Virus record (IMG/VR): IMGVR_UViG_3300021365_000045
Span: 1 to 37,919 of that record
From: a virus
Reading direction: 5' to 3' (one strand)
Length of the DNA stretch: 37,919 bases
Part shown: positions 1-37,919 of the stretch, one piece after another
Layout of the letters: each line of letters opens with the position of its first letter
Numbering within the stretch: the stretch's first letter is position 1
Made by a program: the position numbers and the translations under genes
The notes under the pieces: generated by a model
Seen by the model: only the letters and a program-made list of their open reading frames with translations
Databases searched by the model: none
Told to the model about the DNA's origin: nothing

Positions 1-1
1 A

Positions 2-547
2 TATTTGTCCCATGACCTCTGTGCGGGCAGGAACATCAAGAGATGGTTATGGAGGGATTACAACCCGGAGATAATATTACAGCAACCACCCTTCGACCGG
101 TACGAGGACCAGAGTGAGATCTTCACGTTGATAAGGAAACCAGATGACCGTTGGTGGTCAGGCATCAAGGACATGTTCTATTTCATGCCATGGTACGGCT
201 GGTGGGTCAACGACAAGATAATGCAACAGTGGCCACACTTCGGAAGAGGCACACTGAGGTATCATGACATCATGCAAGATATCAAACCCCAACACCTTAT
301 CAAGTGTGACGCGGGACTCAATGACAGGATGATCAACTTTGCCAAGACACATGGACTACTTTGCTATGGCAACATACCACACGAGAAGGCACTGAGACAC
401 TCTAAACCAGACATCAAGAAGTTAGAGGACAATGGTGTGAAAGAACTTAAGGCATGGCTCAGGAAAAATCCAGACAGGCAGAAACAACTAGACGACTACC
501 TGGCACCAGACTGGCAGTACTGGGAGAAGGTAGAGTACCAAGACTGA
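2..547 (+). CDS. Sulfotransferase-like protein, 5' truncated
   Basis: The reading frame is open to the left edge of the window, so the true start lies outside and only the C-terminal ~181 residues are seen. The segment LIRKPDDRWWSGIKDMF resembles the 3'-phosphate-binding motif of PAPS-dependent sulfotransferases (R-x-P-x-x-R-x-x-S). The 5'-phosphosulfate loop would be upstream and is not visible. The rest is rich in Trp, Tyr and basic residues. If the family is right, it would move sulfate from PAPS to a sugar or protein acceptor, which suits the glycan-modifying genes further right. Its stop codon overlaps the next start (TGATG), indicating translational coupling. Family assignment rests on one motif and is moderate. 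Confidence 0.55.
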   Translation, partial: YLSHDLCAGRNIKRWLWRDYNPEIILQQPPFDRYEDQSEIFTLIRKPDDRWWSGIKDMFYFMPWYGWWVNDKIMQQWPHFGRGTLRYHDIMQDIKPQHLIKCDAGLNDRMINFAKTHGLLCYGNIPHEKALRHSKPDIKKLEDNGVKELKAWLRKNPDRQKQLDDYLAPDWQYWEKVEYQD

Positions 548-1062
548 TGCACGAGTACAGGCTACACACACTGGTGGACATAACCGAAAACGGCAATCTA
601 AAACAGCAGTTCCCATTCAAGACCCCATCAGGCGACGAGATACATGACAAGCACAGTCTGGCCGTCGCTAGGAATCAGAACAGCAATTTCTCAACTATGT
701 TGCAACTGCTACAGATGAGGGGTAACATCACGTGGGAACAGCCACCGCACAGAGTTGAACTTCCGAGCCTGGGCAACCATGTGTTCGGATCCTACTATGA
801 GGGCAAACATTCAACATGGCACTTCCAGTTCTTCACAGAACAGTCAGGGGTATATGGTGAAGTGGCCGATCCAACAGAAAATCTAGTAGACGATTTTAAC
901 CTGGTACCCATAATAACAGAATGCAAAAACACTGCATATTTTCCTGTACAAACATTCGTCACAAGAGAACTGCAGGGGTCGGACGAACAAAAAGTTATCG
1001 GAGCACTGGCAGGTGGGATCATAAACACGTACTTTTCATATGCCGGCACCATCGATAAATAA
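547..1062 (+). CDS. Conserved phage protein of unknown function, 171 aa
   Basis: The ATG at 547 overlaps the upstream TGA and is preferred over an in-frame ATG at 454 that lies deep inside the neighbour. The protein begins MHEYRLHTLVDITENG and has alternating hydrophobic and aromatic stretches (for example TWHFQFFTE, and NLVPIITE near residue 120), suggesting a beta-rich fold. I recognise the general style from T4-like marine phages, where similar N-termini (HTVVDIT) occur in uncharacterised proteins near structural genes, but cannot assign a function. A GATAAATA box overlaps its stop codon and may serve the next gene. Confidence 0.7.
   Translation: MHEYRLHTLVDITENGNLKQQFPFKTPSGDEIHDKHSLAVARNQNSNFSTMLQLLQMRGNITWEQPPHRVELPSLGNHVFGSYYEGKHSTWHFQFFTEQSGVYGEVADPTENLVDDFNLVPIITECKNTAYFPVQTFVTRELQGSDEQKVIGALAGGIINTYFSYAGTIDK
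1054..1061 (+). promoter_or_regulatory. T4-late-type box GATAAATA
   Basis: GATAAATA overlaps the stop codon of the preceding gene, 49 bases before the next ATG. It resembles the T4-type late promoter core TATAAATA, which needs no -35 element. It is one of several such boxes in the window lying before structural or unknown genes. The call is by resemblance only; the box could be chance in an A/T-rich junction. Confidence 0.35.
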
Positions 1063-1110
1063 CAGTACATTAAGGCACAAACTTTCTAATATTAAAGGCA
1101 CACACAGGCG

Positions 1111-1416
1111 ATGCAACAGGCTCATTTACAGGCTCTATTAACGGAGGTGCAAATCCTCAAAAGAGATTTACAAAGATATATGAGTACAACAGAACTAGAA
1201 AAACAGAACCTTGAAGCACACGTGGACCTTTGTTCAGAGAGATACAAAGGATTACACGACAGATTGAGTGCGATCGAACTCCGTCTACAAAAGATGAATG
1301 AAGATCAACAGTTGAGTCACAAGAGCAGTCAGAAGACAATCATAGCAACAGCAGGCACGGTTGTCGCAGGCCTACTATCAACGGTGGTAGTGATCCTGAT
1401 GAAGATGCCAGGCTAA
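1111..1416 (+). CDS. Small coiled-coil protein with C-terminal membrane anchor, 101 aa
   Basis: Residues 1-70 are highly charged with heptad-like leucines (LTEVQILKRDL, LHDRLSAIELRLQKM), as in a coiled coil. Residues about 76-97 (IIATAGTVVAGLLSTVVVILM) form one clear transmembrane helix ending in a short KMPG tail. This tail-anchored layout occurs in phage lysis accessory, holin-like and baseplate-anchor proteins, but no specific family is recognised. There is no strong ribosome-binding site before the ATG. The next gene starts 12 bases downstream. Confidence 0.7.
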   Translation: MQQAHLQALLTEVQILKRDLQRYMSTTELEKQNLEAHVDLCSERYKGLHDRLSAIELRLQKMNEDQQLSHKSSQKTIIATAGTVVAGLLSTVVVILMKMPG

Positions 1417-1428
1417 AATTATCAATAC

Positions 1429-1662
1429 ATGTTCATACAGATAGCACCTAAGGCCAGAGTCTACGTCACAGACACGGATGTTGAATTCATACGAGAACAC
1501 GCACTGGAATCATTCAGGAGCGACCAACTATCACTAGAGGATGCCGACAGGGCCAAACGGTTGGCAGACAAGGCAGTGTTCGTACGTAAGAAACTTGACA
1601 CCCACATGCAATATGCTTTAAATAGAAAGATAAAGTTCGTTGCAAATGACAGGAAAAAATAA
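1429..1662 (+). CDS. Hypothetical phage protein, 77 aa
   Basis: This is a short, charged, mostly helical protein (FIREHALESFRS, DADRAKRLADKAVFVRKKL) with no signal peptide or membrane segment. It overlaps the next gene by 17 bases, a compact arrangement typical of co-transcribed phage genes. No family is recognised. Confidence 0.6.
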   Translation: MFIQIAPKARVYVTDTDVEFIREHALESFRSDQLSLEDADRAKRLADKAVFVRKKLDTHMQYALNRKIKFVANDRKK

Positions 1663-2149
1663 ATCAGAACTGGTAAAACAGATAGAGGCCTACGGGCTGA
1701 AAGGCAAACTCGCGGACCTGGCACACCGGGAGCAGGCACGCAGACCATTCCAACACCTGCCCAAGCAGTTCTCCAAGGGCATCCTGATAGGCAACATAGC
1801 CATCGTGCCCAAGAAACACACGGGCACCAGATACGTGTACGTGATAGCGGACATGCTGGAGGCCCAGGTACTGCACGATGACATCAACCTCAAACAGACC
1901 GCGATCCTGGTTGCACACTACCTGGCGGATGGCAAGAACATACCGGATAACATAGTGGAGATGGACATGAAACATTCATCACAACTGTTCGACATACAGA
2001 GTGCCAAACGAATGATACGTGAGGCACAGAAGGGCAAGGACGAACAGATGGAGGACGTTTACTGGGACAGGCTGGATGTCGCTAACCGCCTAGCGGACGA
2101 ATACAAAGACAAGATACAGCAAATCTTTAGTGACACGTTCGGCACATAG
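1646..2149 (+). CDS. Hypothetical phage protein, 167 aa
   Basis: ATG 1646 (MTGKNKSELVK) is chosen over an in-frame TTG six bases upstream. The N-terminal ~50 residues are basic. A central segment (ILIGNIAIVPKKHTGTRYVYVIADML) looks beta-rich, and the C-terminal half is acidic and helical. It sits directly before a probable virion or assembly gene, so an assembly role is plausible, but this is inference from position. Confidence 0.65.
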   Translation: MTGKNKSELVKQIEAYGLKGKLADLAHREQARRPFQHLPKQFSKGILIGNIAIVPKKHTGTRYVYVIADMLEAQVLHDDINLKQTAILVAHYLADGKNIPDNIVEMDMKHSSQLFDIQSAKRMIREAQKGKDEQMEDVYWDRLDVANRLADEYKDKIQQIFSDTFGT

Positions 2150-2151
2150 AT

Positions 2152-2159
2152 AATAAATA
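2152..2159 (+). promoter_or_regulatory. Possible late box AATAAATA
   Basis: AATAAATA lies 8 bases before the ATG at 2168, in the 18-base gap between two genes. It deviates from TATAAATA in the first base. No -35 hexamer is visible, as expected for T4-type late promoters. If used, transcription would begin at or very near the ATG. Confidence 0.3.
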
Positions 2160-2167
2160 AACACAGT

Positions 2168-3070
2168 ATGAAGAGCTTAGACCTTACAAAACCAATTACA
2201 ACCGAATCGTTACTTAAAGAATTTGAATCCAGATTCAACATGACCATGGATCTATCACAGTTCAACGAAGAAGAACTACATGACTACGCAAACCATGTGA
2301 GAACAAAGATACATGAGATCACACAGAACACACACTTCGGACAAGAATTAAAAGATGATTCATATCAGAAGAATCAAATGATGTTGGACATCATTAATCA
2401 AGCGATCACAGAGAGAAAACTTGGTGAGTACGGCGGCAACATGGATAACCCAATCTTAGACAAAGCAACAGCACCAATCAAAGACAAACTTGCAAAAGGA
2501 CAACCACTAAGTCCAGATGAGAGAACAGCGGCTTCTAAACTTATGGCAATGAAACAGATGCCAAAAGGTACAGGTACCATGATGGGTGTGAAAGAAGGTG
2601 TTGAAGAGCAATCAGAATTAATTTTAGCGGCCAAGGACATGATGGACAAGGTTACATCATTCTTGGAAGATCTAGCATCAATGAAGACAGAAGGCATGTT
2701 AGAACTAGCAGACAGAATCAGAGACGAGATGGGTGCTGAGAAATCAGACGCATTCCTACAAAAAATCCAACCAGCGATTGAACAGGCGGAAGCCACTTTA
2801 ACGACAACTAGACAAGAGCTAGACAACGGTGTAAGAATTTTGACCGGAGAAGAAGTAGCATCAGACCCTATGGGCGCCGATGACACGATGGACATGGACA
2901 CAACAGACGCAGACTTAGATGACTTGAGTACAGATGACCTAGAGTCAGATGAGTTTGGCGCCTCTGATGCCGAAGCGGGTGGAACAGAACCGGAAGGCAG
3001 AGAACAAAGAGAATCAAAAGAAGTGTTTGAAGCATCAAACAGATTGTTCAGTAAACTAGCGGGGAAGTAG
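2168..3070 (+). CDS. Probable virion assembly or scaffold-type protein, 300 aa
   Basis: This is a helical, Met- and Gln-rich protein. The N-terminal block contains ESRFNMTMDLSQFNEEELHD, and a strongly acidic, low-complexity C-terminal region follows (residues about 230-285, with runs such as DDTMDMDTTDADLDDL). It ends in a basic patch (NRLFSKLAGK). Acidic helical proteins of this kind serve as prohead core or internal head proteins in T4-like phages. That role is inferred from composition and neighbourhood, not from a diagnostic motif. The stop lies 4 bases before a GTG-initiated gene. Confidence 0.6.
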   Translation: MKSLDLTKPITTESLLKEFESRFNMTMDLSQFNEEELHDYANHVRTKIHEITQNTHFGQELKDDSYQKNQMMLDIINQAITERKLGEYGGNMDNPILDKATAPIKDKLAKGQPLSPDERTAASKLMAMKQMPKGTGTMMGVKEGVEEQSELILAAKDMMDKVTSFLEDLASMKTEGMLELADRIRDEMGAEKSDAFLQKIQPAIEQAEATLTTTRQELDNGVRILTGEEVASDPMGADDTMDMDTTDADLDDLSTDDLESDEFGASDAEAGGTEPEGREQRESKEVFEASNRLFSKLAGK

Positions 3071-3074
3071 TCCC

Positions 3075-3431
3075 GTGAGATTTTTCGAATTCAACAAAAG
3101 CGACACAGACCTAGAGTCAGCATTGATCAACATCCTGTTGAACATGAAGGGCGACGCCGACGAGAAGGGTATGCCAAGTGACGTCAGCATGGACGCAGTC
3201 AAACAGATCATGAGCAACACCGGGTATCCAGCATTCAACTATGATGTCTTCAAGAGGATCTACGACGCGGATGGTGATCTAAAGAACCTCGTTGCAGACT
3301 TCGACAATGAAAAGATTGTTGTCAAAACAGACGCCGAGGCAGAGAAAGATCCTGCCATGGACTACGATGACCAAGGTTCAACAGACGTGGTAAAGAAGAT
3401 GGCCAAGTCTGCTATGAACAGACGAAAATAG
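3075..3431 (+). CDS. Hypothetical phage protein, 118 aa (GTG start)
   Basis: The GTG at 3075 gives M-RFFEFNKSD, and an RFFEF-type N-terminus is common in T4-like marine phage proteins. The protein is acidic and helical, with a small C-terminal basic tail (AMNRRK). It follows the probable assembly gene by 4 bases and probably belongs to the same transcript. No function is recognised. Confidence 0.65.
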   Translation: MRFFEFNKSDTDLESALINILLNMKGDADEKGMPSDVSMDAVKQIMSNTGYPAFNYDVFKRIYDADGDLKNLVADFDNEKIVVKTDAEAEKDPAMDYDDQGSTDVVKKMAKSAMNRRK

Positions 3432-3446
3432 TCCATAATTACATAT

Positions 3447-3827
3447 ATGCACTACAAGAGTATGAAATACCAATTAAATTCTTTACGGCTGGGTTTGATA
3501 CACGAAGACAATATTTACGGTAAGCCTACTATCTTTTTGGCCATGGGGTCTCAAGCACCAGACGTGCAACCACACATAGATTACTACAAAGATCTATACG
3601 CAAAAAAAGAACAGAACATCATAATTATACCTTTCAACAACAACGGCACAGAGCCAGGTGACGATTATGAAATAGTTGCACACTATGAAAATATTTTAGG
3701 TATAAAATTTTACGTGACTGAGAAGATAGATTCAACGCACCAGTTCTTTAAAGATTTTGGAGTGCCTGTAAATAACTTTACTGAGTATACTTTTGATGCC
3801 AAAACTAAATTCGTAAGGAAAGTATAA
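3447..3827 (+). CDS. Glutathione-peroxidase-like thioredoxin-fold protein lacking the active site, 126 aa
   Basis: The order of segments follows the glutathione peroxidase family. YGKPTIFLAMGSQAP (24-38) sits where the family has GKPVLIVNVASKCG. PFNNNGTEPG (62-71) sits where it has PCNQFGGQEPG. NNFTEYTFDAKTKFVRKV (109-126) sits where it has WNFTKFLIDRxGxVVKRY. Of the Cys/Sec-Gln-Trp-Asn catalytic tetrad, the Cys, Gln and Trp positions are replaced and only the Asn seems kept. The protein is shorter than usual GPx (~160 aa). Peroxidase activity is therefore unlikely, and a binding or regulatory role is possible. Its stop overlaps the next start (TAATG), coupling it to the radical SAM gene. An in-frame ATG at 3462 is an alternative start. 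Confidence 0.7.
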   Translation: MHYKSMKYQLNSLRLGLIHEDNIYGKPTIFLAMGSQAPDVQPHIDYYKDLYAKKEQNIIIIPFNNNGTEPGDDYEIVAHYENILGIKFYVTEKIDSTHQFFKDFGVPVNNFTEYTFDAKTKFVRKV

Positions 3828-5092
3828 TGAGTAAAGTATTTTGCGACAAACCATTCAACCACAACTACGTACACCCCAACGGCAAGATGCGTTTGTGTTG
3901 TACAACCATACAAGACCTGCCAACCGACAACAACTACAACCTGTTTGATGCCAACAAGCACAGCATAGACGACTACTGGAACAGCAACAGGATGAGAGAG
4001 ATACGTAGGAAGATGATAGCCGGGGAGAAGATCAGAGACTGTGAAAGATGTTACAGGCAGGAAGAACAGGGTGCAGAGAGTCTGAGATCAACAGAGGGCA
4101 TGGATGAATTCATCATAGACACACTACCAGATGGTACCTATCAAAAAAGTGCAACGACCATGCAGATACAACTAGGAAACATATGCAATCTCAAATGCAA
4201 GATGTGTAGCCAGATGTATAGCCACATGCATGGCATGGAGACCAAGGAAATAGGAGAACAAGATCCGGAATGGTTGCACTGGGTGAAGGAGCAAGGTGCC
4301 AACGTCAACAACTGGACCAATGAACTGGGTATCAAACAAGAGTGGTACCGGAGCAAGGAGACCAAATTGAAGATGTTCGGGCACATAAGTCGAAACATCA
4401 CACAACTGGTCGTGATAGGTGGTGAACCCACCCTCATACCGGAATTCTATGAACTGTTTGAATACTGCGATCAACAAGGAACATTGAAAGACAAGAATGT
4501 CACTATAGTTACTAACCTGACCAACACAAACACAAAACTGACTAAATGGTTACCTAAATTAAAAAAATGGCAGATATGGGCAAGTGTTGACGGAGTAGGT
4601 GAAAGGACAGAATATATCAGATATCCAAGCAAGTGGAACACAATATTGAATAGTCTGGAGTTCTATAGAAACATCCTAAATGAAAACGGTAACATCACCC
4701 TAAGTCCTGCTGTGCAATTACTCAACATAGACCAACTCGACGACATCGTTAAATGGTGGCTGGATTGGTGCGGGGGAGAACTCAACGAAAGATACGGGTT
4801 CACTTGGTTGGCGACTGTTTGGTATCCTCTCATCTGTAACCCTAGCATGGCACCACGTGAGTGGAGATTGAAAGTGGCCGACAAGTTGTCCGAGTATAAG
4901 TTTGATCAGAACTACGAAAACATAATAAACGAACTGAAGAGGGACCAGCATACGCCAGAGAAGTACCAGGAGTTACAGACAGCATTCATCAAGTACAATG
5001 ATCGACAGGATCAGTTTAGAGGTGTTAAGAAGACATGGAGAGAACTGTTACCAGAACTAGGCATTGCCTTAGAAAAATCACTTAAAATATAA
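3827..5092 (+). CDS. Radical SAM protein with N-terminal cysteine (twitch-like) region, 421 aa
   Basis: The canonical radical SAM cluster motif C-x3-C-x2-C is present at C120, C124 and C127 (GNICNLKCKMCS). A GGEP motif follows (VIGGEPTLIPEF), as expected for SAM binding. The N-terminal region holds further cysteines (C6, C24, C25, C72, C75), resembling a half-SPASM or twitch auxiliary-cluster arrangement placed before the barrel. Such proteins are frequent in marine phages and modify peptides or sugars, but the substrate is unknown. It is coupled to the GPx-like gene upstream and followed 4 bases later by a glycosyltransferase-like gene. A role in surface-glycan or peptide modification is inferred from context. 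Confidence 0.88.
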   Translation: MSKVFCDKPFNHNYVHPNGKMRLCCTTIQDLPTDNNYNLFDANKHSIDDYWNSNRMREIRRKMIAGEKIRDCERCYRQEEQGAESLRSTEGMDEFIIDTLPDGTYQKSATTMQIQLGNICNLKCKMCSQMYSHMHGMETKEIGEQDPEWLHWVKEQGANVNNWTNELGIKQEWYRSKETKLKMFGHISRNITQLVVIGGEPTLIPEFYELFEYCDQQGTLKDKNVTIVTNLTNTNTKLTKWLPKLKKWQIWASVDGVGERTEYIRYPSKWNTILNSLEFYRNILNENGNITLSPAVQLLNIDQLDDIVKWWLDWCGGELNERYGFTWLATVWYPLICNPSMAPREWRLKVADKLSEYKFDQNYENIINELKRDQHTPEKYQELQTAFIKYNDRQDQFRGVKKTWRELLPELGIALEKSLKI

Positions 5093-5095
5093 CAT

Positions 5096-6145
5096 ATGAC
5101 GAAAGCAGTTATTAACATAGGAGTAGATGTTGAAGACACTTATTTCAATTTCCCACAACAGGTCATGAGCGAAATCGTAGATGCCTTGCACAATAACGAC
5201 ACAGTTGAGATACATTTCGCAGAAGGAGTGGCACTTGAAGAATTGAACTACAAAGAAAAAAAATTCTTACAGATACTTAAAGAACTTTGCGACCAAAACA
5301 GTTGGCCCTTGAGCAAGATACACTTTGTTCTACCAAATTTTGTGCAAGACAGCTCAGTATGGCCTTGTATAGAATTTGGTAATTCGTCACAAGTTAGTAT
5401 TCCTCTCGAAGATAATTTTTTTTTGAGAGTGCAGACAGAAGATATTAAAATCAAAAAAAATATTCAAAAAACTTTTGGAATTTTTGTCCATAGGAGCAGT
5501 TGGGAAAGACTACTATTAAGCAGTCATCTACATAAAAAACACAGAGACATAACTCTGCAGACCTTCCATAGACACCTGGATAATCCAGCACACCTGATAG
5601 AGCTGGGTATTGATCAACTATTATGGCAGTTAAGCAGTGCCGAAAAACTAGATGCTTCCATGATTAGACAAATCTCAGCATTTGTCGAAAATATACCTTT
5701 CGATCATGGGAAAAAGTGGACACATAATAATCATGTCAGCATGACCGTGGACAAAACTATAATGTTTTGGTATAATAATATATTTGTCGATGTGGTTTGT
5801 GAAAAGATGAACACAGGAAAAACATTCTTTCCCACGGAGAAGATTGCAAGACCACTGGGCACTAAGACTCCATTCCTAATCATGTCATCTCCCGACTACA
5901 TCAAGAACCTGCGTAAGTTAGGCTTCCGGTCTTTTGGAAAGTTTTGGGACGAGAGCTATGACTATCAACAAGGTGTACAGAGAGCAGAATCTATCCAATG
6001 TATAATAGACGATCTGGCAAAATTGAATCAATCGCAGTTGCAGGAACTTTACCAAAAAATGTTACCAATATTGGAACACAATCATAAGATATACAACGAG
6101 CTCACGCCTGATAAAATTATGTCTACTTTTAACCTAGTTAAATAA
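5096..6145 (+). CDS. Glycosyltransferase-like protein, 349 aa
   Basis: The C-terminal third carries TEKIARPLGTKTPFLIMSS followed by LRKLGFRSFGKFWDESYD. This arrangement (charged-E-K-x-x-RP...PF-hydrophobic...GF-x-F...DESYD) is seen in fucosyltransferase/GT10-like phage proteins. The protein encoded at 8205-9257 shows the same pattern, so the two are likely distant relatives. The N-terminal half is divergent with no recognised motif. It probably contributes to glycan decoration of phage or host. Neighbours are radical SAM and epimerase genes, which supports a carbohydrate role. The family assignment is tentative. Confidence 0.5.
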   Translation: MTKAVINIGVDVEDTYFNFPQQVMSEIVDALHNNDTVEIHFAEGVALEELNYKEKKFLQILKELCDQNSWPLSKIHFVLPNFVQDSSVWPCIEFGNSSQVSIPLEDNFFLRVQTEDIKIKKNIQKTFGIFVHRSSWERLLLSSHLHKKHRDITLQTFHRHLDNPAHLIELGIDQLLWQLSSAEKLDASMIRQISAFVENIPFDHGKKWTHNNHVSMTVDKTIMFWYNNIFVDVVCEKMNTGKTFFPTEKIARPLGTKTPFLIMSSPDYIKNLRKLGFRSFGKFWDESYDYQQGVQRAESIQCIIDDLAKLNQSQLQELYQKMLPILEHNHKIYNELTPDKIMSTFNLVK

Positions 6146-6149
6146 TTCT

Positions 6150-7067
6150 ATGAAGATATTTTTAACCGGCTCCAGCGGTTTTATAGGAGAAAATCTTGTT
6201 AAAAAACTTACATTAACACACGAAGTCCATGAGATGCAAAGTGATCTGCTTGAACACAAGAAAGTACAACAAGAATTACTAAATGCAGACCCAGACATAG
6301 TAGTGCATCTGGCCGCCAGGACCGAAGTACAACAAAGTTTTTATGAACAGATAACTTTCAGCGATACCAATTATGTGGGCACTGTGAACTTGATAGAAGC
6401 CGCTTCTAAACTAAAAAACTTGAAAAACTTTGTGTTTGCCAGCACAATGGAGACCTACGGATGGCAACCCATATCAGACGAAGTCAAGAATAACAAGATA
6501 CCAAACAAACATATACTTTTTGATGAGAACACACCCACCAATCCCAATGCACCTTATGCCGTGGCCAAACTAGGGTGCGAGTATTATCTGAAATATGCTA
6601 AACGATCGCTAGGATTACCTTACACAATCATCAGACTGACCAACTGCTACGGAAGAGACAATAATGATTTCTTTGTAACAGAACAAATCATAAGACAAAT
6701 GCTCAATAACGAGCATGAGATTAATCTTGGTTATGCGGAACCATACAGAAATTTTATCTATATTGATGACATGATAGACATGTGGTCATTGGTCATTAAA
6801 CACTATGACAAATGTAACGGCAAGACTTTTACCATAGGCCCAGAACAGGCAATCAAAATCAAAGACTACGCCGAGATGATTGCAAAAAAACTTAACTGGC
6901 AAGGCAAGATCAATTGGGACACAAAAGATCCTAGACCGGGAGAAATCTACTGGTTGTGTTCAAATCACAAATTGATCACAGAGACTATTGGTTGGGGACC
7001 AAAAACTTCATTGTCAGATGGACTGGATAAGACTATAGAAATATGGAAGAAGAAAAATGCTGAATGA
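6150..7067 (+). CDS. NAD-dependent epimerase/dehydratase (extended SDR), 305 aa
   Basis: The nucleotide-binding motif GSSGFIG (7-13) opens the protein. The catalytic triad elements are FASTMETYG (Ser 98 region) and Y136-x3-K140 (PYAVAK). The HLAA motif lies at 53-56. Length and motif spacing fit extended SDR sugar-nucleotide enzymes such as UDP-glucose 4-epimerase or dTDP-glucose 4,6-dehydratase relatives. The substrate cannot be told from sequence. It probably makes a nucleotide sugar for the adjacent glycosyltransferase-like enzymes. Its end overlaps the next gene by 11 bases. Confidence 0.88.
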   Translation: MKIFLTGSSGFIGENLVKKLTLTHEVHEMQSDLLEHKKVQQELLNADPDIVVHLAARTEVQQSFYEQITFSDTNYVGTVNLIEAASKLKNLKNFVFASTMETYGWQPISDEVKNNKIPNKHILFDENTPTNPNAPYAVAKLGCEYYLKYAKRSLGLPYTIIRLTNCYGRDNNDFFVTEQIIRQMLNNEHEINLGYAEPYRNFIYIDDMIDMWSLVIKHYDKCNGKTFTIGPEQAIKIKDYAEMIAKKLNWQGKINWDTKDPRPGEIYWLCSNHKLITETIGWGPKTSLSDGLDKTIEIWKKKNAE

Positions 7068-8175
7068 TCTACAAACACATTGGGACAATGCCACTCTAGA
7101 TTATGATCTAGGAAAATACAATTTCAAACAATGGGCAATTGATGTAATACAGGAAGAATTCCCACAAGTGAAGGAATTAGAAAAAATACATCAACTCCTT
7201 AAACCTAACGAGGTAGTAAAATTACAACAACATGTACAGAATGCTTGTTCTAGAAAAGACTTCATGGAGATGTTTGACGCTTTCACCAAAGAGCACATAC
7301 CATCGAGAATACAAAACAAAAGATATATGATACAGAGACAGGGCACGTTAAGGGTAGTCATACCACAACAGGCCAAAGTAGGAAGGAGACTTCACTTTCA
7401 TCAAGGTATCTTTGTTGGTAATGGCAGAGGTTGTAGAACCATATGGACACCACTTACAAAGGCTGAGAAGTCAAACACAATGTGGATAATGGATCTAGAG
7501 AAGAGTCGAGAAGTTACAAAACAATTCCTAGAAGAAAAATGGGATCTCGAAAAGTTTGAGGCTACTTGCATACAAAATTCTAAACCAGTTGAGCTTGTCC
7601 CAGGACAGAGCCACTTGTTCTTTCAAGAACACATACATGGAAATATCAATAACGAAGAAGGTTACACCAGAGTAAGCATAGACATGAGAATACTGATAGA
7701 GGGTGAAGAGTATGGTAGAAGATTACCTGGAGGCTTTATGCGTATGCCTGGAGACCACAAAGCAGGCGAAGAGTTTGATTATACAGGTAAACATTTCATC
7801 ACATATGCAGGATGGAATAGTAAGTTTGCCAAGAACATTCCACTGCCCATGCAAAGGGGAACAATAGAAAACTATTGTAAAAAATACAACATACAATATT
7901 CGAGTTACGAATTTGAAAATGAGCATTGTGATTGGCAACCAGGACTGGCCCATCACATCGAACAAAAACCAGATGGCATCGTTCTTGCCAGTATGTATGC
8001 AATAACAGACGATAAAAAAAGACGAAATGAACTGTTAAATCTAGCACTTGAAAATAATGTTGAACTGCACTTCGCAAATGAATTGTGTTTCCTTAAAAAC
8101 AAGAAAGACCTTGAGCAAATAAATGATTATCTAAATTTTGCTGTGCCTAAAAAAGGCAAGCACAGTTGGGAATAA
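7057..8175 (+). CDS. Fusion: 2OG-Fe(II) oxygenase-like domain plus LIC12192-type carbohydrate-cluster domain, 372 aa
   Basis: Residues about 85-225 resemble the 2-oxoglutarate/Fe(II) oxygenase of sporadic carbohydrate clusters. A His-rich entry segment RRLHFHQGIFVGNG is followed by WTPL, then a distal His (EHIHGN, about 191-196) and Arg (TRVSIDMR). Residues about 245-360 match the LIC12192-type sporadic carbohydrate-cluster protein: ITYAGWNSKFAKNIPLPMQ, the YC dipeptide, GIVLASMYA and ELHFANE. The two families are normally separate neighbouring genes and here form one polypeptide. The second metal ligand of the usual HxD motif is not obvious (HFHQ). The first ~80 residues are unassigned. A role in modifying an unusual sugar is inferred. 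Confidence 0.72.
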   Translation: MLNDLQTHWDNATLDYDLGKYNFKQWAIDVIQEEFPQVKELEKIHQLLKPNEVVKLQQHVQNACSRKDFMEMFDAFTKEHIPSRIQNKRYMIQRQGTLRVVIPQQAKVGRRLHFHQGIFVGNGRGCRTIWTPLTKAEKSNTMWIMDLEKSREVTKQFLEEKWDLEKFEATCIQNSKPVELVPGQSHLFFQEHIHGNINNEEGYTRVSIDMRILIEGEEYGRRLPGGFMRMPGDHKAGEEFDYTGKHFITYAGWNSKFAKNIPLPMQRGTIENYCKKYNIQYSSYEFENEHCDWQPGLAHHIEQKPDGIVLASMYAITDDKKRRNELLNLALENNVELHFANELCFLKNKKDLEQINDYLNFAVPKKGKHSWE

Positions 8176-8204
8176 GAAACTTGCTTTAAATCTGTTGGGC
8201 GTTT
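8176..8204. terminator. Convergent junction with possible hairpin
   Basis: The + strand oxygenase gene and the - strand gene ending at 8205 converge here. AAGGCAAG at the end of the + gene can pair with CTTGCTTT (one G-U) across a 19-base loop, followed by A/T-rich bases. This could act as a weak terminator for the + transcript. There is no long U tract, so the call is weak. Confidence 0.3.
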
Positions 8205-9257
8205 CTATAGGAAGATGTTTTCCATCTTGTGTTTCTGCTCTCGACTAAACTCGTAAAATCTTTGTTTGTTATATATTAGATCAGGTAGCATGTCTCCATA
8301 CATAGACATTTTATTTTCTGAGGATAGACCAGCCAGAAATTTTAATAAAGAAACGTGATCATTCAACACATCGAGAGAATGTTTGAGGTCTATGTGTGGC
8401 CAGTAATTGTTAAATGTTTTAAAGCCGTTTTTTTCCAACCACCCATATGTTTTTGGATTTCCTTGAATAATGTATGGTCTAAGACCTATCATGGGTTTCC
8501 ATATACGTTCATTCACGAACACCGGTTCCCAATGGTCGAATACCGTTTCAGAACTGATGTAAAGGAAGCATTTTTTCCATACTTCAAGTTTTCCCACAGT
8601 AACCAGATCGTTAGGTATTCCTCCATAATGTGTTGGATTGTTTTGCCCGTCATTCTTGTATGGATCGTGAGATTCATTAAGTGTTATTGGTTCCCATGTT
8701 CTCCCCTCACACCACGCAAAGTGTTCATCGGTCTTTGCTCCCAACGTTATTATGCCATTGTCTAGTAGTCCATGTTTTTTTACTAGATTGGCAAAATCAA
8801 CTCTCCATGCACGTGGTTTACGTTGATAGCACAAGAAGTCCTTGCTGTACTCTTGTAGCATCACTTCCTCGTTTTTGTATTTGGGCATCAACTCGGTACC
8901 TACTATGGCATGGAAGTTCCATTCATACTGACTGTCATCGAACATTCCAATCTTGTAGATATTCTTTATTCCAAATCTTACACACATCTCACTGATATCT
9001 TTTTCCATCAAATACAAAGGATCTATAATTGATAACAAGAATAAATTATCGAACCTTTTATTGTCTCTGAACAATTTCTCTACCTTTGCCCATTCGCCGT
9101 TGTTAAACTGAGACCCAAACCAAGTGGTGTTTATCAATAGATTACTTTTATCTGGAAACTTATTTTCAATCTGTTGGGCAGTCTTGTCAAAAATTGCAAT
9201 CTCCTCCGGACCGTACTGCCACTCTTCGGGAAATGTTGTACCTATTCTCGTCAGCAT
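8205..9257 (-). CDS. Glycosyltransferase-like protein (second copy), 350 aa
   Basis: The C-terminal region FVNERIWKPMIGLRPYIIQG...LEKNGFKTFNNYWP parallels the protein at 5096-6145 (TEKIARPLGTKTPFLIMSS...LRKLGFRSFGKFWDE). This points to a shared GT10-like or related glycosyltransferase C-lobe. The N-terminal half differs. It is translated from the minus strand and its ATG overlaps the stop of the epimerase upstream in the same operon (TAATG), so the two are coupled. It probably transfers a sugar to a phage or host surface acceptor. Evidence is by motif resemblance only. Confidence 0.5.
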   Translation of the reverse strand: MLTRIGTTFPEEWQYGPEEIAIFDKTAQQIENKFPDKSNLLINTTWFGSQFNNGEWAKVEKLFRDNKRFDNLFLLSIIDPLYLMEKDISEMCVRFGIKNIYKIGMFDDSQYEWNFHAIVGTELMPKYKNEEVMLQEYSKDFLCYQRKPRAWRVDFANLVKKHGLLDNGIITLGAKTDEHFAWCEGRTWEPITLNESHDPYKNDGQNNPTHYGGIPNDLVTVGKLEVWKKCFLYISSETVFDHWEPVFVNERIWKPMIGLRPYIIQGNPKTYGWLEKNGFKTFNNYWPHIDLKHSLDVLNDHVSLLKFLAGLSSENKMSMYGDMLPDLIYNKQRFYEFSREQKHKMENIFL

Positions 9258-10084
9258 TACAGCATTGTCCTTATGCCCTCGTCTAGACCGATAGTTGGTT
9301 CCAAACCCAGGCTCTTCAGCAGAGTGATATCTGCATACCTATAACCCGCACCTTCCGGTTCATTGGTTTGTGTTATGAGATTCAATGAGTAATCTCCGTG
9401 AACTTCTTTGTATATTATTTGTGCCACTTGTTTGAATGTCAGCGGTATTCCTGTGCCTATATTCAGTATAATGGGTTCTTCCCTTTGTACAAGATAGTCG
9501 AACACCCGCAAGGCATCGTTGATGTGTACCCAATCACGTACCTGTGTGCCACTTCCCCAAACACTACATTCTCCCTGCTTCGCCCTGGTGATTATTGCAG
9601 GCAAAGGATAGTCCATGCTCTGTCCTGGACCATATATGGTGAATGGTCTCATGATGTGGCTTTTTACTTTGGCGAACTTCAACATGCACTCCGCGGCCAG
9701 TTTGCTCATGCCATACATGTCAAACGTATCGCCCCCTGCCATATCTTCTCGCATTGGGGTGCCTTCTTGAGTCTGTAAAGATTTTGGATATGCGGCACAA
9801 CTGCTGGGATAGATTATTTTATCCGCGTGTGTCTCTGCCCATTCTATAACCTGTCTGTCAAGTTCGATATTTTTCGTGATACGATAGAGATTGTTATCGA
9901 TCCCTTTCCTACCTCCCACGTATGCGGCCAAGTGTATGAGCACATCAAATCTTTCGTCTGGTAATCCATACTTGAAGATATCTTTATCAATGTCTACGCC
10001 AGATACTGAATGACCTTTTCCCAGTAGATGTTGCATGACGTGGGTACCTAGAAATCCCTTGCTACCTGTGATCAGTATTTTCAC
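9257..10084 (-). CDS. NAD-dependent epimerase/dehydratase, possibly GDP-fucose-synthase-like, 275 aa
   Basis: The Rossmann motif GSKGFLG (7-13), HLAA (51-54), a Ser region YPSSCAAYP (92-100) and catalytic Y124-x3-K128 (MYGMSK) define an extended SDR. HLAAYVGGRKG and PSSCAAYP are reminiscent of GDP-L-fucose synthase (HLAAKVGG and SSCIYP). Other 4-epimerases remain possible. It is the middle gene of a minus-strand trio, overlapping a glycosyltransferase-like gene downstream and an SGNH hydrolase upstream by 4 bases. It probably supplies a nucleotide sugar. Confidence 0.85.
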   Translation of the reverse strand: MKILITGSKGFLGTHVMQHLLGKGHSVSGVDIDKDIFKYGLPDERFDVLIHLAAYVGGRKGIDNNLYRITKNIELDRQVIEWAETHADKIIYPSSCAAYPKSLQTQEGTPMREDMAGGDTFDMYGMSKLAAECMLKFAKVKSHIMRPFTIYGPGQSMDYPLPAIITRAKQGECSVWGSGTQVRDWVHINDALRVFDYLVQREEPIILNIGTGIPLTFKQVAQIIYKEVHGDYSLNLITQTNEPEGAGYRYADITLLKSLGLEPTIGLDEGIRTML

Positions 10085-10983
10085 TTAATAATCTCCTTTA
10101 ATATATATTCGGCCCATAACCTGTGGCCATTGTAATCAGGGTGTGCTTTGTCCTCAGCAACGTGATCCATGGTGTTCAACATTGTTTTTTGCTTTTCCGC
10201 CTGTCCAATTTTTTCCATCATCCACTTCTGGAAAGCAATCTTTTGATCACTGTTAGACAATAAATTTTCTAAATTTGCCAACGATTTTATGCTGTCCATG
10301 TCAACAAATATTCCGCCTAGATTGGTCTTTGACAAAAGCCTATACCACGGCAAAGGAATAATATTCTTTTCTTCGAGCACGTCAAAACCACAATGGTCAA
10401 TAGCATTTGTACCAACCAGCAGTTTTACACGTGTTTCAGAGTTAGTTAACATATCAATGTCTCTCAACATTTTTTTATTAAGTCCAAATAGAAAGTCTTC
10501 ATAGTCGTCTACATCTGCCATTCTGTTTGTTTGGAAAAAGGTCTTGTAATCGGTTAAACTATCATGAAACGTGTAAAACCATCTGCCTGTACTTGTAAAA
10601 TTAATCATCACAATTATTTCTTTAAATTGCAGGAGAGGTAATAATGCACGAAATTCAAACACCTTGTCGACCATCCACTGGTTTCCCATCGCATAAAAGC
10701 CGAGGTTTAGCCAGTTCCAATTTTTTTCTTTAGAAATGATATTACCATACAAACAATTCAATCGAAAATCATTTTGTTCCGCTGTAATATTTGTAGCGTC
10801 TGGATTTAAATCGGATATTCCAGCACCCCAAGTCCAACTATCTCCTATGGTAACCAACAGTGTGTCACTGCTTCGGTCCACGTAATCATATGGCCAAATG
10901 TGTTCTTCATGATGACTGTGCAACGGTCCCACAGGTGAGAAGAAGTGTTTGAAGTTGTTTTGATTTAAAGTTATTTTCTTCAT
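10081..10983 (-). CDS. SGNH/GDSL-family hydrolase, 300 aa
   Basis: The block I motif VTIGDSWTWGAG (about 45-56) carries the nucleophile Ser 49. Near the C-terminus DKAHPDYNGHRLW (about 278-290) fits the D-x-x-H of block V. Between them is an unassigned ~220-residue region with many aromatics. No signal peptide is seen. Such enzymes deacetylate or acylate sugars, which fits the operon with epimerase and glycosyltransferase genes. It is the promoter-proximal gene of the minus-strand island, with its ATG at 10983 next to a divergent promoter region. A second SGNH protein lies across that promoter at 11721. Confidence 0.75.
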   Translation of the reverse strand: MKKITLNQNNFKHFFSPVGPLHSHHEEHIWPYDYVDRSSDTLLVTIGDSWTWGAGISDLNPDATNITAEQNDFRLNCLYGNIISKEKNWNWLNLGFYAMGNQWMVDKVFEFRALLPLLQFKEIIVMINFTSTGRWFYTFHDSLTDYKTFFQTNRMADVDDYEDFLFGLNKKMLRDIDMLTNSETRVKLLVGTNAIDHCGFDVLEEKNIIPLPWYRLLSKTNLGGIFVDMDSIKSLANLENLLSNSDQKIAFQKWMMEKIGQAEKQKTMLNTMDHVAEDKAHPDYNGHRLWAEYILKEIIK

Positions 10984-11012
10984 TTGACGTTTCCATTAAC
11001 TATGTGTATAAT
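10984..11012 (+). promoter_or_regulatory. Sigma70-type promoter TTGACG-N17-TATAAT
   Basis: The -35 TTGACG is at 10984-10989 and the -10 TATAAT at 11007-11012, with optimal 17-base spacing. The -10 is followed after 7 bases by the ATG of the nuclease gene at 11020, so the predicted start site falls on the ATG and the message should be leaderless. The -10 lies inside a 14-base perfect palindrome (11005-11018) that also presents TATAAT to the minus strand. Confidence 0.8.
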
Positions 11013-11019
11013 TATACAT

Positions 11020-11724
11020 ATGAAAATACCAGAAGATGTCCTTGTGGACAAAGGCATCACATACAATCAAAAATATCCCTATAATGAACTTGCAAGAGTT
11101 ACCAAGAATCACAAACGACACTATGAGACACCCGACGGTAGGCAGGTGCCCAGTGTGACCACTGTGTTGAGTGCTACCAAAGACATGACACACCTACACG
11201 CATGGCGTAAGAGGATCGGCGTGGAGAAGGCACAGCAGATCACAACTGAGAGCGCCAACATAGGGACTGTGATGCACCGTAGCCTAGAGAAGCACGTTAA
11301 GGGCGAAGACAGGACTCCTGGATCTAATCTCATACAACAAAAAGCACACAAGATGGCCAACGTCATAATAGACAACGGACTGAACAATGTGAGCGAAGTA
11401 TGGGGATCAGAAGTTTCTCTGTATTATCCAGAACTATATGCAGGCACCACTGATCTAGTTGGTGTGTACAAAGGCGAACCAGCAATCATGGACTTCAAAC
11501 AAGCGAGACGTCTCAAGAAAAAGGAGTGGGTGGAGGACTACTATCTCCAGTTAGTGGCATACGCCGAAGCACACAACAAGATGTATGACACACAGATAAG
11601 GACCGGTCGGATATTCATATGCACACAGGCCAACGAGTACCAGACATTTGACATAGACAACTACGATCACTGGGTAGGACAGTGGTACGCCAAGTTAGAG
11701 CAATACTACAAGAAAATACTATGA
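11020..11724 (+). CDS. PD-(D/E)XK nuclease-family protein, 234 aa
   Basis: ATG 11020 is chosen because a consensus promoter ends 7 bases before it. An in-frame ATG at 11002 lies within that promoter. The C-terminal half contains EVSLYYPELYAGTTDLVG, a metal-binding Asp segment. AIMDFKQARRLK gives the D-x-K core, and YYLQLVAYAEAH gives the downstream Gln. This order (E...GTxDLVG...DFK...Q) is that of the RecB/Cas4-like PD-(D/E)XK exonuclease superfamily found in many T4-like marine phages. A role in host DNA degradation or phage recombination is likely. The promoter suggests early expression. Its stop overlaps the next ATG (ATGA). Confidence 0.85.
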   Translation: MKIPEDVLVDKGITYNQKYPYNELARVTKNHKRHYETPDGRQVPSVTTVLSATKDMTHLHAWRKRIGVEKAQQITTESANIGTVMHRSLEKHVKGEDRTPGSNLIQQKAHKMANVIIDNGLNNVSEVWGSEVSLYYPELYAGTTDLVGVYKGEPAIMDFKQARRLKKKEWVEDYYLQLVAYAEAHNKMYDTQIRTGRIFICTQANEYQTFDIDNYDHWVGQWYAKLEQYYKKIL

Positions 11725-12485
11725 TCAAGTATCCTTTGCACTGTTTCGGAGATAGTTTCACTTGTGGTACGGAATTGGTTGATTACAAGTATGTACAAAA
11801 CTATCCTTCATACCTAGGATACAACGATTGGAGTAAATTGCCTGCGTCCCAACGTCAGCGTCCCCCTATAGATCAGAGTAACATAAAAAAAATTGAAATG
11901 GAAGAACATCAAAACTCCTATGTTGGGTTATTAGGAGGGGTGAATCACGGTATAGCCGGATGTAGTTTGCAAACAATACAGAGGCTTGTGATCGATCACT
12001 TGGAGCACTCCAGATCAAAAAACATAATTGTTATACAACCCACGGGTATAGAGCGTTGGAGTGAATATGTGCATGACAAATGGAAAGATTACATAGGAGG
12101 AGTAATGAGCCAAGACGCTGGTGATTTAGAAAAACAGTACCTAAGGTTCAGACTTTCTAATAGCACACAGTTCAGCAACTTATTGCTGTGGCATAACTGT
12201 TTGTTGACTCTTATCGAATATGTAAAATCACATAGAAATACAGCAGATTATTGGATAATCAATAATGGAAGTTTTAATGAAATAACAACTTTATTAGGAC
12301 CGTCGAAAATATCTGATCCCATGTTACAAAATACATTAACATATTTAAAAGATAAAACTATAAATTTTCCTCAGGTCGAGGACATGCAATATCCCTATTT
12401 TTGTATAGGAGGCCATGTGAACATTGAAGCACACAAAGAACTGGCACAAAGGTTACAGTTTGCCCTAAGCAGATATTATAGGTAA
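11721..12485 (+). CDS. SGNH/GDSL-type hydrolase-like protein, 254 aa
   Basis: It starts at ATG 11721, overlapping the upstream stop (ATGA). The N-terminal CFGDSFTCG (8-16) is a block I motif with Ser 12. The C-terminal FCIGGHVNIEAHKELAQ provides a possible block V His. A Gly/Asn segment (GGVNHGIAGCS, about 72-82) fits blocks II-III. It is a second SGNH protein near the one at 10081-10983 but is not obviously a close copy. It is likely part of surface-glycan modification, while co-transcription with the nuclease gene suggests early expression. Confidence 0.7.
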   Translation: MIKYPLHCFGDSFTCGTELVDYKYVQNYPSYLGYNDWSKLPASQRQRPPIDQSNIKKIEMEEHQNSYVGLLGGVNHGIAGCSLQTIQRLVIDHLEHSRSKNIIVIQPTGIERWSEYVHDKWKDYIGGVMSQDAGDLEKQYLRFRLSNSTQFSNLLLWHNCLLTLIEYVKSHRNTADYWIINNGSFNEITTLLGPSKISDPMLQNTLTYLKDKTINFPQVEDMQYPYFCIGGHVNIEAHKELAQRLQFALSRYYR

Positions 12486-12505
12486 TTGCTAACCAACTTC
12501 GCCCA

Positions 12506-12642
12506 ATGGTTGCTACCCTCGACGTGCAGATCAACCCAAACTAAAGCCGTACACTAACAACAGAGGACTAATAAAGAGTGATTATTGCAAGGGCAAGACT
12601 TGGCGTTTGAAGGACGGCAAGCGGGTTTGGATCACTGTATAA
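12506..12642 (+). pseudogene. Small gene needing a -1 frameshift (programmed or decayed), ~45 aa
   Basis: An ATG at 12506 opens MVATLDVQINPN and stops at TAA 12542-12544. The last in-frame codons before the stop read through a canonical slippery heptamer C-CCA-AAC (12535-12541). In the -1 frame translation would continue for 33 codons to TAA 12640, giving KPYTNNRGLIKSDYCKGKTW and ending GKRVWITV. The downstream peptide looks like genuine protein sequence but its frame has no start codon of its own. This is either programmed -1 frameshifting or a decayed gene. There is no ribosome-binding site before 12506. The stop overlaps the late-promoter box for the fibre gene. Confidence 0.4.
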
Positions 12643-12645
12643 ATA
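12638..12645 (+). promoter_or_regulatory. T4-late-type promoter TATAAATA
   Basis: An exact TATAAATA lies 38 bases before the GTG start of the tail fibre. It is centred in a perfect inverted repeat CTGTAT-AA-ATACAG. A ribosome-binding site (AGAGGAAAC) follows at the right place. An exact late box before an evident virion gene is the best example of this class in the window. Confidence 0.6.
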
Positions 12646-12683
12646 CAGTAAATGTTAACAAAATTTAGAGGAAACAATTAATC

Positions 12684-14282
12684 GTGCCTATTGTCCAAAT
12701 TTCGAGGATACAACATAGAAGAGGTAAACGAACGGATCTACCGCAACTGGCCGCGGGCGAACTGGGTTGGGTAGTAGACGAGCAGAGGCTATTCATTGGA
12801 AACGGCACAGTTTCAGATGGTGCACCAGCAGTGGGCAACACAGAGATTGTTACGTCAGGCAGTTCGGCATTCACCACAGCATTGAACCATACCTACAAAG
12901 GTTACTTGGGAGACAGCACACCTGTAGGTACAAGCCAACAGAGAACTGTTCAACAGAGATTAGATGACTACGTATCTGTGAAAGACTTCGGGGCCGCAGG
13001 TGATGACAGCACAGCAGACATAACTGCAATACAAAATGCCATAGATGAGATTTACAAGGACACTGACAAAGATGACACAAGATCAAGAAGAGTGCTTTTC
13101 TTTCCGGCGGGTACATATAGGATCAACGCGGCTCTAAAGATACCGCCATACGCAACATTAATAGGTGAAGGTCCAGACAAGACCATAATAAGGAATTCAG
13201 GCAACAACGCTGTGATGGTGACACAGGACGACGACGGTAATGTTGGAGCCAACATTGGAAACTCAAGTGCAACCACACCAACACAAATACAGATTTCAAA
13301 CATGACACTCAGGAACACAGTTGCCTATGGTGGCGTGTCTTTAGACAGAGTAACACATGCATACTTTAACAATGTCAAGTTCCAGGGTTCATATGCATCT
13401 GGAGGCAGTGACGCTTCAACCTCAAAAGGTGTAACAGTAAATCATTCCAATGCAACATATTCAACATCCAACGTCACTTTCAACCAATGCCAGTTCACAA
13501 AGTTTGCTAGATTGGTAGACGTCAGTTATAACGCGACTAATGTCAGGTTCCATGCCTGTGATTTCTCAACTGCATACTATGGAGCACTTATCGGTGCAGA
13601 GATGGATGGTAGCACAGCAGGACTGAACGACGGACCAAGGGACATGCAATTCACAAGTTCAAGTTGGAGCACCATAGGACAACAGGCCATATTGGTTGCA
13701 CCGGCAACAGGTGCCACAGACGGCGCCGGACCAAGACACATAGTTTCACACGCGAACTACTACGCAAAGACTGTTGCAAACAATTTTGAAGGAACAGGCA
13801 CATTCAGTGAAGTTCCAGTAATACAGTTTGACAACGATGAATGTACATCATCACAAGATTTCTTTGAAAGAACAGACCTGAGACAATCGGATGGTAGTTC
13901 AAACTTGAATGCCGCACCAGAGGTGCAAGGAATAGGTGTCTCATCTAAGTTGATAAAATCACAGACTTTACCTGACAACACATCGTCGGCCACTACGATA
14001 AACGAATATCCAGCACTCACAAGTAAAGGGATATCAATAAAGTATAAAATCACAAGAGGGACTCTTGATAGAACAGGTGAGTTTATAATAAGTGCTTCTA
14101 CAACAGCGGTGGGTTTCGATGACACGTTCACGGAAAGCGGTGCAGATGTTGGTGTAACTCTGACTGCTGTCTTAGATGATAAAGATTCCACGTCAGGCAA
14201 TGAAACTGTTGCCTTCAAGTTCACAACTACCAGCACAGGTACAGCGGCAACAATCGATTACCAGACAACAATCATCGCATAA
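12684..14282 (+). CDS. Tail fibre/tailspike with pectate-lyase-type beta-helix, 532 aa
   Basis: Translation begins at GTG 12684 after an AGAGGAAAC ribosome-binding site. Residues 1-40 (RIQHRRGKRTDLPQLAAGEL... RLFIGNG) match the short N-terminal repeat of many phage fibre proteins. VSVKDFGAAGDDSTADITAI (about 97-116), with RRVLFFPAGTYRI, marks the start of a pectate-lyase-3-type right-handed beta-helix. The body is rich in Thr, Ser, Asn and Gly with repeated short strands, and the C-terminus ends in Thr-rich strands. It probably binds and may cleave host surface polysaccharide. The carbohydrate genes to its left fit a surface-recognition theme. Confidence 0.85.
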   Translation: MPIVQISRIQHRRGKRTDLPQLAAGELGWVVDEQRLFIGNGTVSDGAPAVGNTEIVTSGSSAFTTALNHTYKGYLGDSTPVGTSQQRTVQQRLDDYVSVKDFGAAGDDSTADITAIQNAIDEIYKDTDKDDTRSRRVLFFPAGTYRINAALKIPPYATLIGEGPDKTIIRNSGNNAVMVTQDDDGNVGANIGNSSATTPTQIQISNMTLRNTVAYGGVSLDRVTHAYFNNVKFQGSYASGGSDASTSKGVTVNHSNATYSTSNVTFNQCQFTKFARLVDVSYNATNVRFHACDFSTAYYGALIGAEMDGSTAGLNDGPRDMQFTSSSWSTIGQQAILVAPATGATDGAGPRHIVSHANYYAKTVANNFEGTGTFSEVPVIQFDNDECTSSQDFFERTDLRQSDGSSNLNAAPEVQGIGVSSKLIKSQTLPDNTSSATTINEYPALTSKGISIKYKITRGTLDRTGEFIISASTTAVGFDDTFTESGADVGVTLTAVLDDKDSTSGNETVAFKFTTTSTGTAATIDYQTTIIA

Positions 14283-14299
14283 TAATCAATAAACAGATA

Positions 14300-14319
14300 G
14301 ACAGAAAACTTTTTTTGTC
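14300..14319 (+). terminator. Candidate hairpin terminator after tail fibre
   Basis: GACAGAAA pairs with TTTTTGTC around an ACTT loop (8 pairs, one G-U), 17 bases after the fibre stop. The U run is within the stem rather than after it, so termination efficiency is uncertain. The rest of the 142-base gap to nrdA is A/T-rich. It contains a 15-codon ATG frame (14371-14418) of doubtful reality and a GATAAATA box. Confidence 0.35.
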
Positions 14320-14417
14320 GTAATATTAGTACATTATAAAATTACATAACGACGCTGTGATTTTATTCGTATGAAGGGTGACAGACAAGGACAAAAAAAG
14401 TTAAACACACGGATTTA

Positions 14418-14425
14418 GATAAATA
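14418..14425 (+). promoter_or_regulatory. Late-type box GATAAATA abutting nrdA
   Basis: GATAAATA ends on the A of the first nrdA ATG (14425). If it is a real late-type promoter, transcription would start inside the annotated gene and the in-frame ATG at 14473 would be the start used. It may be coincidental; class I reductases are usually expressed early or middle in T4-like phages. Confidence 0.25.
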
Positions 14426-16830
14426 TGGATACAACAAAAACAAAAATCAAACACAAAAAATACAAAATCTTAATGCCCAATACCAACTCTAGTACGATTA
14501 AAGTTCAAAAAAGAGATGGCAGGCTAGAGGACCTTGATATTAATAAAATTCATTTCGTCGTTGAAGAGGCGTGTGAAGGTCTTTCTGGAGTGTCGTCATC
14601 ACAGATCGAAATGAACGCCAACATACAGTTCTATGATGGCATGACAACCAAGGACATCCAAAATGTCCTAGTACGTTCAGCAAATGATTTAATCAGTCTT
14701 GATGCTCCGAACTATCAATATGCCGCGGCAAGATTGCTTTCCTATGATGTGCGGAAGGAAGCACACGGTCAGTACGAATACATTCCATTATTAAAACTGA
14801 TCCTAAGGAACATTAGATCGGGTGTGTATGACAAAGGCATACTAGACAAGTATTCAAAGACAGAGATTAAAAAATTCAACACATGGATCAAGAGAGACAG
14901 AGATCTCAAATTCACATACGCAGGACTTAGACAGATCTGTGACAAGTATCTTGTACAGGACAGAAGCACGGGACAACTGTATGAGACTCCACAGGACATG
15001 TACATGATGATCGCGGCGACACTGTTCGCGGAGTATCCAACAAAGACGAGGATGTCGTATGTGAAAAAATATTACGATGCAATCTCACTGCACAAGATCA
15101 ACATACCCACGCCAGTGATGGCAGGAGTGAGGACACCTATCAGACAGTTCGCAAGTTGCGTACTTGTCGACAGTGATGACACCTTACCAAGTATCTTTTC
15201 AAGCGATATGGCAATCGGTTTATACGTTGCCAGAAGGGCGGGCATAGGGATTAACGCAGGACGTATCAGAGGTATCAACAGCAAGATCAGGGGAGGGGAG
15301 GTCCAACACACAGGAGTCATTCCGTTCCTTAAAAAATTCGAAAGCACTGTGAGATGTTGTACACAGAATGGTGTGCGTGGTGGAAATGCAACTGTTCACT
15401 TCCCAATTTGGCATCCAGAGATAGAAGACATCCTAGTATTAAAAAATAACAAAGGTACAGAGGACAATAGGGTTAGAAGAATGGACTACTCAATACAAAT
15501 TTCTAAATTGTTCTATGAGAGATTCATGAACGAGGAAGATATCACTCTTATCTCTCCACACCAGGCTCCAGGGTTGTATGAAGCGTTTGGTACAGAAGAT
15601 TTTGACGACTTGTACTTGAAGTATGAAGCAGATAAAACTATTCCAAAGAAAACAGTACCAGCACAGGACCTATTCTTTGATCTTTTAAAAGAGAGAGCAG
15701 AGACCGGTAGGATATACATAATGAACCTTGACCACTGCAACTCACACAGTTCATTCAAAGACAAAGTCTCAATGAGTAACCTGTGTCAGGAGATCACACT
15801 TCCAACAACACCCATACAGGACATACATGATGAGCAAGGAGAGATCGCACTCTGTATCCTTTCAGCAGTTAATGTTGGTGGGCTAAATGATTTAAGTGAA
15901 CTGGAAAATATCTGTGACCTTAGTGTTAGGGCATTAGAACAGATCATAGACTATCAAGATTATCCAGTTAAGGCCGCAGAAGTATCAACAAAGAAAAGAA
16001 GAAGTTTAGGTATAGGTTACATTGGACTTGCACACTACCTGGCAAAGAACGGTGTCAAGTATTCAGATCCAAAGGCGTGGGATCTAGTTGACAGACTAAC
16101 AGAAGCATTCCAATACAATCTTCTGAGAGCAAGTTGCAACATAGCAATGGAAAAAGGAAAGTGCGAAGGATTTGAAAGAACAAAATACGCAGACGGCCTG
16201 CTACCAATTGATCACTACAAGAAAGAGATCGACGAAATCGTGCCACACAAACAGAGAATGGCATGGGAAAGTCTAAGAAAAGACATAGCCAAGTATGGCC
16301 TAAGACACAGCACACTGTCAGCACAGATGCCAAGTGAGAGTAGTTCCGTGGTTTCAAACGAGACAAACGGTATTGAACCACCAAGAGCATTGATGGCGAT
16401 CAAGAAAAGCAAGAAAGGTCCGCTGAAGCAGATAGCACCAGGGTTCCCCAAACTTAAAAATGATTACACTTTACTATGGGACATGCCAAGCAACGAGGGT
16501 TACATCAATGTTGTGGCAATGATGCAGAAGTATTTTGACCAAGCCATATCAGGTAACTGGTCATACAATCCATTACAGTTCGAAAACAACGAAGTGCCTC
16601 TGTCAGCCATGGCACAGGACATGCTTACAGCATACAAGTATGGCTGGAAAACATCATATTATCAAAACACATACGATTTCAAAGGGGAGGAAGAGGACGT
16701 ACAACCAGCGGGCATCGCCGCACAACTGGAAGACGATGGTGAGGATGTGATCCTTGAACCTGAGAATCCGGTTGATCAGATAAGTACAACCGCAGACGAC
16801 GACGGTGAGTGCGACGCTTGTACAATCTAA
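14425..16830 (+). CDS. nrdA: Ribonucleotide reductase class Ia large subunit, 801 aa
   Basis: The enzyme reduces ribonucleoside diphosphates to deoxyribonucleotides together with NrdB. The N-terminal ATP cone is visible (KVQKRDGRLEDLDINKIHF). Active-site elements follow in order: QFASCVLVDSDD (first redox Cys), NLCQEITLPT (the N-x-C-x-E catalytic core), then ALCILSAVN (second redox Cys). The tail ends ECDACTI, a C-x2-C pair for shuttling electrons from glutaredoxin. Length is slightly above the family's ~760 residues. There is no intein or split, unlike some phage versions. ATG 14425 is taken as the start; ATG 14473 (MPNTNSS) is a good alternative. nrdB follows 15 bases later, and a glutaredoxin is encoded at 37134. 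Confidence 0.97.
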   Translation: MDTTKTKIKHKKYKILMPNTNSSTIKVQKRDGRLEDLDINKIHFVVEEACEGLSGVSSSQIEMNANIQFYDGMTTKDIQNVLVRSANDLISLDAPNYQYAAARLLSYDVRKEAHGQYEYIPLLKLILRNIRSGVYDKGILDKYSKTEIKKFNTWIKRDRDLKFTYAGLRQICDKYLVQDRSTGQLYETPQDMYMMIAATLFAEYPTKTRMSYVKKYYDAISLHKINIPTPVMAGVRTPIRQFASCVLVDSDDTLPSIFSSDMAIGLYVARRAGIGINAGRIRGINSKIRGGEVQHTGVIPFLKKFESTVRCCTQNGVRGGNATVHFPIWHPEIEDILVLKNNKGTEDNRVRRMDYSIQISKLFYERFMNEEDITLISPHQAPGLYEAFGTEDFDDLYLKYEADKTIPKKTVPAQDLFFDLLKERAETGRIYIMNLDHCNSHSSFKDKVSMSNLCQEITLPTTPIQDIHDEQGEIALCILSAVNVGGLNDLSELENICDLSVRALEQIIDYQDYPVKAAEVSTKKRRSLGIGYIGLAHYLAKNGVKYSDPKAWDLVDRLTEAFQYNLLRASCNIAMEKGKCEGFERTKYADGLLPIDHYKKEIDEIVPHKQRMAWESLRKDIAKYGLRHSTLSAQMPSESSSVVSNETNGIEPPRALMAIKKSKKGPLKQIAPGFPKLKNDYTLLWDMPSNEGYINVVAMMQKYFDQAISGNWSYNPLQFENNEVPLSAMAQDMLTAYKYGWKTSYYQNTYDFKGEEEDVQPAGIAAQLEDDGEDVILEPENPVDQISTTADDDGECDACTI

Positions 16831-16845
16831 CATAGAAGAATTATT

Positions 16846-17946
16846 ATGACCAAAACAGTTTTTAACCAGGGGAAAGTTGACTTCACTAAACAGCCTATGT
16901 TCTTTGGCGAGGATGGTGGCATACAGAGATACGACAACTTCAAACACCCACAGTTCGACAAGTTGAACCAGACAATGATCGGTTACTTCTGGAGACCAGA
17001 AGAGGTAAGTTTGCAGAAAGACAGAGCAGACTTCATGAACTTCAGGCCAGAACAGAAACACATATTCACAAGTAACTTAAAATACCAAACACTATTAGAT
17101 AGTGTACAAGGCAGAGGACCAAGCCTTATGTTCTTGCCATATGTTAGCAATCCAGAACTAGAAGGTTGCATAGTCACTTGGGACTTCTTTGAAACCATAC
17201 ACTCAAGATCATACACACACATAATGAAGAACGTTTACGCGGATCCATCAGAGGTGTTTGATACTATCTTAGATGACAAAGAGATTCTGAAGAGAGCAAA
17301 GAGTGTGACACACGAATACGATAAGTTTGGTAAGATGGCACTTGACCATTCAGCGGGCAAGAAAGTTGACATGCTTGAACTGAAGAGACAACTATACCTA
17401 GCAATGAACACTGTGAACCTATTAGAAGGTTTAAGATTCTATATATCATTTGCTTGTACATTCGCATTTGGTGAACTGAAACTGATGGAAGGTTCAGCAA
17501 AGATACTTTCATTGATAGCAAGGGACGAAGCAACACACCTTAACCTGTCAACACACGTGATCAAGGCTTGGCAAAAAGGTGACGACGCAGAGATGACCAA
17601 GGCCATGAAAGGCACAGAGAAGACAGTGATACAGATGTTCAAGGACTGTGTTGAAGAAGAAAAAGCATGGGCCAAGTACCTTTTCAAGGATGGATCAATC
17701 ATAGGACTTAATGAGAAATTGTTGGGCAACTACGTTGAGTGGATTGCCAACAAGAGACTGAGAGCACTGGGATATGATCCCATATACAATGTGTCAGCAT
17801 CAGCAAATCCATTACCATGGACACAGCACTGGTTATCATCAAAGGGTATGCAGGTGGCACCACAAGAAACAGAGGTAGAAAGTTACATCGTTGGTGGTAT
17901 CAAACAAGACGTCAAAAAAGGCCAATTCAGCAAATTTAAACTATAA
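16846..17946 (+). CDS. nrdB: Ribonucleotide reductase class Ia small subunit, 366 aa
   Basis: The radical-generating subunit partners NrdA. Metal ligands and tyrosyl radical residues are present: D85 (LLDSVQGR), E116 and H119 with Y123 (FETIHSRSYTHI), the Glu in LLEGLRFYISF, and Glu/His in ARDEATHLNL. The sequence closely follows the E. coli/T4 type. The C-terminus (GQFSKFKL) replaces the usual acidic tail that docks on NrdA, so docking may be specific to the phage pair. It lies directly downstream of nrdA. Confidence 0.97.
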   Translation: MTKTVFNQGKVDFTKQPMFFGEDGGIQRYDNFKHPQFDKLNQTMIGYFWRPEEVSLQKDRADFMNFRPEQKHIFTSNLKYQTLLDSVQGRGPSLMFLPYVSNPELEGCIVTWDFFETIHSRSYTHIMKNVYADPSEVFDTILDDKEILKRAKSVTHEYDKFGKMALDHSAGKKVDMLELKRQLYLAMNTVNLLEGLRFYISFACTFAFGELKLMEGSAKILSLIARDEATHLNLSTHVIKAWQKGDDAEMTKAMKGTEKTVIQMFKDCVEEEKAWAKYLFKDGSIIGLNEKLLGNYVEWIANKRLRALGYDPIYNVSASANPLPWTQHWLSSKGMQVAPQETEVESYIVGGIKQDVKKGQFSKFKL

Positions 17947-17966
17947 TCCAAGCGGTTTTCGGCATC

Positions 17967-17974
17967 CATAAATA
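17967..17974 (+). promoter_or_regulatory. Late-type box CATAAATA before PAAR gene
   Basis: CATAAATA is followed by CT and lies 5 bases before the ATG at 17980, so the predicted start is on the ATG. It sits in a 33-base gap between nrdB and the tail-tip gene, where a switch from metabolic to late expression is expected. It has one mismatch to TATAAATA. Confidence 0.45.
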
Positions 17975-17979
17975 CTGCT

Positions 17980-18276
17980 ATGCCAAGGATATCAAGACAC
18001 AGAGATAGATGTAAGACCGGACACCTTTGTGACCGCACGGCACCTGTCCTAGCATCACAGGGCACTGTGTTCGCGAACGGCAAGGCAATACTGGTCAGAG
18101 GTGACAGGTTGGCACCACACAAGATAAAAGTAGCATTTCGTTGTAAACCTCATCCAGCCAAACTCACAGGTAGTTCTAAGAGCGTATTTGTGCAAGGCAT
18201 TGGTGTTGGCAGAAAAGGAGATAAGGCAGACTTTGGAGCGATGATTGGTGCATCACCAAATGTAAACGCAGGATAG
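17980..18276 (+). CDS. PAAR-motif baseplate spike-tip protein, 98 aa
   Basis: The protein shows the PAAR layout. An N-terminal MPRISRHRDRCKTGHLC is followed by TVFANGKAILVRGDRLAPHKI, then SSKSVFVQGIGVGRKGDKADFGAMIGASPNVNAG. These repeats of V-F-V-N-G...R-x-G-D...C/H...GSPNV form a cone with a metal site at the tip. The Cys and His residues near the N-terminus and middle (C11, C17, H50, C57, H60) are suitable ligands. Its size matches T4 gp5.4-like tips. It caps the central spike and helps pierce the outer membrane. The structural gene at 18279 follows after 2 bases. Confidence 0.9.
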   Translation: MPRISRHRDRCKTGHLCDRTAPVLASQGTVFANGKAILVRGDRLAPHKIKVAFRCKPHPAKLTGSSKSVFVQGIGVGRKGDKADFGAMIGASPNVNAG

Positions 18277-18278
18277 TC

Positions 18279-19511
18279 ATGACAGTAAACAAAGGACTTT
18301 TATCTTTAGTAAACAACACACCAAACTTCTCAAACCAAGCACTGGAGAACGCAGTCGACACATTGAAAGTTGGATGGGTGATCAAGAGTTCACAACTTGA
18401 CACAGACATACAAAACAACACAGTACTGACGTCCTCTCAGAAGAATGATCTCAAAGACGACATCAATAATCTTACACACGTTAACATAGGTCGAACGCTA
18501 GGCGATTTGATTAGACACAGTGCCACGATCATTGATGGATCCATAGTGCCAGTTGACCCAGCAGACAATCCAGTTGCAACCAGTTTTCTAGAGATACTGC
18601 AAAACGTTCAAACAATACAAGGGTTAATACCTGAATTGTACGGTGTACCAGCATCAGACAAATCTAGAGCGGTGAACGATCATCTGGGTACACTCAACAA
18701 TATTTTCCTCACAACAGAGGACAGCACCGCACCTGTGTTCACTTCCATGTTGGAATCTATAAACTTCATAGTGACCGCCGACCTGGCCACAGAGACGGCA
18801 CTGGAGACGGCATACGACAATCTAAAGAACTTCATAAACAGTGTGGTAGCAGACTCAACAGACTTCCAAACGACATTGGACAATTTTGCCACAGCAGTCG
18901 CCACAGCACACACCAATTTGAACAACGCACTGGCGGCCGAACCTTTGCTCACACACAAGAACAATCTCATCGCACAGAGGGAAAAAATAAATGTACAGGT
19001 GGCATTGGAGAACAGCAACTTGGTTGGTATTGATTCATATATAACATCATTGTCTGACAACATCAGTTTCACATCATTGGCGGAAGATGAAGCACTACGT
19101 GGTTTGATGAGCAAGGTCGCACAGAATAAAAACTGGCAGACCTACTTTGAGAACTACAACAACGAGAAGGAAAATCTAAATCCGATATACACCACCGACA
19201 CCGACTCTGACAAGAGTGCTGTAATAGATCAAGTGCTGGCGGACAGCGGACTACCAGATGTGTCAGACCCCACAGACTTGGCGGCGGTGGCGGCCAAGGC
19301 ACAGCGTGACAACAGGATAGACACGGCCAACTACGACAGATACACAGTGGAACAGCAGATAACAGATGCCTGTAAGCAACTGACTATAACAACGGCCAAC
19401 AGGACAATCAGTAGCCTCAGCAACACACTGCTGAACAACATGAACCAGCATGATCGTGACGAGATAGCAAGGCAACTAGACTCCAACGAGTCAGCAAACA
19501 CCTTAAGTTAA
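18279..19511 (+). CDS. Putative virion structural (tail/baseplate) protein, 410 aa
   Basis: A mainly helical protein rich in Asn, Asp, Ala and Thr, without cysteines until near the C-terminus and without signal peptide or membrane segments. Several segments look like long amphipathic helices (for example TALETAYDNLKNFINSVV and NNLIAQREKINVQVALENSN). It follows the PAAR spike gene by 2 bases and ends in a TAATG overlap with the next gene. A baseplate or tail-associated role is inferred from that position. No family is recognised. Confidence 0.65.
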   Translation: MTVNKGLLSLVNNTPNFSNQALENAVDTLKVGWVIKSSQLDTDIQNNTVLTSSQKNDLKDDINNLTHVNIGRTLGDLIRHSATIIDGSIVPVDPADNPVATSFLEILQNVQTIQGLIPELYGVPASDKSRAVNDHLGTLNNIFLTTEDSTAPVFTSMLESINFIVTADLATETALETAYDNLKNFINSVVADSTDFQTTLDNFATAVATAHTNLNNALAAEPLLTHKNNLIAQREKINVQVALENSNLVGIDSYITSLSDNISFTSLAEDEALRGLMSKVAQNKNWQTYFENYNNEKENLNPIYTTDTDSDKSAVIDQVLADSGLPDVSDPTDLAAVAAKAQRDNRIDTANYDRYTVEQQITDACKQLTITTANRTISSLSNTLLNNMNQHDRDEIARQLDSNESANTLS

Positions 19512-20221
19512 TGTTCAAAGATGTAATAGGCGACTGGCCCACACACGATAAGTTCATACTGACTTCCTGTGACGGAAAATATTTCGATCAATACTTTCCT
19601 AGATTTTATAAAACGTTTATGGAACACTGGAGACTACCAATACACGTCCACATTATAGACCCAACGCAAGATTCAAGATACAAGTTAGATAGATTACCTG
19701 TTTCCTACACCCACTGTACAACTGACAAATCAGTTTTGAAATTCCCATACTCTTATGTTACATACTGCCAGGCACAGAGGTTTATACTTCTAGGACACAA
19801 CCTATCGAAAAATCAGTCAGTCATAGTTGCAGACGTTGACGGATATGCAACACGTGAGCCCAACGACCAACAAAGGAATCTAGTGCATTCTGACATGGCG
19901 TTCACAGAATACAACGGAAGGTTGATGGCAACGTTTTGCAACTTTCATCACGGCAGGCAGACTTCTGCCAAGGAAGCGGCAGTCAAGATGCAACAACTTA
20001 TCGAGGACACAGACACAGTGGGAGTAGACCAACTTGTGATAAAAGAAGTATTCAAAAAACTTCCTTTTAACATTCTCACACATGGAGAATGGATACGTCA
20101 TCTTGATGTAAAAACCAACGACGATATAGCAGAGCATGGTAAATGTTTGATATACCATGAAAAAGGATGCAGGGGCAAAGAGAAAGGACTACAGACACTA
20201 TGGACAGATATAGGGTTATAG
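19511..20221 (+). CDS. Glycosyltransferase-like protein with DxD motif, 236 aa
   Basis: VIVADVDGYATREP (about 113-126) gives a D-x-D motif preceded by hydrophobic residues. This is typical of nucleotide-diphospho-sugar transferases with GT-A fold (GT8-like). Other GT-A hints are a conserved N-terminal HDKFILTSCDGKYFDQY and a downstream DQLVIKEVF. It is coupled to the virion gene upstream (TAATG) and overlaps the methyltransferase downstream by 22 bases. The pair may decorate a virion protein or host glycan. Specificity is unknown. Confidence 0.6.
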   Translation: MFKDVIGDWPTHDKFILTSCDGKYFDQYFPRFYKTFMEHWRLPIHVHIIDPTQDSRYKLDRLPVSYTHCTTDKSVLKFPYSYVTYCQAQRFILLGHNLSKNQSVIVADVDGYATREPNDQQRNLVHSDMAFTEYNGRLMATFCNFHHGRQTSAKEAAVKMQQLIEDTDTVGVDQLVIKEVFKKLPFNILTHGEWIRHLDVKTNDDIAEHGKCLIYHEKGCRGKEKGLQTLWTDIGL

Positions 20222-20769
20222 AAAGATTCGCGAAACAGAACAACTGGACGCAAGGTCTCGAGCTGGGCGTGTGGGTGGGAGTTACCACGTTCTGGTTGAT
20301 GAAGAACACCAGTGTGAACATGACCTGCATAGATGCTTGGGAAGTACAGGACGACAACCCAGAGTACGATTGGCAGTACAACAAGAAGCCTGTGTTCCAG
20401 GGAGGCAAGTTGGTAAGGTTGGAAGAATTCAAACACGAGGGACAAGTATGGAATCACAATGCTAACGAGCAAAGATTCCGCGACGATGCAGAACAGTGGG
20501 GAAGTAGGGTGAAGATAATAAAAGGGAGATCTCTCGATGTCCTCGAGCAAATTCCAGACAACAGTATGGACTTCATATTCCATGATTCAGATCACTCATA
20601 TCCTTTCGTCAAGAACGAGATACAAGCATACCTACCCAAACTGAAATCAGGTGGTTACTCCATGGGTGATGACTACAACTGGACTCCTGTAGCACAGTCT
20701 GTGCAAGAAGCATTTGGAGAAAAACACAAAGTCACTGGCAAAGACGTCTGGTACGCTGTTAAGGACTAG
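20200..20769 (+). CDS. Class I SAM-dependent methyltransferase, 189 aa
   Basis: ATG 20200 (MDRYRVIERFAKQ) is preferred over one at 20167, which lies further inside the upstream gene. Motif I is GLELGVWVGVTTFWL (about 19-33). The mid-domain MDFIFHDSDHSYPFVKNEI followed by LKSGGYSMGDDY is characteristic of the Methyltransf_24 type, often linked to sugar O-methylation. The target is unknown. Overlap with the DxD glycosyltransferase gene suggests the two act on the same glycan. It ends against the convergent minus-strand gene, whose stop overlaps it by 4 bases. Confidence 0.8.
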   Translation: MDRYRVIERFAKQNNWTQGLELGVWVGVTTFWLMKNTSVNMTCIDAWEVQDDNPEYDWQYNKKPVFQGGKLVRLEEFKHEGQVWNHNANEQRFRDDAEQWGSRVKIIKGRSLDVLEQIPDNSMDFIFHDSDHSYPFVKNEIQAYLPKLKSGGYSMGDDYNWTPVAQSVQEAFGEKHKVTGKDVWYAVKD

Positions 20770-20975
20770 TCCTCGGATTTCATGCAACCAATTTCTACCG
20801 TTTCAAACGGAATTTTGTATCTAATGAAGCCGTCCATCATCTCGTAGAATCTGTCTGAAGCGGCCTGTTCGCAAGTGATCTGATCCGGGAAAACCTGTTG
20901 TTCACTGTCATTGTACAGGGTACAATTGGGTACACCATTGGTGAGTAGACACATCACTGCAAACATTTTAAACAT
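20766..20975 (-). CDS. Small Cys-containing protein, paralogue of 22317-22529, 69 aa
   Basis: The N-terminus MFKMFAVMCLLTNGVPNCTLY is hydrophobic with two cysteines. The rest has one further Cys near residue 33 (ITCEQAASD) and one near the end (EIGCMKS). It aligns along its length with the protein at 22317-22529 (MWKVLVVICTLGNPCTLF...AECLKAAD...HSCLYV), including all four cysteine positions. It lies 14 bases downstream of the tmRNA region on the same strand and may be read from the same promoter. An exported or disulfide-bonded peptide is possible; the function is unknown. Confidence 0.65.
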   Translation of the reverse strand: MFKMFAVMCLLTNGVPNCTLYNDSEQQVFPDQITCEQAASDRFYEMMDGFIRYKIPFETVEIGCMKSED

Positions 20976-21033
20976 AACACTATTTAAGTGGCCCGTTCTG
21001 TTGCAAGGTGGGCCAGACCCCTGGGATTATTGG

Positions 21034-21105
21034 TTATTACGCCGCTAATCTCAATTCAGACATACCAACTGTTAAGTCAGCAAATCCTAATGCTTTTTTG
21101 TTTGC
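21034..21105 (-). other. tmRNA tag reading frame (22 codons plus TAA TAA)
   Basis: From resume codon GCA at 21105 the frame encodes ANKKALGF, then ADLTVGMS, then ELRLAA, followed by tandem TAA stops at 21034-21039. The start AN and the terminal LAA are hallmarks of proteolysis tags; the final LAA is the ClpX-recognised element in known ssrA tags. Twenty-two residues is long compared with the 11-residue E. coli tag. There is no start codon, as expected for a frame entered by trans-translation. Confidence 0.9.
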
Positions 21106-21190
21106 ATTTAAAAAACAGCCTGATTAGGTCAGTGCCATCACCAAGTTCTCGTAACAAGTTTAGACGTCGATCGATTCCAATAACACCCCC

Positions 21191-21223
21191 GGAAGGGATT
21201 ACATAAGCCACCAAGTAATAAAT
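21191..21223 (-). other. tmRNA intervening segment removed on maturation
   Basis: These 33 bases separate the encoded CCA of the acceptor piece from the 5' end of the coding piece. The CCACCA of the acceptor end can pair with TGGTGG in this segment, forming a precursor hairpin. Known two-piece tmRNAs lose such a segment during processing; that it happens here is inference. Confidence 0.7.
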
Positions 21224-21294
21224 TGGTGGAGGTGGCGAGATTTGAACTCGCGTCTCGTCCGCTTATTAATTGTTAGTCAACAAACTTAAATATA

Positions 21295-21323
21295 ATTATA
21301 CCTTAAGGTTGACGTTTTGTCAA
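21295..21323 (-). promoter_or_regulatory. Perfect-consensus sigma70 promoter for the tmRNA
   Basis: On the minus strand TTGACA (21318-21323) is followed by exactly 17 bases and TATAAT (21295-21300), matching the sigma70 consensus at all 12 positions. The predicted start near 21288 lies just before the acceptor piece. It overlaps the oppositely oriented promoter of the 21345 gene over 15 bases, so the two probably compete for polymerase. Confidence 0.88.
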
Positions 21324-21337
21324 TTATATCATAAAAT
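21309..21337 (+). promoter_or_regulatory. Sigma70-type promoter TTGACG-N17-TAAAAT
   Basis: The -35 is at 21309-21314 and the -10 at 21332-21337 with 17-base spacing. The ATG of the next gene is 7 bases past the -10, so a leaderless transcript is predicted. Its -35 and that of the tmRNA promoter form an inverted pair, TTGAC-GTTTT-GTCAA, which could also be an operator. Confidence 0.72.
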
Positions 21338-21344
21338 AAAGTAT

Positions 21345-21548
21345 ATGCCAAAAAATAGAATATTTAAAATCACAGACGGAACAGAAACCAAAGAAGTTGA
21401 GGCAATGTCGTTCAAGAAGGCAGTGAGATCATTTCAGGGCAGTTCTAAAGCCAAGATGATAACTATCGAGTGGATGACAAAGGGCGGAGAGCTCTTCGTC
21501 AAAGATCAACAGATACCCATGGGTAGAAAGAAAAAAATAGGACGTTAG
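21345..21548 (+). CDS. Small basic phage protein, 67 aa
   Basis: The start ATG 21345 (MPKNRIFKITDGTET) is fixed by the promoter ending 7 bases before it. The protein has an SKKAV-like helix and a C-terminal Lys-rich tail (GRKKKIGR). Its layout (short beta strands, one helix, basic end) suggests nucleic-acid or ribosome association, but no family is recognised. It is divergent from the tmRNA and shares its promoter region, which suggests joint control. Confidence 0.7.
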   Translation: MPKNRIFKITDGTETKEVEAMSFKKAVRSFQGSSKAKMITIEWMTKGGELFVKDQQIPMGRKKKIGR

Positions 21549-21561
21549 TAAAGAAGTGAGA

Positions 21562-21723
21562 GTGAGCCACAATCCATTAGTCAAAATACTGGTAAAACTT
21601 AGAATGGCCTATGCGGACTTCCGTGGACATCACGGCAAGCCTTGGGACTACGAGCCAGGTGACTACTACATGGGCAGTCACAAAGGGCACAGAAAACACG
21701 AGAAGAGACACAAAATTAGATGA
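21562..21723 (+). CDS. Short protein, 53 aa (GTG) or 39 aa (ATG 21604)
   Basis: From GTG 21562 the frame gives SHNPLVKILVKLRMAYADF, then GKPWDYEPGDYYMG and a His/Lys-rich tail. A purine-rich stretch precedes the GTG. An in-frame ATG at 21604 is the alternative start. The stop overlaps the next ATG (ATGA). The sequence looks protein-like (amphipathic helix, then an aromatic patch), but no family is recognised. Confidence 0.45.
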   Translation: MSHNPLVKILVKLRMAYADFRGHHGKPWDYEPGDYYMGSHKGHRKHEKRHKIR

Positions 21724-21794
21724 GCAAGACGATGTGGGCTATTATCGTCGTCTACACATCAATATTCTTATACGGTTGCATAACTTTAATTTAG
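21720..21794 (+). CDS. Tiny membrane peptide, 24 aa
   Basis: The ATG at 21720 overlaps the upstream stop, and the TAG at 21792 sits one base before the next ATG. This tight packing favours a real gene. The product (MSKTMWAIIVVYTSIFLYGCITLI) is nearly one hydrophobic helix with a positive N-terminus. Single-span peptides of this size can act as lysis or membrane regulators. Its role is unknown, and it could be a coincidental frame. Confidence 0.4.
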   Translation: MSKTMWAIIVVYTSIFLYGCITLI

Positions 21795-21795
21795 A

Positions 21796-21996
21796 ATGGG
21801 CAAAATCACAAACAGATATTGGGTATTAGAGGGCACACACAAAGACCCTAACGATAAAGACACCATAGATCACAGCACAGAAAAACAATATGGTCCATAT
21901 GCTGACGAGACCAAAGCAACAGAGATGGCCAAATCTCTGATACAGCGTAACATAGATGACTTCTACCACCGAGCGTGGGTCATAACCAAACACTAG
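21796..21996 (+). CDS. Hypothetical phage protein, 66 aa
   Basis: It begins MGKITNRYWVLEGTHKDPND. It has a short beta-hairpin-like N-terminus, a YGPYADETKATEMAKSLI helix and a C-terminal YHRAWVITKH strand. This order resembles small phage proteins with an SPOR- or WGR-like fold, but resemblance is too weak to name. It follows the tiny membrane gene by 1 base and likely shares the transcript from the 21309 promoter. Confidence 0.6.
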   Translation: MGKITNRYWVLEGTHKDPNDKDTIDHSTEKQYGPYADETKATEMAKSLIQRNIDDFYHRAWVITKH

Positions 21997-22032
21997 CACA
22001 TTACTTCCTATAACTTACACCTAAATATTAGT

Positions 22033-22308
22033 GTGAAGCGACCAAAAACGAAGACCGCTTATTGGTCAAAGATCCGTAAGAAGGCTCCGAAAGTGCCTGA
22101 CATCACTTGCCCTGCGATTGATTCAGTTCTGAACAAGTTGGAGAAACAGGTGGGCCGAGCTCTAACTATCAAACAATTCAAGACAATAGAACGCAGGATG
22201 GAGCGACTGCGTACTGCTAACGAGAAACTGCGAGAGTCTGGTGTGTACTGGCATGACGCCTGCAAGGACACCGTGAGGGACCTGCTTGGCAAGAAGAAAA
22301 TGAGATAA
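22033..22308 (+). CDS. Basic helical phage protein, 91 aa (GTG start)
   Basis: The GTG at 22033 gives VKRPKTKTAYWSKIRKK. The C-terminal two-thirds form a long helix with regularly spaced leucines and arginines (IERRMERLRTANEKLRES). A tail KKKMR closes it. It has two cysteines (C26, C77). The charge and coiled-coil character suggest nucleic-acid binding or an oligomer; no family is recognised. Confidence 0.6.
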   Translation: MKRPKTKTAYWSKIRKKAPKVPDITCPAIDSVLNKLEKQVGRALTIKQFKTIERRMERLRTANEKLRESGVYWHDACKDTVRDLLGKKKMR

Positions 22309-22316
22309 TTAATATT

Positions 22317-22529
22317 ATGTGGAAAGTACTCGTAGTCATATGCACCCTAGGTAATCCCTGCACCTTGTTCGAGGAAAATCCTATCAAGTGGTATAGCACA
22401 GAAGCAGAATGCCTAAAAGCGGCTGATGTGAAGGCAATTGGTATGGTAAAAACATTCCAGGATTTCGGCTACCACATTGACAGCGAAGCACACTCTTGCC
22501 TGTATGTGGCACAAAACAACGAAGCCTAG
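22317..22529 (+). CDS. Small Cys-containing protein, paralogue of 20766-20975, 70 aa
   Basis: The N-terminal MWKVLVVICTLGNPCTLF is hydrophobic. Four cysteines sit at positions equivalent to those in the minus-strand protein at 20766-20975. The region between (STEAECLKAADVKAIGM) is helical. Two copies on opposite strands 1.3 kb apart suggest local duplication. Possible roles are exported or disulfide-bonded peptides; the function is unknown. Confidence 0.65.
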   Translation: MWKVLVVICTLGNPCTLFEENPIKWYSTEAECLKAADVKAIGMVKTFQDFGYHIDSEAHSCLYVAQNNEA

Positions 22530-22557
22530 TTGACAAATCTCAGAAATCTGTTATAAT
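22530..22557 (+). promoter_or_regulatory. Sigma70 promoter TTGACA-N16-TATAAT
   Basis: The -35 TTGACA is at 22530-22535 and the -10 TATAAT at 22552-22557; both are perfect with 16-base spacing. The promoter begins one base after the upstream stop. The predicted start near 22564 leaves a structured ~68-base leader before the ParB-like gene. Confidence 0.85.
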
Positions 22558-22563
22558 AAGAGA

Positions 22564-22631
22564 GTAATTCAGGGTTAATCCTATCGTAGGAATTCTGCCC
22601 TCGGTTACACTCATTAACTATAGGAGATAAT
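22564..22631 (+). promoter_or_regulatory. Structured 5' leader of ParB-like gene
   Basis: Nested pairings are visible: GTAA with TTAC (outer), AGGG with CCCT (middle) and CCTA-TCG-TAGG (inner), giving a long imperfect hairpin. It ends before a good ribosome-binding site (AGGAGATAATATG). It could be a regulatory element or a stabilising stem. It matches no riboswitch I can name. Confidence 0.4.
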
Positions 22632-23711
22632 ATGAGCAACGTGAAAATGCTTCTAGACGTAGTAAACGAAGTCAAGAAAGAGGCACCAGAAGACGTTCCA
22701 AACTGGAACAGCAAATTGGCAGAAGCCAAAGTTAATCTACAGAATCAAATAGCAAAAGGCAGACTGTTGCCCAGGGGTGTAGAAGACCATCCATTGGAGC
22801 ACTTCGCATTCAATTATTCAGTGCAGAGAGACGTCCGGGCAGGACATGTGATGAACATCATGAAGAAGTTCGACCCTAGGGTATGTTGTCCTGTGTCCGC
22901 AGTCAAACGTTCAGACGGAGAGACACTGTACATATTCGATGGACAACATAGAGCGGTAGCACTGGCGTTACTGGGATGGACAAAAATACCAGTCACAATA
23001 GTGGAAACAGACGAACCAGCCTTTGACGCAGAGGCGTTCGAGATTGTCAACGACTCAGGTATATTGAGAGCAGGAACAGAAGAGATACACAGATGTCTAC
23101 TACACAGATACAAGATGGGAGAAACGGAAACAGAAAGGGTAGCAACAGCACACGCAGTTCAAAAAGTATTCGACGAGTGTGAGATTGACCTCGAGCCTAA
23201 ACGTGTTAGGAAGAGTCCAGGTAAGTGTGGACCAAACAAGCACTATTTCTCACATTTTGATTACGCATACAAAGGCATAAAGATGGCGGGTGAGCAAGGC
23301 TTGAAGGACGCACTCACGGCCATTAAAGCAGTTTATGGTGACGAAGAAGGTGGAGAGATCAACCAGGGTCTGTTCATAGGACTCATGAAGCAGTACCAGA
23401 TGGGTGCAGAGGCTAAGAGATTGAGCAGACTGCCTGAGGGTTGGATGTTGAAGATGCTGATGACCACTAAAGAAGTTTGTCCAAGTGCCACACTCATACA
23501 CACGGCCACCAAGAAACAATGGCAACACGCTAACGGTGTTGGATGGGACGCACCGGTGGCAATGGGCCATATGCTTAAAGAAGTGTATCAGATAGAACAA
23601 CCAGAAGGATTTGAACCAAGTTATATGCAGAATGTGACACTGAAACTGGACGAGAGTGATATAGCACCAGACTCAGAGGCACAGACGGCGTTCAACAAAT
23701 ATGTCAAATAA
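22632..23711 (+). CDS. ParB/sulfiredoxin-like domain protein, 359 aa
   Basis: The diagnostic segment is TLYIFDGQHRAVALALLGWTKIPV (about residues 97-120), whose G-x-H-R core is the ParB N-terminal nucleotide-binding motif. The upstream FNYSVQRDVRAGHVMNIMKKFDP fits the first strand and helix of the fold. The long C-terminal part is helical and unassigned. Such proteins in phages can be CTPases, nucleases or transcription modulators. It has a strong promoter, a structured leader and an AGGAG ribosome-binding site, so high early expression is likely. Its last 11 bases overlap the next gene. Confidence 0.75.
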   Translation: MSNVKMLLDVVNEVKKEAPEDVPNWNSKLAEAKVNLQNQIAKGRLLPRGVEDHPLEHFAFNYSVQRDVRAGHVMNIMKKFDPRVCCPVSAVKRSDGETLYIFDGQHRAVALALLGWTKIPVTIVETDEPAFDAEAFEIVNDSGILRAGTEEIHRCLLHRYKMGETETERVATAHAVQKVFDECEIDLEPKRVRKSPGKCGPNKHYFSHFDYAYKGIKMAGEQGLKDALTAIKAVYGDEEGGEINQGLFIGLMKQYQMGAEAKRLSRLPEGWMLKMLMTTKEVCPSATLIHTATKKQWQHANGVGWDAPVAMGHMLKEVYQIEQPEGFEPSYMQNVTLKLDESDIAPDSEAQTAFNKYVK

Positions 23712-23916
23712 ACTCTGCTATTACATATGCACAGTAACCAAGGCAGTACCAGACTCCATAAACTTCTTCGAGGAAGAGGAGGAATACGGCTACGGACTAC
23801 CTTGGAAGGATGTATTGAGAGATGTAAAGCAACACTACAAGGATGGAGCACTTGCAGTGGAATTAGAGATGATAACAGAGGAGCAGTTCAATGATAGACT
23901 TCCAAAACCTTACTAA
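23701..23916 (+). CDS. Acidic hypothetical protein, 71 aa
   Basis: The ATG lies 11 bases inside the end of the ParB-like gene. The protein begins MSNKLCYYICTVTKAVPDS and continues with an acidic run (FFEEEEEYGYG) and a helical C-terminus. It overlaps the next gene by 26 bases. No family is recognised; tight overlaps on both sides support it as a genuine member of the operon. Confidence 0.6.
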   Translation: MSNKLCYYICTVTKAVPDSINFFEEEEEYGYGLPWKDVLRDVKQHYKDGALAVELEMITEEQFNDRLPKPY

Positions 23917-24421
23917 CCTACCTGAGATCAATTTCAAGAGTAAGGAAAGGCCAGAACTCAAGGAACTTGCGGAATACATAGATCACATGAAAGCGGATCT
24001 GTTCAACGACAAATGGAGTCAGGCAACAAAGAAACATATAAAAACTTCTTTGGTACTTTACATTAGGTCCATGCAGAAACAGTTGGCACCCATAGGATAC
24101 CATTACAAGGCACATGACATGGAAGGTAAACAACACCTCGAACACGTGATCCCTCAGAACAAGATCATAACCGCATACCTACATGACAAGATATCAGCAG
24201 AACTTGTGTTGCAGATGCCATTGTGCTTCATAGATGACACAGACAAACACATACTGGAAGGTGATTGGCAACAAGCAGGCAACTGGGAGTACCCATTCCG
24301 TAGATACAAGTTGGCTGGCTACACAAAAGTGATCAAGGATGTTCGTGGCAACACCATTGATCTAGACACATACACCATACAAGATCACTTCCGTATGTTG
24401 GGCGTGGTTGACATATCCTAG
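23891..24421 (+). CDS. Hypothetical protein with HNH-like EHVIPQ segment, 176 aa
   Basis: The central QHLEHVIPQNKIITAYL (about 79-95) resembles the IEHILPQ signature of DUF1524/GmrSD-type HNH nucleases. The remaining HNH residues (a downstream N and H) cannot be placed with confidence. The N-terminal half is helical and charged. If it is a nuclease, it could act on host DNA. The operon with a ParB-like gene is consistent with early takeover functions. Treat the nuclease idea as weak. Confidence 0.5.
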   Translation: MIDFQNLTNLPEINFKSKERPELKELAEYIDHMKADLFNDKWSQATKKHIKTSLVLYIRSMQKQLAPIGYHYKAHDMEGKQHLEHVIPQNKIITAYLHDKISAELVLQMPLCFIDDTDKHILEGDWQQAGNWEYPFRRYKLAGYTKVIKDVRGNTIDLDTYTIQDHFRMLGVVDIS

Positions 24422-24435
24422 TATTTGTGTATAAT
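24408..24435 (+). promoter_or_regulatory. Sigma70 promoter TTGACA-N16-TATAAT
   Basis: TTGACA (24408-24413) lies in the last codons of the upstream gene and TATAAT is at 24430-24435; both hexamers are perfect. The predicted start near 24442 gives an unusually long (~140 base) leader before the ATG at 24584. Confidence 0.83.
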
Positions 24436-24441
24436 TAAAAA

Positions 24442-24583
24442 CAGCAAATCCACCAGAGCTGGTAAGATACCAATTCTCATTTGCAACCTAAAATTAGAGA
24501 CACTCTATGTCGATGATGGATGGATAGCCTGAAAGACTGGCGAGGTTGGAGTCGATAACGGACTGGTGGAGAGCTAAATCATT
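24442..24583 (+). promoter_or_regulatory. Long structured leader without a gene
   Basis: No credible protein frame is present. GCAAAT pairs with ATTTGC around a region where TGGT can pair with either an upstream ACCA or a downstream ACCA, giving two exclusive hairpins. Further on, GACTGG occurs twice and the AGTC between them can pair with either copy. Alternative pairings like these suggest a switch, attenuator or small RNA. It matches no tRNA or riboswitch consensus I can name. There is a weak GTGGAGAG ribosome-binding site 14 bases before the ATG. Confidence 0.4.
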
Positions 24584-25093
24584 ATGCCAAGCGAGAAAAC
24601 TAAAAAATTACTGGAAGGACTGGGCAAGATCACAGACTCTGCACCCAGCAAGTTCGAACAACAGAAGTTCCATTCCTACACCAACAGGTATTACCCAAAC
24701 ACACTACACACACTGCCGGCATCCTACGACAAAGCAAAGAAGAAGAAGGACGAAGAAGGTGACGAGTACATCATGATAGACAGGGTGTATGGATCACTGT
24801 ACGACGATCACCTCTTACAGAAAGACGGCTCCGTATACGCAGGTAAACTGTACAAGAAGAGAAGATTGATGACACGTAAGGATCCAATGACCAATGAGAA
24901 GACGAACTTCTACAGTGCCTGCGTGAGCACAGCGGATGGCCGATGGTTTGACAACTGTGGGTTTCCCATAGAGACACCCACCAAACTGGAACCGGAAAAG
25001 AAACCAGATCCCGAGGAATTGGAACTAGAGAAGCAAAGGAAACTGGAAAACGCCAAGAACAGAGAAGCGGCCATACTGGCAAACCTTAAATAA
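24584..25093 (+). CDS. Hypothetical phage protein, 169 aa
   Basis: The protein is charged and soluble. It has a Lys/Asp-rich segment (AKKKKDEEGDEY), a beta-rich centre (VYGSLYDDHLLQKDGSVYAGKLYKK) and a helical Glu/Lys C-terminus (ELELEKQRKLENAKNREAA). The two cysteines (SACVS, NCGF) are not in a known motif. It is driven by the promoter at 24408 with a long leader. No family is recognised. Confidence 0.65.
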   Translation: MPSEKTKKLLEGLGKITDSAPSKFEQQKFHSYTNRYYPNTLHTLPASYDKAKKKKDEEGDEYIMIDRVYGSLYDDHLLQKDGSVYAGKLYKKRRLMTRKDPMTNEKTNFYSACVSTADGRWFDNCGFPIETPTKLEPEKKPDPEELELEKQRKLENAKNREAAILANLK

Positions 25094-25100
25094 GCCTAAT

Positions 25101-26387
25101 ATGTTCATTACAAACCCCGAATATGACTTTTGGCCATGGTCGTGGAAAAACCAAAACAAATCTTGTAGTTCGTTGAATGATTACAAAAAAGCCTGGAAAA
25201 CAATTGATTGGTTAAATGATAAAACGTTTGATCCTAGATCGAATAAACTTAGAAACAATACAGGGGAGCATAAAAACAGGATTGTAGCAAAAGGTATCAT
25301 TTGTCAAACACATGACGTAGATATTTCTGAAAAAATCACTTTATCTGACTATCAAGATTATGCTGTCAAAAAATTTGATCAGCAAATGGAAAAAATTGTT
25401 AACAAAAATAAAGTTGCATTAGGTCTTAGCGGCGGAATAGATAGTATGATGTGTTTCAGTTGGTTGTATAAAAACAAAGTAGACTTTGAAACGTTCACAT
25501 GGCAGAGAGATGCATGGAAGAGTACACTGAATGGTGTAACAGAAAATAATGCAAGAAAGATATGTAAGGCGACAGGGGTCAAACACACCATGGTGGATTA
25601 CGATACAACAAAGGTTGACAAGCATGATCTGATAAAAAATTACTGCATCGCACAAGACTATGAATTCCCACAACAACATCTAATGTCACAAGGTGACAAT
25701 TGGAACAGTGTGTGGCAGGAAATTTTTAAAGATAAAATAAGGTTGGCACCAATTGGCACAGATGACCTATTTTTACATAGAAAGAGTTCATGGCAGAGAT
25801 TTATACCAGAAAAACTGACCTTCATACTGGATAAAGTCATGAAGGAACCTGCTTGTCTTGTACTTAACTACGGTTACAAAGTAGGTGGCTATAGCAGAGA
25901 ATACTTTAAGAATTACAAATGGCAAGACGGTTATCAAATGATGGGTGGGTGGGATGACATACTGTTCTACTTTATGCTTACAGGTACAATGGTCTCTCCG
26001 GCCACTTCACGTGAATGGTATGAGATGTGGCATAGGATCGATGAAGACTCATGCAACGACCAACAATTAAGAGACATGATCGATGTTGGTTGGTTGAAAA
26101 AGCAAGTGACCGACTGGCTTGGAGGAGATGAACTAGTTCCGTTGATCAGGAGTGCACCTTGTAATGAACAATTTTATGTACCAAATGAAGAAAACAGGAA
26201 ATATATTCTACATGAATGTCTAAAAATTGCAAAATTATATCAAAAGTCTAACCGTGGAAAGTCATACCTGTGGTGGATGAGTGCGATAGAAATGATAAAA
26301 ACATTTGATCAAGTGACTCCTAATATAGTGGAATCAATACACACCGTTAATTGGTTGTTAAATCATCAAAAAAATCTAGCAAAATAG
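25101..26387 (+). CDS. PP-loop ATP pyrophosphatase (asparagine-synthase-like), 428 aa
   Basis: The PP-loop motif SGGIDS is at 110-115 (KVALGLSGGIDSMMCFSWL). It marks the N-type ATP pyrophosphatase fold of asparagine synthetase C-domains, GMP synthetase, tRNA-modifying enzymes and sugar amidotransferases. The downstream LAPIGTDDLFLHRK fits the second adenylate-contact region. There is no N-terminal glutaminase domain, so ammonia must come from elsewhere or another nucleophile is used. The protein is rich in Trp and Tyr. A role in amidating a sugar or a nucleobase is possible; the substrate is unknown. Base use is more A/T-rich than its neighbours by eye, hinting at separate acquisition. Confidence 0.75.
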   Translation: MFITNPEYDFWPWSWKNQNKSCSSLNDYKKAWKTIDWLNDKTFDPRSNKLRNNTGEHKNRIVAKGIICQTHDVDISEKITLSDYQDYAVKKFDQQMEKIVNKNKVALGLSGGIDSMMCFSWLYKNKVDFETFTWQRDAWKSTLNGVTENNARKICKATGVKHTMVDYDTTKVDKHDLIKNYCIAQDYEFPQQHLMSQGDNWNSVWQEIFKDKIRLAPIGTDDLFLHRKSSWQRFIPEKLTFILDKVMKEPACLVLNYGYKVGGYSREYFKNYKWQDGYQMMGGWDDILFYFMLTGTMVSPATSREWYEMWHRIDEDSCNDQQLRDMIDVGWLKKQVTDWLGGDELVPLIRSAPCNEQFYVPNEENRKYILHECLKIAKLYQKSNRGKSYLWWMSAIEMIKTFDQVTPNIVESIHTVNWLLNHQKNLAK

Positions 26388-26396
26388 CGATTTTTT
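26369..26396 (+). terminator. Candidate terminator: AAAAAATC/GATTTTTT hairpin
   Basis: AAAAAATC (26369-26376) pairs with GATTTTTT (26389-26396) around a 12-base loop spanning the stop codon of the PP-loop gene, with the U run at the 3' side. It sits just before the next promoter. The stem is A/T-rich, so its strength is uncertain. Confidence 0.45.
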
Positions 26397-26402
26397 CACC
26401 AG

Positions 26403-26431
26403 TTGACGGAAATACCATTACCATGTATAAT
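26403..26431 (+). promoter_or_regulatory. Sigma70 promoter TTGACG-N17-TATAAT
   Basis: The -35 is at 26403-26408 and the -10 at 26426-26431 with 17-base spacing. The predicted start near 26438 is followed by a strong AAAGGAGAG ribosome-binding site and ATG 26457. This shows that the same promoter class also makes conventionally led messages. Confidence 0.83.
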
Positions 26432-26456
26432 AGTGGTAACAAAGGAGAGAAAGAAA

Positions 26457-26810
26457 ATGTATAAATGTTCAGCAAAAGCAAGTTTGGTGGTAGATCAAAT
26501 TAGATCTAGATGCCAAGAAGACACACAGACTAACAACAAGTGGAGAGGAAGATCAGGAAACTACATGTACATCATGGGCAGAGAGAACGCCGATGGCAAG
26601 GCCACAGGTGTAGTACACAAGATCTCGGAAGACGGATCTCACAAGTTGTGTGGTTCGTTCAAGATCATGAGTGATGGTATCATAACAAGGTTCACTGGCC
26701 TAAGTAAAGCAGACTGGAACAATGCTATGAGAAATGCGGAAGCCGAGTACAAATCCAAGTATGAAGCGGAAACAACAGAACCAGCAACAGAACAAAAGGT
26801 TGCAGTATAA
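26457..26810 (+). CDS. Hypothetical small phage protein, 117 aa
   Basis: ATG 26457 (MYKCSAKASLVVDQIRSRC) follows AAAGGAGAG; upstream in-frame codons lie in the promoter and are excluded. The centre has strand-like repeats (GNYMYIMGRENADGKATG, KLCGSFKIMSDG), and the C-terminus is acidic and helical (ECYKSKYEA-type charge pattern ending ATEQKVAV). No family is recognised. The strong promoter and ribosome-binding site indicate high, probably early expression. Confidence 0.7.
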   Translation: MYKCSAKASLVVDQIRSRCQEDTQTNNKWRGRSGNYMYIMGRENADGKATGVVHKISEDGSHKLCGSFKIMSDGIITRFTGLSKADWNNAMRNAEAEYKSKYEAETTEPATEQKVAV

Positions 26811-26833
26811 ATTGACGATGCGTATCAAGTCAA

Positions 26834-26890
26834 GTGGGCTCGAGTTCCCTAGTGCTAGAGATAAGCCAATGCAAAAAAATCTCGGCCCAC
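26834..26890 (+). promoter_or_regulatory. Long-stem hairpin in glucosaminidase leader
   Basis: GTGGGC-(T bulge)-CGAG (26834-26844) pairs with CTCG-GCCCAC (26881-26890), giving ten pairs around a 36-base loop. It ends 15 bases before the ATG at 26906, which has no ribosome-binding site. There is no U tract, so a terminator is unlikely. It may be an RNA stability, processing or translational element. The rest of 26811-26905 holds no gene. Confidence 0.45.
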
Positions 26891-26905
26891 ACGCATCTTT
26901 AACAT

Positions 26906-27550
26906 ATGGTGAAAAGATATCTTAAAAGATTTATATACTTCTGTATAGCGGTTGCATTCGTGATCGCAGGTGCCTGGGTTGCCGGTACATTCAATCCAAA
27001 CGACTACACAGTGCAACAAATCGAGGACGAGTTCCATAAGAAAGAAATGCGGATAATCGAAGAACTTGGTTTGAAAGAACCAGAGTTTGAGTTCTCCGAC
27101 AAAGTTTCCTTTATTAATGCAACATCCACGTGTGTATCATATCTAAATTGGACCACGGACAAAGACAAAAGGGTACCGATCAGCATCATAATTGCCATGG
27201 CGGGCATAGAGAGTGCATGGGGTACCAGCAGGTTCGCCACAGAAGGCAATGCATTGTTTGGTGTGAGGACATGGAGTCTAGACACGGTACCACACATGAA
27301 AGCACTGGGCAACCCGGATGCCAGTTGGGGAGTCAAGAAGTACAAGACAAAGTGTGAATCTATCAAAGACATGATTAGGATATTGAACACACATCCTGCA
27401 TACAAGGATTTTAGATCAACCAGGGCAGAACAACTTGAAGAAGGTAAATGGAATTACAGACCGTTGATGATGGGCATGACTGCCTGGAGCACCAACCCAG
27501 ACTACGCGGAAATCATACTACAAACCATAGTTGACAATAAATTACCTTAA
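26906..27550 (+). CDS. Membrane-anchored Bax-like glucosaminidase (possible SAR endolysin), 214 aa
   Basis: Residues 9-28 form an N-terminal transmembrane segment rich in Ala and Gly (FIYFCIAVAFVIAGAWVAGT). The catalytic domain begins near residue 90: IIAMAGIESAWGTSRFATEGNALFGV carries the glucosaminidase Glu 102. IKDMIRILNTHPAYKDFRSTR closely follows the E. coli Bax family. It would cut peptidoglycan glycan strands in the periplasm. The weakly hydrophobic anchor is like signal-anchor-release endolysins, which leave the membrane to become active. This is a good candidate for the lysis enzyme or a cell-wall remodelling enzyme. Confidence 0.82.
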   Translation: MVKRYLKRFIYFCIAVAFVIAGAWVAGTFNPNDYTVQQIEDEFHKKEMRIIEELGLKEPEFEFSDKVSFINATSTCVSYLNWTTDKDKRVPISIIIAMAGIESAWGTSRFATEGNALFGVRTWSLDTVPHMKALGNPDASWGVKKYKTKCESIKDMIRILNTHPAYKDFRSTRAEQLEEGKWNYRPLMMGMTAWSTNPDYAEIILQTIVDNKLP

Positions 27551-27559
27551 CAGTATAAT
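27531..27559 (+). promoter_or_regulatory. Sigma70 promoter TTGACA-N17-TATAAT
   Basis: The -35 at 27531-27536 lies inside the 3' end of the glucosaminidase gene and the -10 is at 27554-27559; both are perfect with 17-base spacing. ATG 27565 is 5 bases past the -10, so a leaderless transcript is predicted. Confidence 0.83.
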
Positions 27560-27564
27560 AAACT

Positions 27565-27927
27565 ATGGGATTCATACAAATGAAACTGCCTAAAAGAATA
27601 AAGCACAAGATCGAGAACTCTCGTAGGAACAGAGAAGCACAGGCAAATCATGAGGAGTGGTTAGCGTCGCAAGGCCTCGACACATACACATTAAAGAAGA
27701 ACACAAGGAAATTCACAGGCTACGACATACCTGAATACACGCCAGATCCGAACCAACCTAAGTGCGGTGACAAGATACCCGTCAACGGTGGTAACAAAAG
27801 AGAAGAGATGAAATACTCCGGAGAACGTAAGTTGTTGGGCATAGGCATGATGCACAAGAGTAATCTTGTTCCTGTGTGGGACGAAGAAGGTGCAAAAGAG
27901 ATCACTGCCATGAAGGGTAACAAGTAA
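27565..27927 (+). CDS. Hypothetical basic phage protein, 120 aa
   Basis: The N-terminus is strongly basic (MKLPKRIKHKIENSRRNREAQ). A middle segment GYDIPEYTPDPNQPKCGDKIP is Pro-rich with a single Cys. The C-terminus contains LLGIGMMHKSNLVPVWDEEGAKEI. The last segment is familiar from many T4-like marine phages, where the protein is uncharacterised. It starts 5 bases after a consensus -10 and ends in a TAATG overlap with the next gene. Confidence 0.7.
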   Translation: MGFIQMKLPKRIKHKIENSRRNREAQANHEEWLASQGLDTYTLKKNTRKFTGYDIPEYTPDPNQPKCGDKIPVNGGNKREEMKYSGERKLLGIGMMHKSNLVPVWDEEGAKEITAMKGNK

Positions 27928-28172
27928 TGAAGATTAGGTACTACCAAAAAATTGACGGTTGGAGATGGTTGGGATTTATCTTTGCCATGGTAAGTGCGTT
28001 CACTTTGAGTGGCGGTAATCCTGAAGTACAATGGTTAGGATGGGCAGTGGCACTGATATCTTGTAGCATCTGGATATGGATGGGCATAAAGGACAAGGAC
28101 ACACCAAGAGCATTAATGGAACTGATGTACCTGCTACTGGCTGTCAGAGGTGTATTCAATTGGATATCGTAA
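27927..28172 (+). CDS. Small membrane protein, 81 aa
   Basis: There are two strong hydrophobic segments (LGFIFAMVSAFTLSG, about 14-28, and LGWAVALISCSIWIWMG, about 37-53) and a weaker third near the C-terminus (LMYLLLAVRGVFNWI). It is translationally coupled to the upstream gene (TAATG). Similar small proteins occur in marine T4-like phages. The function is unknown. Confidence 0.7.
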   Translation: MKIRYYQKIDGWRWLGFIFAMVSAFTLSGGNPEVQWLGWAVALISCSIWIWMGIKDKDTPRALMELMYLLLAVRGVFNWIS

Positions 28173-28207
28173 CAAAAAACCTAGCAAAGTCAACACTTCT
28201 TGCAAGA

Positions 28208-28221
28208 TCAACCCTGGTTGA
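28208..28221. promoter_or_regulatory. Inverted repeat TCAAC-CCTG-GTTGA over the -35
   Basis: This perfect five-base inverted repeat includes the -35 of the 28218 promoter. Another GTCAAC copy lies at 28189-28194. It could bind a repressor or activator, or form a hairpin. It is comparable to the TTGAC/GTCAA pairing at the tmRNA promoter. The evidence is sequence symmetry only. Confidence 0.35.
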
Positions 28222-28245
28222 CGCATTTGGAAAATGTGCTATAAT
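28218..28245 (+). promoter_or_regulatory. Sigma70 promoter TTGACG-N16-TATAAT
   Basis: The -35 is at 28218-28223 and the -10 at 28240-28245 with 16-base spacing. The ATG at 28252 is 6 bases past the -10, predicting a leaderless message for the small membrane peptide and the lipoprotein operon that follows. Confidence 0.82.
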
Positions 28246-28251
28246 TGTTTT

Positions 28252-28395
28252 ATGATTAGACTAATAATACTATTTGCAATCTTCCTAGCGGTATATCCGA
28301 TGATAGGCGATGGTTGGGCACAGTTCAGCAATGACTTTAATGTTGCTGGTGTATCTGACTTCATATCAGAGTCTATTGCAAAATTTAAACAATAA
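28252..28395 (+). CDS. Small exported or membrane protein, 47 aa
   Basis: The frame runs from ATG 28252, right after a consensus promoter, to TAA 28393. The N-terminus MIRLIILFAIFLAVYPMIGDG is a hydrophobic helix with a single positive charge, fitting a signal sequence or anchor. The rest (QFSNDFNVAGVSDFISESI) is polar. It is the first gene of an exported-protein operon, 8 bases before the lipoprotein gene. The function is unknown. Confidence 0.65.
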   Translation: MIRLIILFAIFLAVYPMIGDGWAQFSNDFNVAGVSDFISESIAKFKQ

Positions 28396-28403
28396 GGAAA
28401 CAA

Positions 28404-28958
28404 ATGAAGAACATGACAAAAGTGATCTTGATGTTGGTAGCAGGCCTTATGTTGGCACAGTGTTCTACCTACACGATCAAACCAGACATGGACAAGAGTG
28501 GAGTAGTGAACAAGACACCTAAATGGTATGTTGATTACAATCATGAAACTATGTTCAAGTACCAAGAAGCGGCGACGGCAGTGAGTCCGGACATGGAACT
28601 GGCTGTTAAGAAGGCAACACTGTTGGCAAAGGCTAAACTGGTTGATAGAATAAACGGTGAGATGAACAACAGAACAACAATCACAAAGAACGAGTCAGGC
28701 ACTAACGAAGACCTAAATGTCACTGCAGGATCTCAAGATGTGATCGTGAATGTTATTGAGGACACCCTTGCGAGAGGTTATGAAGTGACCAAGCAGGAGA
28801 TATATCTTACAAAAAAATATAAATCATTCAGAGTTTATGTTATGATCGAAATCAGCAAGAAAGAAGTCGAAGAGATCATTAATCAAGTAAACAAAAAAAG
28901 ATTGACTTTGATTGATACAGATAGCATCAACAAGCAGGCAAAAGAAATATTGAACTAG
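28404..28958 (+). CDS. Lipoprotein, LPP20-like, 184 aa
   Basis: A signal peptide with lipobox LAQC (Cys 20; LMLVAGLMLAQCSTYT) marks it for lipidation. The mature part has AVKKATLLAKAKLVDRINGEM (about 69-89), the alternating Ala/Lys pattern of LPP20/YfgI-like lipoproteins. It continues with DTLARGYEVTKQEIYLTKKYKSFRVYVMIEI. It would sit in the outer or inner membrane of the host during infection. Phage lipoproteins can block superinfection or join the spanin system. The length exceeds typical o-spanins, so exclusion or envelope modification is favoured. AAGGAAAC precedes the ATG. Confidence 0.75.
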   Translation: MKNMTKVILMLVAGLMLAQCSTYTIKPDMDKSGVVNKTPKWYVDYNHETMFKYQEAATAVSPDMELAVKKATLLAKAKLVDRINGEMNNRTTITKNESGTNEDLNVTAGSQDVIVNVIEDTLARGYEVTKQEIYLTKKYKSFRVYVMIEISKKEVEEIINQVNKKRLTLIDTDSINKQAKEILN

Positions 28959-28961
28959 GCC

Positions 28962-29318
28962 ATGAGAAAGATTTATTATGTTATTGCCCTACTGTTCTTG
29001 ACACTGGGATTGATTATATTCTCGACCACTGCTGATGCAGGAGGTCCATGGAATGATCAGTATTGTGATGTTGAAATTACAAAAGTAAGAGTGACAGATC
29101 AGAGCGGCAATGTGGTTGAAAACCTGATCGAAGAAAAATTAGTGTGTAAAGACGGAGCATCAGATTTTTTGTTCAATATGGGTATCGCAGAAAACTGCGA
29201 GATGTACACCTGGGACATGCCTGTTGGAGAAGTGATTATAACCCAAAGGCAAGTTGCCTGCAAAAAAATGGACGGGACTGGATATGAAATTGTTCAAGGT
29301 TATCACAGTATTGATTAG
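28962..29318 (+). CDS. Secreted Cys-containing protein, 118 aa
   Basis: The N-terminal signal peptide MRKIYYVIALLFLTLGLIIF has a likely cleavage after TADA (about residue 26). The mature region holds four cysteines (QYCDVEIT, LVCKDGA, ENCEMY, VACKKM), enough for two disulfides, so periplasmic folding is likely. No family is recognised. It follows the lipoprotein by 3 bases and overlaps the next gene by 35 bases. Confidence 0.7.
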   Translation: MRKIYYVIALLFLTLGLIIFSTTADAGGPWNDQYCDVEITKVRVTDQSGNVVENLIEEKLVCKDGASDFLFNMGIAENCEMYTWDMPVGEVIITQRQVACKKMDGTGYEIVQGYHSID

Positions 29319-29733
29319 CCTACTGCTGTCAACGACAGCAATGGCCGGTTCACACAATTTGAAAGAGACAGAAGGTCATATTGGAAAAATGCCAGCACCT
29401 GTATGGTTAGGCAGTGACTTAAAGTACAGTATGCCTGCTTTCTTATTTAGAGCAACACAATACCTTAGATTCAGCCTAAAGAGGGAAGAGAAGAAGATGC
29501 ACGAATCAGCGGTGTTCTTCGCCCTTACAAGCACACAGAACGGTAAGATTGTGAGTTGGTACAGCAAGAAGCGTCTGGCCGCGGGCAAGGTGCGTGTGAT
29601 ACATTCTTACCCAATATCAGGCGGATACTGCCGTACGTATCAAGCCTACATCAAAGTGAACGGCAAAGAACGGCACATGACCAACAATGCCTGCAAATAT
29701 ATTGGCACAGCAAGTTGGTCCTTTTATAAATAA
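29284..29733 (+). CDS. Secreted protein with 17 kDa-surface-antigen-like C-terminus, 149 aa
   Basis: ATG 29284 (MKLFKVITVLISLLLSTTAMA) gives a classic signal peptide with cleavage at AMA-GS; a longer frame from TTG 29254 lacks that. The C-terminal YPISGGYCRTYQAYIKVNGKE... NACKYIGTASWSFY has the C-R-x-Y/F...A-C-x...G-x-W pattern of RT0821/Lpp0805 (17 kDa antigen) proteins of alphaproteobacteria and Legionella. This suggests an origin from, or mimicry of, a host envelope protein. It is the last gene of the exported operon. Its end contains a TATAAATA box. Confidence 0.7.
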   Translation: MKLFKVITVLISLLLSTTAMAGSHNLKETEGHIGKMPAPVWLGSDLKYSMPAFLFRATQYLRFSLKREEKKMHESAVFFALTSTQNGKIVSWYSKKRLAAGKVRVIHSYPISGGYCRTYQAYIKVNGKERHMTNNACKYIGTASWSFYK

Positions 29734-29737
29734 TTCA

Positions 29738-29745
29738 TATAAATA
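29738..29745 (+). promoter_or_regulatory. Late-type promoter TATAAATA (tandem)
   Basis: An exact TATAAATA at 29738-29745 is preceded by another at 29725-29732, which spans the stop codon of the upstream gene. The start of the next gene is at 29774. Two exact copies in 21 bases before a gene after the exported operon support a real late promoter. Confidence 0.55.
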
Positions 29746-29773
29746 AGTACATAAGACAAAGGATTTAAACACT

Positions 29774-30409
29774 ATGGCAACAGTAGAACCAAAATCAATG
29801 GCAGTATCATTAGCAACGCCTCCTGGACAGATGTTCACGGTGGATATTGCTCAATCGGCCTTTCTAGACACAGAAACAGTAAACGGTGGAAGATGTTCAC
29901 CTTGTCATGCAGATGACTTCGCGACAGCACCAACCACACTAGCACAATCTTTGCTTGTATCAAGAGGTTTATTAAGATTCAAACTGATGATGGACAAATT
30001 ACAGATCAGATCTAATGTTAAATTAGCGAACATTGTTACCACATATGCCAGTGATGCAGGTGATAACCCTATCACAGATTTAAATTTTACTTTAATATTT
30101 GAGAACGCAGACTTCGTACCAACAACTGGTACTACAATCGATGGTTCAACTGCAACCACGACCAAAGCACAATTCATCAGAGACAAGATTGCTGAGGCAC
30201 TGAACGCCGATCACACAGAGAAAATGAGTGTGTTTAATCCAACTTCAGGTACGGGCAATATCAGTGACATAGAAGTTACTGTTGGTCAAGTGATGATACA
30301 GGAAGGTGAGATAGTTGAAGCAATCACAGTGACCGAAGTTACAACTTTCAGACCAAACACTGCGAACCAAACACCTACAGACAACGCACTGACTTACTCA
30401 GCAGAGTAA
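29774..30409 (+). CDS. Probable late virion-associated protein, 211 aa
   Basis: The protein is Thr-, Ala- and Asp-rich with low charge and short alternating strands (DLNFTLIFENADFVPTTGTTIDG, EVTVGQVMIQEGEIVEAITVTEV), typical of beta-structured virion decoration proteins. There is a C-x2-C pair (RCSPCH, about residues 40-45). No signal peptide is present. Its tandem TATAAATA boxes indicate late expression. A structural role is inference; no family is recognised. Confidence 0.65.
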   Translation: MATVEPKSMAVSLATPPGQMFTVDIAQSAFLDTETVNGGRCSPCHADDFATAPTTLAQSLLVSRGLLRFKLMMDKLQIRSNVKLANIVTTYASDAGDNPITDLNFTLIFENADFVPTTGTTIDGSTATTTKAQFIRDKIAEALNADHTEKMSVFNPTSGTGNISDIEVTVGQVMIQEGEIVEAITVTEVTTFRPNTANQTPTDNALTYSAE

Positions 30410-30443
30410 TTTTTATTTGTTTTTTTATTAAAAAAATTTAATA
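30410..30443. terminator. A/T-rich bidirectional terminator candidate
   Basis: Between convergent genes, seven T (30420-30426), ATT and seven A (30430-30436) form a self-complementary stem, with T- or A-rich flanks on both sides. It could end transcripts from either strand. The stem has no G/C pair, so the call is weak. Confidence 0.4.
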
Positions 30444-30719
30444 TTAATCGTCTGCGTAGGTTATCCCAGATCCCGATGTGGTGAATTCTGTGCTGTGATC
30501 TCCGGATGATCTGTAAGTGGATTTCCATGCCGCCACCCAAATTGCATATTTCGCCTTTGTAGTTGCCCTGTCGGCTTTGGTGTTTGCTGGCGTTCCTGTG
30601 TTGGTTGCATGTGCGATACCGTTGGGTTGGAATGGCCTAGTTGGCCTGTTTAAGGTGTTTTGGTATCCTGCTAATAGTGTTAGTGCCATACACATATTTA
30701 CCAAATGTTTCAGTAGCAT
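30444..30719 (-). CDS. Small minus-strand protein with hydrophobic N-terminus, 91 aa
   Basis: The frame begins MLLKHLVNMCMALTLLAGYQN, a possible signal sequence, and continues with a Thr/Ala/Lys-rich region (GIAHATNTGTPANTKADRAT) and KYAIWVAAWKSTYRS. Codon choice by eye (ACA, CCA, AAC, GCA) matches the phage genes better than the hydrophobic + strand frame that overlaps it. A start at 30695 is also possible. It is isolated on this strand, divergent from the coiled-coil membrane gene and convergent with the late gene. The function is unknown. Confidence 0.5.
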   Translation of the reverse strand: MLLKHLVNMCMALTLLAGYQNTLNRPTRPFQPNGIAHATNTGTPANTKADRATTKAKYAIWVAAWKSTYRSSGDHSTEFTTSGSGITYADD

Positions 30720-30759
30720 TAAAACAGGCTTTATGCTATAGTAAATACACTTTATAAAA

Positions 30760-32826
30760 ATGTTTATAGCGATACTCACATTACTATCGGCACTGTCCAT
30801 ATCAGGAGTGGCAATCTTCTACTCCGTTATCGGCCTCGCGACCATATTCCCAGGTGCTTTCGTGCCTGTTGTGATCATGGGCGGAGTGTTAGAGATAGGC
30901 AAACTGATAACGGCCTCATGGCTGTACAGGAACTGGAAGTTCACTCCTTTTATGCTCAAGACCTATCTGACGACGGCGGTCATAATATTGAGTTTAATCA
31001 CAAGTATGGGTATCTTTGGATTCCTATCCAAAGCACACCTGGAACAGAACCTTGCGTCTGACACCTTGATACAACGTATACAGATACTGGAAGACAAGAT
31101 AGAGAGTGAGAAGATGTCCATAGAAAGACAGACTCTAGTGATCAACAGGGCCGAGAAGGCCATCAACAGAGACACAGGAACGGCGTCAGGCGACATAGAA
31201 GTACAGCAGTCGATCATAGCAGATGCCAACGAGAAACTGAAAACACTACTTACGGTCGAGACCAACACAATAAGAGATCTAAACGACAGGTTGAATACAA
31301 CTGTTAAAGATCTCAATGACAGGCTCAAGACACTGGACAAGAACGTCAGTGATGTGCTGACTTCAAACAAATCATTCTTCAATGAGGAGAAGGCGGCGGC
31401 AGATCTTAAGGCAAGCCAGAAAGCGGAACGTAAAGAAATAGCCAACAAGATGGCAGAAGCACAGCAAACAATAGCGATCAAGATAGCAGAAGCAGAGAAA
31501 AGGATCGCTGAACTCAAAGCGGATCACAAACAGGAGATCGCAAAGGCACAGGAGATCATAGCGAACATGAGGACAGGATCTCAGGACAACAAGGGCCAGT
31601 TCGCCAAAGAGATAGAAACAGCAGAGAAGAAGATATTCGACTCACAGGGCAACATAGATTTATTCATAGTGGAGAAGCAACCACTTGAGAAAGAGATGTT
31701 GACTCTTGAAGCAGAGATAGGACCTGTGAAGTACATAGCGGCGTTGGCAGTGGATTGGGGTATAACGGACCAAGTTGAAACTAGCAAGGCTGTAAGGTGG
31801 GTTATATTGCTGTTAATCGTGGTGTTTGATCCATTAGCAGTATTACTATTGATCGCGGCCAACCAATCATTGATGAGAAGATTTCCACCAGAAGCACCCA
31901 AACCACAGGAAATAGTTGATCTGGAGAAGCCAGACGAAGAGGGCATTGATCTAAAATGGAACGCAATGATGGACAAGACTGATGCTGTGGCAAAGATGGA
32001 ACTGGCCACAGAACAACTACAGGAATGGAAAGACAAACTAGAGGCGTTCAACAACAAAGTACCGAAACCAGAGGACAGACCGGTTGAGATCATACAGGAA
32101 GACGATGGTGTGATACCACACATAGATCTCGTAGGTCAAAAAAAAACTGAAGACGAAGAAATAGTAGCAGATAACACCATAGACGGGTTTGACCCAGACG
32201 AGGTCATGTTTGATGCGATCACAGAGCCAGCAGTTGACAAAGAGAAGCAACTGGAAGAATTCAAGAAACGTGAGGCGGAAGAAAAACAAGCATTAGAAGA
32301 GTATGCACGTAAGGCCGCAGAGCACGAAGACGCAACAACAGTGACCGTAGAAGAGGCATTGAAAATGTCAGAAGCAGAAAGTGTTGAGACACCAATACAA
32401 GAAGAACGTATCAACCCAGATTTCACAGAGGTAATCGAACCTGAATCAAAGGGAAAACACCCAAAGAAAAATACAGTGGCGTCGTTAGGACAAAGAATAG
32501 TAGAATCCAAGACCGGAAAGGTGGTAACGCCCCCAAAGCCAACACTGAGTAATTGGCAAAGGGCTGAATTACTCGACAACTTCCATAAAGAACACGGCAA
32601 CTTCGAGGACGTAAAAGAATACGTACAGAACGAAGAACAAAATGAAAAGTCATTATGGAACAAGTCAAAGAACATGACCAGCGAGATAGACTATCATGGA
32701 AGAATGGAACAACGAATAAATGACCTCATGTCTAAAATTGAAAAAAAAGAAATAAAATTAGAAGATCTATCCCAAGACGATCAAAGAGTCATTAACGAAA
32801 TAAACAATCAGAAAAATGACGGATAA
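30760..32826 (+). CDS. Large membrane protein with long coiled coil, 688 aa
   Basis: There are three hydrophobic segments at the N-terminus (about residues 3-25, 27-48, 68-91), then a ~240-residue coiled coil (RIQILEDKIESEKMSIERQ through EKRIAELKADHKQEIA). A fourth membrane segment (RWVILLLIVVFDPLAVLLLI, about 345-365) follows, and the last ~320 residues are an acidic tail of low complexity. This layout is reminiscent of DUF4407-type membrane proteins, but the tail is unusual. The coiled coil would form a large loop on one side of the membrane. An extended -10-like TGCTATAGT lies at 30734-30742. The function is unknown; it could organise membrane-bound phage factories or exclude other phages. 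Confidence 0.75.
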   Translation: MFIAILTLLSALSISGVAIFYSVIGLATIFPGAFVPVVIMGGVLEIGKLITASWLYRNWKFTPFMLKTYLTTAVIILSLITSMGIFGFLSKAHLEQNLASDTLIQRIQILEDKIESEKMSIERQTLVINRAEKAINRDTGTASGDIEVQQSIIADANEKLKTLLTVETNTIRDLNDRLNTTVKDLNDRLKTLDKNVSDVLTSNKSFFNEEKAAADLKASQKAERKEIANKMAEAQQTIAIKIAEAEKRIAELKADHKQEIAKAQEIIANMRTGSQDNKGQFAKEIETAEKKIFDSQGNIDLFIVEKQPLEKEMLTLEAEIGPVKYIAALAVDWGITDQVETSKAVRWVILLLIVVFDPLAVLLLIAANQSLMRRFPPEAPKPQEIVDLEKPDEEGIDLKWNAMMDKTDAVAKMELATEQLQEWKDKLEAFNNKVPKPEDRPVEIIQEDDGVIPHIDLVGQKKTEDEEIVADNTIDGFDPDEVMFDAITEPAVDKEKQLEEFKKREAEEKQALEEYARKAAEHEDATTVTVEEALKMSEAESVETPIQEERINPDFTEVIEPESKGKHPKKNTVASLGQRIVESKTGKVVTPPKPTLSNWQRAELLDNFHKEHGNFEDVKEYVQNEEQNEKSLWNKSKNMTSEIDYHGRMEQRINDLMSKIEKKEIKLEDLSQDDQRVINEINNQKNDG

Positions 32827-33136
32827 AGATTCCCTTATTGGCAATATGGGTAAGTTGATCATAGTGACACCACCTTCTATGACCCGTCCCCGGGATATCA
32901 GTTTTACCATTTTAAATTTAAATGACGAGCAAAAAACATTGTTTACAAATAAACTGAACGAGTTGTTTCCAGAAAATGAAATCACACTCTTTGTTTGGGA
33001 TAAATCGAATGTAGAAGACAGATGGGTGTATGAGGCCAATCTTAACAGTGATTACGTGATCCAAGGAGACACAGACATCACGAAACAAATAGAAACAATA
33101 AAGGCAAAATATGACAGAAGAAAGTTTGATTTGTAA
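32816..33136 (+). CDS. Hypothetical protein upstream of clpX, 106 aa
   Basis: It begins MTDKDSLIGNMGKLIIVTPP and has alternating strands and helices (DISFTILNLNDEQKTLF, EITLFVWDKSNVEDRW). It overlaps the membrane gene upstream by 11 bases and clpX by 26 bases, so it is probably co-translated with clpX. No family is recognised. Its place suggests a possible adaptor or modulator of ClpX, but that is speculation. Confidence 0.65.
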   Translation: MTDKDSLIGNMGKLIIVTPPSMTRPRDISFTILNLNDEQKTLFTNKLNELFPENEITLFVWDKSNVEDRWVYEANLNSDYVIQGDTDITKQIETIKAKYDRRKFDL

Positions 33137-34358
33137 TTTTTGTGGTAAGTCCAGGAAGGACGTCACAAAAATGATCGTTGGCGCCAGCAAGACATCGATC
33201 TGTAACGAGTGTGTGAAACTGTGCGTGGAGATACTAGACGAGGACATAGTCAAGGCCCGTAAGGAGAAACTTTACTCTGGCGACAAGAACATTTTGAATC
33301 CAGTGTTGATCAAAGAACATCTAGATCAATATGTCATAGGGCAGGATGCCGCCAAGACGGTGTTGAGTGTGGCAGTGGCCAATCACTACAAGAGAATAGT
33401 GCAACCACCAATCGACTTCGACCTAGACAAATCCAACGTCATGGTGTTGGGAGCCACTGGTGCAGGCAAAACCTTAATGGCAAGAACAATAGCAAAGTAC
33501 CTGGACGTACCATTCGCAATAGCAGACGCTACAACACTGACAGAATCAGGTTACGTGGGTGACGACGTGGAGAATGTGGTACAGAAACTGTATGCCAATG
33601 CAGGCGGAGACCTAGAAAAGACACAGAAAGGCATAATATTCATAGACGAGATTGACAAGATTTGCAGGAAAGGTGAAAACACTTCTCTGACCAGAGACGT
33701 TTCAGGCGAAGGAGTGCAACAAGGACTACTCAAGATTGTGGAAGGTACAGAATGCAGGGTACCCCCAATGGGTGGTCGTAAACATCCTGATCAACAGACT
33801 ATCACCATAGACACATCAGACATACTGTTCATAGTGGGTGGTGCATTTACTGAGTTAGAAAAACAGATTCGATCAAAACAATCAGGTGGAATGGGGTTTG
33901 GAACAAAACTTAAAGAACAAGACGACAAGAACTACCTGAGTGAAGTTCAACCAGAGGACCTGATCAAATACGGACTGATACCAGAATTCGTAGGAAGGTT
34001 CTCCATGCTTACAAATGTAGATCCACTGAACGAAACACAGTTGATACGTATTCTTACAGAACCCAAGAACGCCATACTGAAGCAAACCAAGTACCTGTTT
34101 GGATTGGACAACATAGACATTGAGTTTACCAAAGAAGCCAAACAGAGCATAGCACGTAAGGCCAAAGAATTAGGAACCAACGCAAGGGGGCTGAAAAACG
34201 TAGTAGACACAGTGGTTCTACCATACCAGTTTGATGCGGAGGAGATGAGAAACAGAGGAGTAACCAAAATACAGATAACTAATGAGGTGGTTGACAAGGG
34301 TGCTGACCCTGTGTTAGTATTTAAAAAAGCAAATGGAATATCAAAAAAACAAAATTAG
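33111..34358 (+). CDS. clpX: ClpX unfoldase, full length, 415 aa
   Basis: ClpX is the AAA+ subunit that recognises tagged proteins, unfolds them and feeds them to ClpP. All parts are present: zinc-binding domain (C8, C11, C31, C34), Walker A GATGAGKT (114-121), pore-1 loop GYVG (147-150), Walker B IIFIDE (175-180), RKH loop (223-225), the ClpP-docking loop as MGFG (261-264, usually IGFG) and sensor 2 NARGLKN. Length matches cellular ClpX (~420 aa). No ClpP gene is seen in this window, so host ClpP is the likely partner. It follows a small overlapping gene and overlaps bS21 downstream by 26 bases. Together with the phage tmRNA it suggests a dedicated tag-and-destroy pathway. Confidence 0.96.
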
Positions 34359-34626
34359 ACCCAAGTTCAAAAAGACAGAGAGACCGTTAGGTTTCCAGGG
34401 CTACTACGTGGAAGTGCGTGAAGGCGAAGACGCCATCAGGGCATACAGGAAGATCAAGAGATGGATCAAGGAAGACAAGTTCATTGACCAGATCAGGGCC
34501 AACAACACTTACCAAAAACCATCAGAGATCAAAGTCGAGAAAGCCAAGGAACGTAGGAAGGTACTACGAAAATTGCGTAGGGAACGTGACAGTTTCATAT
34601 CAATGCGTCCACAAAGAGGCAGATAA
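34333..34626 (+). CDS. rpsU: Ribosomal protein bS21 homologue, 97 aa
   Basis: The core YYVEVREGEDAIRAYRKIKRWI, then NNTYQKPSEIKVEKAKERRKVLRKLRRERDS, follows bS21 (VKVREGESIDRALRRFKKK... EFYEKPSxxRxRK). It has an extra ~22-residue basic N-terminus and a short C-terminal extension compared with the ~60-70 aa bacterial protein. bS21 sits near the 3' end of 16S rRNA beside the anti-Shine-Dalgarno. Phage copies are known in T4-like pelagiphages and large phages. It overlaps clpX by 26 bases and so is made with it. It probably replaces host bS21 on ribosomes to favour phage messages. Confidence 0.9.
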   Translation: MEYQKNKIRPKFKKTERPLGFQGYYVEVREGEDAIRAYRKIKRWIKEDKFIDQIRANNTYQKPSEIKVEKAKERRKVLRKLRRERDSFISMRPQRGR

Positions 34627-34648
34627 TTTTACCAAACACACTCGTAAT

Positions 34649-34676
34649 TTGACATATAGCACATATATGTTATAAT
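34649..34676 (+). promoter_or_regulatory. Sigma70 promoter TTGACA-N16-TATAAT
   Basis: TTGACA (34649-34654) and TATAAT (34671-34676) are both perfect with 16-base spacing. The predicted start near 34683 leaves a ~63-base leader before hsp20. No heat-shock (sigma32-type) promoter is seen. Confidence 0.85.
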
Positions 34677-34682
34677 AAATAA

Positions 34683-34745
34683 AGTTGAAGATTGCTTTAG
34701 ATAGGATCTTCATACATTAACCTTGCTAACAATAGGAGGAAAGCA
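34683..34745 (+). promoter_or_regulatory. hsp20 leader with two hairpins, possible RNA thermometer
   Basis: A first hairpin TGAAGAT/ATCTTCA (34686-34712) has seven pairs and a 13-base loop. A second pairs TTGCT with AGCAA directly before and into the start codon, placing the AGGAGG ribosome-binding site in its loop. A CCT upstream can also pair with part of the AGGAGG. Small heat-shock genes are often controlled by leaders that melt with heat, but such control here is inference. Confidence 0.4.
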
Positions 34746-35195
34746 ATGACAAAACATCTATCTATTTTTAATAACCTAAGACCATACACAGTGGGATTCG
34801 ACGACTGGTTTGATCACTTCGATGCCATGATGGACGACAGTTTCTTCAGGGGGGCTGGCAATTTTCCACCATACAACATAGTGAAAACCGGCGAGAACAC
34901 CTACGACGTTGAACTTGCACTTGCAGGATTTACCAAGGATGACATCATAGTCGAGTACAAGGAGAACTTGCTCACTGTGAAATCAAAACCCAACAAAGAT
35001 CCAGCAGATGAAGTTGAGAAATACGACGACGGAGTGCAACACAGAGGCATCTCAAAGAGAATGTTCACAAGAACATTTACTATTGCCAATGATGTTGAGG
35101 TCAAAGGTGCAGAACTCAAAGATGGTTTGCTTAAAGTGAGCATGGAAAGAATAATTCCAGAGCACAAGAAGGCCAAACTTATCGACATCAAGTAA
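34746..35195 (+). CDS. Small heat-shock protein Hsp20/IbpA family, 149 aa
   Basis: The alpha-crystallin domain spans about residues 38-135. It contains PPYNIVKTGENTYDVELALAGF, HRGISKRMFTRTFTI and ELKDGLLKVSMER, followed by a C-terminal I-x-I type motif (LIDI). It is an ATP-independent holdase that keeps unfolding proteins soluble. Hsp20 is a common accessory gene of T4-like marine phages. It has its own perfect promoter, a structured leader and an AGGAGG ribosome-binding site, so strong expression is expected. It lies between bS21 and clpS in a proteostasis group. Confidence 0.95.
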   Translation: MTKHLSIFNNLRPYTVGFDDWFDHFDAMMDDSFFRGAGNFPPYNIVKTGENTYDVELALAGFTKDDIIVEYKENLLTVKSKPNKDPADEVEKYDDGVQHRGISKRMFTRTFTIANDVEVKGAELKDGLLKVSMERIIPEHKKAKLIDIK

Positions 35196-35209
35196 AGCAT
35201 GAAATGGAT

Positions 35210-35227
35210 GGGGTGGTAAAACACCCC
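35210..35227 (+). terminator. Rho-independent-type terminator after hsp20
   Basis: GGGGTG (35210-35215) pairs perfectly with CACCCC (35222-35227) around a six-base loop. The pairing is G/C-rich and is followed by TT. The U tract is short. It lies 15 bases after the hsp20 stop and just before the clpS promoter, where a terminator is expected. Confidence 0.6.
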
Positions 35228-35234
35228 TTCCAAA

Positions 35235-35262
35235 TTGACAATCGTGTTAGATATGTTATAAT
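35235..35262 (+). promoter_or_regulatory. Sigma70 promoter TTGACA-N16-TATAAT
   Basis: TTGACA (35235-35240) and TATAAT (35257-35262) are perfect with 16-base spacing. The clpS ATG at 35268 is 5 bases past the -10, predicting a leaderless transcript. A second in-frame ATG lies at 35274. Confidence 0.85.
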
Positions 35263-35267
35263 AAGGT

Positions 35268-35570
35268 ATGACAATGACAGATATACAAACACTGACAAAA
35301 GAAAAGATCAAACTAGACGAACCTGGAATGTACGATGTAATTTTCCTAAACGACAACATCACAACAATGGAGTTCGTCGTGAAGGTGCTTAAACAGATAT
35401 TCGGCAAGACACCGGAGCAGGCACAGAACATCACGACAAAGATACACCAAGACGGACAGGGCATCGTTGGCTCGTACACACATGAAGTTGCCGAACAGAA
35501 AGGCATAGAGACAACACTTGCGGCCAGACAGGAGAACTTCCCACTGCAGGTCAAAGTCAAGAAGCAGTAA
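35268..35570 (+). CDS. clpS: ClpS adaptor protein, 100 aa
   Basis: The sequence YDVIFLNDNITTMEFVVKVLKQIFGKTPEQA, then GQGIVGSYTHEVAEQKG, matches ClpS (YxVxLLNDDYTPMEFVxxVL...G..G.YT.E.AE.K). The substrate-pocket residues N-D and the Met in TMEF are conserved. ClpS delivers N-degron proteins to ClpA and inhibits ClpA action on ssrA-tagged proteins. In the presence of the phage tmRNA and ClpX it could steer tagged proteins toward ClpXP; this link is inference. A leaderless start is predicted. Its stop overlaps the next ATG (TAATG). Confidence 0.93.
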   Translation: MTMTDIQTLTKEKIKLDEPGMYDVIFLNDNITTMEFVVKVLKQIFGKTPEQAQNITTKIHQDGQGIVGSYTHEVAEQKGIETTLAARQENFPLQVKVKKQ

Positions 35571-35908
35571 TGGATCTCAGGCACTACGTCAGAGAAAATC
35601 AGCAAGTGATGGATTTCGTGCAACACGCAACTCCAGGAGTGATTGACAAGTACGTGGGCACACTAGACTACGCCACCGCTAGGTTCAACACCATACTATT
35701 GAAGTTATCACAGGATCCGCTGAGAGCGGACGAGCACAGCAACGAGATAGATGAGTGCTTCAATATAATACAGAGGTTCCATGCTGACACCAAAAGATAT
35801 TTGATGTGGCACCACCTGTTTAAACCAATCATGGCACTCAAACTGCACTGGGCAGGAACAACACAGATACCAAAGATAAAGTTTTTGCTCAACAAGATCC
35901 ATAATTAA
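35570..35908 (+). CDS. Hypothetical helical protein, 112 aa
   Basis: The product is helical (RHYVRENQQVMDFVQHATPG, DECFNIIQRFHADTKRY) and rich in His and aromatics, with a basic C-terminus (KIKFLLNKIHN). It is coupled to clpS by a TAATG overlap, so it should be co-expressed and might share the proteolysis pathway. No family is recognised and no catalytic motif is visible. Confidence 0.6.
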   Translation: MDLRHYVRENQQVMDFVQHATPGVIDKYVGTLDYATARFNTILLKLSQDPLRADEHSNEIDECFNIIQRFHADTKRYLMWHHLFKPIMALKLHWAGTTQIPKIKFLLNKIHN

Positions 35909-35912
35909 TGGT

Positions 35913-36941
35913 ATGAGTATCTGGGCAGAATTCAATCCGCTGACATCTTGTGTCATAGGCACATTGCCTGAGGCCCAAGATATTATTCCGCACACAAAAC
36001 TAACAAACAGGCACACAAATTATTTTACGGAGATAGTCAACACAGCCAAACAAGAACTCGATGACCTCGAGAAGACGCTGAAGAGTTTCAATGTGAAGAC
36101 CCACAGAAGCAAACAACACTATCCTATACACAACGGTAAGACAATAACTACACCACCTCTGGCCGTCAGAGATATCTTCAATGTGTATGGCAATAGCCTG
36201 TTCAAAGGAAACTTTGCCTGCGAGTGGAACAAAGAGGTCCCACGTTCATGTGATCATGTGCTTGAACAATATGAATTCCATGACGTCAAGTTGTTGCCCA
36301 CTGAAGATGTTTTCTTCAATGGAGACTTCGGCAACTTTGATCCTGAAATAGATCTGCATAGACCCATGTTCCATCCCCCAATGTCATTGCGTATAGGAAA
36401 CGATATAGTCATTGCAAAACGATTCGGGAGAGAAGGCAATCAAAAGGGCAAGGACCAATACGAACAGTGGTTGAAGTCTGTGAATCCAAACGTGAGAATG
36501 CACTTGGTAGACACAGAAGGTCACCTCGATTCACAGATCTTTTTGGTACGTCCTGGATTGATGCTTACCTGTTTACAACCTAGGCAACTGCCAGCATTTT
36601 TTGATAAGTGGGAAAAAATACAGGTCGAATCGGTGACATCACAACTGTTGCACAAGAAAAACGTACACAGGCACAAGAAATTTCATCCAGTGATAGCACA
36701 ATGGTTCTATAATTTCCTAGAAACTTGTACAGAGGAGACCTATTTTGATTTAAATAGTCTTAGCATAAACGAAGACACGGTTTTGTTTACGGGCACTCAT
36801 CCTGCACTTTTTAGAAAACTAGAAAAAAAAGGAATCTCCTGCGTGCCGATAAGCATGAAAGCAACCACATTCTGGGACACCGGTGTTCATTGTGCTACAA
36901 ATGATATTGAGAGATCTGGTAAGTTGGAGAATTATGCTTAA
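35913..36941 (+). CDS. Amidinotransferase/arginine-deiminase-fold protein, 342 aa
   Basis: The family layout is visible. An N-terminal EFNPLTSCVIGTLPEA is followed by PTEDVFFNGDFGNF and a GHLD motif (DTEGHLDSQIFLVRPG) with the catalytic His. The C-terminal TGVHCATNDIERSG holds the catalytic Cys (about C327). These fit glycine amidinotransferase-like enzymes, which transfer the amidino group from arginine, or relatives such as arginine deiminase. In a phage it might make a guanidino compound or deplete arginine. The substrate is unknown. It starts 4 bases after the upstream stop. Confidence 0.82.
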   Translation: MSIWAEFNPLTSCVIGTLPEAQDIIPHTKLTNRHTNYFTEIVNTAKQELDDLEKTLKSFNVKTHRSKQHYPIHNGKTITTPPLAVRDIFNVYGNSLFKGNFACEWNKEVPRSCDHVLEQYEFHDVKLLPTEDVFFNGDFGNFDPEIDLHRPMFHPPMSLRIGNDIVIAKRFGREGNQKGKDQYEQWLKSVNPNVRMHLVDTEGHLDSQIFLVRPGLMLTCLQPRQLPAFFDKWEKIQVESVTSQLLHKKNVHRHKKFHPVIAQWFYNFLETCTEETYFDLNSLSINEDTVLFTGTHPALFRKLEKKGISCVPISMKATTFWDTGVHCATNDIERSGKLENYA

Positions 36942-37137
36942 CTGGTTATTTTGGGCAATACCACAGAACTACATAAGACGTTACCTATTCACGTTCTGGC
37001 TGGTGATGTTCTTCCTACCAGGATACATTTTGGGATTGCATTTCACCAAACTTGGATTTATAATAAACTGGCTCTGGTTCGACATCGTGTTCTACGGTTG
37101 GTACAGGGCAAAACAAATGTTAGGAGACGACGAATGA
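36934..37137 (+). CDS. Small membrane protein, 67 aa
   Basis: ATG 36934 (MLNWLFWAIPQNYIRR) overlaps the end of the amidinotransferase gene by 8 bases. Two hydrophobic spans are seen (FTFWLVMFFLPGYILGL and LGFIINWLWFDIVFYGW) with a charged tail (KQMLGDDE). Its stop overlaps the glutaredoxin ATG. The function is unknown; it could be holin-like by size, but it is not near the glucosaminidase gene. Confidence 0.65.
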   Translation: MLNWLFWAIPQNYIRRYLFTFWLVMFFLPGYILGLHFTKLGFIINWLWFDIVFYGWYRAKQMLGDDE

Positions 37138-37355
37138 AAGCAGTAGTATGGAGCAAACCGGCCTGTCCTTATTGTGAGAAGGCCAAAAACCTGTTGAAGA
37201 ACAAGGGCATAGAGTACGAAGAGAAGAACATAGCGGAAGGCTACAAAATACAGGACCTATTAGAACTTGTACCTAACGCCAGAACAATGCCTCAGATTTG
37301 GCTTGACGGAGAACATCTTGGTGGTTTTTTTGAACTAGAGAAGAAACTTGGTTAG
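37134..37355 (+). CDS. Glutaredoxin, 73 aa
   Basis: ATG 37134 overlaps the upstream TGA (ATGA). The active site is C11-P-Y-C14 (SKPACPYCEKAK). TMPQIWLDGEHLGGFFEL supplies the cis-Pro and Gly-Gly contacts for glutathione. It is slightly shorter than typical glutaredoxins (~80 aa). Its probable role is to reduce the C-terminal cysteine pair of the phage NrdA, as T4 glutaredoxin/thioredoxin does. Confidence 0.92.
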   Translation: MKAVVWSKPACPYCEKAKNLLKNKGIEYEEKNIAEGYKIQDLLELVPNARTMPQIWLDGEHLGGFFELEKKLG

Positions 37356-37384
37356 TTGACAAATACCAACACATAGTTTAAAAT
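37356..37384 (+). promoter_or_regulatory. Sigma70 promoter TTGACA-N17-TAAAAT
   Basis: TTGACA (37356-37361) and TAAAAT (37379-37384), with 17-base spacing, begin right after the glutaredoxin stop. An AAAGGAAAATAATG ribosome-binding site follows before ATG 37405, so this message has a normal short leader. Confidence 0.75.
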
Positions 37385-37404
37385 TATTGTAACAAAGGAA
37401 AATA

Positions 37405-37590
37405 ATGATCAAAGAAGCATTAATAAAAAAACTTGAAGGTGAGATCGAAGTCGCCAAAGCAGACTTAAGAACCTTCCTAGCAAATCCAATGGGTGTTGCT
37501 GAACACATAGATTATGTGGTCACTGCTGAAAAGAAACTTGAAGCACTGGCACACGCAGAGGATAAACTAGAATCGCTTACCAAGTTGTAA
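37405..37590 (+). CDS. Hypothetical helical protein, 61 aa
   Basis: Nearly the whole protein is predicted helical, with Leu, Ala and Glu/Lys spacing ([42 protein letters not shown]). It has no membrane segment or Cys. It has a clear promoter and ribosome-binding site. Its stop is 1 base before the ferredoxin GTG. No family is recognised. Confidence 0.65.
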
Positions 37591-37591
37591 A

Positions 37592-37915
37592 GTGACATAC
37601 ACGGTCAACGACAAGTGTATAATGTGTAAGCACACTGACTGCGTTAGTGTTTGCCCAGTTGACTGTTTTTACGAAGGTGAGAACATGCTGGTTATCAATC
37701 CAGACGAGTGTATTGATTGCGGAGTATGTGAACCAGAGTGTCCGGAGGACGCAATACTTCCAGACACAGACGACGAAGGAGCAAAATGGGTAGAGTTCAA
37801 CGGTAAGTGGTCACAGGAGTGGGCGGTGCTCACAGAGAAGAAAGACCCTCTGCCGGACTATGAGAAGCACTCGGGAGAACAAGGAAGATTAGAAAAATAT
37901 TTTAAAGACAAATAA
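37592..37915 (+). CDS. 7Fe/8Fe bacterial-type ferredoxin (FdxA-like), 107 aa
   Basis: Translation starts at GTG 37592. Cysteines at 9, 12, 17, 21 and 25 ([19 protein letters not shown]) and at 40, 43, 46 and 50 ([17 protein letters not shown]) fit the FdxA/FdII family with one [3Fe-4S] and one [4Fe-4S] cluster. The ~50-residue C-terminal extension with [12 protein letters not shown] is typical of the alphaproteobacterial form. Cyanophages usually carry plant-type [2Fe-2S] ferredoxins, so this type suggests an alphaproteobacterial host. It may donate electrons to the radical SAM or other phage enzymes. Its stop overlaps an ATG at 37915 that begins a gene beyond the window. Confidence 0.93.
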
Positions 37916-37919
37916 TGAA

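Follow-up and report, generated by a model that had tools for sequence, protein, structure and literature searches.

A circularly permuted tmRNA gene with a conserved 22-residue tag on a T4-like marine phage contig encoding ClpX and ClpS

The minus strand of a linear virus record of 37.9 kb (analysed as a whole, and referred to here as the window) contains a complete circularly permuted tmRNA gene of the alphaproteobacterial type. The best explanation of the data is that the gene encodes a functional two-piece tmRNA, carried by a T4-like marine phage, that performs ordinary trans-translation together with SmpB and AlaRS of the host; we place the probability of this at about 0.85.

ARAGORN calls a permuted tmRNA at 20946–21316 (minus strand) with the tag ANKKALGFADLTVGMSELRLAA, and two Rfam covariance models match far above chance. 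RF04321 (tmRNA_permuted) scores 96.2 bits (cut-off 47, E 1.3e-17) at 21073–21287 with the model covered over its full length, and RF01849 (alpha_tmRNA) scores 74.4 bits (cut-off 50, E 1.3e-18) at 20987–21338 and is the best of its clan; related loci give 70–116 bits with RF01849. The standard, beta and cyano tmRNA models gave no match in the window at gathering threshold, overlapping matches of the same clan being pruned to the best, and no Rfam family other than these two was found there above cut-off. A sequence-only reading of this DNA had proposed a permuted tmRNA and a covariance search of the minus strand as the check.

The features are itemized in Table 1, and each lies where it had been placed by that reading. 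The 3′ part of the acceptor is located upstream of the 5′ part with a spacer between them, and this is the permuted order. Following the minus strand from the T-arm, the 3′ strand of the acceptor continues into the encoded CCA, after which the spacer (claimed to be of 33 nt, and measured as such at 21223–21191) leads into the 5′ strand of the acceptor, the tag frame and finally the hairpin. All seven of the proposed acceptor base pairs form, including G3–U70 (21188/21230), which is invariant in 17/17 aligned sequences, so that together with the CCA the stem has the characteristics of an alanine-type acceptor. The tag frame is also as first described, with an alanine resume codon, a peptide ending in AA and tandem stops. 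By homology, the RNA is probably cut into two pieces. Two ORFs of ∼70 aa, at 20766–20975 (minus strand) and 22317–22529 (plus strand), flank the tmRNA region; they look alike by eye and belong to no known family.

Table 1. Features of the permuted tmRNA gene, its promoter region and the Clp-related genes of the window
Feature	Position	Strand	Basis
Permuted (two-piece) tmRNA gene, mature RNA (approximate ends) with spacer	about 20985–21290	-	ARAGORN, RF04321, RF01849, covariation over 17 sequences
T-arm, GCGAG-UUCAAAU-CUCGC	21251–21235	-	Sequence; compensatory changes at 4/5 pairs
Acceptor 3′ strand, CACCUCC	21234–21228	-	Sequence and alignment
Discriminator A	21227	-	Sequence and alignment
Encoded CCA	21226–21224	-	Sequence and alignment
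Intervening spacer, 33 nt, predicted to be removed	21223–21191	-	Sequence
Acceptor 5′ strand, GGGGGUG, pairing 7/7 with 21234–21228	21190–21184	-	Sequence
Tag frame, resume codon GCA, ANKKALGFADLTVGMSELRLAA followed by TAA TAA	21105–21034	-	ARAGORN; tag alignment
3′-terminal hairpin of coding piece, conserved GCAACAGAA	21015–20989	-	Sequence, alignment, structure prediction
-35 box of tmRNA promoter, TTGACA	21318–21323	-	Consensus match; kept in relatives
-10 box of tmRNA promoter, TATAAT (TTAAAT in some relatives)	21295–21300	-	Consensus match; kept in relatives
Palindrome TTGAC-N5-GTCAA, enclosing the -35 boxes of the two divergent promoters	21309–21323		Possible operator
Divergent promoter of small basic protein gene, TTGACG-17-TAAAAT	21309–21337	+	Sequence; relatives
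Gene for 67-aa basic protein, diverging from tmRNA, no known family	21345–21548	+	Stays paired with tmRNA in relatives
Phage ClpX, full length, with zinc domain; may receive tagged proteins	33111–34358	+	Profile and alignment
Phage Hsp20 small heat-shock protein	34746–35195	+	Family match
Phage ClpS adaptor	35268–35570	+	Model match

The structure is supported by covariation. Nineteen related viral loci were retrieved through the neighbouring ParB-like gene, and the tmRNA is present in 17/17 syntenic relatives (L086–L102). One further contig (L104) stops short of the tmRNA site, leaving 18 syntenic loci that cover it, and the remaining one, the very close relative L103, has a copy (8440–8700) from which ∼145 nt are missing, from the spacer to the middle of the tag. 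The covariation alignment comprises 17 phage sequences, which are related, so that the counts are not of independent events. The acceptor, T-arm, connecting helices and terminal hairpin were analysed, and a free structure prediction was also made. Compensatory changes, in which both sides of a pair have altered, are found in 26 of the 35 base pairs tested. Paired cells make up 94.1% of the total, compared with 70.5% in shuffled alignments and 35–49% in slid controls, and the covariation score of 0.637 was reached by none of 500 shuffles, the slid controls giving no more than 0.13. The helices of the tRNA-like domain are among those supported. At least three types of T-loop (UUCAAAU, GGCAGUA and UGCAAUU) and two acceptor variants occur among the relatives with pairing kept in each, and on this evidence the relatives have swapped whole modules (T-loop and acceptor). 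In L097 and L099–L102 the tmRNA is inverted with respect to the ParB-like gene downstream. L099 also has a gene for ribosomal protein bL12 (7937–8305, minus strand; Pfam Ribosomal_L12, E 2e-25) close to the tmRNA and the small basic gene.

The tag is 22 aa in length, with a core ALGFADLTV and an end RLAA that are both kept at the peptide level. In all the 22-codon tags of the loci found through the ParB-like gene the peptide of codons 5–13 (the core) is unchanged, while seven of these nine codons vary synonymously; the variable columns of the tag fall 6, 4 and 14 at codon positions 1, 2 and 3, respectively. Among the relatives, L094 differs in having a tag of 25 aa whose middle is altered. Every tag recovered ends in LAA. 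A degenerate search for the core identified the tag in 46 viral loci whose surroundings resemble a tmRNA, and ARAGORN confirms most of those that were checked. Because these loci were retrieved by the tag, the conservation of their core is in part built in by the way they were found, and the unbiased support comes from the loci retrieved through the ParB-like gene. Taking the compensatory pair changes together with the synonymous changes in the tag core, both the RNA structure and the tag peptide therefore appear to be under selection, indicating that such phage tmRNA genes are kept and not merely carried. Other phage permuted tmRNAs, in L040, L041, L045, L072, L076 and L078, have long tags of different sequence (23–27 aa, e.g. 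ATQRDSMRKNNVLAFVPRFVAPMQMAA).

Directly upstream of the gene is a sigma70-type promoter (TTGACA-17-TATAAT) that matches the consensus at 12/12 letters, and its boxes are conserved in the relatives while the spacer between them varies. The -35 box lies within a palindrome that is exact in the window and in 17/19 related loci examined, again with variation of the spacer letters. Only this conservation carries weight, because a palindrome of this kind is to be expected in the window by chance (1.9 matches expected and one seen, allowing up to one mismatch). It may be an operator, or merely two overlapping promoters. The second arm belongs to the promoter of the small basic protein gene. This ORF starts ∼7 nt past its -10 box, suggesting a message that is leaderless or nearly so. 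In L097 and L099–L101 the inversion takes in both the small basic gene and the tmRNA.

The function can be proposed as follows. A single precursor RNA would be transcribed from the sigma70-type promoter, and tRNA-processing enzymes of the host would excise the 33-nt spacer. This would leave an acceptor piece with CCA at its end, and a coding piece that stays joined to it through the acceptor stem and the helices after that. The host AlaRS would charge the acceptor piece by recognition of G3–U70, and wherever a broken message has stalled a ribosome, host SmpB would bring in the tmRNA. Translation would then resume on the phage tag and terminate at the tandem stops, freeing the ribosome, while the LAA end would mark the fragment for Clp protease. 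The phage would gain by keeping ribosomes free as messages decay in the infected cell. No SmpB was found in 27 phage records and no ClpP in 18, where the absence is weak evidence as nearly all of these records are fragments; both proteins would thus come from the host.

As far as is known, tmRNA tags mostly conserve their ends. The strictly kept middle of this long tag raises the question of what reads it, and the question is made concrete by the phage ClpX and ClpS. The fate of this long tag is uncertain because it lacks the usual alphaproteobacterial core, seen in one bacterial match as ANDNFAPVAVAA. The tmRNA might work normally while its tag serves a special purpose, directing tagged proteins into a phage-controlled route (for example phage ClpX acting on host ClpP) or steering them clear of a host adaptor that recognizes the host tag. 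The peptide-level conservation of the core and end is in keeping with this, as is the absence of the core with an AA end from 385 sampled alphaproteobacterial genomes. The genes for ClpX, Hsp20 and ClpS share the contig with the tmRNA, and lie close together (33111–35570). The phage ClpX is <60% identical to every phage ClpX in the reference collection, and on alignment with solved ClpX structures it keeps the GYVG, RKH and xGF segments. GYVG is the pore-loop segment. From its sequence the protein could use host ClpP. Among the 15 closest ClpX-bearing contigs the tmRNA is present in 13 and ClpS in 12; in more distant ClpX-bearing viral contigs (G016–G045) a permuted tmRNA is found in 12 of 30, an uncontrolled count. 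Against a special purpose, short tags of the ordinary kind (ANDEVYALAA, for example) occur in the permuted tmRNAs of other ClpX-bearing viral contigs, and no ClpX turned up when 23 further contigs bearing the signature tag, all fragments, were searched by its zinc finger. A special role for the tag is on balance unlikely. A general rule that long tags accompany phage ClpX was rejected on the same two observations.

A broader form of this proposal would have a virus-specific tmRNA lineage whose ALGFADLTV core is read by a route other than the usual ssrA one (phage ClpX together with host ClpP being an example), giving the phage control over both the tagging and the destruction of stalled chains, with the divergent promoter shared with the small basic protein as a partner. 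We regard the whole of this as rather improbable. Recognition of the phage tag by the phage ClpX is a candidate on the co-residence of the genes only.

If instead the RNA were a decoy that occupied SmpB, AlaRS or ribosomes and so interfered with the host tmRNA, it would have no need of a tag, yet the tag frame is intact, selected at the peptide level and followed by stops. There is a precedent in mycobacteriophage DS6A, whose tag-less tmRNA is reported to inhibit the endogenous tmRNA (cited in PMC11915505), but for the present gene such a role is very unlikely. Still less credible is that the gene is a functionless passenger decaying after its acquisition from a host. The deleted copy in L103 might be read in that way, and may reflect either natural loss of a dispensable gene or misassembly of the contig; against it are the compensatory and synonymous changes across the relatives, the conserved promoter and the presence of the gene in all intact syntenic relatives.

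The NrdA of the contig is nearest to those of cyanophages and Pelagibacter phage Mosig (68–69% identity), and from these closest matches (Kyanoviridae phages) the contig is assigned to a T4-like marine phage. The proposal that the tmRNA is phage-encoded is thus borne out, by the T4-like marine contig, the covariance match and the presence of the gene in 17/18 syntenic phage loci that cover the site. That the contig is bacterial, and the tmRNA consequently a host gene, can be virtually dismissed: the type of tmRNA is bacterial and the window is a fragment of 37.9 kb, but the T4-like NrdA, the phage Hsp20 family and tail-type genes, the many syntenic viral contigs and the lack of a close bacterial tmRNA in the 385 genomes all point to a phage. 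Attempts to trace the host gave no signal from ClpX, for which matches of ∼50% identity are spread over many phyla, and DNA matches to the tmRNA in 22 of the 385 alphaproteobacterial genomes are short pieces only, of up to ∼40 nt.

Phage permuted tmRNAs had been suggested to be rarely described, and hence this one very novel, but that view is not supported. In the study of Buchholz et al. (2022, PMC9004378), 402 phages gave 133 distinct tmRNAs, of which 53 are two-piece (50 of these from marine or aquatic phages), and a permuted tmRNA is present in 17/47 contigs related to phage Melnitz; early expression of the tmRNA is proposed there. Our covariance search shows that Pelagibacter phages HTVC008M and Mosig also carry one. 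Viral permuted tmRNAs are thus already published, and novelty is limited. The permuted form is established, with its own Rfam model (RF04321). In the tmRNA database, phage sequences number only 79, counting every form (PMC11915505). A blastn search for the present tmRNA in cultured phages gave no match, and in open-licence papers we found neither this tag lineage nor its occurrence alongside phage ClpX and ClpS described. What is new, as far as we have found, is a viral tmRNA clade with a conserved 22-aa tag (core ALGFADLTV), together with phage ClpX and ClpS.

The gene resembles that of Melnitz and related pelagimyophages as an alphaproteobacterial-type permuted tmRNA in a marine T4-like myophage. 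A glutamine riboswitch is reported for the Melnitz tmRNA (PMC9004378), whereas no riboswitch family reaches gathering score in the window. DS6A likewise has a tmRNA-like gene in a phage, but that gene has no tag frame, according to the citing paper, while the present one has a tag under selection. Compared with the alphaproteobacterial two-piece tmRNA of RF01849, the gene order, acceptor, T-arm, helices and 3′ GCAACAGAA element are alike; the T-loop is UUCAAAU in the window and of GGCAGUA type in many relatives, and the tag is longer with a different core. The tRNA-like domain falls throughout within the range of RF04321. HTVC008M and Mosig have short tags (ANFNEYALAA, and GEDNFALAA as called) and no match to the ClpX and ClpS models, unlike the present lineage with its 22-aa tag, ClpX and ClpS. 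The few phage tmRNAs described are joined here by a coherent phage lineage.
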